A stretch of 64,000 nucleotides of DNA from Mesostigma viride (Eukaryota; Streptophyta; Mesostigmatophyceae; Mesostigmatales; Mesostigmataceae). The stretch is taken from NCBI GenBank assembly GCA_009746045.1, contig RPFO01001021.1, forward strand, positions 255,391 through 319,390. Direction: 5' to 3'. The notes beneath the pieces are model-generated. The model made no database searches, was not told the DNA's origin, and saw only the letters and a list, made by a program, of their open reading frames with translations. The first letter of the stretch is position 1. Each line of letters opens with the position of its first letter. The translations under genes were made by a program, and so were the position numbers. Positions 1 to 64,000 of this stretch are shown here, piece by piece.

Positions 1-57
1 AACTGCATGAACTGCATGAACTGCATGAGCTGCATGAACTGCATGAACTGCATGAAC
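1..57. repeat. 9-bp tandem repeat at the left edge
   Basis: About six copies of the 9-mer aactgcatg, with a few substitutions, run from the window edge to about position 57. The array probably continues to the left of the window. Nothing suggests it is coding. Confidence 0.85.
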
Positions 58-1139
58 GGCATGAACGTGGTCGTCCATGATGCCCTCTGATCATCATGTC
101 ATGCAGGGTCAGAATGCAGTCCGGATCATCAGGCTCAAGCTCGCCTTGGTCGGGTGCCGCATTTTAATGACTCACATGTGTTCGATGTAGATGGCTCTAT
201 AGTGGAGTACGCTGAAGGGCGTGACGTGGTGGAGGATCGAGCCGGTGATGGCGGGGGCGCTGGCCGGGCCGCCGGGAGGGAGCTAGGAGGGTGGGGCCGG
301 AGGTTCTAGCTAACGTAGAGGACATATTATGGGGGGCCTAGGACTCTCCGTGATTTGGAAAAAGATGATATCCAGACAAGGCCAAGTGGGCTCACTGTCA
401 TAGAGGACAACGACCCCCTTCCATTGGGGAAGCCGCGTGTTTGCACGCGTGGGAATTAGCAAGCTAGGGCAAGACCCCGGCCTAGGGTCCGGCCGTAAGG
501 ATGGAGCGGAGTGTGGGTGCGGAAATGGACGGAGCCCTGGCAGATCAGACTCGCCATCAGAGCGCATGAGAAGGGAGTTGAGAATGATGTGTTGGAGTTG
601 GGGGCGGGAGCACCCAAACAGAGACCTGATGTTATTAAACCAGGTACCGTCCGAGTCGATGAGGCGGTCGATGCTGTCGAGATACATAGATGCACAGGTC
701 GTAAAGCGAAGCGTAGTCCCCGAAGATCGAAGAGGCGATGCAGAGCATGGCGCGGGGCCATGTTGGTCCAGTGTTGATCGTCGACTTTAAAAGGTTGGGG
801 CCGAAAGCGCTGTTCTGTTGGGCACGATTCTGCTGGGCGACTGCGTTTGGGATCAGCCGATGCCGAGGGCGAGGCCACAGTCCTGAGCCGAGTGCACTAC
901 TAACGCTTGAGTAGTGTCCCCGCTGCCTGGCAGGCCGGGCGGAACTACAGCGGGAGCTGCAGGCCGGCGAATTTTCTTGGCTCATTGCAGCCGCCCGGCT
1001 TCGTTGCGTAGTCGAGCGTTTGCTCATCATAATATTGCGTTTTAGCTTCGGAAAAATATATCAGCGTGTGCATCTTAGAAAGACGAAGCGATTGGGATAC
1101 TCATGGCGGAATTTGGTGCCCAAACTTGAAAGTTATGAG
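58..1139. other. no recognisable gene
   Basis: Open frames occur on both strands, but they overlap one another and none shows a recognisable domain or a convincing exon with splice signals. I see no identifiable gene, RNA or mobile element here. Confidence 0.5.
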
Positions 1140-1600
1140 CTCCGCCGTCAGCCATGGCTACCTCGTGGCTGCATGTCCGAGGGAGGAAATGCGGCGTTCA
1201 AACTTGGCTGGGACCACTATGTAGGTTGGCCAGCAACTGCTGTGTATAGTTCATGGCAGGTTTACCAATCTTTCTAGGAATGTCCTTGGGGCCAGGCCGG
1301 CCAGGGCAGGATATGCCACCCTGGCTGGCCAAGTTGCTAGCTGGCCGGGCGCCGGCCAGACCGAGGTAGGTGTCTACCTGACTGGTGCGAGCAAGGTGTC
1401 CTACGAATATGCTATCCTATGTACACTGCCTAATCTCGGCCCTAATGCGAGGCATACCCTTATACAAAGACTCTGATGACCTGTGTTGCAAACCCTATGC
1501 TCAGGACCTGTCGGAGCATCCTGTAAACCGGGTTGTCCAGCCGTGTGCAGGGCATCAGGTGCGGTAACAGAGCCGGTGTGTCACTCAGTGCCCTGCCCCC
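1140..1600 (-). mobile_element. LINE relic (C-terminal part of the pol ORF)
   Basis: Read on the minus strand, this piece matches the better-preserved LINE at 15.1-17.2 kb. It carries the stretch around 'MLRQVL', the 'SLYKGMPRI' segment and the 'GHLARTSQ' segment. The conserved DNA blocks, such as aggacctgtcggagcat and tacaaagactctgatgac, are also found at 14.1 and 15.6 kb. Stops and frameshifts break the frame, so it is a dead fragment. Its 3' end and any tail are not visible here. Confidence 0.7.
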
Positions 1601-1739
1601 TGAATGCTCGATCCTTAATTAATGCTAGTACCCGACTTACCGTTAGAATCGAACGCATCTTCACCTCAATTCGAGGGTTTAATGCTCTGTGGCTCCCCGG
1701 CGGGACCGCATGCCATGAATAATTTTATTAATGGACCCG

Positions 1740-2110
1740 GTACGTGGCGGTGGCCATGGCGGTGGGGGTGGCTGCGGTGTTGCATGGTGATGGCCGCTAT
1801 GGTGGCGGCGGCGGTGCATGCAGAGGTGGAGATCGGCGGCCGGGGGAGGCGGTGGCAGTTTTGGTACGTGGCCAGTGGTTGCGGTGATGATGCCTGGGCA
1901 GCAGTGGTGGTGTTGGTGTTGGCAACGTCCGTATGTGGCAACGGCAGTACGCCGGAGGCAGCAGTGATGGTGGTGGTGGCGTTGGCGTTGGTATTGGCGG
2001 CGTTGGTGTTGGCATTGGTGTTGGCGGTGTGTGTGTGTGGGGGAAGGGGAGGGCGGTTATGGCGCGGTGGCATTGGCGGTGGTGGTAGCACGGCAGTCGT
2101 GGGGTTCAAA
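1740..2110. repeat. GGT/GGC-rich low-complexity tract
   Basis: The plus strand is dominated by ggtggc, ggtgtt and ggcgtt triplets. They give long Ala/Val/Gly frames on one strand and Pro/Thr frames on the other. The composition alone explains the open frames, so no gene is called. Confidence 0.7.
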
Positions 2111-2336
2111 TAGGCCGATAAGACTACCAGTTATGGACTAACACAACTCTAGCTGCATGTTGTCAAGTTCAAGAAATGTGAGAAAATAAGGCATACTTGT
2201 CTTTATTGGGAGTTGGACTATATGCATGTGCAGCGCGGGCTGGGCACCTGTGAGCCAGGTGGCGCCTGATATAACAGACCAGTCCAGGCAAATAATGGCA
2301 TATGACTGAGCAGCAGACAGCTGCTGTACAAGGCAC

Positions 2337-5300
2337 CTAAGGACCGAGAACCTTCTTATGGGAGGTGATATCGTGAGACGTCTGCAGGAGCGCTCCCATC
2401 TTCTCCGCAAGTTTTTCCCCAAACGTGTAGGCCGTATGGCTACCCTGCAACGCGCCCTCTGATTCGATGTCCCCGACCAACCCTTCCCCGGCATCTCCTA
2501 GCGCCTGTTCCAAGCCCAGACCAGCCGCGTCCTCTGGCGCCAGCAAGGCAACGGCGGCGATGTCGGTGGCTGATGTCGGGGAGGCTGATGCCGCCGCGGC
2601 ATACGAGGAACGATACAGGATGAGCAGCACGAGCAGGTGCAGCAGGATGGTGTAGATGAAGAAGAACATGCGCGCGTACTTGTTGCCGAGGACAAAGCGG
2701 CCGCCGCGCAGGGTGATCTGCCAGGGGGCAGGTTGGGAGAAGCCCGACGCAAACGCGAATTCAAGCAAACAACAAAAGACAGTGGGCACCGAGAGCATGC
2801 ACTTAGTCGTATCTCAGATCTATTTATGGCATTGCTTGTCTGCATGGCTGCGGCAAATAGCACAGCAAATGCAGTCACGACCTACATAGCCCTGCCCTTA
2901 CCATTGTCACTATTGAACCATGAGCGACCATGACCCCCCCCATACTTAGCCCTGCCCTTACCCTTGTCACGATTGAACCATGAGCGACCATGACCACCCC
3001 AACCCCTTCACCGTCTCGTGATTGCAACCCCCCCTCACCTTGTCGTGCAGTCGCAGGTTGTTGTAGCTCTTCTCATGCTCCTGCTTGTTGAACTCGAGGA
3101 AGGGGTTCATCTTTTCCTCGTACAACTTCTCGTACGTGCCTTCCACGCTCGCGTAGCTGTCCCCCGCGCAGCTGCCCAGGTACCGGAGGCCACGCAGCAG
3201 GCTATTAATAGCCCTTGGTCGAGTGTGCTCGCTCCCGTACCCATGCTTGGCCACCAGCTGGGCCACGCCAGGGATGGCCCGTAAGGCGGCCCCGCCGATG
3301 CCAGTGTCTTCCGGGGCCCATCGCGACGAGTTGTTATTGTTGTTGCTGTTGTTGCTGCTGGCGCTCGCGGGGTCGTCCGCCCGGCTGCCAGGCGCCATGA
3401 TCTGTTGGTTGTAGCGCTGCAGGTAGCGGACTTTCTCGAACAGGGACACGTTGTCGTTGGTGAGCTTCTCCACTTGGCGCGAGCTGGCGTCTGCGGAAGG
3501 GACAGAGGAATAAGGGGGGGTGTTGGAAGGGGCACAAAGGACGCAGGAGTGAGAGAGTGATATTTGAACGAGACGGGGATGTGAGGACAAGGGGGACGTG
3601 TGAGCAAAGGCGATGCATGAATGGGAGGGATGGACGCACGGCGCACAACTGGGGACACAATAAATTTCTTCTTGACACGCCAACAAATAGCGCTCAAAAC
3701 AAACCAACCAACAAAAATAGTGATAGTGATAGTGATAATGATAATGATAATAATAATAAGGCAACCTCAGCGAATCAGCAGAGAGGTAAGAGAGGTAGAA
3801 GAGGTCTAGCTTCAGAAAACGCCTCGCAAAAAGAACGCCAAATGGAAGCTAGCCAGAAGATCGCTGCCTGCCAGCCAGAGAAGGGGCAAGCCGTGAAAGC
3901 CACACACATAAGGTAGAGCAAATCAATCAACGAGAGTGCAGCAAGTAATCAGCAGAAGGCTATCGGCAAAGCACACTATCTGCCGTGACCCACCCAGCTT
4001 GTCCTGCAGCGCCCGGTTCTCCAGTTCCAACGTGGCGTTCCGCGCCCGCAGCCGGTCCCTTTGCCCACACACAATGTCCAGCAAAGAGCCATCGCTGCCG
4101 ACGCCACCCTGTGCGCCCGAGTCCATGCCAGGTGTCATCACCCACTCAGCCCCCTCCCCAGCCCCCGCCTTGGACGGCGAGGGGCCAGCAACGCCTGACA
4201 CAATACGGAGCGGGGTAGCAGGGCCGCCGCTGCTGCTGGTCGCTGCCACATCGGCCAGCGGCCCCGTCCGCCCCGACAGCTGCAGGCTGGCCAGGAGCGC
4301 GCCGCCCTCGGCCGGTTGCGGATGCGTGCGGCCAGCGCGGCTGCTCCCGGCCTCGCTGCGGGAGTGCTGGAGCTCCTCTGTGCTCTGCGGTGCCAGGGAG
4401 GTGCCAGCACAGGGCCAGGTGTTGGGGGGTGGGGTGGGTTGGGTTGGGAATGGGGAAACTGGAAAAGTCAGCACAGAAGCCACCAGGGCTAACAATGACA
4501 GCCAACCCACTCTGTCCGTGCGTCAAGAATGGATCGGTGACAGTATCACGCTGCACAACGCACGAGCGCAGGTTACCGAAGCCTTTGGCTTGTCCCTTCC
4601 ACGGGTGGCTGAAGCCGTGGGAGGCTGTCTGGTTCAACATTATCATTTCCGAAGCCCCGTTACCATGCTGAAAGTCCTCTCTCACCCACTCGCTAGTCCT
4701 AATGGTGTCCTATTTTGTTGTTCTGTTATTAATGGTCCCATCTTTAACCTACATGCGCAGATAGGTCAAGTCAGCCCCCCAGAGAGCACGGTCCCGCGGT
4801 GCTCATGGGAGCGAGGCAGTCACGTGCCTCTCTTTGACGAATGCATTACGTAATTGATGGTAGCCAGGTTTCAGCTCCCGCCCATTTCTCCGCCCACAGC
4901 AAACCTTCTGGCTCATCATGTCAGCTTCCATACAGCCTGCGATGCTGCCTGGCCCGACGTATCTTGCTCAGCCTCAACAACGCATGCCTCTTGCCAGGTA
5001 GAACAAGTCCCATACCAACAGGCCTCAGTTGGCCAGACTAAGCCAATAGACTTATTCGTTCGTCCTGCACCACAGCAGGCCATTTTGCTGCATGCACATG
5101 CCCCAAACAACCATACCCTGATGCTTCAGTAGTACATCTATTGTAACTAGATGCCCAAACAACATTTCCAGGTTGCCTATATTACAGTAACGTATTGCCC
5201 CTCACCCGCAGCAGATCCTCACAAAAGAATCTCCACAACGGAAAAAACTGCCTCGAGGCACTTCAATGCTTCATTTTAAAATGTATTATTAGTTGAACAA

Positions 5301-8300
5301 TATCATGTTATCTCCTGTTGCCCCTCACCCGCAGTAGGTCCTCCTCCAGCGACAGAATCAGCGTCTCCTGCTGCTTGACCGTGGCCTCCGCCTCTTGCGC
5401 GCGCACATTCACCTCCGTGAACGCCTGCTCTTTCTCGTGCAGGTCCGCCCTCAGCCGCGCCAGCTCCGCCACGAGCCTCCGGTTCTTGTCCTGCAGCTTC
5501 TCGTCCAATAATTCCTCCACCGCCACCCCATAGTTCCCGCTGCCCGACCTCCCCCCCGATTGCTGCCCTCACCCTCATTCCCGTACCCACTCGCGTCCCC
5601 CCCATACGCCTGCTGCCCCACGCCACCACTCGACCGCGACCTCTTGAGCCCTGCGGGCGAGGGCAGCGCATCGCTGCCCGATTCCCCCCCACCGCCCATC
5701 TCCGCGCCCACATCCTCCCAGTCGTCGGCCACCTCGGAGTCGATCAGCGCTTGGAGCACGCGCACGCGGCCCTTGAGCGCATCCACGGCTTCCGGTCGTG
5801 GGCGCTGTGACAGCTCCCGTCGGAGCGCTGCCAGCTCACCCTCGCACTGCCGCAGCTGCGCGTGCAGCGCCTCCTGGGCCGCCATGTGGGCCGCGTGCTC
5901 CTCCTGGGGGTACAAAGTGGAAGGGTTGAATAGGGAAAGGGTTAATAACGGCAGTAGTTCATAAGGGGAAGGGTTAATAAGGGAAAGGGTAAATAACGGG
6001 AAAAGTTGAGAAGGGGAAGGGTTAACAAGGGAAAGGGTAAATAACGGGAAAAGTTGAGAAGGGGAAGGGTTAACAAGGGAAAGGGTAAATAACGGGAAAA
6101 GTTGAGAAGGGGAAGGGTTAACAAGGGAAAGGGTAAATAACGGGAAAAGTTGAGAAGGGGAAGGGTTAACAAGGGAAAGGGTTAATAAAGGGAAAAGCTG
6201 AGAAGGGGAAGGGTTTCACGATGCCTTCATGATTTTCATGAGGGGTCCATTTGGGAGAAATCTGCGGTAGAATGAGATGAAAAGGGAACGACAAGAAGGG
6301 GCAGAGGAGAGGGTACGTGGCGCGCCAGAAGCAAGGGTCATGCAAGGCGGCTATACGAAGCCAAGGTGTGCAGCGAAAGCAAAGCCTTTGGTTCCCCGGT
6401 GAGCCAAATGGGTCGTGTTGTCCATCGAGACACCCCACTGCCAGTGGGTCGTGTTGTCCATCGAGACACCCCACTGCCAGTGGGTCGTGTTGTCCATCGA
6501 GACACCCCACTGCCAGTGGGTCGTGTTGTCCATCGAGACACCCCACTGCCAGTGGGTCGTGTTGTCCATCGAGACACCCCACTGCCAGGATGGGGTGGGC
6601 ACGGGTGATGCGTTAGCTCATGCTTTGCTGTTACCGAGTCACACCCGCGTCGAGATGCTAACGATTCACCAATGAGCTAGCTCATATCAAGCCATATATA
6701 CGATTCACCAAAGAGCTGGCTCATATCAAGCCATATATACGACTCACCAACAAGCTAGCTCATATAAAGCCATACGTATGATTCACCAACAAGCTAGCTC
6801 ATATCAAGCCATACATACGATTCGCCAAAGAGCTGGCTCATATAAAGCCATACATACGATTCACCAACGAGCTAGCTCATATCAAGCCATATATACGATT
6901 CACCAACGAGCTAGCTCATATCAAGCCATATGTACGATCCACCAACAAGCTAGCTCATATAAAGCCACCAATACAGCACCCATTGTCCATTTACCCACTA
7001 CCCATTCCCCAATAAAGATTCAATCCAACTAGTTCCCAGCACCCATCAACTGAATGTTGATCTAGCATCTCAAGCCACCACCCACCGCCGGTACATGGGC
7101 AAACGGTTCCCACATCACGACCCACATCATGGGCAAACGGTTCCCACATCACGACCCACATCATGCGCAAACGGTTCCCACATCACGACCCACATCATGC
7201 GCAAACGGTTCCCACATCACGACCCACATCATGCGCAAACGGTTCCCACATCACGACCCACATCATGCGCAAACGGTTCCCACACCACGACCCACATCAT
7301 GCGCAAACGGTTCCCACATCACGACCCACATCATGCGCAAACGGTTCCCACATCACGACCCACATCATGCGCAAACGGTTCCCACATCACGACCCACATC
7401 ATGCGCAAACGGTTCCCACATCACGACCCACATCATGCGCAAACGGTTCCTACATCACGACCCACATCATGCGCAAACGGTTCCTACATCATCACCCACA
7501 TCATGGGCAAACTGTAGCTATATCATGACCCACATCACACCCACCGCTCCAAGCAATCATCTCACACCACCCGTTGCCAGTGCGCTGGTCTAACTTGCTC
7601 AAGCCAATGATCTCCCACCACCTCCAGCCTAGGCATTGCTCTATTTTCTCCAAGCACCAAACCAACCCACCCACCGCTCAAGGCCATTGGATCCTACCAC
7701 CCACGGCCAGCACACGATCAAGTCCTCTAAACCAACTGCCCACACCACCACCCACCTGTACCACTAATAATGTATCATCACATTCACCAATAGCGTACCA
7801 TCGCCGATGCCAACTACCCACACCACCACCCACTGCCTGTAAACAAATGGGCCCCACCTCAACCACACCACCACCCACTGCCTGTACACGCATCAAATGG
7901 GCCCCACCTCAACCACACCACCACCCACCGCCAGCCGCGCCTCCATGTCGGCCATCTCTCGGTTGACGCGCGCCAGAAGCTGGTCCTTCTCCAGCATGCG
8001 TGCCTCCAGATCTGCGCTGCTGCCCGCCGTCACGCCGCCACCATCCACACCGCCACCACTTCCCGCCCATCCCCCCTCCGCGAGCGCGGACGCATGGTTG
8101 TTGCTGTTACTGGCTGCTTGCTGCCGCAACCGTGCCAGCTCAGCCGCCATCTCGTCGCGCGACCGCTCGAGCTGCTGCGCGCGCTTCAGGGCACGTTCCA
8201 CCTCCTCGGTGACGGCGTCCAGCTCCGCCTGCAGGGGCGAACCGAGCACGGGGGAGACCAACGGGGTGGAAGGGGGGAGAGCGGGGGTTTGAACGGGGGG

Positions 8301-11193
8301 GTGGGCAGGCAACGGGAGCAACAGAGGAAACTGAGCAAAAATTGCCAAAGGAAGGCAGATGTGAAGCAAGTGCGTGGCGTAGAGGCCTATACCCCCCCCC
8401 GCCACCCCACCCCCTATCCCCCTACCTACCAACCTGAGTCCAGCAATAACTTTTCGCCTACCCCCGGGGTTCCCTCCCCCCCCCCCCCCGCTCCTATTGT
8501 CAGACAATATCCTCAATCCCGCTATCTTTTGTGTCAATCCCACTCTTCCTCTCTCCGGCCCGCGTGGATCTCAGATCCTGGTTGGGGGGGTTGAAATCTT
8601 GCCTCATCCATCTTCCCCCTGCCGGTCTTCTCCACTCTCTATCCCCCTTACTTTTATCGCACCCGTCCCCCACCTGCTTGGCGGCGGTCTCCTCCTCGCC
8701 CTGCGACTGCATCTCGAACAACGCACTCTGCGTCTTGTCGTGCAGGCGCTGCAGCGCCGCCACCGACGACCGCGCCTCCGCCAGCTGCGCCGCGCCGTGC
8801 TGCTCGCGCTCCAGCGCTGCTGCGAGCGCTGCCTCGGCCTCGGCCGCGCGCAGGGACACGATCTGCTCCACCTTATGCTCCATGTCGTGCTCCTGGCAGA
8901 CGCCACCGGGGTGGGCGGGTGGGTGGGTGGTGGGGTGTTGGTTGGTTGGTTGGTCGGTCGGTCGGTCGGTCGGTCGGTCGGTCGGTCGGTCGGTCGGTCG
9001 GTCGGTCGGTCGGTCGGTCGGTCGGTCGGTCGGTCGGTCGGTCGGTCGGTCGGTCGGTCGGTCGGTCGGTCGGTCGGTCGGTCGGTCGGTCGGTCGGTCG
9101 GTCGGTCGGTCGGTCGGTCGGTCGGTCGGTCGGTCGGTCGGTCGGTCGGTCGGTCGGTCGGTCGGTCGGTCGGTCGGTCGGTCGGTCGGTCGGTCGGTCC
9201 GTCGGTCGGTCGGTCGGTCGGTCGGTCGGTCGGTCGGTCGGTCGGTCGGTCGGTTGGTTGGTTGGTTGGTCGGTCGGTTGGTTGGTTGGTCGGTGGTGGG
9301 GGTGGGGGTGAGGGATGTGGTAACGGGGGTGGGGGATGTGGTAGAAGGGGGTGGAGGGAGTGAATGCAATGTAGTGCGTGAAGTCAGGAAACGAGAAATG
9401 AAAGCGCAGCCGCAAGGGGGGGGGGATGGTTGCGTGTTGTGATGGGATGGGATGCGCCACGTGACGTGACGGCTGGAGCTGGAATAAGCAAGTGCCCACA
9501 GAGCAGGTGGCAGTCTAGGCTGCCTCAATAGGACGGAACAATGGAGCAGGTCCAGGCAGGTAGCAAGGGGCAGGTGAACAGCAAATGTAGCCGCAATCAG
9601 GGTGACCGTCACATGCCGGATCTTTGTACATGCATACAGGATCTTTGCAGCGATCCAGCAAGGGTTGGGCAAACGAAAAGGCACCTGCGACCTCGGGGGA
9701 GGCGCTGTGCATAGGATGTTTAGGAAGTAAACGGGGAATATCCGCTGTGCTGAAACTCGACGGAGGCACTGTACATAGGATGGTCATGAACCGCTATGAT
9801 GGATGGGTGGTAGCAGGCATAGGAAGTCGTCGAGGAGCGCGAGAAGGGAAAGACAGCTGTGACAGTGAGGAGCCGATGGGACATGACCCACCAAGCCATG
9901 CTTCCACCGCGACCACATAAAAGGAACCTCAGCTCAGTGGCCAGTCACAGAGCTGCATGCCGCCGAACGAGACGCCTTGTTTGACCTTACTGTCCCTCTA
10001 TAGAGCTAGCTGGTACAGCTAATCCAGCGATGCGTCATGCATATCTGCATACCGGGACCATGCCACGTGACAATCCATTCGCAACATCGAAATCCATCAA
10101 TTCGCAGCGAGACACTTGTCTGACCGACCGCCAGCCACTGCGCTAAACGATTACGCTAGCACGGTGACGAGTCAAGTCCCACGCACCACCATCCATCACC
10201 ACCCACATCCGCCAGTTTCCCAGCCAACTACTGAACAACATCTGGAGGGAAAGAAACCGCGGCTATAGCTAGCTACGTACCAGCACCGCGTTGCGCTCCT
10301 CCAGCCGCCGGATTGTGGCCTGCAGCGCCTTGACGCTGGCTGCGTCCGCACTTGCCAGCTGGCGCGATGGGAGCCGTTCATTGTCGTAGCCGAGAGGATG
10401 GGTAGCAACCAATGAGGTTGCGGATTTGGGAAGCCACGGTTTGCCGCACATCGTGAATGGCATCAGTGCATGGTTGCAGATACTGAGAGCGATTACCTTG
10501 GCGGTATCATCGTCTGAAATGCGAATGAAGATCAGCAGCGCCAAGCAATACAGCCTCGACTCTCTCCTCGGAGCAATCCCTAGATAATCATACCGTCCAT
10601 ACACAGGGCGCGCTTACCGTCCATTAAAAGCACCTGACTGCTTACCACACACACCGAGTACCAAATTCACTTGCAGCCATTCTGACTGCGCACGTCACGC
10701 CAACGTAGTGGGGACTTGGAGGACTCCCCATCTGCCTTACCACAGGCCATTCCTTGGCCAGGACCGCATTCATGTATGTGCCTCGTTCACTCCACGCTGC
10801 TTTATGGTACTTGTTTGTCCTTTACAACACTAAAACTGTCGTTACGCTGCCCTTACAACTGTATATAAATCTGCCTTTCAACCTATTTGCCTAACTGCCA
10901 GTTCGCCTATTTGCATACCTGCCTGTTAACCTATTCCAATACTACTCCCCACAACAGGCGGCCGATGAGCAACACCATCGCTAGCCACCAGTGAGACCCA
11001 GCCACACAATCTTTCTGCACCATCGACCACGCAGGCAAGTCATCGACCTGACACCATGTGGGTCCACGATGGCATATCACAAAGTGGCAGCCTTTGAATA
11101 GCATTTTTGCATGATGACTTGCATTAGTAGCATAGCCCCCTTTCCCACCTCAACCCCTTTTCCCCACTTTCCCCCCCTATCCCTACCCCTTTT

Positions 11194-11225
<32 letters not shown>

Positions 11226-13381
11226 TCCCTCACCCGCTTTCCCGTTCCCTCCCTCGCCCCTCTGCCCCCCTTCCCCCTCACTCCCTCCTGCCCTCATCAT
11301 CTCCCCCCCCACCATAAATCCTCCTACCACGTATCGCTCCCCTCATTCCCCCATCCTCCCCCTCCCGCCCCCTGCCCATCCTCCCCACCTCGGACTGCTG
11401 CTGGCGCGCGCGTCTCGTCCCCTTGACCGCGTCCCCAAGCCGCGCTGCCTCGTCCAGAGACGAACTGATCGCATCCACCGGGTCCGGCGCGTCGTAGAAC
11501 AGACGGTAGAGGGACATGAAGGACGACTCGGCAAACTTGGCGCGCTTAGTGAGCTCGTCGACGGCCGCCTGAGGGGTTAGCGGGGTGTTGTGGCGCGGTT
11601 TGGCAGCAAGGTTTGGTGGCCGGGTTTGGTGGCAGGGTGGGGAGGTAGGAATTGGTAACGGGGTTTAGGTACGTATGAAGCCAAGGGGAGATGATGGGGC
11701 CATGAGCCAAGACGGTGGGCAGCGGGCCCGATCGGGAGATTCAATAATCTTAAACACGCGACAGGGGGATTATTGGAATGGATGTTGAAGCGGGGCAAGG
11801 CACAATGTATCATTTGGATGACCCAAAACCTGTTGGTAACCTTTTGGGGGCGTAGCAGCCATAAAGGTTACTATAAACTAAAATACAGCTACCTGTAAGA
11901 GGTTGTCTTGCGAAGCCACAGAAGGGACGGGTGAAGTGGCCGCCCAATGGGGGCAAGGGGAAGGGAGACAGACCGGCAGTGCCATCACGCCTACATCGTG
12001 TGACACGCCTACATGTTTACGAGTAAGGGCAGCTCACATGGTGCGCGCGTCCTCGCGCACTTGAGCATTTGCTTCCTTGAATATTTTGGCTGGGCATGCA
12101 CACCTGACTGCGAAGTTCTGCTGCCAAGCTTTCTGATACACAGTGGCGCATACAACCTATCCCTCTAAGCTGTGTGCAGACGGGGATCAAAAACAAAACA
12201 ACAACCTCAACATTAAGCGACATCATGTCTGCCTACTGTGCCAAACAGTTACTTTTCAATCGCAAGTTGGTTGTATCGTTGAAGCATGCATACCTGACGA
12301 TGCTATTGTGCTGGCATTGTTAGAGCACAAGAGCCTCGTTCTATTATAAGAGCATGCATACCTGATGATGCTATTGTGCTGGCATTGTTAGAGCACAAGA
12401 GCCTCGTTCTTTCATAAGAGCATGCATACCTGATGATGCTATTGTGCTGGCATTTTTAGAGCACAAGTGCCTCGTTCTATTATAAGAGCATGCGTACCTG
12501 ATGATGCTATTGTGCTGGCATTGTTAGAGCACAAGTGCCTCGTTCTATTATAAGAGCATGCGTACCTCGCTTTATTGCTAGAGCGCGTGTACCTGGTACT
12601 TCGGGATGAGAATGCTCTCGTCTTCGCTCTGTCGTGAGAGTGCGCATGCCTGGTTCTATTTCCAGTACCTGGTACGTCGGGATGAGCTTGGTCTTGTCGG
12701 CGTCGCTCGAGCGGCCGTATTTGAAGTCGCGCGTCATCTCGGCCAGCTTCTTCCTGCTCTTCACACCTTCTTCTTGCGCCTGGCACAAGGGGAAGAGGGG
12801 CACAGTGTCCAGCATTCATATAATTAGCTCAGAAAGTTTGAATTGGCACGATGGACTAATAGCATACATTAGCACAACTGACTGATAGCATAAGATATCC
12901 AAATGAGCATGACAAACTAAGGCGTAGGATGTCCACATTAGCACGGCTGACTAGAACGTACGTGACCAATCCCGCCTGTGCAGCATGGAGGTCTAGTCTC
13001 GTAATGCATATTCACTCCAAACGAATACTTTTGTTAACAAAAGATGGATGAAGGCTAGACATCACAAAATGCGGCCAAACGGCGAACATGCGAAGTTAAG
13101 AAGACGCCGTGAGCAGAAATGCTCTCGGCGTATTAAAGTACCTGCGCAATCTGCAGGCCCATCTCGTCCCATTCTTGCTTTCGCTTGCCCAGGTTGATGG
13201 CTTCCCATGCCTCTTGGACTTTGCGAGCAGCTTCCATCAATGCAGGAGACGGCCCTTCCTCTTCGGCCATGGTTTTGGCCGCTTTAGGGTCAAACTCGTT
13301 TAATGCATCCTCCATCGCGTCTAGCGCCTTCGTTTGCAAGGGCTCCAGCGCGTCTAACGCTTTGTTCAACAGGGCATCCAT
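2337..13381 (-). CDS. CASP: CASP golgin (Golgi tail-anchored coiled-coil protein), 10 exons
   Basis: CASP is a long coiled-coil golgin held in the Golgi membrane by one C-terminal helix and acting in vesicle tethering. Exons (minus): 13381-13142, 12779-12669, 11568-11389, 10358-10281, 8892-8674, 8228-7929, 5903-5329, 4384-3994, 3490-3039, 2717-2337. All have GT-AG borders and matching phases. Family landmarks appear in order: 'KLAEMTRDFKYG' (exon 2), 'LTKRAKFAESSF' and 'YDAPDPVDAI' (exon 3), 'ATIRRLEERN' (exon 4), 'EEETAAKQ' (exon 5), 'VCGQRDRLRAR' (exon 8), 'KVRYLQRYN' (exon 9), and 'GRFVLGNKYAR' before the membrane helix at about residues 866-885. These resemble plant CASP more than animal CUX1/CASP. 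Exon 7 is 575 nt and needs one extra base, in the G7 run at 5551-5557, to stay open; the protein would then be 975 residues. Plant CASP is nearer 690, and the excess is Gly/Ser/Ala-rich linker. The start was chosen because exon 1 is in frame and its end matches the family N-terminus. Confidence 0.92.
2881..3000. repeat. 60-bp tandem duplication in the last CASP intron
   Basis: Positions 2881-2940 and 2941-3000 are near-identical 60 bp units containing agccctgcccttacc and gaaccatgagcgaccatgac. The duplication lies between CASP exons 9 and 10. Confidence 0.85.
5963..6215. repeat. 48-bp minisatellite in CASP intron 6
   Basis: Five or so copies of a purine-rich 48 bp unit (gggaaaagttgagaagggg and gggttaacaagggaaaggg) follow one another almost perfectly. 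It is one of four unrelated minisatellites in the same intron. Confidence 0.9.
6410..6590. repeat. 36-bp minisatellite in CASP intron 6
   Basis: Five nearly perfect 36 bp units contain gggtcgtgttgtccatcgag and acaccccactgccagt. The copies abut with no unique spacers between them, so this is not a CRISPR-like array. Confidence 0.92.
6663..6975. repeat. 39-bp minisatellite in CASP intron 6
   Basis: About eight copies of a 39 bp unit contain gattcaccaa and gagctagctcatatcaagc. The copies show scattered substitutions, such as tagct/tggct and atcaa/ataaa, so the array is older than the 34 and 36 bp arrays beside it. Confidence 0.9.
7099..7530. repeat. 34-bp minisatellite in CASP intron 6
   Basis: About twelve copies of a 34 bp unit contain atgcgcaaacggttcccaca and tcacgacccacatc. 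Internal copies are nearly identical and the edge copies diverge (atgggcaaa on the outside), as expected from unequal exchange. The unit is not a multiple of three and lies in an intron. Confidence 0.93.
8937..9294. repeat. (GGTC)n tetranucleotide array in CASP intron 4
   Basis: About 350 bp of almost pure ggtc repeats is flanked by ggtt variants on both sides and interrupted once by gtcc near 9199. It sits within about 50 bp of the 3' splice site of CASP intron 4, where exon 5 starts at 8892. The long Ser-Val-Gly-Arg and Pro-Thr-Asp-Arg open frames here are products of the repeat. Confidence 0.97.
11194..11222. repeat. poly-C run of 29 bases in CASP intron 3
   Basis: An uninterrupted C run sits inside a longer C/T-rich tract (about 11140-11390) that ends just before CASP exon 3. 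It is noncoding. Confidence 0.95.
12282..12570. repeat. 68-bp minisatellite in CASP intron 2
   Basis: About four copies of a unit of roughly 68 bp contain gcatgcatacctgatgatgc, gtgctggcattgttagagc and acaagagcctcgttctat. The next segment, 12588-12625, resembles the end of CASP exon 2 with its splice donor. The array therefore seems to have grown beside a duplicated exon-intron border. Confidence 0.85.
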
Positions 13382-14036
13382 TTATCCACCCTTAAGACGA
13401 CGTAAGTTAAATGGTTTTCGTTCTAAGACCAGAAGCCGATGAAGCAGCGCAGCCGAAGGAAATGTAAGGACATTAAAAAGCCGACTACTGATGGCCAACC
13501 GCAGGTGCCACTGGAACTGTCTTGGCCAACTGAGCAATCAGCCGGAGTAAACACCACGGAAGCCAGCACATTAATTAATAGCGGGAGCAGATGTTTGAAT
13601 GCCTGGCCAAGCCCCCTCGCCCTACGCTTGATCCTGCACTATGCACGCAATTGCGTCGATCTAGACGGGCTAATGCAGATGGTGACGCGGACAAATCGGC
13701 ACTGTGTGAGCTGTATCTACGATCGCAGATTACATGGGGTGAGGTGCCATATTATAAAATGAGCTTTCTACGCGACATTGGTAGCATCGCGGAAACAAAC
13801 AGCCCAGCCGCACCTCACGCGGCTTGCGTGGGATTTCCCTTCTAAGACTTGAATGAACAGAAGGTTTTCCGCCATCTCCCCTAGTTTGGCCTTGATGCTG
13901 CCGGACTAAAAGCGCGCAGAGCCGCGCGGTATAAATGTCCAGACCACGTGGCAACATCTGAGCCACGATAGCAATTGCTGAGGACAGAGAGGCGAGCGCA
14001 ACCTTAATGCTAGCAACGTCACCACTGTTTCGGGCC
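13382..14036. other. CASP upstream region, no recognisable gene
   Basis: This stretch lies between the CASP start codon and the first LINE relic. It should hold the CASP promoter and 5' leader. I see no clear TATA box, and no open frame here looks like a real protein. Confidence 0.4.
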
Positions 14037-14940
14037 GGGAATGCTCAGGAGGATTGGAGGAGCCTGCTGCCAGGCTCGTTGTTACGAGGCATACCCTGAT
14101 ACAAAGACTCTAATGACCTACGCTTGGAAAACTCTAGGTTCAGGACCTGTCGGAGCATCCCGTAAACCGTCATGCCGTCTAGCGGCTTATGAGCTGCCAC
14201 TGAGTGTGCCCGTGAGCTGTGTCAGTCATCCACGCCTCACGCGGCCTGCGGCCTCGGCGCCTGATACGTAGTGATGAGCACCGTCAGTGAGGACGAGGAC
14301 CTTGAAGAGCATGCGCTTGCGGTGCTCGCCCAAACCGGCCTTCGAGTGAGCGCCAGTAGGTGGTGAGCCCGTCGCGTCTCAGTAGTACTTGTAGCACATG
14401 CATGTCCATGCCCCGAGTCTCAATATCACGAAAAGTCCACGGGTGGCGCGCGCGGCCTGGGGCGCGCCAGGTCAGTGAGGACATATCGCCCAGGCTGCGG
14501 GGAAGGCTTGGTGCCAGCTAGTCTATCTGATGTGTCTACCTGATCTGTGCGGGCCAGGTGTCCGGCTAGGCCCACTCGGCGCCTGTACCTAAGAATGTGG
14601 GAAACATAGGGCAAATCAGCGTACAAATCCTCATTACTAATTTGCAAACCAAAGGGCCTTGCGCAGCATCTTGGTGACGTTGCCGTCGAGTCATTGCTGA
14701 GCCAGCTCCTGCGTCAGTGTCCAGGTCTCGGTGCCGTAGGTCACGATCGTCAAAATGACGACCGTAAAGAGGTCACGCTCGACGATGCGGGCCGGGGTTG
14801 CTCCATTAGCGGCGGTGGTCATGGAGTTGCACCCACACCATGCCGATCCGTGTTGTCAGGTTGTCCTCGCAGTCGGGGAGCCAAGTGCCGAGCAGCTTGA
14901 AGCGGCCATGGGATGGAAATCATGGAATGCCCGGGAATGG
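14037..14940 (-). mobile_element. two degenerate LINE fragments in tandem
   Basis: On the minus strand, one fragment (about 14940-14440) carries the end of the reverse-transcriptase ORF: 'FKLLGTWLPD', then 'VTYGTETWTLTQ', then 'LYADLPYVSHILRYRRR' and 'GHLARTDQ'. A second fragment (about 14430-14037) carries 'LTTYWRSLEGRFG', then a 'MLRQVL' match and 'SLYQGMPR'. Both are full of stops and frameshifts. They match the LINE at 15.1-17.2 kb in the same orientation. Confidence 0.75.
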
Positions 14941-15122
14941 ATGATGTAAGCTATCTAGGTCCTAGTTACAGGGTTGTGGGCACCACGGTCCGAATCGCTA
15001 TGAATGCCATACGCGGTCACACGCGGAGCCCCCACAGACTTGGGGGTGGTCTCCTTCATCACTACTTGCCATCTATCCTTGCGTACCATCTGCCTAGCTC
15101 CATATTACAGACAAACCACGAG

Positions 15123-17151
15123 GCTGCCATTAAAATTAAAATTTAATTATAACATGCCTCCGTTGGGAGATCATGTAGCACATATTCCTTGATGGGTGGT
15201 GGAAAGGAGAGAGCCGCGTAATCTAACTATCCTAACGCTAATCTACCTAGTCTAGAAAAATCCTAACTGCCCTACTCGTCAAAATGCCTCCTCCTCTTGG
15301 GGGGAGGGGGCTTGCCCACAGGGTCGGGCATGTGAGCCTTGACAATCTTCTGCCACCGCGTCTTGTTCTGCATGGCAGTCCAAAGAAGGGAGAGAGAGTG
15401 GATGCGGTATTCAAACTGGGCTGGGACCAGTAGGTCATCCAGCAACATCTGTACGTTGTTCGTGGCATGTTTCCCTACCCTTTTGGGAAATGCCCTTGGG
15501 GCCAGGCCAGGTCAGAATGTGCCGCCCTGGCTGGCCAAGCCGCTGGGGGCCGGCCAGACCAAGGGCGGTGGCGACCTAGCTAGCTGGTGCGAGCAAGGTG
15601 TCCTACAAATGCTATCCTACGCTGTCTAATCTCGTCCGAAATACGAGGCATGCCCTGATACAAAGACTCTGATGACGGGCGCTTGGAAAACCCTACGTTC
15701 AGGACCTGTCGGAGCATCATGTAAACTGTGCCGTCTCGCCTAGCTGCCTAGTGTGGGTGTGAGTGTCCACGCCTCGGCGCCATACGTGAGCACCGTGAGG
15801 AAGAGGACCTTAATTGAAGAGCATGCGCTTGCGGTGGTCGCCCAGGCCCTTGGAGCGCCAATAGGTGTTGAGGGAACGAAGCCTAGCCCAGCCCAGGCCG
15901 ATGCGGGTGTCCACATCGTCGGCGGTGTCAGGGAGCCAGCTCCCTAACAGTTTGAAGCGATCGCGGAACGGGAACGTCGTCCCATCGAGCAGGCGCGGCA
16001 GCGGCGGTGTACTGGAGGCCTCAATCACCATCGCCTCAGTTTTGACACTAAAATCTCCAACCCCACCGCCCTCGCCTCCAGGCCCAGACAGTCCAGCCAG
16101 GTCTGAGTGTGCTCGGGGCGCGCGATGAGGGTGCATGGTGTCATCCGCATAAATCAGGTCGGCCAGGCGGTAACCAGGTCTAACCCCGCCGTGCTCTTTC
16201 TGGTTAAGGATGTCCAAGCCCGGCTCGAACCCCTTAAGAGCAGTAAAGCGCGCACGTGCCCGGCGCATGACGTGATCCACGACAATAATGAACAGGTATG
16301 GGGACAGGACACAACCTTGCCACACCCCGTGGTGAAGGGGGAATGGTGGGGTGGTGCCTTCCGCAGTCTGCACTTCTGCCTGTGAGCCCTCATATGCATA
16401 CAGTCGACGAATGGCGCAGCAATAAACGCCGGTGGCACCCCGGCGATCCAGAGCTAGGATGGCCCAAAGAGCCTCCCAGAGGACCGTGTCAAAGGCCTTG
16501 ATATAGTCAACAAAAATATGAAGACCAGCGGCAAACTGTCAGGGCAAAGGCGACGCACCTCCTCCATCAACCGGCGCGCGACAAACACAGCCATGACAGT
16601 GCATGTTACGACCACGACGGAAACCCATCTGAGACTCACCCAGGTGTGGGTCCAGCGCGGCGCAGAGCCTGTGCAGCATCATGCGCATGAAGACCTTCAG
16701 CGCGGCGCTCTTGAGGCAGACACCCCGGCCGGTAGTCACCGGAGTCAGCAGCAAAGCCCTTCTTGTACAGCATGACGCGGATGGCCGTCTGCCACTCAGC
16801 AGGCGGAGGCTCGTCAGAGAGCAGGACACGGTTGCAGAACGCCAGCAGAAGATCCCTAACCGCCGGGTCAGGAGTCTTCAGCAGCTCAGCCGAAAGGTGG
16901 TCGGCACCGACCGCCGCGTCGTACCGCAGGCGAGCAAGGGCGCCGTCCAGTTCCTTCAAGGGGTGGACGACGTCGTTGGTGGCAAGGCAGCCCTCCTGCA
17001 AGGCGGGGACTTGGTAGTCCGCGGCCGAGGAGGGGGGCCGGCGGCGGCGGCGGCGGGGGTCCGGCGACCCCGAGACGGGCGGCCGTCTCGGGGTGAAGCG
17101 GCGGGGGGGGCCGGCGCGAGCCCCACCTGTCAAGGAAACATTGTGGTCCAT
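15123..17151 (-). mobile_element. 5'-truncated, decayed non-LTR retrotransposon with reverse transcriptase
   Basis: Minus-strand frames give an ordered reverse-transcriptase domain split by several frameshifts. It begins with 'GADHLSAELLK' and 'AEWQTAIRVMLYKKG' (about 16.9-16.75 kb), then 'QMGFRRGRN' and 'RRLMEEVRRLCP' (about 16.6-16.5 kb). 'GVWQGCVLSPYLF' and the catalytic 'YADD' lie at about 16.3-16.1 kb. C-terminal to this come 'VLTYGAEAWT', 'SLYQGMPRISDE', 'FVGHLARTS' and a terminal 'RWQKIVKAHMPDPVGK' segment that stops near 15.28 kb. The 3' end carries ctcccaacggag and an AT-rich tail near 15120-15150. No endonuclease domain is visible, so the 5' part is lost. The clade is uncertain; the tail of short repeats rather than poly-A would suit an RTE-like element. 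Confidence 0.85.
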
Positions 17152-17164
17152 TTACCGCCTAGCA

Positions 17165-17290
17165 ATGCTTCAATTTTAAGTGAGGCAACTATTCCTGGAC
17201 GCATGGCGATCCAACGCCGTGGAAGGACAGGGGTAGTTGTCTGAGAGGAAAGACGCGAAGATCACGGGAGCCAGGAGACTAGCTGCTTTA
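17165..17290. repeat. dispersed repeat, second copy at 38955-39070
   Basis: The segment with ccgtggaaggacaggggtag and gagaggaaagacgcgaaga recurs at about 38955-39070 with small differences (cgttgtggaaggactagggt and gagaggaaagacgcgaagac). It sits between the LINE and the inverted retroposon pair. The element it belongs to is not identified. Confidence 0.7.
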
Positions 17291-17314
17291 ATACCATATT
17301 GTGGGTAAACTTTG

Positions 17315-17488
17315 ATTAATTAATTAATTAATTAACTAAACACGTGCTCCCGTTGGGGAGTCACGGAGCACTGAAGTGCTTTTAATCCCTGTGTGTGCAC
17401 TACAGGAGAAAGGGCAGAGACCCCCAGTCTCCTTCATGCCAAAGGCATGCCACAGCTACATTCGGGCGCGCTAGCTAAAAGGACAGGC
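17315..17488 (-). mobile_element. short retroposon, inverted copy
   Basis: This is the reverse-complement partner of the element at 17828-18000 and is about 95% alike by eye. Its 3' end faces left and carries the hairpin block gtgctcccgttggggagtca (shown as plus strand) and a run of ttaa repeats. The left flank (17293-17314) matches the edge of the MITE at 18.1-18.2 kb, so the tail seems to abut an older element. Confidence 0.8.
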
Positions 17489-17827
17489 TAACGATCCGGC
17501 AAACTGTGGGTGCAATAAGACCCATGTAAGCGTGGCATAACAAGTATAGCGTGGGCAAGTAATCTGAACATAGCCAGGGCGTAGCATGGCTGTACTAGGA
17601 CTAGGCTAAGGCTATGGCTGGTTGTGTACCGTGCGTTGGCGGCACGTGACTAGGTATGTTGCACACAGCTAGGCAAACATTCTAGGCATGGCTGCCTTAG
17701 CGGCAGTGACTCCAATGGTTACAATTGCTAGGGCTATTGCTATTCTAGCCCGCTGGGGGCGTCCACATCTTGTGGTTGATCATCAGGTCCCCGCCCCTCC
17801 AGTACACCTTGGGCTTCTGGGGGTCCT

Positions 17828-18000
17828 TGGAAGCCTGTCCTTTTAGCTAGCCGCGCCCGATTGCAGCTGTGGCATGCCTTTGGCATGAAGGAGACTGGGG
17901 GTCTCTGCCCTTTCTCCTGTAGTGCACACACAGGGATTAAAAGCACTTCGGTGCTCCGTGACTCCCCAACGGGAGCACGAGTTTAATTAATTAATTAATT
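17828..18000 (+). mobile_element. 173-bp retroposon with an 11-bp target-site duplication
   Basis: The element is bounded by the direct repeat ctgggggtcct at 17817-17827 and 18001-18011. It ends in gactccccaacgggagcac, whose core ctccc-caac-gggag folds into a hairpin, followed by (TTAA)n. The inverted copy at 17315-17488 begins at nearly the same 5' base. This suggests a defined short element (SINE-like) rather than random truncation. I see no tRNA-type promoter boxes. A 3' piece of the family is at 48116-48189. Confidence 0.85.
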
Positions 18001-18111
18001 CTGGGGGTCCTGCTTATGGCGGAGGTATTCCGGCCACAGGTCGCGTCGCTGCTGTTGCTGAGTGGGGGTCAGGTCGTCATCCAGCGTCCAGGTGAGGTCG
18101 TGCAACCTCTT

Positions 18112-18222
18112 TAAACTTTGATGTATCCTGGCACAGTTGTACCTTGGCCATTAATTAGTTCATTGAAATTAGTGGCCAACTAGTGGCCAAGGTCCATCTC
18201 TGCCAGGATATATCAAAGTTTA
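18112..18222. mobile_element. MITE-like inverted-repeat element
   Basis: Arms 18112-18150 and 18184-18222 are inverted repeats. The outer 22 bases, beginning taaactttgatgtatcctgg, match with one mismatch, and the inner ends share accttggcca. Internal sequence is about 33 bp. No transposase is present. A partial copy of the right flank plus TIR is at 17293-17314. Confidence 0.65.
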
Positions 18223-18399
18223 CCCATAATATGGGAAAAAAGTATTTGCAGGCAACCAGATCATCAGCTAGTGCTCATCCAAAAGGTAAGGTTGGCCCTA
18301 CTCACGGCTTGGCTTCATTTTAGAATACAATCCCAAGGCCTCCAGGATGCTCAGAGGAGAGACAGATCCGTGCGTACAAGCACATCCGACACCCTGTAG

Positions 18400-18672
18400 T
18401 CACTGGACCCCCACGGAAAAATCCATGTTACAAGTGTCCTTACGTACGTAAGGTCCTCCAGGCCATCGTAGGTACTCAATGATCGATATCATTTCGCACT
18501 TGTTAAAATTTGAAAAGATCAAGTCAATATTCCTAGTCAGACGACCAACGGTCGCCATGCCATCGTGGCCGACCTTCCTCGCAGGAAGTGACAATGTCCC
18601 ATCAGTATCAGATCTTTGGAACTTCAAGTACCGCTCAGCGGAACAGTCACTTTTCGCTATAACATACACCAT
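18400..18672 (-). CDS. possible small exon or ORF, unknown
   Basis: A 90-codon minus-strand frame starts with ATG at 18672 and contains the segments 'VGRLTRNIDLIFSNF' and 'ISIIEYLRWPGGPY'. Its amino-acid composition looks ordinary rather than repeat-derived. A good donor sequence, gtacgtaagg, lies inside it near 18445, so it may be the first exon of a spliced gene. I recognise no family and cannot find a matching second exon. It lies just downstream of the nuclease-MYB gene on the same strand. Confidence 0.2.
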   Translation of the reverse strand: MVYVIAKSDCSAERYLKFQRSDTDGTLSLPARKVGHDGMATVGRLTRNIDLIFSNFNKCEMISIIEYLRWPGGPYVRKDTCNMDFSVGVQ

Positions 18673-18932
18673 GGCCCGGTTTGTGGGTCAACCCTGGATG
18701 TGCGCCCTGAAACCCCGCAGGCTCTGCAAGAGGCCTTTACATAAATTCTCCCAAACCGGGACGAGTTCCAAGCCTATCAAAGCCTAGCAAACGAGTTCCA
18801 AGCCTATCTGTGGCCTCTGGACTGTGGGGCAGCCTTACTGCATCCGATATGCTTTTGCTATGTCGAAGCTGTATTGCAGCCATGTGCACAAAGGTTTACA
18901 AGTAACTGCTCTTGGCCCCCCGCAGTGCTCCA

Positions 18933-21900
18933 TTAATTTATAACCATTTCCGCAAATGGCTCGCGCAGGACATCGCCACTTGATTCTTTCTTCTGAATGT
19001 TTCGCCACTTATCCTGCACCCAAGGAGAGCCCACAAAAATTTCAAGTCTTTTAGCAACAGTGCCACACCAGGTAATTTACTATATGTATAATCATGCAAC
19101 ACAGAAAGCACATCCACTAAGATACAGGATTGTTTGTTTCATAAAAGATCTTGGCTGAACAACAAATGGTCTGTGTTGCGGTATAAAGTACCTTACGATT
19201 CCAGAGAAGTTAGCATGCTGATCAATGTGGTCGGCAATGTAACCTAGTATACGAACACCAATGGGGGCCAGCTTGCAGCAATGTGCTTGCATACCAAGTA
19301 ATTGGGCGTTACACCTAGTAAATGTATGGCCCTCCGCTTACTAGGCCAGCAAGGAGAAGGATGCTGTGACTAATGAATCTCACTATATTCTACTTCCCCC
19401 TACCCGAGTAACACTGGTACCCGTGGCACTTGCACCTGAAGCTTCCTGCAGTGTTCTTTCCCCATAATCTCCTCTTGAAGCTCATAATACACCTCCTTCC
19501 CCCTTCCATGGTGTGCGACTCTCTCAAACCGTGCCCAGAGCATCCATGCAATTTGTCAAAGTTAATGCTCGCCAAAACACATAGCCGACTGTCCGCTGCC
19601 ATGTTCATGCACCATGCACCGCCCCACTGCAGCAACAACTGAAATGGCTGGCAGGTTATTCAACCACCCGTCACCTGGCATGCATGCCTCTTCTGGCTCC
19701 TTGTGCCTTTCTTCCCAAGCTCGTCATCGCAACTACGTTCTTCCTGACCCACATTCCCCACCCCCCACGACGACATCAAACAATTACCTTTAGATCCTGT
19801 GGCGTCCGCTCCTGCCAAACATGCGGATACCTCTTCAGAATCGCCTTCCAATTCCCCGTGCCAAACTGGGCCACACCTGCCTTCAGGGCCGCAGCCTCAG
19901 CATCAGTAAAGGACTTGCTCGGCCGCCGCAGTGCCACCGGGCTGTCTGCCAAGGTACCCAACCCTTGAAGGCTAGGGGGAGGGCAATAAGAAGAGGCTCC
20001 GCTAGCAGCAGCCACGGCTTTCCGTTCCTTCTCCTGCCGTTCCTTTTCCCTCCGATCCTTCTCCCGCTCTTCTTTTGCCTGCCGCTCCTCCTCCTTCCGC
20101 TCCTTCTCTTGCCTTTTCAGCTCCTTCTGCCGTTCCTGCTCCTTCCGTTCCATCTCCTTCTGCCGTTCCTTCTCCTTCCTCTTCATCTCCTTCTGCAATG
20201 CCATCTCCTTCCTCTCCTTCTCCTTCCGTTTCAGCTCCTTCTGCCGTTCCTGCTCCTTCCGTTTCAGCTCCTTCTGCCGTTCCTGCTCCTTCCGTTCCAT
20301 CTCCTTCTGCCGTTCCTTCTCCTTCAAATGCGCCGCCTCCTTCTCGCGGATTTTTGGCTCATGCTTCAAGAAGTGGTTCAGCAGCTCGTCTTTGCCCCAC
20401 AGGTTCAGCGACTTGCGGTTCTTGACAAAGTCCTTCGCACACTGCGAGAAGTGTGAGGTCGTTACCACGAAGCCTTCGTTGGGTGTCAACTTCCCCAGGC
20501 TAGCACCGTCAGCCACTGACGTCTCCGAGGGAGCTTGCTCCGTTGTGCCCTCGTGCTTGGCGGGGGTCCGTGCGGGCTTGTCCTCGGCCGGTGGCTTGTA
20601 GTTGTCCATGGCGCCGTAAAAGGCGCGCACCTGTTCCACGCCCACGCAGGAAACCCACTGTTGCCAGGGGGTCGCAGGGGCAATAAATACAAGTCAGCAG
20701 CAGTCTAGCAGTGTCAGCATTGACGCCTTTGTTTCGCTGTTCCCAAGAAGGCAGCTGGGCAAAAAGTGGGAAGGTGGTGAAGAGGGGTCAGGAAATAAAT
20801 TAGGCTTTGGAGCTCTTGGGCTTCTGGAGTAACTTATTGGATTGTAACTTTTTTTTAGCTGATATATTGGTTTTGTGCTGCCACTGCTAGATATACCTTC
20901 CAACTGGAAACAGCCAAACGAAAGTCGAAGTGCTCAGCAAAGTTGTATGCTAGGATGTTCGTTATTAGAATGTCACTAGTGTGACCCGCTGGCTTCGCCC
21001 AGCCAAAAAAAGTCACTTTTGGGCGGTAGAGAGACCTTTTGGGCGGTAGAGGGACTGCCCGCTGCCCGCTGCCCGCTGCCCGCTGCCCGCTGCCCGCCGC
21101 CCGCTGCCCGGAGTGCCCGCTGCCCGCAGCCCGCGGCCAGCTTTTGTCGTATTGGCGTTCAGTATTTTTCCGTAGCTTTTTGTAAGTAAGAAATTCGTTT
21201 CAGTAGATTTATGTAAGTAACGCTCTCCTTCGCTGCGCTCCGGAGGCTTTGCTGCGCTCCGGAGGCTTCGCTGCGCTCCGGAGGCTTCGCTGCGCTCCGG
21301 AGGCTTCGCTGCGCTCCGAAGGCTTCGCTGAGCTCAGCAGGCCGCTGAAGCAACTGCTCGCTTCGCGCGGGTTGGTGGTCAGTAGGTCCGCTTCTTTCGT
21401 ATTGGCGGTCAGTCCTCTTTCCCCTTTTTGGATTGGTGGGGAAGTCGCGATGCCCTGAATAGTGGCGGATTACCTTACATTGCTAAATTAATAACTAGGA
21501 TGATACAAATAAGAGTGTAGGAGTTATGAGTACTGCAAGCTTACCACCACCAGGTGGCATGTCCTAATCTGTCATTGTGTCTCAAGCAGTGCCCTTGGAT
21601 CCACATCCCAGGCAGAACGATGAATGCCCACTAGATTGCCTGCCCGGTACTTGTCTACTATAACACTGAGAGAGCCCCCAGGGAATGAAGTGTAGCACAG
21701 CCATACGCTAGCGCACGCTTGGTTTTGCCCATGCCGATTCACCTTGCCTTTCCTTCCTAGCCAACGGTGACAAACGTAATGACCAAAGCAGATTTCATCG
21801 TTTACAGCCCACCTTCCCGCTTGTGGAACCCAGCCTCAAGCCTCAAGGCGATCACATTCGTAGTGCCAACCTCCCTCCTCCCTTGCAAGTCTCACGCAAG

Positions 21901-22436
21901 AAGAACAGAGTGGTCAGCAGCCAGGCACCCGCCCGCAACAACGTGACGCTCCAATTACTCAGCATCATGGCCGTGCTTGTAATAAATGGCCAACAGACCA
22001 CGGCTAGGGGTGACAGATAGGAAAGGGGATAGGTAAGGGAATGGGTAAGGAAACAAGGCAAGTGCCTGCTTACCTGCTTGCACTGCACGAGGGAAAATAT
22101 GTTGCCGCCGCTTCTTGTCAGGATGATGTCGCAGCCGCCATCTCGCGTGCGCTTCGTGACCGTCGTGTGATACCCCAGGCACTCAAACAGCCACGAGCAA
22201 TACAGCTCAAAATCCTCAGGCGTACAATCTACACAGTCTCGGTAGAGGCGCTGTGCCCTTGCCTGGGCCTCCCTTTCCCTCTGGAACGGGGAAACCTCCT
22301 TCTCTGGTTCCTGGGCGGGCTCTAGGTCCTTGACAGGTGTCGTCATTTCCTCGCCCATTTGAGACTCGCCCGTGTGAGACTGGTCTGCTTGGGACTGTCT
22401 AGTCTCCCTCGTCCTCCGGGCCGCCACGCGCTCCAT
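18933..22436 (-). CDS. Mrr-type nuclease fused to coiled coil and telobox MYB domain, 3 exons
   Basis: Exons 22436-22074, 20657-19788 and 19013-18933 are joined by phase-0 GT-AG introns and give 437 residues. Residues about 68-220 read as an Mrr-type restriction-endonuclease fold: 'CTPEDFELYCSWLFECLGY', then 'DGGCDI' with D103 as the likely metal-binding acid, 'QCK' (118-120) as the QxK motif, 'CVGVEQVRAFYGAM' and 'GFVVTTSHFSQCAKDF'. Exon 1 ends directly after the QCK block and exon 2 supplies the rest of the fold. Residues about 225-340 are a Lys/Glu/Arg/Gln coiled coil built from short repeats. Residues about 365-420 form one MYB/SANT repeat ending 'RTPQDLK' (exon 2) plus 'DKWRNI' (exon 3), which rebuilds the telobox signature LKDKWRN. 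In TRF and plant TRB proteins this helix reads telomeric DNA. The motif residues look intact. Upstream exons are possible because the chosen ATG is only the first in this frame. Nuclease activity and telomere binding are inferences. Confidence 0.8.
21056..21118. repeat. 7-bp tandem repeat in the nuclease-MYB intron 1
   Basis: About nine copies of gcccgct, some altered, lie in the 1.4 kb first intron of the nuclease-MYB gene. Related gcggtagagagac and gcggtagagggac copies lie just before it. Confidence 0.85.
21233..21335. repeat. 19-bp tandem repeat in the nuclease-MYB intron 1
   Basis: About five copies of gctccggaggcttcgctgc occur in a row with a period of exactly 19 bp. The array lies in the first intron of the nuclease-MYB gene, and its open frames are repeat products. 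Confidence 0.9.
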
Positions 22437-22747
22437 GCAGTCAGGAGAAGGAGTGGTACCTGAGGTTGTCGCGGTGTCTGCGACGGCAGCAAGCGAAGAG
22501 ATTCACATATGGCATTGTCCACCGATTTCGGGTGAGTCCTGAGTCCCAGGCCGAGTGGCATGACCCCAACGGGGGATTGCTGCGAATATTGAGAGTCGAC
22601 TTTGGAGGGCCGCCCAGGGCACCAAAAACTGCGTCACGTGGTACCAATACAGAAACCTTCTACCCCTATACACAACGAGAAGGAGAGAGGGCGCCCTAGC
22701 TTCTCTCGCTGCCTCAAGTGGGCAGGCCACAGAGGACTATCTCTGCA

Positions 22748-23404
22748 TCATGGTGCAGGCCCAACTGTGGGTGCATTGAAACAAGAAGTAGCAACAGCGG
22801 ATGCAAGAAGACTGCCCCGTCGCCAAAAGGCCACCGATATAGGCTTAGAACTCACGGAAAGGCGCCGGTTTGGGAGAGAATAAAGGCCTCTTCCGGAGCC
22901 TGAGGGTTTCTTAGGGCACGCCCAGGGTCCACCCACAGCCCCCAGGGCATGCGTAGACTTCACAATTACTCATGAAGCGATCCCCCAAAAGGCGATACCC
23001 AATGCTTAACCAAATAAGTAGAAATAGCGCACCATACTGATTTCATACAAACAAACATTTCCTTGACAGGTCGCAAAATTGACAACGTAGTCGAACTTTA
23101 CAGTGCACGTGCGATCGGACGTTGCCAGGGTAAGAAACATAAGGTGCCCGAGTGGGAGTCCATTAGACGTACCTTCGCTATAGAAATCCGGTGGAATAAG
23201 TTCCAGGTATCCATGGAACACGAGATAAAGTACTTTCACCAAGAAAGAGGCCACAATCACCCCAAACAATACGGTCGTAACGTCCACGTTCGTGGTTGTC
23301 AAAATACGAAGAATCTGGCTGAGCAGCTTTCCTGTAAAGTCTGCTAAGGCGTGTAATAGCGCCTGTATGTCAAATCCGAGATGTAATGAGGCAAAACCCT
23401 CCAT
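22748..23404 (-). CDS. possible small membrane protein, 2 exons
   Basis: Exon 23404-23173 ends in the strong donor gtacgt at phase 1. A pyrimidine-poor but in-phase acceptor opens exon 22899-22748, which ends in TGA. The product would be 127 residues. The first exon encodes 'TTVLFGVIVASFLVKVLYLVF', one clear hydrophobic helix at about residues 43-66, preceded by an amphipathic stretch. The second exon is Ser/Arg-rich. No family is recognised. It lies head to head with the SPR coiled-coil gene, about 800 bp apart. Exon 1 looks reasonable, but exon 2 is less certain. Confidence 0.35.
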
Positions 23405-24203
23405 GCTGCCAATGCTTTCCGCTTGACTGTTGTAATATACTCGCCTACATCCTCAGAATGTTGCGAGTACTCATGGCCTCTACTGCCCAAAACATGCAGT
23501 GAGGCATATGATAGAAATTGCCGAAAAATGTTAGCACACCGACAACGCCATTCAAAGCTTCTTCGGGTCAATCATTTATTAGCTTCATTGCCCTTCGGCA
23601 ACCATCCCCGATCCGCGTTGCTCCATCTCGGACGTGTGGATACAACAGCTGATACAATCATGTTGTCAATGTTGATGCTTGATGTCGTGGGTTGCAGGCT
23701 TGCAGGCTGCAGCACAGCTCAGTTCTGTTCCCGCGCTTATCCTCAACGGTAACTTTTCCCGTTAGTCTGCTGTACAGTAGTCAGTCAGCCCGAAACGCCG
23801 AGGTCGCGTGGGGCGTTGTAGCCCCTCCAGGATTTGCGGTACTGTACGGCATATTCAGCGGCTGCAAGTAGGCAGCCGTCAGACCGTAGGATACCGAGGG
23901 TACAATAATGATAATAACTCTCCCAAGGGTAAAGTGGTGTTTCGATGCCTCTCTGCTCAGTGCCCGGACGGTAATTATCGTGCACTCAAAAAGTAGCCGG
24001 TAAAACTTTTGGCCAAGGATTTCTTGCCCGTGATATGAAATTGGCAATTTGCACGTTGACCGGCCGTATTACAGGAGCGCGGAAATGTCCATACGATAGT
24101 GCCGGAAATACAGGGGGCCTTTGCGAACTTAAGTCGAGATCCTCAGCAATTGTAAATTTCACATTCGCGTTCTAAATGCGTTTCTAGAGGCATTTAAGTC
24201 ACG
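23405..24203. other. intergenic, likely divergent promoter region
   Basis: About 800 bp separates two divergent genes and holds no believable coding frame. It should include the promoter of the SPR coiled-coil gene. I see no definite TATA box or repeat. Confidence 0.4.
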
Positions 24204-27200
24204 ATGTCCGGCAGCTATGCCTCACAGCGTGAGGCATTATCTCCGCGGAGGGGCGCGGAAACTACCGGGTACAGTTCTCGCGTGGGGTCTTATGTTGCCC
24301 AGTCGCCTAGACTAACAATATCTACTCGTCCAACCAACCCAGTCTCGCCAAGGCGGTCAGTCGAGGATTCGGACTATTTCAGACAACCGGGCCGCGCTGC
24401 GTCCACCTACGCTACAACACCAGCGTCGCCTAGGCAGACGCCTTCCACACTTTATTCGGCTTTGCAACCGACTCCGGCACGGGCAGTCGACACGTCCAGT
24501 TTTTCTCCCCGGGCAGCAAGGGCAACCGCATCCGCTTACTCGTTTGCACCTTCTTCCCCCAGGCAGTCCACTTCTCTCTACTCCCGAGAAGCCGTCTCAC
24601 CTCGCGCTGGAGCGGCAGCCTATGGCACTTCCTCAAATCAGCCGACTTATCGCTCATCTGTCATCTCCCCTCGGGCCGCAGGTTATGTGCCCAGTCCGCT
24701 GTCTCCACGGGCGCCGTTATCCCCGCGGGCTGGGTCTAGCATTAGTGGGACCCTACGTGACAGCAGACCAATTGAGAGCAGACCAACCGACAGCAGGCCA
24801 ACTGACAGCCGGCCAACGGACAGCAGGCCAGTGGTAAAGGTGCGATCAAAGGAAGTCAAAATTTTTGTTTGGTTCATATTTTTAATTTAGCATAGTTTTA
24901 CCTACGTGAAGGTGCTTCTTTTAATTTTTAATGGTCTCATCGCTCTTAACTCGATGGTACTCTGTTGCTTTTCTTTTTGCCAGGAGAGGGAGCCTTCCCT
25001 GTCATTAAGTCAACCACGAGCCCAGCCCGCCCAAGGAAATGCTTCCTTCTCGGATGTAAGTGCAGTAATCGCTCAAGTTTCCAAGGAGCTATACATTGTT
25101 TTTGTCGGCTTGTTGGATTGGCTGACCTGGCGTTGCTTTTAATTTGAGTATCCAACTTGCAGAAAGAGCCACAAGTTTTTGATGGCGATTGAGTGTCGCC
25201 AATGATATCAAGTCTTTTTTTGCGTAGCTCTGGCAACGTATCTCCTAGCCACTATGAGTGTGCTTTGTGTCATCTGCAGATTCTCACCACCTGTCTACGG
25301 CCTTATCACCATGCCCAATCTATGGCCTTATCACCACGCCCAATCTATGGCCACACAATATCGCCCTGTGCCATCCGTCATTTTCAGATGGCCGCCCAGG
25401 GGCTGCAGCAGCGGTTCAATGCGTTGCGGGAGGACTTTGAGTACAACCTGAAGCTCCTTTCTGGGCGCGACAGGGAGATCAAGACCCTGGAAGATAGCCT
25501 TCGCAACCGGTCCGTGGATCCTGGTGTCACTACCTTCAGCAACCAGCCACATTGCCTGACAGTTAACTAATTCCCCCCCACTCCACCCCCGCCAGTAGCA
25601 AACGCGACCATACATCTCTGATAAGGTTTACCTAACTGAAAATTTGTTCTACCAAGTCCATTTGCTAATCGCCTTGTGGTGTACGTTGAACAAGTTTTTC
25701 TTCTTGTATTTCAGTATGTTTCATAAGACGTCTTAATTCCCCCGGTTCAGCGATGATGATTGCCTCACCTAACTGGCGCTCTGTTTGATGCCCTGTTGCA
25801 TGCCCCTGCATACATTTTCTCACTGCCTTTGCGCCTTGGCCATTCTCCTACAGTATGTCCCCCGAGTGCCAGGCCTAGCCTGATTGGCGAACCAAACCTT
25901 GTCGACGTACCTGAGTTTTTCAAACGCCTCTGCTACAGCGATTAAGTGTCGATGGTTTGACTCAGTGCTGGCAGGGAAACAGACACCCCACAAGTCGACC
26001 GTAACATTGGATCATTTGGCACGATTTTGCTGCGGAAGGAGCAGGTTTTCACAAATCTATGCTTACTTTGGCGTCACTTCACGTCGTGGATTCACATCGT
26101 CTCAATGCCGGCAGTGAGGAGCAGCTATATCTGCTCTTTATCTCATCATCGCTTCATGACAATGCTTCCTGCTGCCTCAGTGTCGGCAGCAAAAATTAGG
26201 TGTATCTAACCTTTACATCGTCGTGACCTCATGGCACTCATTTGTGACACTTGCCCTCGTTTGTGGCAGCGAGGAGCAGCTGCGTGCGTTCCAGGGCAGC
26301 ATGCAGGACATGGAGAGCAGCGCGCGTGACGAGAAGAAGACGGTTGACTTCCTTAAGGTGCAGCTGCAGGTGAGCAGGCGCGGCAGGCAGGCTGGCATAT
26401 GGCCTCCCGTACCATATGGTGCTACCCCCCCCCTCTTCTTACGAAGAATGTGGTGTTCGTGCCTGTCTGCTTGTTAGCAGTGCCCTCCCCCTCTGCTCAT
26501 CAAGAGTATGGTGTCCCCGCCCCTCTTCTCACGAAGAATACGGTGTTCGTGCCTCTCTGCTTGTTAGCAGTGTCCTCCCCCTCTGCTCATCAAGAGTATG
26601 GTGTTCCCGCCCCTCTTCTTACGAAGAATATGGTGTTCGTGCCTCTCTGCTTGTTAGCAGTGTCATCCCCCTCTGCTCATCAAGAGAACGGTGTTCCCGC
26701 CCCTCTTCTTATCAAGAGCATGGTGTTCGTGCCTCTCTGCTAAGAGTTGAATTTGTGAGGCACTACATGTGGCCAAACGGACTGTCTGAACATTTTCTCT
26801 TGGTTTGTACCTTTCTTCTGTGTGCCTGCTCGCATCCCATCCGCGTGTGCCAGCACACGAACGCGGTGCTGGAGCAAGAGAGGGAGCGGCGACAGTCGCT
26901 GGAGCTGGAGAGCCGCAAGGTGGTGCAGGAGCTGCAGAACCAGCTTTCAACGCTGCGGTAAGGGGCCCATGCTTGGGCTTACAACTTGGCGCGTGCAGTA
27001 CTGCGACTCACGCACAGCAGCCGCTGCCTTCATTTTTTGTTGTAGTCATCAACTGAAGGGCATGTTAGCATCAACTGAAGGGCATGTTAGCATGACATCG
27101 CCAAACCCATATCACCTAGCTGTGGGAAGCCCCGCAACTGGTTTCTTGGTCTCTCCAACCTACCCCACTCTGCTTGGACTTGAAAGAGTTTATGATGTTC

Positions 27201-30200
27201 ACAAGCGTGTCATTCATGCGGCCTTCTGCGTGGTTTGTTCACTTAGCTAAATAGTACGCAGTATGACTTGGTACGCTCCGAGCCTGTATTGTGTATACTA
27301 CGCAGAAATACGAGTATGATAGTAGTACGTAAATAGTACGCAAAAGCACGATACAGGAATGCTGCATACGACACATAGTACGCGTACTAGCCACATTATA
27401 CCCTGTCCTATTTATCCCTTTTAGTTCAGTTCTATGTACGCAACACGGGTTTTTCCCTCGCATAGGAATTAAGAATGTGTAAACCTGAATTCTCAAGTAA
27501 AACTAGCTGTGTGACCGCCCCCCCCCAAACTGTCCTTCCTGATCCTGCTACCCTTGTGTGTTCCGTGGTTGACCTGTTCTCTGGGCAGCCTGGAGGCGGC
27601 GGAGCACAAGCGTACGTCCGAAAGTGAGGCTGATCGTCGAGATATGGAGCAGCAGCAGCAGCTGTCCATGCTGGTGCGTAAATGTTTTGCAGTCATGGCA
27701 GTATTGCTGCTGCCTGCCACACACAGAACACGCATGCCCTGCATCCTTCGAGCTAGGTAAAACCATCATCTTCTTAGTTACAATCCTGGTTCCATATGGT
27801 AAAAATGGCTTATCTGTTTGTGTATGGGTTATGCGTGATGGTGGTAGAGAGTGGCGTGCAGCGAAGTTTATCGGCCAACCGCCATATGTTACAAATTTGC
27901 AGCTAATAGATTTGGTTCTATTCCGTTCATTGCGATGTGCAGCACCCAACACAAGGCCATTTGGTCAGATCTGTCCCCTATCCCTTCCATCACTAACAAG
28001 AATGTGACCCTTTTGCTCATATTCCTGGTTGCCTCTGCTATTCTTTTATTGTGGTCCCATGCCTGGCGTCCCTCTGCGCCCATGCCCCTGACGTGGCCAC
28101 ATCTACATGCACCCCCCATGCGCCCGCTCCCCTGACATGCTAACGCTTTAGTGCCCTTCCCCCAATACGGCCACCCCCCTGACATTCTAACGCTTCGGTG
28201 CCCTCCCCCAAATGTGGCTCCCCCCCTGACATGCTAACACTTCCGTGCCCTCCCCAGGTGGCCGAGGTGACCCAGAAGGAGAAGGCGATGGCGGAGACAC
28301 TCGCTCTGCTGACCGACCACCGCGACAAGGCACGCGCGGAGCTGGCGGAGCTGAGGGAGCAGCTAGCGCGCAGGGACAAGGAGGTGCAGGCGATGACAGG
28401 CGCCAGCGCGGCCGAGAGGGAGGCGCTGCGGGCAGAGGCCGCGGAGCTGAGGGCGCAGCTGGCTGAGGCAAAGGTGGGCCGATGTGTTAGACATGGGTGT
28501 TTGAACTGCAGGTATTCTTATTGGTAATGCTCGTTCTATGTGGTACTCGAGTTTCTGGTGTGTGTGAGCCGTGGTGGGTGGGGAAACCGGGCTAGGTGAA
28601 ATAATGTGTCATGATTGACATATGAGCGGTGCCAGGGGGTTGGCAGAGTGCGGCCAGAATATAAGTGAGATATAGTATGCCCTGTTGGATTTGGCATGTT
28701 GAAGGGTCTTGTTTAGGTTTGATGCATGCCGCGGCAGGAAGGTGGCACAAGAAATTGGCAACATGCGGATTGGGGGGAAAATCGGTGGGTGGACTGGTGA
28801 GACGGTGTACACATGGTGGCAGCTTGAATGGTACAACATAAAGGAGAGGGTTCGTAACCTTAACTTTGGTAGTCCATGCGGAGGTACCTACGCAGAGAAT
28901 GCCAACGGCTATCTCTATCTCTATCTTTCTGGCTACACGTTTGATTGATTTCTTTTTCAGGCTCTTCCTTCGCGCGTGGCCAACCCACGCATACCCTGCT
29001 TTTCTTCTTCATAAACTCTCCCACGTGAGCGCCCAACTGGCCGACGTCGTTACCCACCTGGCTGGCTGGCCACCATCCTACCGACCTATCTTGCACCCAT
29101 AAACTAAACTGTATATGCGTTTATACCATCCTTTGTGGATGCGCCCAACAATACCCCCTCGCTCCCCCCTCATCCTCTCCCCCCCCCCCCCCCCCCCATG
29201 ATCAGGAGGCCGGCAAGCGTCAGCAGCAAGCATCGGACGATAACGCGGCAGAGCTTCAACATCGCTGCCACGGGCTGGTGGAGCAGGTGGCGGTGCTCAC
29301 CGCGCGCTGTGAGGTGCTCGAGCGCGAGGTGCAGGACGCCAAGCTGCAGGCATGTGGCAGGGCGTGGCACGCTGGCTGTGCTGCTGGCACTGGTTGCATT
29401 TCAGAAAGGAAATTAATTGCCTAGAGAGTGTAGCGGGGTGTGTAGCTTCTAGAGGAAGATGTAAATGAGAACAGAAGTGAACGGGAATCATCTGGCAGTT
29501 GTTCGCACAGGTTGATGCACTGAGCATCGGTACTAATATTCCCCCCACCCCCTTCCCCCCCGGCCCCCGGCCCCCGGCCCCCGGCCCCCGGCCCCCGGCC
29601 CCCGGCCCCCGGCCCCCGGCCCCCGGCCCCCGGCCATGTGTTCAAACGCAACCTCCCTGTTTTCACAACCTTGCCCCCCTCCAGGCGGCGACCAAGGCGA
29701 TGTCGTCCAAGGAAGAGCACGACAACGTCGTGGCGGGTCTGATGGAGGAGAAAGGGGACCTGCAGCACTCGCTCCAGGAGATGCAGGCGGAGAAGCACGA
29801 CTTGCTCGAGGACAAGCAGCAGCTGCAGCAGGAGAAGCACTCGCTGGAGCTCAAGCTGCATGACTCGAGCGTGGCGCTCGACTACCGCGAGCGAGAGGTC
29901 CACGAGATGGAAGCCAAGGTGGAGGAGCTGCACGATAAGATCGAGGAGGCGGGCCACCAGATGGCCGATGCCACAGCCCGGCTAGACAAGGCGGCCGCGG
30001 TGGAGAAGGGCCTCCGCAAGGAGATCGCCTCGATGGTCAAGTACTTGCGCGCGGCAGAGGAGGCGCTGGTGGAGGCCGGGGTCATGGGCGATGGGCCCGG
30101 TGATGGGGCCCGCGGGCGGGACCGAGGATGGAGCCGCGAGAGGGAGGGTAGCTGGGCCAGGGAGGGCAGTAGCAGCAGAGGCCGGCGGTGGCGGGAGCTT

Positions 30201-33200
30201 GAGTTCTCGAGTGAGGAAGGTGCGAGTGATAGCGAGGGGTCCAGCGGGAAGGACGAAGGCGAGGGCGGGTACCGCGGTCGCGACATGCAGCGGGGGAAGG
30301 GCGACCGAGGGAGGGGCAGCCGCGGCAGTGGCAGGGGGCGGTCTCTCGGCCCGGTCATGCGTGTGCGGCGGCTGTACGACAACGTGTGCTTGCTCCTGGA
30401 CTTGTCGCTTGCGGACAAGGAGAAGATCGAGCGAGCAGCAGCCGAGGTCCAGTCGCTCCAGGGCCAGCTGGAGCAAGTGCTGGCCGATGCGAGGGAGGAG
30501 GCGCAGGGTAGCCAGGCACGGCTTGAGCGGGCGGGGCAGGAGATATCTGCGCACAAGGAGCGGCTGCAGCAGGCGGCGCAGCAGGTCGCGGCGCTGCGGG
30601 AGGACCTGGAGGAGGGGGAGCGTGAGGTGCACACGCTGCGGCAGGAAGGGCAGACGTTGAGGGAGGAGAGGCAGGCGCTGCGCGAGCAAGGGCAGGCGCT
30701 GCGCGAGCAAGGGCAGGCGTTGAGAGAGGAAGGGCAGGCCTTGAGGGAAGAGGGCCAGGCGTTGAGGGAGGAAGGTCAGGTGCTGCAGCACCAGGTGGAA
30801 AAGCTGAGGCAGGAGGTGGAGAAGCTCAGCCAAGCCAAGGTGGGTAAGCGTGCGCCAGCTTATTTTCGTGCCCTGTGTTTAGCCATGCATTTGCCCCGGA
30901 CATTGAACGGTTGTCACCTGGTACAGTTGTCATATGGCGCTTTGTCCATCCTTGTGCCCAGGGAGGCTTCAGGAACCTCTGCATCAGCCACCCGTGTGTC
31001 TGTCCAGTACCTCAGTTGCTCCCCCCTCAGAGCCAATTAAGGCAACCTTCTTGTCTTGGGCATAGCCACGCCAGTAGCCAATGAATAACAAGGTAATTGC
31101 TGATGCAAATTACAGTATATGCTGGAGGAGGACCGCCAGCCCGAAACTAGTTTCCTGGGTACTAGCGCCTGCCTTTCCCTGCCTTTTCTGTGGCCTGCCT
31201 TTCTTACACATCCTGTTGCCCCCATGGCCACCCCCCTTGGTGCTACCAGGATGATGCTGAGTCCCTCGCAGCGCGGCACGAGGACGAGGCCCTGTCGCTC
31301 AAGGAGAGCGTTCACGGCTTGCGTGAGGAGCTGGCCTCTGTCACGCGACGGTGGCGCAAGGAGGAGCGGTTGCGGCTGTCGGTGGAGGCGCAGAACCGTC
31401 TCGCGCGCCACGTGCTGGGCGTGTGCCACCCGATGGGCGTCCTGCTGGAGACGTACGTCAAGCGGGACGGGGCCGACACGCCGTACAGGTGAGAGAATAA
31501 GTAGTAAGGATAAAGCGGTGATATGGTGGGGGCGACGAGGGTGGGGGCGACGAGCTGCTGGTATTGAGGTGGGCCGAGTGGATAAGGAGCCAGTCCTACT
31601 TGTAGAAAATGCTTGACAATTGACCCTCGGCAGGACATTCTGTGAGCGGTGTTTCCATCCCCCCCTCCCTCCCAGTGCCTGGTCCACTGCATAACCTCCC
31701 ACAATTCTCACGAGTCGCAGAGCTTTGCCGGAATGAGCATAACGGGCCGAGGTGTAGAGAAGAGCCACACAGTGGCGATACAGGCACACGGACGGCGGGA
31801 CTAGAGAAGAGGTTTGTGCAACCGGAAGTGTTTCAAGAGGGTTTAGTTCTTTGCGGTACTGGAACGAGGGTCGCACCTTATCGGCCCAGAGTTTCCCGTC
31901 CTAATTTCAGTCAGGCATCGTGGAAAAAGAATCGGCTGATGACCTACATTGAGCGGCCGCACTTATAACTGCCACAAGCCCAACCTTCCCCCCCCCCCCC
32001 CCCCCCCCGCCATCCCCTCCCTGACCACCCCCCCTGCCCATCCCCAGGGTGCGCGATGCCGTCATGCGCATGAACCGCGAGCTCCAGTCCTCCGTCGCCG
32101 CGTTGGGCATCGCCGCGCTGGCACGCGGGGTGGGCGGGGGCGGTACCCGCGACCCCAAGGAGATGTCATTTGGGAGCACTGCCGCCGGCCTGCTCAACCA
32201 GAGCCTGTCCTTCAGCAGCCCGCTGCACACGCCCGGTGCGGGCGCCAGTGCGGGGGCTGATGCCTCCATGAGTCTCAACGGTTCCGGACTCAGCGGCCAC
32301 GGTAGGGTGAGCGAGGATGGGGGCTCGGGGTCAGCCCCCCCCGGAATGGGTTTCTTTAGCACGGGTGCGGGGTATGTCGCGGAGCTTCATGACGGCGCCA
32401 TTCTCGCGGTCGAAAGAGAGATTCTGATGGAGGAGTCTCAGCGCGTCAAGGCGGGAGGGGTTGCGGATGCCAGTGCAAGCGCCGCGTTCCGACCAAGCGG
32501 TGGCGCGGATGATGACAGCGGCCCTGTCAGGGTGGCGTGGCCAGACCGGTCCTTGTCGCGGCCCCAGGAGCGGTCCGCGGCCAAGGGCGGCGCGGCCTCG
32601 CGGTCGTTCCTATCAGAAACGTCGCGCGATGGATCTTCCCCACGCCACCGGGGGGGGCTGGGCACGGCGGCGCCCGAGCCAACGGATGCTGAGGCGGAGC
32701 AGGTACGTGTTAACCGGCTTGACAGTAACACTTCAGATTTAAGCTGCAGCATCTCGGTCTGAAATGTGAAATGGGCCTCATGCCTTGTCATATGAAGTCA
32801 GAAAGCATATGTGTCGCTGTGCTGGGCCCGTGTATGTGTAGCCTGCTGTTGAAGGGCTTGAGAGTACGCAAGTGCAAGAATTGGGGAGAGTGCCCTGACT
32901 TGCGAGGTGGAAGAATACTTCCTGCGTGGCCCACACCCGCAATGAAAACACGGACGTACCACGGGATCTCGTGATAGCGGACGCGCGCAGGCTCCCTGTT
33001 GTGATGCGGCGTGTTCTGGCACAGGTACGGCCATCCACTCGACAGCATGACACGTGACACTGCGTTGTCTTTCCCCGCTGCTCCCGTTGACCTTCCCCAC
33101 TGTATGCCCCACCCCCATACCCGATGGCCCTCCCCACTGTGCTCCTTGCACCCCCTCACGTCTCCCCGCTCCCCCACGGTTCCCCTGCTTCATACCCTTT

Positions 33201-34363
33201 GGCCTTCCCCATGATCCCCCCTCCCTCCACGCCTACCCGGCGGCAACCCCTCCTTCCCCAGGTTCGGCTGCTCAAGCAGAAGAACCGCCTGCTCAAGAAG
33301 GGCCTGCTGGAGATGCGCAGCTCGCTGTCGGTGCAGAAGGGGCAGGCACGCCACCTGGAGAAGACGTTGCGGTCGATGGAAGAGAACATGCGCACGCAGA
33401 GCGCGATGGCGGCCACCGCACAGTTTGCTGCAGGGAGCCCCCCGCTCATACCGCCCCCGACCCAGATGCAACAACAGTCCTCTATGGGTTTGGGCCTTGG
33501 CCTGGGTGGTGGCAATCGCAGCTTGAACTTGAACTCCTCGGGTTTGGCCCAACCGAGCTTCTCGTCGACCCCAGGGACGTCCCTGCTGCAGCAACAGTAC
33601 GTGTCACCACTAAGGGAGAGGCCGCGGAGCGTCCCAGCGTACGGCAGCAGGGCTTCCGCGCCGCCGCCGCGCGAGTACTTTAGCCCCGAGGAGCGGCGCA
33701 GGTCCCCCCTGGATGCCGGCCACAGCTCGCGGAGGTTAGCTTAACTGCACCTGATATGCCTTGTGAGTCATGGGATTAGTCTTCCTTCCTGTATTATTTT
33801 AGGCTGTATTATGTTAGGCCGTTTTCTTGTTCACAGATCTCCGATTCTGTGCAGGGTTGTACGAGCTTACAATGGTGCTCGTGCTGATCTCATTGTTTAT
33901 GCGGCCTTGTGCTTCCTGGTGCGCTGTGTGGGCATCTAGCTCGTCCATTACATGATGACATTGCCTAGCCGGGGTTAACTGCCTGTTGCCTGCATGGATC
34001 ATGTCATCCTGTGGGCAGTCTACCCGATTGCTTGCTCACCCTGCACCTGGTGGAAGGCACTTTTTATCGTATTCACAGAAATGATCTACCTTCCAGCACA
34101 ACAACCCCGGACTGATCCCATCCCGCTTGGTGCAGACCATTTGGATACATAACAGGTCTCATGGACATGTAGCAGGTAGCCTAGTGGGACGTGCAACACT
34201 TTGGCCCCTACAACCCTCTCTCACTCGTTCCATTTGTTGTTGCTCAATGCCACCTTATCTGCTTGAACTCCGCTGTGTCCAGCAGACACTGCTGGCGTTC
34301 GCCCCACAGCTCTCCTATCTAACCAGGTTTCGCTTATGCGTTCCACCTGTCTTTGCTCTGCGT

Positions 34364-34428
<65 letters not shown>

Positions 34429-35162
34429 TGTGTGCGTGCGTGCGTGCGTGTGTGTCTCGCCGCTTAAATTGCAATCTACGTACTGCCTACAAATGCAGAG
34501 GGGACGCCGCCACCGCGGGGGCATCCGGAGGCCCTCCTGTGCGGCCAGCCACAGACACTCTGGGGGCGCAAGCATCCCAGCCACCGTCGGGTGATGTGCG
34601 CCCATCGATGAGGCAACCACCTGCCCCCAGTGGCCCCCAAACATCATATTTGTCTGGTGCAGGCGTGGCGAGAGGGCCGAGCATTCCAGCGGGTACGACC
34701 GCAGTAGTGACTGGTCAAGCAGAGCCTCCGAGGGCTGGGCGCACAGCCCCTGCAACATCTGGCAGAGATGCGGACCAAGGCAGGTCGCAAGCATCATTAT
34801 CTCGTTCGGCATCCTCCCCACAAAAAATGATGCCAGCTGGAACTCAACCTGCCTGGGATGTACAGACCCGGACTAGTGCAGCCAACCGTGCAGATGCTAG
34901 TAGCCATGTGCGCGGGAAAGTGGGCGAGGTGAAACGGGCGCTCAACTCGGTCCTGGAGCTGCCCATCAAGATGGTCGTGTCAGAAAAGTCTCCGCCCCCG
35001 CCCCCGCCACCCTGGAAGGGAACCGAAGAGATGCCGATCAAGGGGGCCGGCAGCGTAACCAAGAAACTAATTCTGGACGCCCGCAGGCTGCAGCAGCAGC
35101 GGCAGGAGCTGCGGAAAGTGTGGCAGGAGATGGGGGATGTGCTCAGCGATGATGGGCACTGA
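24204..35162 (+). CDS. large SPR-rich coiled-coil protein, 13 exons
   Basis: Exons: 24204-24839, 24984-25055, 25388-25509, 26270-26369, 26854-26957, 27589-27673, 28258-28473, 29206-29349, 29685-30839, 31250-31488, 32048-32702, 33262-33734, 34499-35162. Phases agree throughout and the total is 1554 residues. Residues 1-212 are Ser/Pro/Arg-rich with many SPR motifs and a short DSRPT repeat. Exons 3-10 are almost continuous coiled coil. They begin with 'FNALREDFEYNLKLL', which resembles the N-terminal block of CCDC57-type centrosomal proteins. Exon 9 includes a 7-residue repeat, REEGQAL. The tail is Gly/Ser/Pro-rich and closes with a short helix, 'KKLILDARRLQQQRQELRK'. A cytoskeletal, basal-body or centrosomal role is my inference. 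The exon 3 donor (gtccgt) and the exon 8 donor (gc rather than gt) are the weakest junctions. Exon 12 could also run on to a stop at 33742-33744. Confidence 0.72.
26420..26745. repeat. 90-bp minisatellite in intron 4 of the SPR coiled-coil gene
   Basis: Three and a half units of exactly 90 bp contain gcctctctgcttgttagcag, ccccctctgctcatcaagag and ggtgttcccgcccctcttct. The internal half-unit symmetry (ggtgttcgt and ggtgttccc) suggests an older 45 bp unit. Each unit keeps the frame open because 90 is a multiple of three, but the array lies between exons 4 and 5. Confidence 0.9.
28133..28257 (+). repeat. 47-bp repeat that triplicates the 3' splice region of intron 6
   Basis: Units start at 28133, 28180 and 28227, with period 47. 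Each holds tgacatgctaac or a close variant, then a C-rich tract. In the last unit this tract ends in ccccag at the start of exon 7; in the first two the same place reads ccccaat and ccccaaa. The ctaac block looks like a branch point. Confidence 0.85.
29561..29637. repeat. (CCCCCGG)n heptamer array in intron 8 of the SPR coiled-coil gene
   Basis: About eleven nearly perfect cccccgg units lie about 50 bp before the acceptor of exon 9. The array is noncoding in the spliced model. Confidence 0.93.
34368..34455. repeat. (TG)n(CG)n(TG)n microsatellite in the last intron of the SPR coiled-coil gene
   Basis: A tg run passes into a cg run and back to tg, then to tgcg repeats. It ends about 45 bp before the acceptor at 34498. 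Alternating purine-pyrimidine DNA of this kind can adopt Z-form; here that is inference from composition. Confidence 0.93.
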
Positions 35163-35909
35163 CTAGTATATGAATAGCCTGCAATATGCGACAGGGGTTG
35201 CCAGGTACATAAATAGCGAACACCTCATCGAAAGTAGATGGATGACCAGTTGTCTAACTGGTGATGCCAGCAGTGATTATAGCCAAATGCGGGCAAGAGC
35301 AGTCGATCCCCCTACCTCTCCACCTCCCCGCAGCTAGAACCTCAAGTGTGAATTGGTAACAAAAGACTTGTAATCAGACAGGTAACTTAACAATGAGTCT
35401 TCTTGTTATTCTTATGTATACTTGTTCTGTTTTCTTTCTTCATGATTCTCATATTCAATTATTGGTTTTATCCTATTTTTTTCCCTTGTGCCTTTAATCC
35501 TATTTATTACTATCACTGTTATGCTTGTTATTCCTATCAATGGAGATATGTTCTTAAACAAAAAAAAAAATCCTGAGAAGGATCATGTCTATGGTTACAT
35601 TCTGGGCTTCAACCTGTAGGTGGGGGAATAAATGCTGCCACCTACTATGGATGCACAAGGTGCACCTGCACCACCATTTTGCTACATGAAGACAATGAAT
35701 TACCCCCTCCAGAACGCGCCAGTTGGGACATGTAATGGCCAGGCTACAATCAAACTGACCAAGCTGACGGGTCAAGCTGATCACGAGCTTGGCGGTAAAC
35801 TACCTACTAGTGGATGACTGCTCAGGGCCACCGATGTACAACACCATTTGATGAATTAATGTACACGTGACCATGTCACCTTTTGATGCATTGGGCCATC
35901 ATGGGGTTT
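35163..35909. other. intergenic with a retroposon-like relic
   Basis: After the stop of the SPR coiled-coil gene comes AT-rich DNA with an A run at 35560-35570. The segment 35573-35690 (caacctgtaggtgggg and caaggtgcacctgcaccacc) matches 52310-52420, which sits beside a family-B retroposon tail, so it is probably a relic of the same family. No gene is seen. Confidence 0.55.
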
Positions 35910-36201
35910 AGTTGTGGTTCCACTCTCTCTCCCTTCTTTGGACTGCCATGCAGAACAAGACGAGGTGGCAGAAGATTGTCAAGGCTCACACGCCCGACCC
36001 TGTGGGCAAGCCACCTCCCCCCAAGCGGAGGAGGCGTTTTGATGAGTAGTGTAGTTAGGATTTTTCTAGACTAGATCTGAGATTAGCGTTAGGTTAGTTA
36101 GATTACGCGGCTCCCTCCACTCCACCATCCATCACGGAATATGGGCTACATGATCTCCCAACGGAGGCATGTTCTAATTTAATTTAATTTAATTTAATTT
36201 A
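35910..36201 (+). mobile_element. 5'-truncated LINE 3' end with a 9-bp target-site duplication
   Basis: The insert is bounded by ATGGGGTTT at 35901-35909 and 36202-36210. It carries the LINE C-terminus ('RWQKIVKAH', 'DPVGKPPPPKRRR'), a stop, a short 3' UTR with tgatctcccaacggaggcat, and a tail of aattt repeats. The length, truncated 5' end and duplication are those of target-primed reverse transcription. It belongs to the same family as 15123-17151 and 39582-39767. Confidence 0.93.
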
Positions 36202-36786
36202 ATGGGGTTTTGTGCTCTGCTTCATCACGAACGTTTGGTCACGATGCATCACGCCTGTCGGTGCGCTTTTCCCAGCGACTAAACCGACCATCGAACATGA
36301 CCGGTTTATCTTTTGTAGACTCCCAGGGTTTTGGACATGGCTCATCAACACATCATCTGACTCAGTCCATCGGATGGCCGACAACTTGAGTTGGGCGGGC
36401 TGCATGGTGATGCCATGCACAACAACCCCCACTGACGTCAGTGTACACGTACCTCGACCTGCTCTAGCGCTACAACGTCCAACCCGCCCCGCCCCACGGC
36501 ACCTCTGAAGCCACCGACACTCAGTAACTGAATACGGCCGGCTGTGAGACCGCACCTCGACAATGATGACGGCTTCCCGGCCCCCACCACGGCACCTGGC
36601 TGGTCCCGGCACCACATCCCCTCACCGCCTACATGTGGCATAATGAATCCGCCGTGCGACCGCAATACGCCCAACCCTCCCGGACCTTGCCCCCCCACCG
36701 CCCCGCCCCTCCGTCCCCCCGCAGGTGTCCGTCTACTGGCGATCGGCCACCGCGCGGCCGCATCGCCCAGCCCTCGCAGCGCACGC

Positions 36787-36824
<38 letters not shown>

Positions 36825-36841
36825 CAGCAGCAGCGCACGCT

Positions 36842-37306
36842 TAATAGACCCCTTCTGAAAACTCCTACCCCGACTAATCTACCCCGACTAATTTAGTCGG
36901 GGTTGTAGTGAGGGTAGACCGCCAAAACATGCACGTCAGTTTCGCCCCTTCTGAAAACGAGTCGGACGGGTCGGACGGCAGCAGTTGGCACGTGCACGCT
37001 GAGACCGCGTAAGTGGCCTCTGACCTCCTCTGACAGCCTCTGACAGCCTCTGACGCCACTTACGTGGATAGCTACGATTGGAAAATTTGCGACTTGCGAG
37101 AGCCGCGTACAGATGCCAGCACGGCCCGAGGCACACCCCGACTACATTAGTCGTACCACGACTAAACGACCCCGACTATTTTCCGGTTTTCGCGAAAATA
37201 GTGGGGGTAGATTACTCGGGGTACGACTAAATTCGCCGAAACGCGCCGCGCCAAAAATTTAGTCGGGGTAAATAGTCGGGGTTGGCAGTCTTCAGAAGGG
37301 GTCTAA
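36842..37306. mobile_element. TIR element rich in CCCCGACTA motifs
   Basis: The two ends are inverted: tagaccccttctgaaaac near 36844 and, on the other strand, tagaccccttctgaagac near 37304. Inside, ccccgacta and its complement tagtcgggg occur about eight times, some as near-perfect palindromes (36882-36902). Outside, a (gtt)n run at 36788-36826 faces an (aac)n run at 37358-37382, which lengthens the symmetry. No transposase is present, so it would be non-autonomous. The boundaries are approximate and a TA duplication is possible. Confidence 0.6.
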
Positions 37307-37938
37307 TGCTTATGACCCAGCTTCCCACACCGCAATCTGCCGCTCGGTTACTTGACAACAACAACAACAACAACAACAACCAACGCCGTATCCGATGATG
37401 CAACCGTACATGTCCGTCTCGGTTGAGTACCTTTGTTTCTTTGTTTGTGATGGCATGCTGTTCAGTGTTCTGGTTTCCAAACCTCTTGCTGCCCCATGTG
37501 CGGCGTGGGCAACAACAACAACCGGCGCCCGCCTGCCGTACCGGGGTTTCAGTGTCCCGAGTCATGACATAGTTTATCCTTTATTCTGACGTCGCTGATT
37601 GCTGAACCGGCGTGGGATCCAACTGTGAACTGACTGGATTCACCAAAAGACAAGCCGCGCGAAAATGGGCTGCAACAGGGCTGCAAGACAGAAGTTATAG
37701 CCAGCGCCTTCATGAACTGCGGTCAGCCTCAAGCTGTTACGAGCAATTAGGCATCGTTCGCCAATCCAGTACATGCTTTAGGGCCACCCGTAGGTCATGT
37801 GCCTGCGATAACTCTTTCTCCGCGCCTGCAGTTCACTTTGCTGTAGCTGCTTGGCGGCAAGGAGCTGTTCCGAGCAAGGACGCATAAAGCTCACTTCACT
37901 AGGGCTCATTTCTTACACGTCGGCCCCTGTACATCCTA

Positions 37939-38325
37939 ATGGCATCAAGAGACAAAACCCCTAAAAAACCAAAAGAAGAGGATAAATCTGAAACAGCGGG
38001 GAAATCCGGCGATGGAACATCAACGGCGGTAGCGAGCCCTGTTGCCGACAGAGGCTTGCTTGCAACCCTGCTGATAAGAGCAGGTATAAGTTTGGCAACA
38101 GCCTTGTTCGTTTTTGGCGGGTCAGGGCTTCTTTGCTTGATGAGCGGTCCAGAGTCGACCATTCAAAAGCAGCCATTCTGCCATAGATGGCATTGGCTCA
38201 TAGACATAAACCCGATGACCCTGCCGCTAGTGTTCAATGGCAGCATTGTTCTGTTAATTATACTACTGTCCAAGCTGCGCGGGTCCAGTCAAATTGGCGT
38301 GAAGGACAAGGCGAAAAGCGAATAA
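37939..38325 (+). CDS. hypothetical small two-TM protein
   Basis: This single-exon frame of 128 residues has a Lys/Glu/Ser/Thr-rich N-terminus (about 1-35). A first hydrophobic helix, 'LLATLLIRAGISLATALFVF', lies at about 40-66, and a second, 'LPLVFNGSIVLLIILLSKL', at about 96-115. The tail is basic. The hydrophobic pattern and the ordinary codon use argue for a real gene. I recognise no family, and the location (organelle or endomembrane) cannot be told from sequence. It stands alone between mobile-element remnants, with no clear intron. Confidence 0.45.
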   Translation: MASRDKTPKKPKEEDKSETAGKSGDGTSTAVASPVADRGLLATLLIRAGISLATALFVFGGSGLLCLMSGPESTIQKQPFCHRWHWLIDINPMTLPLVFNGSIVLLIILLSKLRGSSQIGVKDKAKSE

Positions 38326-39581
38326 GCGGGCTTGGATAAGTCAACGCACCGTGGCTATCTGGCAGCGGCCGTGTTGTCATGTAAATTCCATCAAGGGCTA
38401 GTAAGCTGGCCAGGGCTGGGATGCTGTCCAGTGCTCAGCTGATTGAGGGTCCAAACAGTAGTGTTATACATTACTTGTTTTCAACTGATTGCACGACCAA
38501 TATTGGCAACTTCGAGCCCGATGCTCGCCTGGTACATTGGTTGTAAAAAGAGAAATGTCGCCACATCCTGCTGTGCTGCTGCCTGGTCGCACTTAGTTAC
38601 CTCCCAAACGAGATACCCAGTGAGGCAACCGTTGTCAAGTGGTATCAGGGGGGCTCTAGATAGGCGTATATACAGCTGATTGCATGTTATTTAAGCTCTC
38701 TACGCAATTGAACTTGTAATGCCCATTGCAAGTTATCTGTTACGGACTACTAGCTATCAGTTACGGTGTGTGCCCCTTCAAAAACCCTTCAATTTTTTGA
38801 GAAGGTTTAATATTTTCGCAATAAAACATGCACCTGCACGTGTGAGCCTTGGCTCATTATACCGTGAAAATAATAAAAGAACCTGTGCAGCCCAGCTAGC
38901 TTCGAACGCATGCAGGTGTAGTCGATATATGCATGCGTGCAGATGCCTATACAATGTTAAGTGCATGGGGCAATTATTCCTCGACTCATGGCCCAACGTT
39001 GTGGAAGGACTAGGGTAGTTATCTGATCGAGAGGAAAGACGCGAAGACCATGTGAGCGGCGTGGCTAGCTATCTGTAGGAGGACCTGCACAAAGGGAGAC
39101 AGATGGTAACAGCCTAGAACAATAAAAGTTTTCTAGAATAAACCATTAAAAGTATGAATAATGTCTACAGAAGAATGACTCCAGCTCAATCCGGCTGCTT
39201 ATGTGATATATATGTACCGGATATATAGGTACCCTTGATATAGGTACCCCTACGGTTGATACGCGGGCTTTTGGTTCCCGCCGCACATTTGAAAGTGCTG
39301 TCCTCCCGATTTTTGCCTTTGCACCGTGTGCAGTTCTTGGACGTTTGGAATCATGGCATGGCTAACGTAATGACTGACTAGCTAGACCTTTTCAGTGGTT
39401 TCCCATTTGCGGGTATTTCCTCGTAAATGGTGGGAGAGCGATCACAGCAATGGTGCTTACCCCTAGACACTCCCGGCCAGTGGCTCAAAACACACACCCT
39501 AGCTGATCAAGCAAGCTGTTTCCGGCCCCACCGTCTAGGCATCTAGTCGCTCTACACGTAAGCCAGCAATAATTTCAATGC
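38326..39581. other. intergenic with a dispersed repeat copy
   Basis: No gene is seen. 38955-39070 is the second copy of the dispersed repeat at 17165-17290. The rest is AT-rich without clear structure. Confidence 0.5.
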
Positions 39582-39767
39582 CCCCAAAAGGAGGAGGCGT
39601 TTTGACGAGTAGGGCAGTTAGGATTTTTCTAGACTAGGTAGATTAGCATTAGGATAGTTAGATTACGCGGCTCTCTCCTTTCCACCACCCATCAAGGAAT
39701 ATGTGCAACATGATCTCCCAACGGAGGCATGTTATAATTTAATTTAATTTAATTTAATTTAATTTAG
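39582..39767 (+). mobile_element. 5'-truncated LINE 3' end with a 9-bp target-site duplication
   Basis: TTTCAATGC at 39573-39581 and 39768-39776 brackets an insert that begins at the last codons of the LINE ORF (ccaaaaggaggaggcgtttt). It then has the family 3' UTR, tgatctcccaacggaggcat and about seven aattt units. This is the shortest clear copy and shares its 3' structure with 35910-36201. Confidence 0.93.
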
Positions 39768-39856
39768 TTTCAATGCACAAGGCTACACATTTCCATCACC
39801 GTTCATCTTCATCATCCTGAACGACTCGAACACACGGACAAGATAACGGCAGGCTC

Positions 39857-39911
39857 GAGCTACCATGGTCCGGATTCTCCCGATTTCTGGCCTGCGCTGG
39901 TTGTCTCCTTG
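39857..39911 (+). repeat. dispersed 50-bp repeat, copy 1
   Basis: The block accatggtccggattctccc plus gatttctggcctgcgctggt recurs inverted at 44236-44287 (nearly identical). Its second half recurs at 63771-63811. The three copies suggest an unrecognised mobile element. Confidence 0.75.
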
Positions 39912-41111
39912 ATACTATACGGTATCCACGATGGAACGTTGTACGGGCCGGATCTGGCGGATCGGGGCTTGCACATGGGCTGGAATCTCGATCCATGCAG
40001 CCACCTGGCGTCTGCTCCCGAGGTTCACTTGACAGTATCCATTTTTTTTCTTGATGAGGGGGTCGTCCCAACAACCCGCTTATCAAGAGAAGCCCGGGAC
40101 AATCAACCCTCTCTCATAGCTAGCACCCCAGTTACAATGGGGCTCTTCACGCCAATGAGACGACCAGCTATGTATACAGGATGTGAGCTAGCTCTGAAGA
40201 GTGCCGGCATGACATGCTCATCCGTCATCTTGCACGTGGCTCATCTCCGCGTACCTGCAGGCAAGGATCGATATGCGGTTAGGACAACACATGCACCGAT
40301 GACACATGAAATCTGCATTAGCATGACCATCCTAGTATGCTCCGTCTGTTTGAGTTAGTTGAGTGGCCAGCTTGAACCCAGTAGGCACCTGGCAGGGCTC
40401 CGTGTCCACAACAACCGAAATGCACGGGAGTTGCGACAACGCAATATATCACGGAGCCAACAGAGTCAAGAACTGCAGGGTGAAGATCCATGAGACCATG
40501 ACATTTCACACGCTACGATGTAGCATGTGTGCATATCCAACTGCATACCTTGACTCGATCGTGCAATGCATGTGGCATCCAGGGTGATCCCATCGCAACC
40601 CTCTTGGGGTTGCTGGGCACAAACAGGATGTCGTCTGAGGGCAAATAAGATTAATACGGAAAAATGTGCCTGCCTGGCCGCACCCGTCGCCCTTGAATTC
40701 TAGCCAAATGAATGGCAAGTGAGCTCTGCACTAGCTCGAAAGGGTTCTTTACACTTTTGCAGCAGCTTGAAGCATGCTCTGATGCACAAGACATGCACAC
40801 ATGAGGGAGCCAACAACCACGGCTAGCTACTGACAACAGCACCCGACTCAACAAGCAAGCAAACAATGGCCAGCGGATTGCGGGAGAGCGGCCGCAGAGA
40901 CTGCACAATAGCAACCACCTCGGCATGCTGTCAGTTAGCAGTACTTCGAATAGCAGCAGCAATGGGCACTAGGGCAGTGAATGGAAGACCACAGCTCACA
41001 CTTTCATGACGTTCTAGGTAGAGGTGCTAAGCCGCATTCCCATGCCTACTAGGCCAGTAAGGCATAAGTGGCTAGTCAAGAGCAGGCGGCGGCAGAAGGC
41101 AGGATCCCATC
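39912..41111. other. intergenic, no recognisable gene
   Basis: Several overlapping open frames occur, none with a recognisable domain or convincing splice sites. The right part is the downstream region of the gene at 41112-48550. Confidence 0.45.
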
Positions 41112-44100
41112 TCACCACTTGGAGATGTTGTGCGTGGTGGCACTCAGCCTCAGCTCTCTCGCGGTGACGTCGGCCAGCAACCGCCGCATCTCCACCTCGC
41201 GATCGTCCAGCCCCTTGGCCCGCAGTGTCAGTGCCGAGCGCTCCATGGCCAGCGCCGCCGTCTTGTCGTCCAGCAAGCGCTGGAGACGGCTCAGCTCCTC
41301 GCTGCGATGCTGCTGCTCCTGCTTGGGGGTGAGGACGGGGATGTAATTTAGAACTTAAATAAATAATTAATGATATTAGTTATGAGGTGGGAAAGTTGCA
41401 GGGAGTAGTGACTGTTGAGTCTCGCTGGTTAGCCTCGCAATCAGAAGAGGGACTAGGGCATGAGGTGGCAGCCTATGCAGCGGAAATAAAATGCCTGCCC
41501 ATTCCTGGCGTGGTTCTTTAGTGCCAAAAAAGACTACTACGACAACCAAAAGCACAATGAGTTACAGGACGAAACAACATTTCAGAGGGCTCCCCCCCCA
41601 CACCAGGCTTTCCCCCCCAGGCTTTCCCCACCCTAATAACCCGCGCAGTTGTAACCCTACCAAGCGCCTTTCAACCTTCAAGGGCATCTGCGGCCAGGGT
41701 AATGCCCACATACCTGACATTCGCGTGGTAGCGTTAGTACCTAGCAGCATTGTTGAGGCACCGGGTGGCTTGTGCATAACCCAGAGGTTAGCAGCGCCAC
41801 TGGGCACAGCGACAGGTCCTCTTCCCTTCCTGTTCTACACATACTCCCTGCCATCATATGCCATCTCATCTCATAAGCCTCCTATCTTTCCCCAAGGTAA
41901 CCCCAAGCGCCCACCTGTGCCAGCCTCATCTGGTTCTCCTCCGCCGCCACCAGCTCCTGCTCCTTCAGCTGCAGCTCGCGTTCCCTCACAGTCAGCCCCT
42001 TCTCCTGCGCGGTCAGCCCCATCTGGCGCTCCAGCAGCCGCTTCTCCCACTCGTCCAAGTGCTGGCGCCGCCCCTCCGCCTCGGCCTGTGCGCGCGCCGC
42101 CAGCTCGATGTGCTCTTCCAGCATCTTCAGTTTGGCACGCCCCTGCGCATGCAGCAGGTCGACCGGGGACTCCTGCGGGGCACGGACCGAGGGGGAGGAC
42201 ATGGACAACGAGAGAGACGGGTGCGGGGCATGGAGAACGGTGCGCAAGTGTTTGTTGATCCTGGATTAGGTTGTGGTGCGGAGTTGTGGGCCCAACAGGC
42301 AGAATAGGTAATGGTTTCAGGGCATCTGTGGCCACGAGGCAGTTTGCACATCATGCGCATGACACACTGCGCACCGTGTAAAGCGCCAAGGTTATACATC
42401 GCGCACAACAGCCTCTCCTAAAAACCGGCTGCATGCAAGCAGGTAGGCAAGAAGGCAGGCAGGCAGGCAGGCACGGGTGGGTGGGTGGGACTGGTGGGTG
42501 GGCGTGTGGGCGTGTGGGCGTGTGGGCTTGTGGGCGTGTGGGCGTGTGGGCGTGTGGGCGTGTGGGCGTGTGGGCGTGTGGCCTTGTGGGCGTGTGGGCG
42601 TGTGGGCGTGTGGGCGTGTGGGCGTGTGGGCGTGCGGGCGTGTGGGCGTGTGGGCGTGTGGGCTGGTGGGGGGGTGGGCGGGAGATAAGCCAGGCAGCAA
42701 GCAGGCAGGCAGGCAGGCCACACTGCATGCTGCCTCCAGCCCTCCACTCACCACCACCGCAACCGAGTTCTCCACCAAAATGCCTGCTACAAGTCGCTCG
42801 CCAAATATAGTCCACTCCCCAGCCACAGTAATCGCACCCGCTACTAGTGATAGTTAGTCCTTTCTTAGATGTCGTTTTTCGCCAACTCACCGCCACCGTG
42901 ACCGAGTCGTCCACCTGGGTCCGCTCGCCCACCTCCACCAGCGCCAGCGCGTTGTCCGAGAAATCGAGCGCCTTGTTGACCCGCGGGGATGGGTGGAAGA
43001 CGTGAGGGGGTGACGGCAGCGAGTAATCAAATGATGAGAAACTCTCGCGCCGCCGAGGGCTCGCCGTGACCGTGGCCAAACTGGGAGTGTCCAAGCTTGG
43101 AGTTGCCGTCATGCCCGTGCCGGACGTCAGGGTTGTGATCGTGGACATCCCGGAGAAAGACCCATCCGAGACTGAGGTGTACCGGCGCCAAGGGGTAGCG
43201 GTCGCAGGGTGGTTGTCGCCTCTCACGGTGCGGCCGAACGCCGACGGCACGATGATGTCACGGTGTTTGAAAGGGGAGGATCCGACACCGATCGACGACT
43301 GGCGTTGCAGCAGGTGGATTAAGGGGCTCATGCCGCACTCGGGGCTGTCCCGGCCCTTGAGTGTGCGTAACGGCGTGAGGCCTTGCGGGCTGTCCAACTG
43401 GCCCAGATCGTTGGTCATCCTGCGCGCACCCTCCTTGCCTTTGTCCTTGCTGCCCTGAGCGTGTGCTCGGCCAAGGCACAGGGGTTAATCGGCAGGGGTA
43501 TGGCATGGGTATGACGGCGCGTAAGCAGTACCGAGATGCTGTCAGGAAACACACACCGTGAGACCAGAGGGTTCAAGCTAACTTCATACAGCAGGTTTTG
43601 CCAGGGAGAGCGACCAAACCAACTAGACCTACACAACCCAACCCCTGAAAAGGGGTCACCCTCGTGAAGCCTTACAAGTGGGGACGAGAAAAAGCACGGG
43701 CATTTCAGGGGGGGCCCAAAAGCTCTGGAAGAACAGCTTGCCCCTGCATGGGGCCACATGGGCGCTAGGGTGAGCCTGTTGCCGCACCGCGTTCCTTGCA
43801 GCCTCATCCGAGACTGTTGGATTGTAAACCGCAAGGCTGGGCATGCACGGGTGCAAATTCATGCGACACTTTATCACGCGACCATGGCAGCACAGAACCT
43901 CCCGTAAGATACCGTGGTCATGTGCAGAGTAGTACTCCTGCACACATCCGCCCCCATCGGGCTGGCAGTTAGATTCGATCTACTGGTATCTATTGGGGAA
44001 TTTTAGACACACTGGCACTGCTTACCGGGAAACAACATTGTTCGCAGTTGGGCTATAGTTCGGTATGTCGTAGGATCAGGAGACCCCTACACTCGCGAAA

Positions 44101-47100
44101 TCGTGCTAGAGGTCCTGTGTTTGAACTCAGTATTGTACCAAAAACTTCAGTGTCATGTGGCCACCCGTCTGATGCAGAAGCATAAATGGGGCTAACCGCA
44201 TTGTTCCAGGTGGCATCCAAGCACACTATATCAAAGAGACAACCAGCGCAGGCCAGAAATCGGGAGAATCCGGACCATGGTAGCTCCCCAGCCAAGGGGG
44301 GAATGGTCCATGCATGTACATGGCAAGCTATTGAAATGCATGTCTTGCAGGAATGCACAAACACATGACAAGCGAGCAACGCATGGCAGCTGACAGTCCC
44401 CTGTTGTAATATCCAAAAGGCCAGCTTTATAAATCCAAAGGCCCAATGGCCAGCTTTATAAACCCGCAGGCCCAACAGCCAGCTTTATAAACCCAAGAGC
44501 CAAGGGCCAACTTTTAAAATCGAACGGCCAAGCTTCCCGAGATATCCCCTGAATCCAAAGAACCAGCAGTCGGCTCCTCACCTTGCACCCGCTGGGGGGC
44601 TCCTCGTCAAAGCTCCGGCCGGTGCTCTTGCCGGCGTTGGGTGACTCTGCTGGCATCCGCGGGCACCCAACCACCCACATGCAGGGTGCACATGGTGATG
44701 ACGAAGGTGGAGCATGCCAGCATTAGTAAAGTGGATGTGCCAGACAGCGGGCAGCCATGGTGGATGCTGGCCAGGGGCACCAGGTCCCGCCGTTCCAAGA
44801 ACTGGGACATGTGTATATCACATCATGGCCATCCGAATCATTTAAAGTTGTCAAGCAGTATAGGTTCAATGCTCATCATCGATTCATGGCAGGTGACTGC
44901 GATTAAGCATACGGCAAGCAATTTTGCAAAGTCCCGAAGATCTTCTGGGTTCAAAATAAAAATATTACAATTGGCTGCAAAATAATCCACATGAACTGCA
45001 GAGCAGACCATGGGTCTTGTCACCTCGTCAATCACATCACACACACATGGCAACTGTAACCAGCACAGGTGGCCGTCAGCCCCATGCTTGCCCAGGCTTA
45101 TGCTACCCTCATATCTAGACACTCACCACCACATCCCTAATTTCGTCTCCGCACCCGCCACCCACCAGCGCACATCTCTAGCCACACCCACCCACCACAA
45201 CGATGCCAACCCCTCTCTCGCCACATGCCACCCACCAAACGAGAGCGACCGTGCGCAAGACGTGGGTGATGCCAGCGGGGACACCTGTTTCCGCGCGCGT
45301 GACCCCATGGGGTCCGGGGACCACCGCGCACGGATCCGGCCCGCCCCTCCCCCTTTCACCGCCCGCTCGCCTCCCCCTTTGGCCGCCCGGTCCTTGGGAA
45401 ACGGCTTGGTCGGCGCAGCACAGCTGACGCCGCTCACATTGGAGCCACTCATTGTGCTGGAGGGAGGCGTCACGAGACCCGACGCGTCGTCTACCAGTGA
45501 GCGTAACGAGACCAGCTCACTGGGCTCGGGTCTGGGGACTTGGAGGGTGGACAGGTCTGCGGTGGCGCCACCGCCGGGGGTGCTCTTGGAGTGATCTTCT
45601 TCGGATTGGGTGGAGTGATCTTCTTTGGTCTCAGAGGCAACCCAGAGGCCACTTGGCGCGACGGCATTGGTCAGCTCGTCTGCGGATTCCTCTCCTTTTC
45701 TCTTGATGCATGGCAAGCCAGCTGGTGGCGTGCTTGTTGCCTGCAGCAAAGAAATTGTCACGGCAGCCAGCATTGACAAAATATCCCAGAACTGTGCCTG
45801 GAGATATGGGTACTTGGCCGAGGCCTCCATGGAAACACACAGAGGCAGCACCCCTGATTTTAGGTCTCGTGGGAGTCTGGTCATGCGCAACCGGTGTGGG
45901 GCGGGAGCTATTGTGCTATGCATAGCCGGTCTTGTGTGCAGGCGTAGATAGGCCCGGCGAAACTCGTGCATAAATGCTCTGTGGCATAGGATGGGTGTGC
46001 TGCCGCGTGCTTGATAATACCATGGGTGCTTCACTCCTACTTCGCCGACGCTGAGCCCAGGTTGTCGGGTGAGTGGGTCGCATGCGTGCCTGCCGCCACT
46101 CAGCCATATCGCATCCGCCCGAACTGGCTGGATGCCGTCCTGTGACCCAAAACTATCAACAGGCTTGAGCATAGTCGTACCTTGCCAACAAACAAAGCAA
46201 TTTAAAACAGGGGCAACCTTGCTCCCTTTCCCCGCCACTGAGCCCGTAACAATTGTATATACTACTATCATAACAGCCACCCACATCGCATCACTCCGTC
46301 GCCCACCCACATGGACACGACCCAGTAGACACGCTCATCGACGTAGGGTCCCATGGCAGCCACTCACCAACCTCCCCACCAGCCCCCGCCCACTGCCCAC
46401 CAGCCACCCAACAGCATGGACCCGGCCCTCACAACTCCCCACCACCAACTCCACGGTACAAAACCTAGCACACTAATACACAGCACAATCCCTGCCAGCC
46501 AATCACCCGCACACAACCCCGTCCCCACTCAGTCGCACACAACCCAGCGCCCAATCGTTAGAAGCACAAACCTCAAACTGAACCACAACCACAACCAAAC
46601 CATGCTCCCAAACTCAATGGCGCATTGCGCGAGTATGACTGCCAACCACACTTCCCACCACCAGCCACTCACCCAACCACGGGGTTGCCTTGCACTTGCC
46701 AAGGGCTAGCCTACCCTCACCAGCCACTCACCCAACCACGGGGTTGCCTTGCCCTTGCCAAGCACTAGCCAACCCTCACCAGCCACTCACCGGCGCACAG
46801 CGCAGGCCGCTCATGGCCGTGGCTAGCGGCCGCAGCAGCCCGTACAGCACCCTGGGGCGCGACACCGATGCCGGCTCGTCGGGGAAGACGTCGTGCATGA
46901 GCGCGGACAAGCAGCGGCGGAAGCTGGCGCTCTCGTGGGGGTAGAGGGACACCGTGTTCGACTTGGGGGAGGAAGGGGATGGTGACATGGCGACATGGTG
47001 GCGGTGTGTGTGCATGATGGCACCATGGTCACATGGATGGTGACACGGTGGCAGTGTGTGTGCATGAAGGCACCATGGTCACATGGATGGCGACATGGGG

Positions 47101-48550
47101 GCGGTGTGAGTGCATGATGGCATCATGGTCACATGGATGGCGATATGGTGGCGGTGTGAGTGCATGATGGCACCATGGTCACATGGATTACAAGATGGGG
47201 GCGATGGGGGTGTTGGGGGGGACGAGGGGGAGGGGGGTGGGGGGAGGATTGAAAAGGATATGTGAGGACGGGTAGAGGCGTGCACATGAGGCTAATCAGA
47301 GTAACTTATCCAACCTGTATGTTCTGCCTGTGAGTCATGCACGCACCCACGTGCCCAGCGTTAGTGCTAGTGTCCACTCACAGAGCATGATCACCTGGCT
47401 CGCATGCCATTCACTGCATGGCAGTCCCTGCACCTCTGATGGCACCAAGGAATGGACAAGACCTGGCCTTAGGGATGGCAGGCAAAAGCGTGCAGATGAT
47501 GATCGATGTGGCATGCACACGACTTTCCCTGCCCAGATGACCTTGACAGTTTGTCGGCCAAGGCGCACGAGGCATCCCATAATTGCCGAGATCTATCGAT
47601 ATCTATTGTGTTGCCAAATGCATGTAAAAAACACTGAAAAATGGCTTACCTGCGCACACTGCTCCAATGCCTGATCGAGCTCCCTGTGGTTGGTGCTCAT
47701 GGCCGCCACGTAAAAAACAATGAAAAATGGCTTACCTGCGCACACTGCTCCAATGCCTGATCGAGCTCCCTGTGGTTGGTGCTCATGGCCGCCACGAACT
47801 TCTGCAGCCATTCGTACTTTTTCTGGCCAACCAGCGCCGTCTTGGAGGCCTTGAATATCAGCAGCCGCAGTCCCTGTAAACCATTACGCGTTACATGGAC
47901 GGGATTCTCGGCACGTCAGCATGCAAGGGTTGCACCGCCTGCATAGGTTGATGCCAATTGAGCAGGGCCTCCAGCAGTGTTCACTTGGAAATTCTTCGGG
48001 GCTCAAAAGCGAGTCCACATTATTAACCATTTACTATCAGCAACACAACAGGACGACCTTTGCCGGAAACGAAGACGTGCAAGGCGCCCAGCATTCCAGA
48101 AGTCATCATACGCGACACACAGGGATTAAAAGCACTTCGGTGCTCCGTGACTCCCCAACGGGAGCACGAGTTTAACTAATTAATTAATTGATCATTGGCG
48201 ATTTCAAGAAGCAATGGCGGTTCCTCAGGGATCTCAATTGTACTCGGGATGCATTGTCATACGCATGCATGCAGGACGCAGGTGCCTTGGAAGGGAATGC
48301 TGTGACAAACAAGGTTTTCTAAAACGCGTATCAGTGCATCACGAAGAAAGGCACGTACATCGACAAATTCTGGCGTGATGCTCTTCGCTCTAACAAACGA
48401 TAGTGGAGACTCATCGTCCAATCCTACGCCGCCTTCGCCAACGCCTTCCTCCGGCATAGAGGCACTGGCAGAGTTTTCCAACACACTGGCCTTCGTCCTG
48501 AATGGGAGCACTTCGACCTCTCCCACTAACGAGGTGGCACCCCCCACCAT
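41112..48550 (-). CDS. coiled-coil protein of unknown function, 8 exons
   Basis: Exons (minus): 48550-48359, 47873-47736, 46961-46791, 45740-45236, 44649-44582, 43454-42891, 42172-41915, 41321-41112. Phases agree and total 701 residues. The first three exons encode a helical N-terminal module ('SITPEFVD', 'LLIFKASKTALVGQKKYEWL', 'YPHESASFRRCLSALMHDVF'). Exons 4-6 are Ser/Pro/Thr-rich and look disordered. Exons 7-8 are a strong coiled coil ('LEEHIELAARAQAEAEGRR', 'LTLRAKGLDDREVEMRRLL'). No known family is recognised; a scaffold role is only a guess from this layout. The acceptor of exon 5 is a tandem cagcag, so either site fits the phase. The end could instead be a donor (gtgaga overlaps the stop), which would extend the gene. 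It diverges from HSP70. Confidence 0.7.
42440..42720. repeat. (GGGCGTGT)n array in intron 6 of the coiled-coil gene
   Basis: About twenty-two copies of the 8-mer gggcgtgt, with a few variants (gggcttgt, ggccttgt), are flanked on both sides by caggcagg tetramer runs. The period of eight gives three different repetitive open frames on each strand, none of which is taken as coding. Confidence 0.93.
44236..44287 (-). repeat. dispersed 50-bp repeat, copy 2 (inverted)
   Basis: This is the reverse complement of 39857-39911 over about 50 bp. It lies within intron 5 of the coiled-coil gene. Confidence 0.75.
46666..46790. repeat. 59-bp tandem duplication at the intron 3 donor
   Basis: Two units contain ccactcacccaaccacgggg and ttgccttgcccttgccaag. 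The array ends at the donor of exon 3 of the coiled-coil gene, where ccactcac holds the complement of gtgagtgg. The donor-like motif is thus repeated in the array. Confidence 0.75.
46985..47190. repeat. 50-bp minisatellite in intron 2 of the coiled-coil gene
   Basis: Four units with an exact 50 bp period contain gatggcaccatggtcacatg and gcgacatggtggcggtgtg. Small substitutions mark each copy. Confidence 0.9.
47625..47797 (-). repeat. 86-bp direct duplication spanning an exon-intron border
   Basis: 47711-47797 holds the 3' end of exon 2 of the coiled-coil gene with its donor (gtaagcc). 47625-47710 repeats the same 86 bp with two or three changes, inside intron 2. The second donor and the coding sequence before it are intact, so splicing could use either donor, but no acceptor precedes the copy. 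Confidence 0.88.
48116..48189 (+). mobile_element. family-B retroposon 3' fragment
   Basis: The fragment runs from cacacagggattaaaagcac through gactccccaacgggagcac to a ttaa-type tail. It equals the last 75 bp of the element at 17828-18000 apart from one or two tail bases. It lies in intron 1 of the coiled-coil gene, on the opposite strand to the gene. I found no clear target-site duplication. Confidence 0.85.
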
Positions 48551-49476
48551 GTGGAAATGCTTCCACTAACGAGGGGGATAGGTCGGCTAGCTGCTGCGAT
48601 GGCTGCATGGTAAATTCCTTAAAGCGCGCAATGTTACATTTTGTTCCTGTAGTCGGCCTTGGAACATCAAAAACCACCGGAGCGGACCTTTTCGTCGTCG
48701 ATCAGACACTCGATGTCTCGATCAGGCAATCAATGCACAAATTGCGCTGTCGAGTCGCCCTGCCTTTACAGTTCTGCTGCGAGGTGTGAGCCTTCAGTGA
48801 GACAACGTTGACTGTATGTTAGAGCCACGGGAGAAAAATGCTGCCATCTTCAACGGAGAGCACCTGAGGGCACTCAGGGCATAAAACAACAGGGCATACA
48901 CACTGCGCTTGGCCAGTGGCAAGTGGCAACGTGGCCGCTGGCACATGGTACGATCTTCGCGCCAAAAAGGCGCGAATTTGATTGAACTTTCATCTGTTAA
49001 CAAAGGAGCGCCACGTAGCTTGGTCTTGTCATCGAGCTTTTCCCGCCCGATCAAGGTTCGATCAAGCGGTCGCTGCGGCCCAGCATCCCTCGGTCCACGC
49101 CTCCACGGCAATCTACGGCGCTAAAATTAGCCTGCACGCCATGTCGCGCGTGACAGGTGTCATCAAGCTCGTTTCAACAGCTGGGCCGCAGGCTTTCCAG
49201 TTTCCACGTGCCCCTCTTGTTACACCCAACCACGAAATCTTATCCAAGTACCTCGGCCCAATATCGCATGGGCAACAAGCTGCTGCTGTGCGGACGCTTG
49301 CGTGGATCGCTCCCGTTGGAGCAAGATTCCTGGCTGGCGACCCTCGCGGCAACAAAGAAAGATCCGTTTGGAAGGCGCCACCTGGAGGCTGGAAGCACCT
49401 GGAAGGATGGCCAGTTTGATGTTGCCCGGGCTGACTCACCGGTTACCCCGCCGCCAGTCGAGTTGCGTGCAGCCGA

Positions 49477-49489
49477 TTCTGGAATGTTC
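49477..49489 (+). promoter_or_regulatory. heat-shock element
   Basis: TTCtgGAAtgTTC is a perfect three-unit inverted array of the heat-shock factor pentamer nGAAn. It lies 162 bp upstream of the HSP70 start codon and about 30 bp upstream of a TATA-like box. HSF binding is known for such arrays; its use here is inferred. Confidence 0.75.
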
Positions 49490-49516
49490 CCCGCCCCGCG
49501 CGCGCGTCTTCCAGAC

Positions 49517-49524
49517 GTATAACA
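49517..49524 (+). promoter_or_regulatory. TATA-like box of HSP70
   Basis: gtataaca lies 127 bp before the ATG and downstream of the heat-shock element, a normal arrangement for an inducible HSP70 promoter. The transcription start is not visible directly. Confidence 0.45.
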
Positions 49525-49650
49525 TAACGCCCCACCCCGTGTGCACTGGCATGAGTGAACAATCCGCGCGAGGTCGAGCTGCTGCTCTGCCGGACATTAC
49601 CTCGTTTTAAGAGGTCGGGTTTGTAGTTTTAATTAATTCCATCCTTCATC

Positions 49651-51812
49651 ATGGGATCTAAAGGGGAGGCTCCCGCCATCGGCATTGATCTTGGCACGAC
49701 GTACAGCTGCGTCGGCGTTTTCGACGCTGCATCCGACCGTGTCGAAATCATCGCCAACGATCAAGGTAACCGGACCACCCCTTCTTTCGTGGCATTTACC
49801 GACACCGAGCGCCTGGTCGGTGATGCTGCCAAGAACCAGGTCGCCATGAACCCTTCCAACACCGTTTTCGACGCTAAGCGTCTTATCGGCCGTAAGTTTA
49901 ACGATGCGTCGGTTCAGTCCGACATGAAGCATTTCTCGTTCAAGGTCAAGCCTGGTCCCGCCGACAAGCCCATGATCGAGGTCGACTTCCGTGGCGAGCG
50001 CAAGTCCTTCTCCGCTGAGGAGATCAGCAGTATGGTTTTGACGAGCATGAAGTCGACTGCCGAGGCTTTCCTCGGCAAGACTGTCAAGAACGCCGTCGTC
50101 ACTGTGCCAGGTACGTCGGCACTTGTTTTCTCCATGGTTCTTTTGCATTCTCTGCTTTTTCTGCGTTTCCTGCAGTCGCCTGTCCTTAACCTTCTCAAAG
50201 TTTTCAAGACTGACATTCGATGCTTTGTTTTGCACTGCACACATTTTTTCCTTTCTTTTTTCCGGCTGCAGCTTACTTCAACGACTCCCAACGTCAAGCG
50301 ACGAAGGATGCGGGCACCATTGCCGGTTTGAATGTGCTTCGTATCATCAACGAGCCCACTGCTGCCGCCATTGCCTACGGTTTGGACAAGAAGAACATGA
50401 ACAAGAAGGAGCAAAACGTGCTTATTTTTGACCTGGGCGGTGGAACCTTCGATGTCTCCCTCCTGTCCATCGAGGAGGGTGTGTTCGAGGTCAAGGCCAC
50501 CGCCGGTGATACCCACCTTGGTGGTGAGGACTTCGACAACCGCATGGTTGCCCACTTTGTGCAGGAGATCAAGCGCAAGCACAAGAAGGACATCAGTGAC
50601 AACGCGCGCGCCCTGCGCCGCCTGCGCACGGCCTGCGAGCGCGCCAAGCGCACGCTGTCCTCTGCCGCGCAGACCACGGTCGAGCTGGACTCTCTCTTTG
50701 ACGGCACCGACTTCTACTCAACCATCACCCGTGCTCGCTTCGAGGAGCTCAACGCGGACCTCTTCCGCAAGTGCATGGACCCCGTTGAGCAGGTGCTGCG
50801 CGACTCCAAGATGGACAAGGGCCACATCCACGAGGTCGTGCTGGTCGGCGGGTCGACCCGTATCCCCAAGGTGCAGCAGCTGCTTCAGGACTTCTTCAAC
50901 GGCAAGGAGCTGAACAAGAGCATCAACCCTGATGAGGCCGTCGCGTATGGCGCCGCGGTGCAGGCCGCCATTCTCTCCGGTGTCACCTCGAGCAAGGTGC
51001 AGGACCTGCTGCTGCTCGATGTCAGCCCCCTCAGCTTGGGTCTGGAGACAGCTGGTGGTGTGATGACCATCCTCATCCCTCGCAACACGACTGTGCCCAC
51101 CAAGAAGGAGCAGGTATTCTCCACGTATGCGGATAACCAGCCTGGTGTGCTGATCCAGGTTTACGAGGGCGAGCGCAAGATGACGCGCGACAACCACCTG
51201 CTGGGCAAGTTCGAGCTGTCTGGCATTCCGCCCGCGCCACGTGGTGTGCCCCAGATCACCGTCACCTTCGATGTCGATGCCAACGGCATTCTGAACGTGT
51301 CGGCTGAGGACAAGGCGTCTGGCAACAAGAACCGCATCACCATCACCAACGACAAGGGCCGCCTGTCCAAGGAGGAGATTGAGCGCATGGTCAAGGATGC
51401 AGAGCAGTACAAGGCGCAGGATGAGGAGCAGATGAAGAAGGTGGAGGCCAAGAACCAGCTTGAGAGCTACGCGTTCAACATGCGCAACAGCCTCAACGAC
51501 GGCGGCCTCGGCGGCAAGCTGTCACCTGAGGACAAGAAGAAGGTCGAGGAGGCGGTCGACGGGGCCATTAAGTGGCTGGACGGCAACCAGATGGCTGAGG
51601 CTGAGGAGTTCGAGGACAAGAAGAAGGAGCTTGAGGAGGTCTGCAACCCGATCATCGCCAAGGCTTACGCTGCTGGCGGTGGTGGGGATGGCGAGGGCAT
51701 GCCAGGTGGTTTCCCAGGTGGTATGCCAGGTGGCATGCCCGGCGGGTTCCCTGGCGGCGCTGGCGGTGCCAAGCCGTCTGGCTCGGGGCCCAAGATCGAG
51801 GAGGTGGATTAA
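49651..51812 (+). CDS. HSP70: cytosolic HSP70 chaperone, 2 exons
   Basis: HSP70 binds unfolded polypeptides in an ATP-driven cycle with J-domain and nucleotide-exchange partners. Exons 49651-50110 and 50272-51812 are joined by a 161 bp phase-1 GT-AG intron inside '[13 protein letters not shown]', and give 666 residues. All three family signatures are present: '[15 protein letters not shown]' (about 10-24), '[14 protein letters not shown]' (about 213-226) and '[17 protein letters not shown]' (about 350-366). The substrate-binding domain and lid follow. The tail is rich in GGMPG-type repeats and ends in EEVD, the docking site for TPR co-chaperones that marks the cytosolic/nuclear form. The length is slightly above the usual 645-655 because of the Gly-rich tail. 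Codon use is strongly C-biased at third positions, as for a highly expressed gene. The intron gives an alternative read-through frame that breaks the ATPase domain and is not coding. Confidence 0.98.
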
Positions 51813-53261
51813 GTGAAGGAAACCCTGAAACCTGTGCCTGAGGAGATAGGAAAACTAGGTTCTAGAAAATTGGGAATAACTGGTCCCAGTTTTGGCAAGC
51901 TCTTGCTCGCTGTTTGCCCTTGAGGCACTGGGGGCCACCGGCTCACAGCATTGCTTCCTTGGGTTGCAATGTATAACAGCTTGCAGGAGAGCTGCACTAT
52001 CGAGAGTCATGCAGCCTTGTTTGCGCATGTGGCGGGGGCCTTAGCCCATGAGCATGTACATAAAAGACTCTATTTATTTACAGAGACAACAAAATAAATG
52101 GTTACAACCAGCTATTCAATAAAGAGGTTATTTATTGTTGCAAACCTGTGGCTATATTTGGGCATTTTCCTGCTGTCACGTGCATGTTGCGTGTGCGCGC
52201 CATTGTACCCTAGACTATCAGTTTGAAGACATATCCACAGCAATTAATTAATTAATTAATTAAAATCATAGCTCCGTTGGGAGCATATGTAACACATAGC
52301 CCTGAGAAAGGGGCATCTATGGGTTTGTAATACAATCAGGGCTACAACCTGCAGGTGGAGGATGTACAACTGTCACCTGCTCTGGGTGCACAAGGTGCAC
52401 CTGCACCGCCATGATGGTTCATGCCTCCTTAACAAGCACAGGCACCCAGGGGGGGCTTGAGGAGAGGGCCTAGAAGGCCTGCATGACATATGGGGTGGAG
52501 GGTATGTGGCTAGGCTATAGCTGGTGTACACATGGCATCTCAGCAGAGAGTAACTCCCTGCATAGGCATCGCATGGCTAAATTCTTAATGCATCATCCAT
52601 GGGAGGGGCGTCCCCAACATCTACTGCTCCAATTTTGGTACTTTTGAAATTCCATGCCTGGAGCGCAAAGTTTGCAATATATGTGCCGTTTGTAGCTCTA
52701 GCTCTATAATAACCTGACCAACCCCGCATTCCTCAAAGTACTTAGCACTTGTTGCCTATTCTCATTATGCGAATCACATGATTAGGATGTGCTTCATGAT
52801 TGCTATTGCTCGAGATTCAATTAAGAATGATTGACATCAATAAATGATGAACCAAATAAACCAAATTAGGCCACTTGACAAGTTCATGATCCATTTAAAT
52901 TGTACAATTAAGCGATTAATTAATTCATAAATCATACATTACATGGGATACCCCCGTCGACGAGCTAGTGGTACGTACAATGAAACATTTGAGTTTGTAA
53001 CATGTCTCCATGGATATATACATGTATGCTGGACCTCGCGCATCTCAGCCCTCTAAGAAATGTTATTTGAACTCAGGTCTAGATCTAAATATATACATGA
53101 TCTGGATAATATTATACACTTCCTTAAAAGAGCATGAATCGAGCTTTACAATTCAGGACAAGGAACTCGTTTGCAAATCACGGCTGAAAGGCAAGTGCTC
53201 ACAACGAAGCACGTGCTCTCAAGGCTGTCCACCTCGTCCAACCAAGCCCGGGCGAGCTGGC
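51813..53261. other. HSP70 downstream region with a retroposon
   Basis: AATAAA-like signals occur near 52093 and 52118 and may serve HSP70 polyadenylation. A family-B retroposon end is at 52237-52420. From 52420 to 53260 the DNA is AT-rich with no believable gene. Confidence 0.5.
52237..52420 (-). mobile_element. family-B-like retroposon 3' end
   Basis: Read on the minus strand, the sequence ends gctcccaacggagc and then (TTAA)n. The hairpin core ctcc-caac-ggag is the same as in the LINE copies at 15.1, 36.2 and 39.7 kb. The upstream part resembles 35573-35690. The 5' limit is uncertain. Confidence 0.7.
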
Positions 53262-56200
53262 CTACTCAACAGGTCTCTTCTTGGCCAAGTTCGTGAGCCG
53301 TTTCTCGACGTCTGTCGGAATGGTCAAGATGGCCTGGCGATTGTTAGCTGGGTTGACAACAATGGTGTGTTCGAACCCCGCGTCCATGCACAGGTAGCAA
53401 TTGACCAAGTTTGGCTGTTCAGCTTGCGCATCGGCGTCCATTTTGAACATCGTCGCCATACCCGGAAATCTGTCCCAGTAGCGCACCCCCACCACCCATT
53501 GTCCCTTACGGAACAACTCCCTATCGACCTTGCCGTTTCTGTCGGCCACTCGCCTCACGAAAGTAGCGGCCACCTGATAAGGCTCCTGCAAGACTTCCGC
53601 TAGCCAATATGGATGATCTGGATCGTGGGACTCATCACCAGAGTAGGACTCGACGGCAAAAATGTCTCGCAGCTTCAGTCTCCTTCCCATCATCGTCCTC
53701 TCTGCCTGTAGTCTGTTCAGTCGCGTCCCTGCGTGCCCCCCTTGTCCGTTTGGGTTCCTTTGCACTGGCTCCCCCAGTTTGTGGAGCTTCATCCGAGCAC
53801 CTCCCACATTCCAGCCGTCCATGTCGGTCCACTCCTTTCGACAATCCCACCACCTTTCCTCGGCGCACGCACCGCCACAATAGCAGGAATACTGGCGCAG
53901 CATTAAGCGCGTCACATTCGACTTGTCCATGCGCCACCAGTGCGCCTTCTTCACTCCTTTGATTTCGCCGCGCCCTGGGCTGTAAGGAAGCACCTGCGCG
54001 TCGAAGACAAGATTTGCACAAGGGAAAGTTGAAGTTACGAGACCATCGAGCTAGTTGTGTTTTATTAAGCACTCCTGATCGCCAGGACTCCAAGAACGCC
54101 CTAGAAACGACGGCCGGCGTAACTATTCCCTGAACGAGGACTGTACACTTAATTACCTCGGGGAACTCGAAGAAGTTACGCCTGGTCGTTGTGGTCCCGC
54201 CCACCGCCCCCGACGCCAGATTCTCCACCAACTGGGCGGCCGTCTGTTTGTCCTGGTTCTCTTCCCTGATGTGCCACCTCCTCAACATGCACTTCACAGT
54301 CCCACCAGCTCCATCCACCTCCCCCTTTCCGTGCTGCTCCCCAAAGTAATTCCACTCAAATGACTCCAGGTGCGGATCCTCCGTCAGCAGCCGGGCCACT
54401 TCCGCGATCACATTCCTTGACTTGAACTGCATGGAGCAATTGTCCGACCACCCAATGAAGCGCTTCACCTCTACCCCTTCTGACCGTAGTGTCGCCAGGA
54501 TTTTGAGGATAGCAAAACGGAGGGCCCGCCCGTCCCTTTTCATTCCGCCCTGTCCGATGAAGTGAAACTCCCTTCTCACGACCTTTCCCGACGCTGGATC
54601 CAAGTAGCGCACGATCCAGGGCATAAGGACGAATGTGACTGGATGCCAATACTGTGCTTGGAGATTGTGATAGGTGTAAGACTGGTAGTTCTCGGCGTAA
54701 TCTGTGTGGCATACAAGGTCCCCCACCCGCATCCTTGAGAGACATTCCTTGGAGGCGTCCGCTTGCCACCACGCGTTGAAGCAATGCTGGATGAAGTCCG
54801 GCCACTTGTCCACAATTGCCTCCTTTAGCTCCGTTGGTGTGGACTTGACGTCGACTTGCGTCAATCGCTGCCCACCAGCCTTTGCGATCTCGTCACAGTC
54901 GTCCTGCATATGCGCAGTGTGCACATACAGAAAAGACATCAACTTCGACCCACCAATGACCTGTAGAAAGAAAAAAGACAGGACCTCAGGAAAAATTGAA
55001 AAAGAAACGCCTTGGGGCGCAACCACTCCACTAAAAATTACCTCTGGCCCAAGAACTTCAGGAAACATTGCAAAAGAAACGCCTTGGGGCGCAACCACTC
55101 CACTAAAAATTACCTCTGGCCCAAGAACCGCACCCGGCGGCACATCCTGCATCTCGTATCTGGTCCATGAAATCAGGTGGTTGGAAGCCTCCTCCCGTTC
55201 GCATAACATGAAGTTCCGAATTCCACACTTGGGAGCCAGGCAAGTGCCCAACACACAAGCCTTACGCCGGATCGAGCAAACCCCCAACTCCTCGCCCAGG
55301 TCATGATCGGGCACCCCTTCCTCGTCGTCCAGCACCCTCCCATGCATGGGCAGATCCTCAAGTTCGCCCTGAAAAGGCTGAACCTGCGGCCGCGACGACC
55401 CCACAGACGACCTCGAACCTCCCCCCTCCCTCATCCCCTCCACCTCACAAGTAAACTTGTTCACCCACTCTGTCGTGTGAGTGGCTTTGAAAATGGAACA
55501 TGTGGGCACGGACGACCCCACGTCGAGCTGGCTACCATGATCGCACGCGTGGCATTCAGGTCCGCACTCGCATCTGGCATGAAAAGTTGCACGAAATTTG
55601 GCCAACCCCCCAACCATGGACTGCATGGTAGTGTGGTGCTGGCATGCGCACAAGTTCCGCATTTTCCACCGCCCCTTGACGCATGCGGGCATATGCTTGC
55701 AAAAAGTAGTGTATCCCACATGAACTGTGCTCTTCTGATTCGTGCGTAGCATTGACATCCCTGCCTCCGTCTCCAAAATCACCTGATTTCCCCCCCTCAC
55801 ACCCTCCTCTCCCTCCCCCCCCCCCCTCCCTACTGTCCATCCGCCGCGGTGGCTTCAACTCCGGATGGCGGGAAATGAACACTTCGTAAATCTTCGACTT
55901 GGAGACAGTATAGTAGCGCGCACCCTCCGAAAACGCTAGTGTATGTTTGTAATCCTTTCTGGTCCATTCACAATGAACATCCTTCATGTTCGGAGACGCC
56001 CGCGTCAAGTTATCATCCCTCCAGCACGCTTGTATCAGGGCAATGACTTCCGTCGGAAGCTCGTCTTTCCTCCTCCTCCTCTCTGGCGCACTCATCAAAA
56101 GGTCGTCCTCCCCTTCTTCCATTCCATCCCTGTGACCCCGAACAGTTGCGACAAAGCGCCTGTCAATCCCGAACGCGCGCTCCACAATCCTGTCCGGGAC

Positions 56201-56611
56201 GCCCTCCATTGCCTTCGTAACAAGTCCACACAAGGCCCACCTAAGCCCACGATCCTTCTCAGATGTTCCCAAGTCGCCAAAAGCCTTCTTGATGTTATCC
56301 CGAAGAGATTCCGCCCAATTTTCAGGAAGCCCGCCGTCACAGTTCTTCCTCTTCTTAATGCCGTTGCTCTCCGCCACCATGGCATTTAGTCTTGAAGCTG
56401 CGCAAGACAGAACCTCCGCGCTCATCTCTGGCGTCCTGTGGTTGTTTGCTTTCACGCGTTCCGCCATGATAGGAAAGATGTCATTGGCAATTTTGTACCC
56501 CTTGTTCTCGATGTACTTGTCGCTCCAGAGACCGCGAAGTGCAGGCTCCCGGTCGTCATTGGACAAGGGACGCGAACCGTCGGAAACGGCCCCCCGCCCC
56601 GATCGCGCCAT
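53262..56611 (-). CDS. DDE-transposase-like protein, 3 exons, one indel
   Basis: Exons: 56611-55114, 54960-54157, 53993-53262, with phase-0 GT-AG introns. The N-terminal part is basic and helical. A Cys/His cluster follows ('HARCECGPECHACDHG'). The centre has conserved acidic blocks of an RNase-H-like transposase core: 'HTDYAENY' (D about 586), 'WSDNC' (D about 672) and 'FGEQHGKGEVDGAGG' (E about 707). The C-terminal exon has another Cys cluster ('CYCGGAC', 'WWDC') and a 'YWLAEVL' segment. The family assignment is by motif pattern only. The frame changes once at a 12-G run (55815-55826); removing one base gives 1010 residues. That points to a sequencing or assembly error or to recent decay. 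The start could lie further 5', as an open frame reaches 56746. It is probably a mobile-element gene; no terminal inverted repeats were found. Confidence 0.6.
54980..55125 (-). repeat. 81-bp duplication of an exon end and donor in the transposase-like gene
   Basis: Two copies, differing at a few bases, hold the exon end 'VLGPE', the donor gtaattttta and the following intron sequence (gtggagtggttgcgcccc). The model uses the upstream donor (exon ends 55114). The unit length is divisible by three, so reading through stays open. Confidence 0.85.
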
Positions 56612-56754
56612 CAGACTTTGGTCAGACGGCAGCTGATTTTTTTCGCCTCTTAATCCCGCGGCACCGAAAGCCCTGAGGATGAGTAATGATAAATAATCAC
56701 CATTAAAGACACGACGAAAACGATGGGCATCAAACAAGAACGACAAGCGTCATT

Positions 56755-57310
56755 AATAACGCCGGCCGGCGCAACTGGATACATGTAAACCATACAAAAG
56801 TGATTTTATGAAACACATACAGTTTGTCATTAATAACGACGGCCGGCGTAACTCGGGCGCAATTAAAAACCATTAAGAAGCAACTCAGGATATGCAGGCA
56901 GAAATCCTTCAGGTGTAAAAAAGATGTACAAACACACTTTTGGTAATGGGGCCTGATTGCGCAACTGCAAGATACCATTGGAAACGCCGGCCGGCGCAAC
57001 TGGATGCATGTACATAAACCATACAAAAGTGATTTGCACAAAACCCCTACAATTTGTCATGAGTAACGACGGCCGGCGTAACTCGGTTGCATTTGAAAAC
57101 CACAAAGAAGCAACTCAGGTAGTGAAGGCGGAAATCCCAGAGGTGATAAAATGTTTACCAACACAAAATGTTGATAAGCGTGCAAGCTTTTGCAAGTGCG
57201 CGCAAGATACCATTGGAAACGCCGGCCGGCGCAACTGGAACACCAAAACAAAAAACTTGATTTGCACGAAACCCATTCAGTTCGTCATGGATAACGACGG
57301 CCGGCGCAAC
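56755..57310. repeat. ~230-bp tandem repeat array with GGCCGGCG boxes
   Basis: Two kinds of box alternate: gccggccggcgcaactgg at 56761, 56986 and 57221, and acgacggccggcgtaact at about 56836 and 57066 with a variant at 57294. This gives about 2.5 units of 225-235 bp. The second box also occurs in intron 2 of the transposase-like gene at 54107. The array lies just upstream of that gene and may be a terminal or subterminal repeat of its element. Confidence 0.75.
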
Positions 57311-57599
57311 TTCATGGCACTCACCACTTTCACCAAATGCCATGTCGCCATTATATTGAGGAAAGCGAAGTATGCCCACTTGAAGCTGTGGTCTGCAGAA
57401 CATTGACACAAAATATGCATGGTATTTCAAGCAATGAATGCTATGTGTCAGGCATCAATGTCTTTATTGTATCCAAATGTGGTTAGGACGGAGGTTTACA
57501 TTGGTTGCTATTTTAAGACAATGGCGTATAACCAAACATTGCACACACTCAAGAGTGTACTTATGCTGAACTGGAAAGGAACATTAAACCCCAATAAGG

Positions 57600-57780
57600 T
57601 AGATATTTTTCTTTTACATTTTAATTTTTTATATACTACTTTATATAATATTATATTATATTATATTATATTATGCTATATTATGTTATATGAAATAACA
57701 TTAAAATTAACATAAAATTAAAATTATATATTAATTATAGTATATTATATAATTTATATTATATATTATATTCACGATGC
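57600..57780. repeat. AT-rich tatat/ttata repeat tract
   Basis: The tract is nearly pure A/T with ttata pentamers (57640-57700) and looser AT repeats after them. It is noncoding. Confidence 0.9.
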
Positions 57781-59656
57781 TCTGTGTATTAATGACATAT
57801 CAGACACACCTACATCACATCGCCTTGATGTTTCCGTTGTATGGGTCCGGTCGGGCGTTGGTAGCTGGTCGACAACAATTCTACATTTCCTAAAAAAAAA
57901 TGCGACCGTGCCTACATTCGAAGGCGCGCTGTGGCTGACCTGAACTATCGGTGAACACCTCGGCGTCACTTGACCGGCCTAGGTTGACATTTCGGCAGAG
58001 TAACGCTGCTTAAAGGATCCTTGCGTAGTTCGCGCGATTTGGCTCTTTATATATGTTTTTGGAGACGACGAGCAAGCATCCGATTGGTCAGCCAATTCCT
58101 GTCCAGTCCTCGGACAGTGTCCAATCCGGTGCTTGGGATCCAGAAAACGTGCTCGAGCCTGGCCACTCTGTCGCGGGCGCCGCGCTAGTGGCGTCGCGCC
58201 CAAACCTGACCAGGCCATAGGAAAGGGCGGGGGCGAATGCAAGAATTATTGTTATATCCTGACCTGTCCTGGGGAAGGTCCGGGGCGAATGCAAGAATTA
58301 ATATACCTGCGTATGCAACCAACACGGCCGATCCACATACATAATCCGACTGAGCTGGACGGTACGGACCAAATTTCGGTGCAAATTGAGGCCCAAAAGC
58401 TATGTCGGCATGGTGCGCGCACCCCTTGCGGTAGGGGCCATGGCGACTGCCTTTAGACGAAACGTGACAAATCTGGCACGCGGAAAGCAGAAATGCTCGA
58501 TTGTTGGAGAAAATTAGTTACTGATTCTAATTTATGGCGGGATGGTTGCGATCTATAATGTCGCGGGCTTTTTTTCTTTGCCATCGGCAGGGGGGGTCCG
58601 GCCTGAATTTCTGTCGGGATGAATAAAGTATATTGGATGCCTGCCGGGTTGATTGTCGATTGTTGCCAGTTTTGATGGTCGTAAGGAAAGCTAGTTTAAT
58701 GATGTTTCTAAAGCCGTAAAAATTCCCGCTGCTATCTTTACCTTTCCCGTCATTTTGCGGTAAGATAACATTAGCCCTGCGCGATGCGTACTGCCCAACC
58801 ACTCCATGAAAGGGTGGACTTTCTTGTGCGCCTGGGCACGAATAAATGCCCGTTATGGTACGTTCTTGTGTTAAACGTCTTAAGCTTGCGTTTTCCTGCT
58901 TTCTTACCTCGTTGAGCGTAAGCTTTTTGCCTTCTTTCCGGCCAGATGCAGCCAGAAAGTTGCGGGTCCTGGCGCTGCATCGCTGGATTCCTGGGTGTCT
59001 TTTAGCTAGTTAATCGTCTGTGACGTGGCTGGCTTTCTGCAGCGCGTGGCCCGCAACCTGTCGGGAAGGTGTAATGCTTTTATTTCCATGCTTCTCTGAA
59101 ATTTCTTTTGCTTTATAGACAGTTGTGTTCGAGGAAATTCACGCGGTCTTCCTAAGCAGCGGCATCATTTTCCCCAGACACTGACGAGCTGGCACCTGTC
59201 TCCTAAAGAGAGCGGCTCGTGCTTGTTAGAAAGGAGGCAGTGTGCATTTTGCGGGACACAATGCTTGAGTGGTTTTACCGGATTAGGATACATTTTTTTG
59301 TTTAGGATACATTTGATGCACTGTGCAGTTTTCAGATGTGTTTGAGGGGGTTGATTGCGCCTAACATGCATTTTATTGAAGCAATGAGTTTCCCAAGATA
59401 TACATGATATAAACTAAGACAATTGACCCATTAAGGCAATGAGACAACATCAATAAGACAACATATGCCAATTGAATAAGACAACTCAACCTTACAGGAC
59501 GTTGGGCCATCATACGTCCGGAATAATTGTCTCACTTATTACATAACCAAACTTTTTGAGGGATCGCCATGGTTGCATGGTTTCCACACATGCGCCCTGC
59601 ACTCATGTGCATCAAAGGTGTTGCGTCTAGTGCCAACTCAGTGTCAAAGAACTGAT
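57781..59656. other. intergenic, no recognisable gene
   Basis: Open frames here are short and lack domains. There is no clear repeat structure apart from short AT-rich patches. Confidence 0.45.
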
Positions 59657-59874
59657 TCAATCATATTTCCCGTGTGGCCATGAAGGCCCACATGAGTTAA
59701 ACATGGCCGAGAGTGATTGCATCATCCTTCTTGGCGACATCGGTCTTGACGACGTCGATGGGGAAGACGGCAGCACCTGCATGTGAACAAAAGAATCCAT
59801 GAATTGTGGCATCCAAAGGCAACAACATATTAGCATCCCATTGAACACGCAGCCACGCTGACCCGGCCATCCAG

Positions 59875-60180
59875 CCGCCCACGCAGCCACAAAGCCAGCC
59901 AGCCACGCAGTGACGCACCCACCCAGCCACACATCCACGCATCCACGCACCCGGCACCCCCCCCAGCCAGCCAGCCACGCAGCCACGCAGCCACGCAGCC
60001 ACGCAGCAGCGCAGCCACGCAGCCACGCACCCTCCTTTCCAGCCAAGCAGCCACGCAGTCACACAGTCAACCCCCCCATCCCCCCCACCCCCCCACCCCC
60101 CCCACCCCACCCCCCCCCCCCCACCCCCCCCACCCACCCCACCCACCCACCCCACCCACCACCCCACCCACTCAACACTA
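59875..60180. repeat. (AGCCACGC)n and poly-C/A tract
   Basis: 8-mer repeats of agccacgc with variants (59875-60060) pass into a cacccccc-rich tract (60065-60180). Together they give long Trp/Gly/Val- or His/Pro-rich frames that are artefacts of composition. Confidence 0.88.
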
Positions 60181-60875
60181 CACGAATGACTCACAAAGAA
60201 CTGCTGCACCACCGATGATCCCTGCGGGAACTGCTCTGCTGCCGACGGTCCCTGCGAAAACTGCTGCAGTGCCGACCATGCCTGTGGAATCTGCCACATT
60301 GCCGACGCTGCCTGCGGGAACTGAAGCGCTGCTGGTGACGCCAGCTGTAACTGAAGTGCTCCCGACGATGCCTGCGGGAACTGCTGTGTTGCCGGTGACG
60401 CCAGCTGTAGATGAAGCACTGCCGACGATGCCTGCGGGAACTGCTGCTGCTGCTGCGGGAACTGCTGCTGCTGCTGCTGCGGGAACTGCTGCTGCTGCTG
60501 CGGGAACTGCTGCTGCTGCTGCGGGAACTGCTGCTGCTGCTGCGGGAACTGCTGCTGCTGCTGCGGGAACTGCTGCTGCTGCTGCGGGAACTGCTGCTGC
60601 TGCGGGAACTGCTGCTGCTGCTGCGGGAACTGCTGCTGCTGCTGCGGGAACTGCTGCTGCTGCTGCGGGAACTGCTGCTGCTGCTGCGGGAACTGCTGCT
60701 GCTGCTGCGGGAACTGCTGCTGCTGCTGCGGGAACTGCTGCTGCTGCTGCGGGAACTGCTGCTGCTGCTGCGGGAACTGCTGCTGCTGCTGCGGGAACTG
60801 CTGCTGCTGCTGCGGGAACTGCTGCTGCTGCTGCGGGAACTGCTGCTGCTGCTGCGGGAACTGCTGCTGCTGCTG

Positions 60876-60957
<82 letters not shown>

Positions 60958-61155
60958 GCTGCTGCTGCTGCTGCTGCTGTGCTGCTGCTGCTGCTGTTGC
61001 TGCTGCAGTTGCTGCTGCTGCTGCTGCAGTTGCTGCTCCAGCTGGACCACTTGTTTCTGCACCTCTTGACGCAGCTGCAAACCAAGCTCTTCAACCTTCT
61101 TGCTTTGGTTCTCCATAGCTCGTTGCATCTCTCTCATCGTCTGTTCCACGCCCAC
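60178..61155 (-). CDS. possible coiled-coil/polyglutamine C-terminal extension
   Basis: A frame beginning near 61155 reads 'VGVEQTMREMQRAMENQSKK' and a Gln-rich coiled coil before entering the CAG array. The first 45 residues look like genuine protein. The array changes frame repeatedly, so which repetitive peptide follows cannot be told. It overlaps the end of the Cys/His protein by about 20 bases in another frame and may be its continuation after an indel. Confidence 0.3.
60430..61050 (-). repeat. CAG-based array: (18-bp QQQQFP unit)n followed by pure (CAG)n
   Basis: On the minus strand the left part is about 25 copies of an 18 bp unit, cagcagcagcagttcccg, with a few 15 or 21 bp variants. 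The right part is nearly pure cag with several phase slips. All frames are open: Gln-Phe-Pro in one, Ala-Val-Pro in the second, and Ser-, Cys- or Leu-rich in others. It may encode a polyglutamine extension of the neighbouring protein. Confidence 0.9.
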
Positions 61156-62387
61156 CAGTACGGGGTCGGCGGCGGCAGCGGCTGGGTACGCTCTGGCTGG
61201 GTGCGCTCTGGCTGCCGGCGTTTCTCTGCCGGCTGGGAGGACTTGGCTTTGCTGTTCCGCTTGGGTCGCTGTTGTGCGTTGGTGACGTCCACCAAAGGCG
61301 TGGCTGCCTCTGGGGGCTTCACTGTGGGCGGGGGGGCACGCACTCGCATCCCCCGGCTAGGCGCCGGAGACCACGCCACTGCAGCAGGACCTGAATACAA
61401 GGCAAGGGCGGGGTCCCTAGGAAATCCTGTTGTCAAGATGCATGGGACCTCAGCGAGGAAGTCCCATGTCATCTGGGACACCAGCTCACCTTGGTGCGAC
61501 TGGGCCCAGGCGAGAGTGCGCTCAATACGCTCGTTTCGCGCACTCTCCGGAAATGTGTCAACTACCTTGAATCCGGGGATGTGCCCAGTGGCAGGGTCAC
61601 GATCGACGACCATGCACACCACATCTGTCATCTTGATGGTAGAGGATCTCCCCCGTGCCGCATTTGTGTATGCCGATTTTAATGTTTTCTTTGTTGTGTA
61701 GGTCGTTTGGGCGACCAGCACCGCTTGCAGCTGTTTGTCGATGATGAGGCCCCCCACCACCAGCCCGAGGGTATCCCAGCCAGAAATTTCCACGACAGAC
61801 AGTGCCATCGGTCCACTGCGGCTAAAAGACCTTGCAGTAGGGACCGGCGTGCCATCGTCCCGCTTTTCAGGAACGCCGGCCTCAGGTAGAGGGGAAGAGA
61901 ACAGAGCCTCCTTAGTGGCGTCCAGCCCCGAACCCGGGTTTGAATGACCATGCTCGTCGGCAGGACGCTGAGGAGACATCGCGGAATCTTTCTCGTTTGT
62001 CGCATTTGCAGCCCCATCATGATGGAAGTCATCCTCTGCCATTGCAGCTTCATCATCACAACCGACATCATCATCGAAATTCAGGTCATCCTCGGTGACG
62101 GGCGTGCGAAACGAATTATCCGGGCACTCTGGGCTGATAGTGGAAGGCTCCGTGGGCTTAATGTTGCTAGTGTGCCCTGGCTGCTCGAGCGTGGCGCACG
62201 GCTGGCATCGTGGAGGGCCGCCGCAGTCAGAGCATTGCCATTCCGTGCCGTCACCGTCGTCTGCGTGCCTGAAAATATGCGTACAGATGCCGTGCAGGAC
62301 CTTGCCACATCGGCCGGCGCATTGGTGGTTTGCACCGGCCAAAAAATCTACTTTCATGGCACCTGAGGTTTCTTTCCTAGCACCCAT
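61134..62387 (-). CDS. hypothetical protein with a PHD-like Cys/His cluster
   Basis: This open frame of 417 residues opens with a metal-binding-type cluster: C23, C27, C35, H37, then C52, C55, C61 and C64, around 'AGRCGKVLHGICTHIFR' and 'WQCSDCGGPPRC'. This resembles a PHD or related zinc finger. A long acidic, disordered part follows, then a more ordered block at about 195-330 ('ISGWDTLGLVVGGLIIDKQL', 'MTDVVCMVVDRDPATG'). The tail is basic and Pro-rich, ending in 'RTQPLPPPTPYWW'. The family is not recognised. Just at the stop, another frame continues as a coiled coil ('ENQSKKVEELGLQLRQEVQ') into a polyglutamine array, so a single-base shift may have cut a longer protein. Confidence 0.5.
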   Translation of the reverse strand: MGARKETSGAMKVDFLAGANHQCAGRCGKVLHGICTHIFRHADDGDGTEWQCSDCGGPPRCQPCATLEQPGHTSNIKPTEPSTISPECPDNSFRTPVTEDDLNFDDDVGCDDEAAMAEDDFHHDGAANATNEKDSAMSPQRPADEHGHSNPGSGLDATKEALFSSPLPEAGVPEKRDDGTPVPTARSFSRSGPMALSVVEISGWDTLGLVVGGLIIDKQLQAVLVAQTTYTTKKTLKSAYTNAARGRSSTIKMTDVVCMVVDRDPATGHIPGFKVVDTFPESARNERIERTLAWAQSHQGELVSQMTWDFLAEVPCILTTGFPRDPALALYSGPAAVAWSPAPSRGMRVRAPPPTVKPPEAATPLVDVTNAQQRPKRNSKAKSSQPAEKRRQPERTQPERTQPLPPPTPYWWAWNRR

Positions 62388-62630
62388 TTTCTACAATCGT
62401 CCCCGGCATAACACAAATCACTCAATTCGTCCATGTCATCGATTCGGCTATCAGCATCGGGCATAGTTCCCGTGGCTAGTGCCCATCACCTTCCACCTTG
62501 AGCGAAGTCACGAATTCAAGCGCGAAGTGCATTTGAATCAAGCGGGAACTGGGTGACACTGCTTGAAGACGTGCAGCTCCAAGGCATGCAAATGATGCAA
62601 TGTATCAAAGATACGATACGCAAAGTTCAG
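62388..62630. other. upstream region of the Cys/His protein
   Basis: About 240 bp lies between the start codon and the satellite. It may hold the promoter or upstream exons; nothing specific is seen. Confidence 0.4.
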
Positions 62631-63640
62631 GTGTTCAGGTGAAGCCGTGAAGACGTGAAGCCGTGAAGCCGTGAAGACGTGGTGAAGACAGGTGAAGACG
62701 TGGTGAAGACGTGAAGACGTGAAGACGTGAAGACGTGAAGACGTGAAGACACGATACGGCAAGTTCAGGTGAAGTTCAGGTGTTCAGGTGAAGCCGTGAA
62801 GACGTGAAGACGTGAAGCCGTGAAGCCGTGGTGAAGACAGGTGAAGACGCGGTGAAGACGTGAAGACGTGAAGACGTGAAGACGTGAAGACGTGAAGACA
62901 CGATACGGCAAGTTCAGGTGAAGTTCAGGTGTTCAGGTGAAGCCGTGAAGACGTGAAGCCGTGAAGCCGTGAAGACGTGGTGAAGACAGGTGAAGACGCG
63001 GTGAAGACGTGAAGACGTGAAGACGTGAAGACGTGAAGACGTGAAGACACGATACGGCAAGTTCAGGTGAAGTTCAGGTGTTCAGGTGAAGCCGTGAAGA
63101 CGTGAAGCCGTGAAGCCGTGAAGACGTGGTGAAGACAGGTGAAGACGCGGTGAAGACGTGAAGACGTGAAGACGTGAAGACGTGAAGACGTGAAGACACG
63201 ATACGGCAAGTTCAGGTGAAGTTCAGGTGTTCAGGTGAAGCCGTGAAGACGTGAAGCCGTGAAGCCGTGAAGACGTGGTGAAGACAGGTGAAGACGCGGT
63301 GAAGACGTGAAGACGTGAAGACGTGAAGACGTGAAGACGTGAAGACACGATACGGCAAGTTCAGGTGAAGTTCAGGTGTTCAGGTGAAGCCGTGAAGACG
63401 TGAAGCCGTGAAGCCGTGAAGACGTGGTGAAGACAGGTGAAGACGCGGTGAAGACGTGAAGACGTGAAGACGTGAAGACGTGAAGACGTGAAGACACGAT
63501 ACGGCAAGTTCAGGTGAAGTTCAGGTGTTCAGGTGAAGCCGTGAAGACGTGAAGCCGTGAAGCCGTGAAGACGTGGTGAAGACAGGTGAAGACGCGGTGA
63601 AGACGTGAAGACGTGAAGACGTGAAGACGTGAAGACAAGT
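62630..63640. repeat. higher-order satellite, 149-bp unit made of 9-mers
   Basis: The marker acgatacggcaagttcaggt starts at 62751, 62900, 63049, 63198, 63347 and 63496, an exact 149 bp period. Between markers are 9-mers gtgaagacg and gtgaagccg in a fixed order, with ggtgaagacagg and gcggtgaagacg variants. Units from the second onward are nearly identical, which shows recent homogenisation. The first unit, on the left, differs more. Frames on the minus strand ('RLHVFTSS') are repeat products. Confidence 0.95.
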
Positions 63641-63705
63641 TGCAGCACTCAGCCGCAGCAGTCGCACGCAGGTAGAAACGATAATTTGTTTGAATCTGTC
63701 AAGAC

Positions 63706-63990
63706 CCCATCGAATGTAAAACAGGTTTTTCGTAAAGAAATCCGATGTGTGGGCGGGCTTTACATAGTTGCGATTTCTGGCCTGCGATTTCTGGCCTGCG
63801 CTGGTTGTCTCTTTTATAGTGCTTCTGCCCAAGCACTACCGGCTGTAAAACAGTATACTTCTTGAAGAAATCAGTTGGGGCTTTGTTGGGCGTCACATTT
63901 GACCGGTGGGCGGAGTTTCCTGCTTCTGTGAAGGCGCCATCGAATGTAGATCAGTAGATTTTCTAAAGAAATCTGAGGTGTGGGCGGGGC
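63706..63990. repeat. direct repeat pair near the right edge
   Basis: ccatcgaatgtaaaacaggt plus taaagaaatccgatgtgtgg (63706-63760) recurs in variant form at about 63938-63990 (ccatcgaatgtagatcag, taaagaaatctgaggtgtgg). Between them, at 63771-63811, is a copy of the dispersed repeat seen at 39.9 and 44.3 kb. Together they probably belong to a mobile element that continues outside the window. Confidence 0.65.
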
Positions 63991-64000
63991 CTTTATTGCT

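What the first reader, a model, noticed from the sequence alone, without database searches (positions are those of the whole stretch)
18933..22436. Mrr-type restriction-nuclease fold fused to a telobox MYB domain
Seen: three phase-consistent exons join 'DGGCDI...QCK...VGVEQVRAFYGAM...GFVVTTSHFSQCAKDF' to a charged coiled coil and a MYB repeat closing with LKDKWRN. Known: D plus QxK are the catalytic landmarks of Mrr-family PD-(D/E)xK enzymes, and LKDKWRN is the telobox of TRF and plant TRB telomere-binding proteins. Inference: a nuclease-fold protein that could be directed to telomeric repeats, perhaps a captured bacterial enzyme reused for telomere processing, element control or genome defence. 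I know of no described protein with this order of domains.
Basis: partly seen in the sequence, partly recalled or inferred. Interest (0 to 1): 0.88.

Follow-up and report, generated by a model that had tools for sequence, protein, structure and literature searches.

The report
Algal nuclease fused to telobox MYB
A green alga related to land plants carries one gene that joins a bacterial-type DNA-cutting domain to a DNA-binding domain of the kind found in telomere-binding proteins; the joining looks real and unusual, but what it binds or cuts has not been tested here.

Summary
On the minus strand of a Mesostigma viride contig, three phase-0 exons (22436-22074, 20657-19788, 19013-18933) encode 437 residues, identical over full length to a public EukProt/JGI model, Mv22736-RA.1. 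The N-terminal half is a Mrr_cat nuclease domain (78 bits, cut-off 21) keeping E77, D103, Q118 and K120, invariant in 7 of 7 aligned sequences. The C-terminus is a single MYB (36.8 bits, cut-off 24.4) with exact LKDKWRN, closest among solved structures to TRF2 (E 2.1e-8). A 119-residue charged arm lies between. Exon 2 holds both the second half of the nuclease and most of the MYB, so a false join is unlikely. One Mrr_cat place was found in the 440-Mb genome; no second protein of this architecture turned up, but those searches reach only near relatives. Telomere targeting is not shown: the MYB has Gln where TRF2 has Val and lacks the plant Myb-extension. My reading: a sequence-tethered, probably active endonuclease of unknown target; new variant of a known kind.

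The parts
22074..22436 (-). exon 1 (residues 1-121): acidic/polar N-terminus, then first half of the Mrr_cat domain with E77, DGGCD (D99, D103), Q118-C-K120
   Evidence: splice, ATG; Mrr_cat best stretch 71-142; catalytic columns invariant
20658..22073 (-). intron 1, 1416 nt, GT-AG, phase 0, directly after QCKQ
19788..20657 (-). exon 2 (residues 122-411): second half of Mrr_cat, charged arm, linker, and MYB up to LK of the telobox
20370..20657 (-). second half of the Mrr_cat domain (residues 122-217), with a polar insert of about 40 residues
   Evidence: alignment A2
20472..20603 (-). insert (about residues 140-183) absent from the 6 bacterial relatives aligned
20013..20369 (-). charged arm, residues 218-336 (50 K+R, 37 D+E of 119), on a 33-nt (11-residue) tandem repeat
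   Evidence: (family D1)
19788..19922 (-). MYB domain, part in exon 2 (residues 367-411, ending in LK of LKDKWRN)
19014..19787 (-). intron 2, 774 nt, GT-AG, phase 0, splits the telobox LK|DKWRN
18933..19013 (-). exon 3 (residues 412-437 and TAA): DKWRN and a short tail, no Myb-extension
18682..18846 (.). copy of a dispersed repeat flanking the gene (not part of it)
22798..22937 (.). inverted second copy of that dispersed repeat (not part of the gene)

Best explanation
A single-copy nuclear gene of Mesostigma viride encodes a chimeric DNA enzyme. A bacterial-type Mrr PD-(D/E)xK nuclease domain with intact catalytic residues sits at the N-terminus and a eukaryotic single MYB with a telobox at the C-terminus, joined by a long charged arm, probably helical. 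Most likely the MYB docks on a double-stranded site (telomeric or interstitial TTTAGGG-like telo-box DNA is the first candidate), the arm holds the nuclease at a distance, and the nuclease nicks or cuts DNA near that site under some control such as dimerisation, DNA state or expression. SHOWN here: exons, domains, catalytic residues, a single Mrr_cat place. INFERRED: that it is active, what the MYB recognises, and that the arm is a rigid spacer. The confidence given is for this tethered-nuclease mechanism; the architecture itself I hold at about 0.93.
For: 437-aa model with clean splice sites and an identical public model. Mrr_cat 78 bits and MYB 36.8 bits, both over curated cut-offs. E77, D103, Q118 and K120 invariant in 7 of 7 aligned sequences. 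Profile matches in the PDB to hypothetical protein AF1548 (E 5.1e-5) and LlaBIII (E 0.0019) (that both hold nuclease folds of this kind is recalled). PADLOC matches to PDC-S02, ZorD ('Mrr-like nuclease') and mREase_IV models. TRF2, TBP1 and TRF1 lead the MYB matches in the PDB. Exon 2 alone spans both domains in one open frame. In bacteria Mrr-cat domains are coupled to separate DNA-reading domains: Mrr-N and SRA-like (PMC3874153, passages), wH and RAMA (PMC11037411, passages).
Against: No activity, binding, expression or structure data could be obtained (structure prediction switched off). The domain also matches NA-iREase1, a family named inactive (35.0 bits, cut-off 27); but 5 of 6 bacterial relatives match it at E<=0.001 too, 3 of them over its cut-off, while keeping the same catalytic residues. 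The recognition helix departs from TRF2. The whole-protein Pfam scan does not report the MYB. A codon-usage test trained on HSP70 was uninformative: the annotated frame was the best of three sense frames in each exon, but antisense frames scored higher in exons 2 and 3 and in one frame of exon 1.
Confidence: 0.45

Rival explanations
1. Genome defence: the protein restricts incoming or mobile DNA (viral, transposon), like a type IV restriction enzyme, with the MYB giving a self/non-self or chromatin cue.
For: Mrr relatives found are annotated as restriction enzymes or defence proteins. M. viride has widespread 5mC and long-term LTR element activity (PMC6947507, passages), and E. coli Mrr acts on methylated DNA (PMC3874153, passages).
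Against: No modification-reading domain was found. Because its own genome carries 5mC, a methyl-dependent nuclease would need strong restraint. A MYB is a sequence reader, not known to me as a methyl reader.
Confidence: 0.2
2. Telomere or telo-box nuclease: it processes chromosome ends or interstitial telomeric repeats.
For: Exact LKDKWRN; TRF2, TBP1 and TRF1 are the top structural matches. TRB proteins were reported undetected in Mesostigmatophyceae (PMC12616469, section 11 read), so another telobox protein might stand in.
Against: Gln for Val in the recognition helix; no Myb-extension; a sextuple TRFL knockout in Arabidopsis showed no change in telomere length (PMC4700174, abstract and passages), so a telobox does not prove a telomere role. 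The telomere-repeat search of this genome did not complete, so the telomere motif of this alga was not checked here.
Confidence: 0.15
3. Catalytically idle: the nuclease fold is only a DNA-binding or scaffold module of a transcription or chromatin factor.
For: Match to NA-iREase1; an insert of about 40 residues inside the fold.
Against: All four active-site residues remain, and bacterial relatives that keep them match NA-iREase1 too.
Confidence: 0.15
4. Gene-model artefact: two neighbouring genes wrongly joined, or bacterial contamination.
For: No RNA reads could be inspected here.
Against: Exon 2 carries both domains in one open frame; two GT-AG introns; 685-kb contig with an HSP70 gene in the window; identical public model, by inference from the axenic strain CCAC 1140 (PMC7027972, passages).
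Confidence: 0.04

Closest known systems
Bacterial Mrr_cat restriction endonucleases (e.g. plasmid proteins WP_056800036.1 and WP_216980373.1)
   Same: Mrr_cat domain, E, DGGxD, QxK and the following V-x-V...R core; 25-35% identity to the algal domain in A2
   Different: No MYB and no charged arm; 3 of 6 carry a Top1 zinc ribbon, and some have a membrane-like N-terminus by eye
Type IV modification-dependent enzymes: EcoKMrr (Mrr-N + Mrr-cat), MspJI (SRA-like + Mrr-cat)
   Same: Mrr-cat coupled to a separate DNA-reading domain (PMC3874153, passages)
TRF1/TRF2 and plant TRFL (TBP1, TRP1)
   Same: C-terminal single MYB with telobox (PMC4924339, passages)
   Different: No TRFH domain reported by Pfam, no Myb-extension, nuclease domain at the N-terminus, Gln for Val in the recognition helix
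Plant TRB/SMH proteins
   Same: Telobox MYB and a coiled-coil-like stretch
   Different: TRBs have an N-terminal MYB and an H1/5-like domain, neither present here; TRBs reported undetected in Mesostigmatophyceae

Membership tests
Mrr_cat (PF04471) | HMM score over the curated cut-off | tested here: met
   75.1 bits whole protein, 78.0 bits residues 1-217, cut-off 21
Mrr_cat (PF04471) | catalytic E ... D ... QxK | tested here: met
   E77, D103, Q118, K120 invariant in 7 of 7
Mrr_cat (PF04471) | complete domain including the C-terminal strand and helix | tested here: met
   aligned through residue 217 in A2, with an insert of about 40 residues; Pfam's best stretch itself ends at 142, with a second stretch
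Mrr_cat (PF04471) | fold and endonuclease activity | not testable with these tools
   structure prediction switched off; no bench data
Type IV modification-dependent restriction enzyme | modification-reading domain (Mrr-N, SRA, wH, McrB-N and the like) | tested here: not met
   no such Pfam family or 11
Telobox MYB proteins | single MYB over the Pfam cut-off | tested here: met
   PF00249 36.8 bits, cut-off 24.4, on the C-terminal 95 residues; not reported when the whole protein is scanned
Telobox MYB proteins | LKDKWRN-type motif in the third helix | tested here: met
   residues 410-416, exact; motif as given in PMC10887745 (passages)
Telobox MYB proteins | Val at the start of the recognition helix (its base contact is recalled, from no call) | tested here: not met
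   Gln aligned with the Val of TRF2
TRFL family 1 | Myb-extension after the MYB | tested here: not met
   only about 19 residues follow the MYB
TRB/SMH | N-terminal MYB plus H1/5-like domain | tested here: not met
   MYB is C-terminal; no linker-histone family
TRF1/TRF2 | TRFH dimerisation domain | tested here: not met
   no such family
Telomere-binding protein | binds telomeric DNA | not testable with these tools
   needs gel shift or ChIP
Transposable element gene | many copies with element-specific ends | tested here: not met
   one Mrr_cat place; the other 8 of 11 protein matches lie within query residues 208-402 at 30-43% identity, 7 of 8 with in-frame stops (96 of 1840 candidates scored); flanking repeats are dispersed ones

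The most novel reading that the evidence does not exclude
An early-branching streptophyte fused a bacterial restriction-type nuclease to its telobox MYB and uses it as a telomere- or telo-box-directed endonuclease, for trimming or resolving telomeric DNA or for destroying DNA that carries such repeats, in a lineage where TRB proteins have not been detected.
Probability: 0.12. Interest if true: 0.85.

Novelty: new variant of a known kind. Interest (0 to 1): 0.5.

Why it matters
[quoted passage not shown] It would show how restriction-type enzymes can be domesticated in eukaryotes without destroying the host genome. If telobox binding holds, it would add an enzyme to the telobox proteins, among which the plant telomere binder was still called unknown in 2016 (PMC4700174, abstract in the listing). 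The direct tests (cleavage, gel shift, ChIP) are simple.

Tried and rejected
Transposon hypothesis: the gene lies between two inverted copies (18682-18846, 22798-22937) of a repeat (local score 69 against a maximum of 29 in 100 shuffles). The left copy recurs across the genome: 46 matches listed, itself included, from 40 scored of 278 candidates. The arms are therefore a dispersed repeat, not ends specific to this gene; rejected.

Paralogues: the protein search of the genome scored 96 of 1840 candidates and gave 11 matches; 3 are the gene's own exons, 8 lie within query residues 208-402 (the charged arm, some running into the start of the MYB) at 30-43% identity. The one of these that I opened (L016) is a run of alternating R and E with no MYB by eye; the other 7 were not opened. 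MYB piece: 2 matches, both the gene (3 candidates). Split-telobox pattern: 2 hits, the gene and one other (L031); the reversed-pattern control also gave 2, and by eye L031's frames show no MYB upstream, so taken as chance.

Origin of the nuclease: no phage match; nothing in the viral contigs with the algal domain, and 0 of 15 stretches confirmed with the Aeromonas domain; genome contigs with the algal domain confirmed 0 of 18 stretches, and with the Pseudomonas domain 2 of 19, of which L019 was used and L020 (29%, lacking DGGxD) was dropped before alignment A3. No tree was built: about 110 aligned residues at 25-35% identity would not place the donor. Of 10 plasmid records, 6 were fetched.

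Third protein search with the Mrr piece: 27 candidates, none at E<=10. NCBIfam gave only matches far below cut-off. PHROGs gave a restriction-endonuclease family at E 1.1e-8 and two of unknown function. PDB search with the algal nuclease region alone gave chance-like matches; the profile did better. Codon-usage test uninformative.

Literature: the listings (14 of 14 papers listed; 17 of 17; 12 of 73; 12 of 26,406; none of those listed holds the family accession) show no title or abstract start on a Mrr-MYB fusion or a Mrr protein of Mesostigma. Only an open-licence library was searched, so this is weak evidence of absence.

Full report
Where it is. The window lies in an unnamed assembly at G000:C2200:255391-319390 (439,911,974 bases, 2243 contigs), on a contig of 685,115 bases. 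The protein listing names the identical protein jgi/Mesvir1 Mv22736-RA.1, so the organism is Mesostigma viride, a streptophyte alga (lineage). The assembly is very probably that of strain NIES-296: its size is near the published 441,847,188 bp, and contig C1646 is 2,558,729 bases long, exactly the published scaffold N50 (PMC6947507, passages; contig length). The public model's MAKER-style name fits the genome of axenic strain CCAC 1140, annotated with MAKER and transcript evidence (PMC7027972, passages); that link is my inference. If right, the 437-residue protein is identical in two separately sequenced strains, one axenic.

The gene. Minus strand; exons 22436-22074, 20657-19788 and 19013-18933; GT-AG introns of 1416 and 774 nt, all phase 0. 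GC at third codon positions is 0.72 and 0.75 in exons 1 and 2, against overall intron GC of 0.53 and 0.48; exon 3 is short with GC3 of 0.44. A codon-usage comparison trained on the HSP70 gene of the window ranked the annotated frame first among sense frames but not over antisense frames, so I do not lean on it. The first intron follows QCKQ, the second splits the telobox as LK|DKWRN. Since exon 2 runs open from the Mrr core (VGVEQVRAFYGAM, GFVVTTSHFSQCAKDF) through the arm to the MYB, the fusion does not rest on a predicted splice between unrelated pieces.

The nuclease half. Pfam Mrr_cat scores 75.1 bits on the whole protein and 78.0 on residues 1-217, cut-off 21. The same region matches NA-iREase1, a family named inactive, at 35.0 bits (cut-off 27). 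Five of the 6 bacterial relatives also match that family at E<=0.001, three over its cut-off (L004, L006, L007) and two below it (L005, L009), while keeping the catalytic residues; the name is thus weak evidence of inactivity here. E77, D103, Q118 and K120 are invariant in 7 of 7 sequences. Relatives were found in 10 plasmid records (Cupriavidus 5, and one each of Aeromonas, Proteus, Providencia, Pseudomonas, Xanthomonas), none in phages, at E<=1e-5. A profile of 7 sequences, the algal one included, matches the solved structures of hypothetical protein AF1548 (E 5.1e-5) and LlaBIII (E 0.0019). PADLOC models matched include PDC-S02 (best E 7.4e-11), ZorD (3.2e-8) and mREase_IV (7e-7). The algal domain carries about 40 extra residues between helix and strand.

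The arm. Residues 218-336 hold 50 K+R and 37 D+E and are encoded by a 33-nt tandem repeat (family D1). With few hydrophobic positions I read it as a single charged helix used as a spacer rather than a classical coiled coil; this is inference, untested.

The MYB half. Residues 343-437 alone give Myb_DNA-binding 36.8 bits and Myb_DNA-bind_6 29.3 bits, both over cut-off, and among solved structures TRF2 (best E 2.1e-8), TBP1 (5.8e-6) and TRF1 (9e-6). LKDKWRN is exact. In the alignment, TRF2 reads RTAVMIKDRWR where this protein reads RTPQDLKDKWR: Gln stands for Val; that this Val touches a base in TRF-DNA structures is recalled. The D and R of the helix remain. About 19 residues follow the domain, so the Myb-extension of plant TRFL family 1 is absent; [quoted passage not shown] TRB binds telomeric repeats through its MYB (same passages), and TRF1/2 have no such extension (recalled), so its absence does not exclude telomere binding.

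How common. One Mrr_cat place in the genome (1 match, 2 candidates, both scored). Homology searches of 5.77 billion proteins, limited to lengths 0.55-1.75 times the query and to shared exact words, returned only the protein itself: 1 of 110 candidates with the Mrr region and 1 of 159 with the MYB region, and none of 27 with the Mrr piece. They did not return the bacterial relatives that tblastn found on plasmids, nor any other MYB protein, so absence of other fusions is provisional. TRBs were not detected in Mesostigmatophyceae by PMC12616469 (section 11 read), although the three plant telobox families are described as ancient (PMC4700174, passages). Whether M. viride has other telobox genes stays open: the MYB-family and unsplit-telobox searches did not complete.

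Mechanism. In bacteria Mrr-cat is paired with a DNA-reading domain (Mrr-N or SRA-like, PMC3874153, passages; wH, RAMA, PMC11037411, passages). By that logic this protein is a nuclease aimed by a MYB. It works like such fusions; it is a member of Mrr_cat and of the telobox MYBs by domain, but not of type IV restriction enzymes (no modification reader found), TRF, TRFL family 1 or TRB (defining parts missing). Target, activity and biological role are inference.

Verdict. New variant of a known kind; interest 0.5.

Noticed in passing
window 18682-18846 and 22798-22937: Two inverted copies of a dispersed repeat of about 160 nt flank the gene; 40 of 278 candidate places were scored genome-wide and all 40, this one included, matched.
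   Followed up: yes
window 15810-16538 (-): Open frame with a reverse transcriptase match (RVT_1, 35 bits); a retroelement fragment, type not determined.
   Followed up: no
window 17322-17470 and 17852-18000: 149-nt inverted repeat, 97% complementary, 381 nt between the arms, with AT-rich outer ends; my guess is a MITE.
   Followed up: no
window 49633-51812 (+): HSP70 gene (HSP70 646 bits on 50214-51812; an upstream frame at 49633-50331 looks like its first exon).
   Followed up: partly
window 53635-56749 (-): Two large open frames without a Pfam match at E<=0.01; by eye they look like a transposase, untested.
   Followed up: no
EukProt Mv22736-RA.1 / whole-protein Pfam scan: The MYB is missed when the whole protein is scanned, probably because of the composition of the charged arm; other fusions with such arms may be hidden in the same way.
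   Followed up: partly
G000 contig C1646: Its length equals the published scaffold N50 of M. viride NIES-296, which identifies the unnamed assembly.
   Followed up: yes
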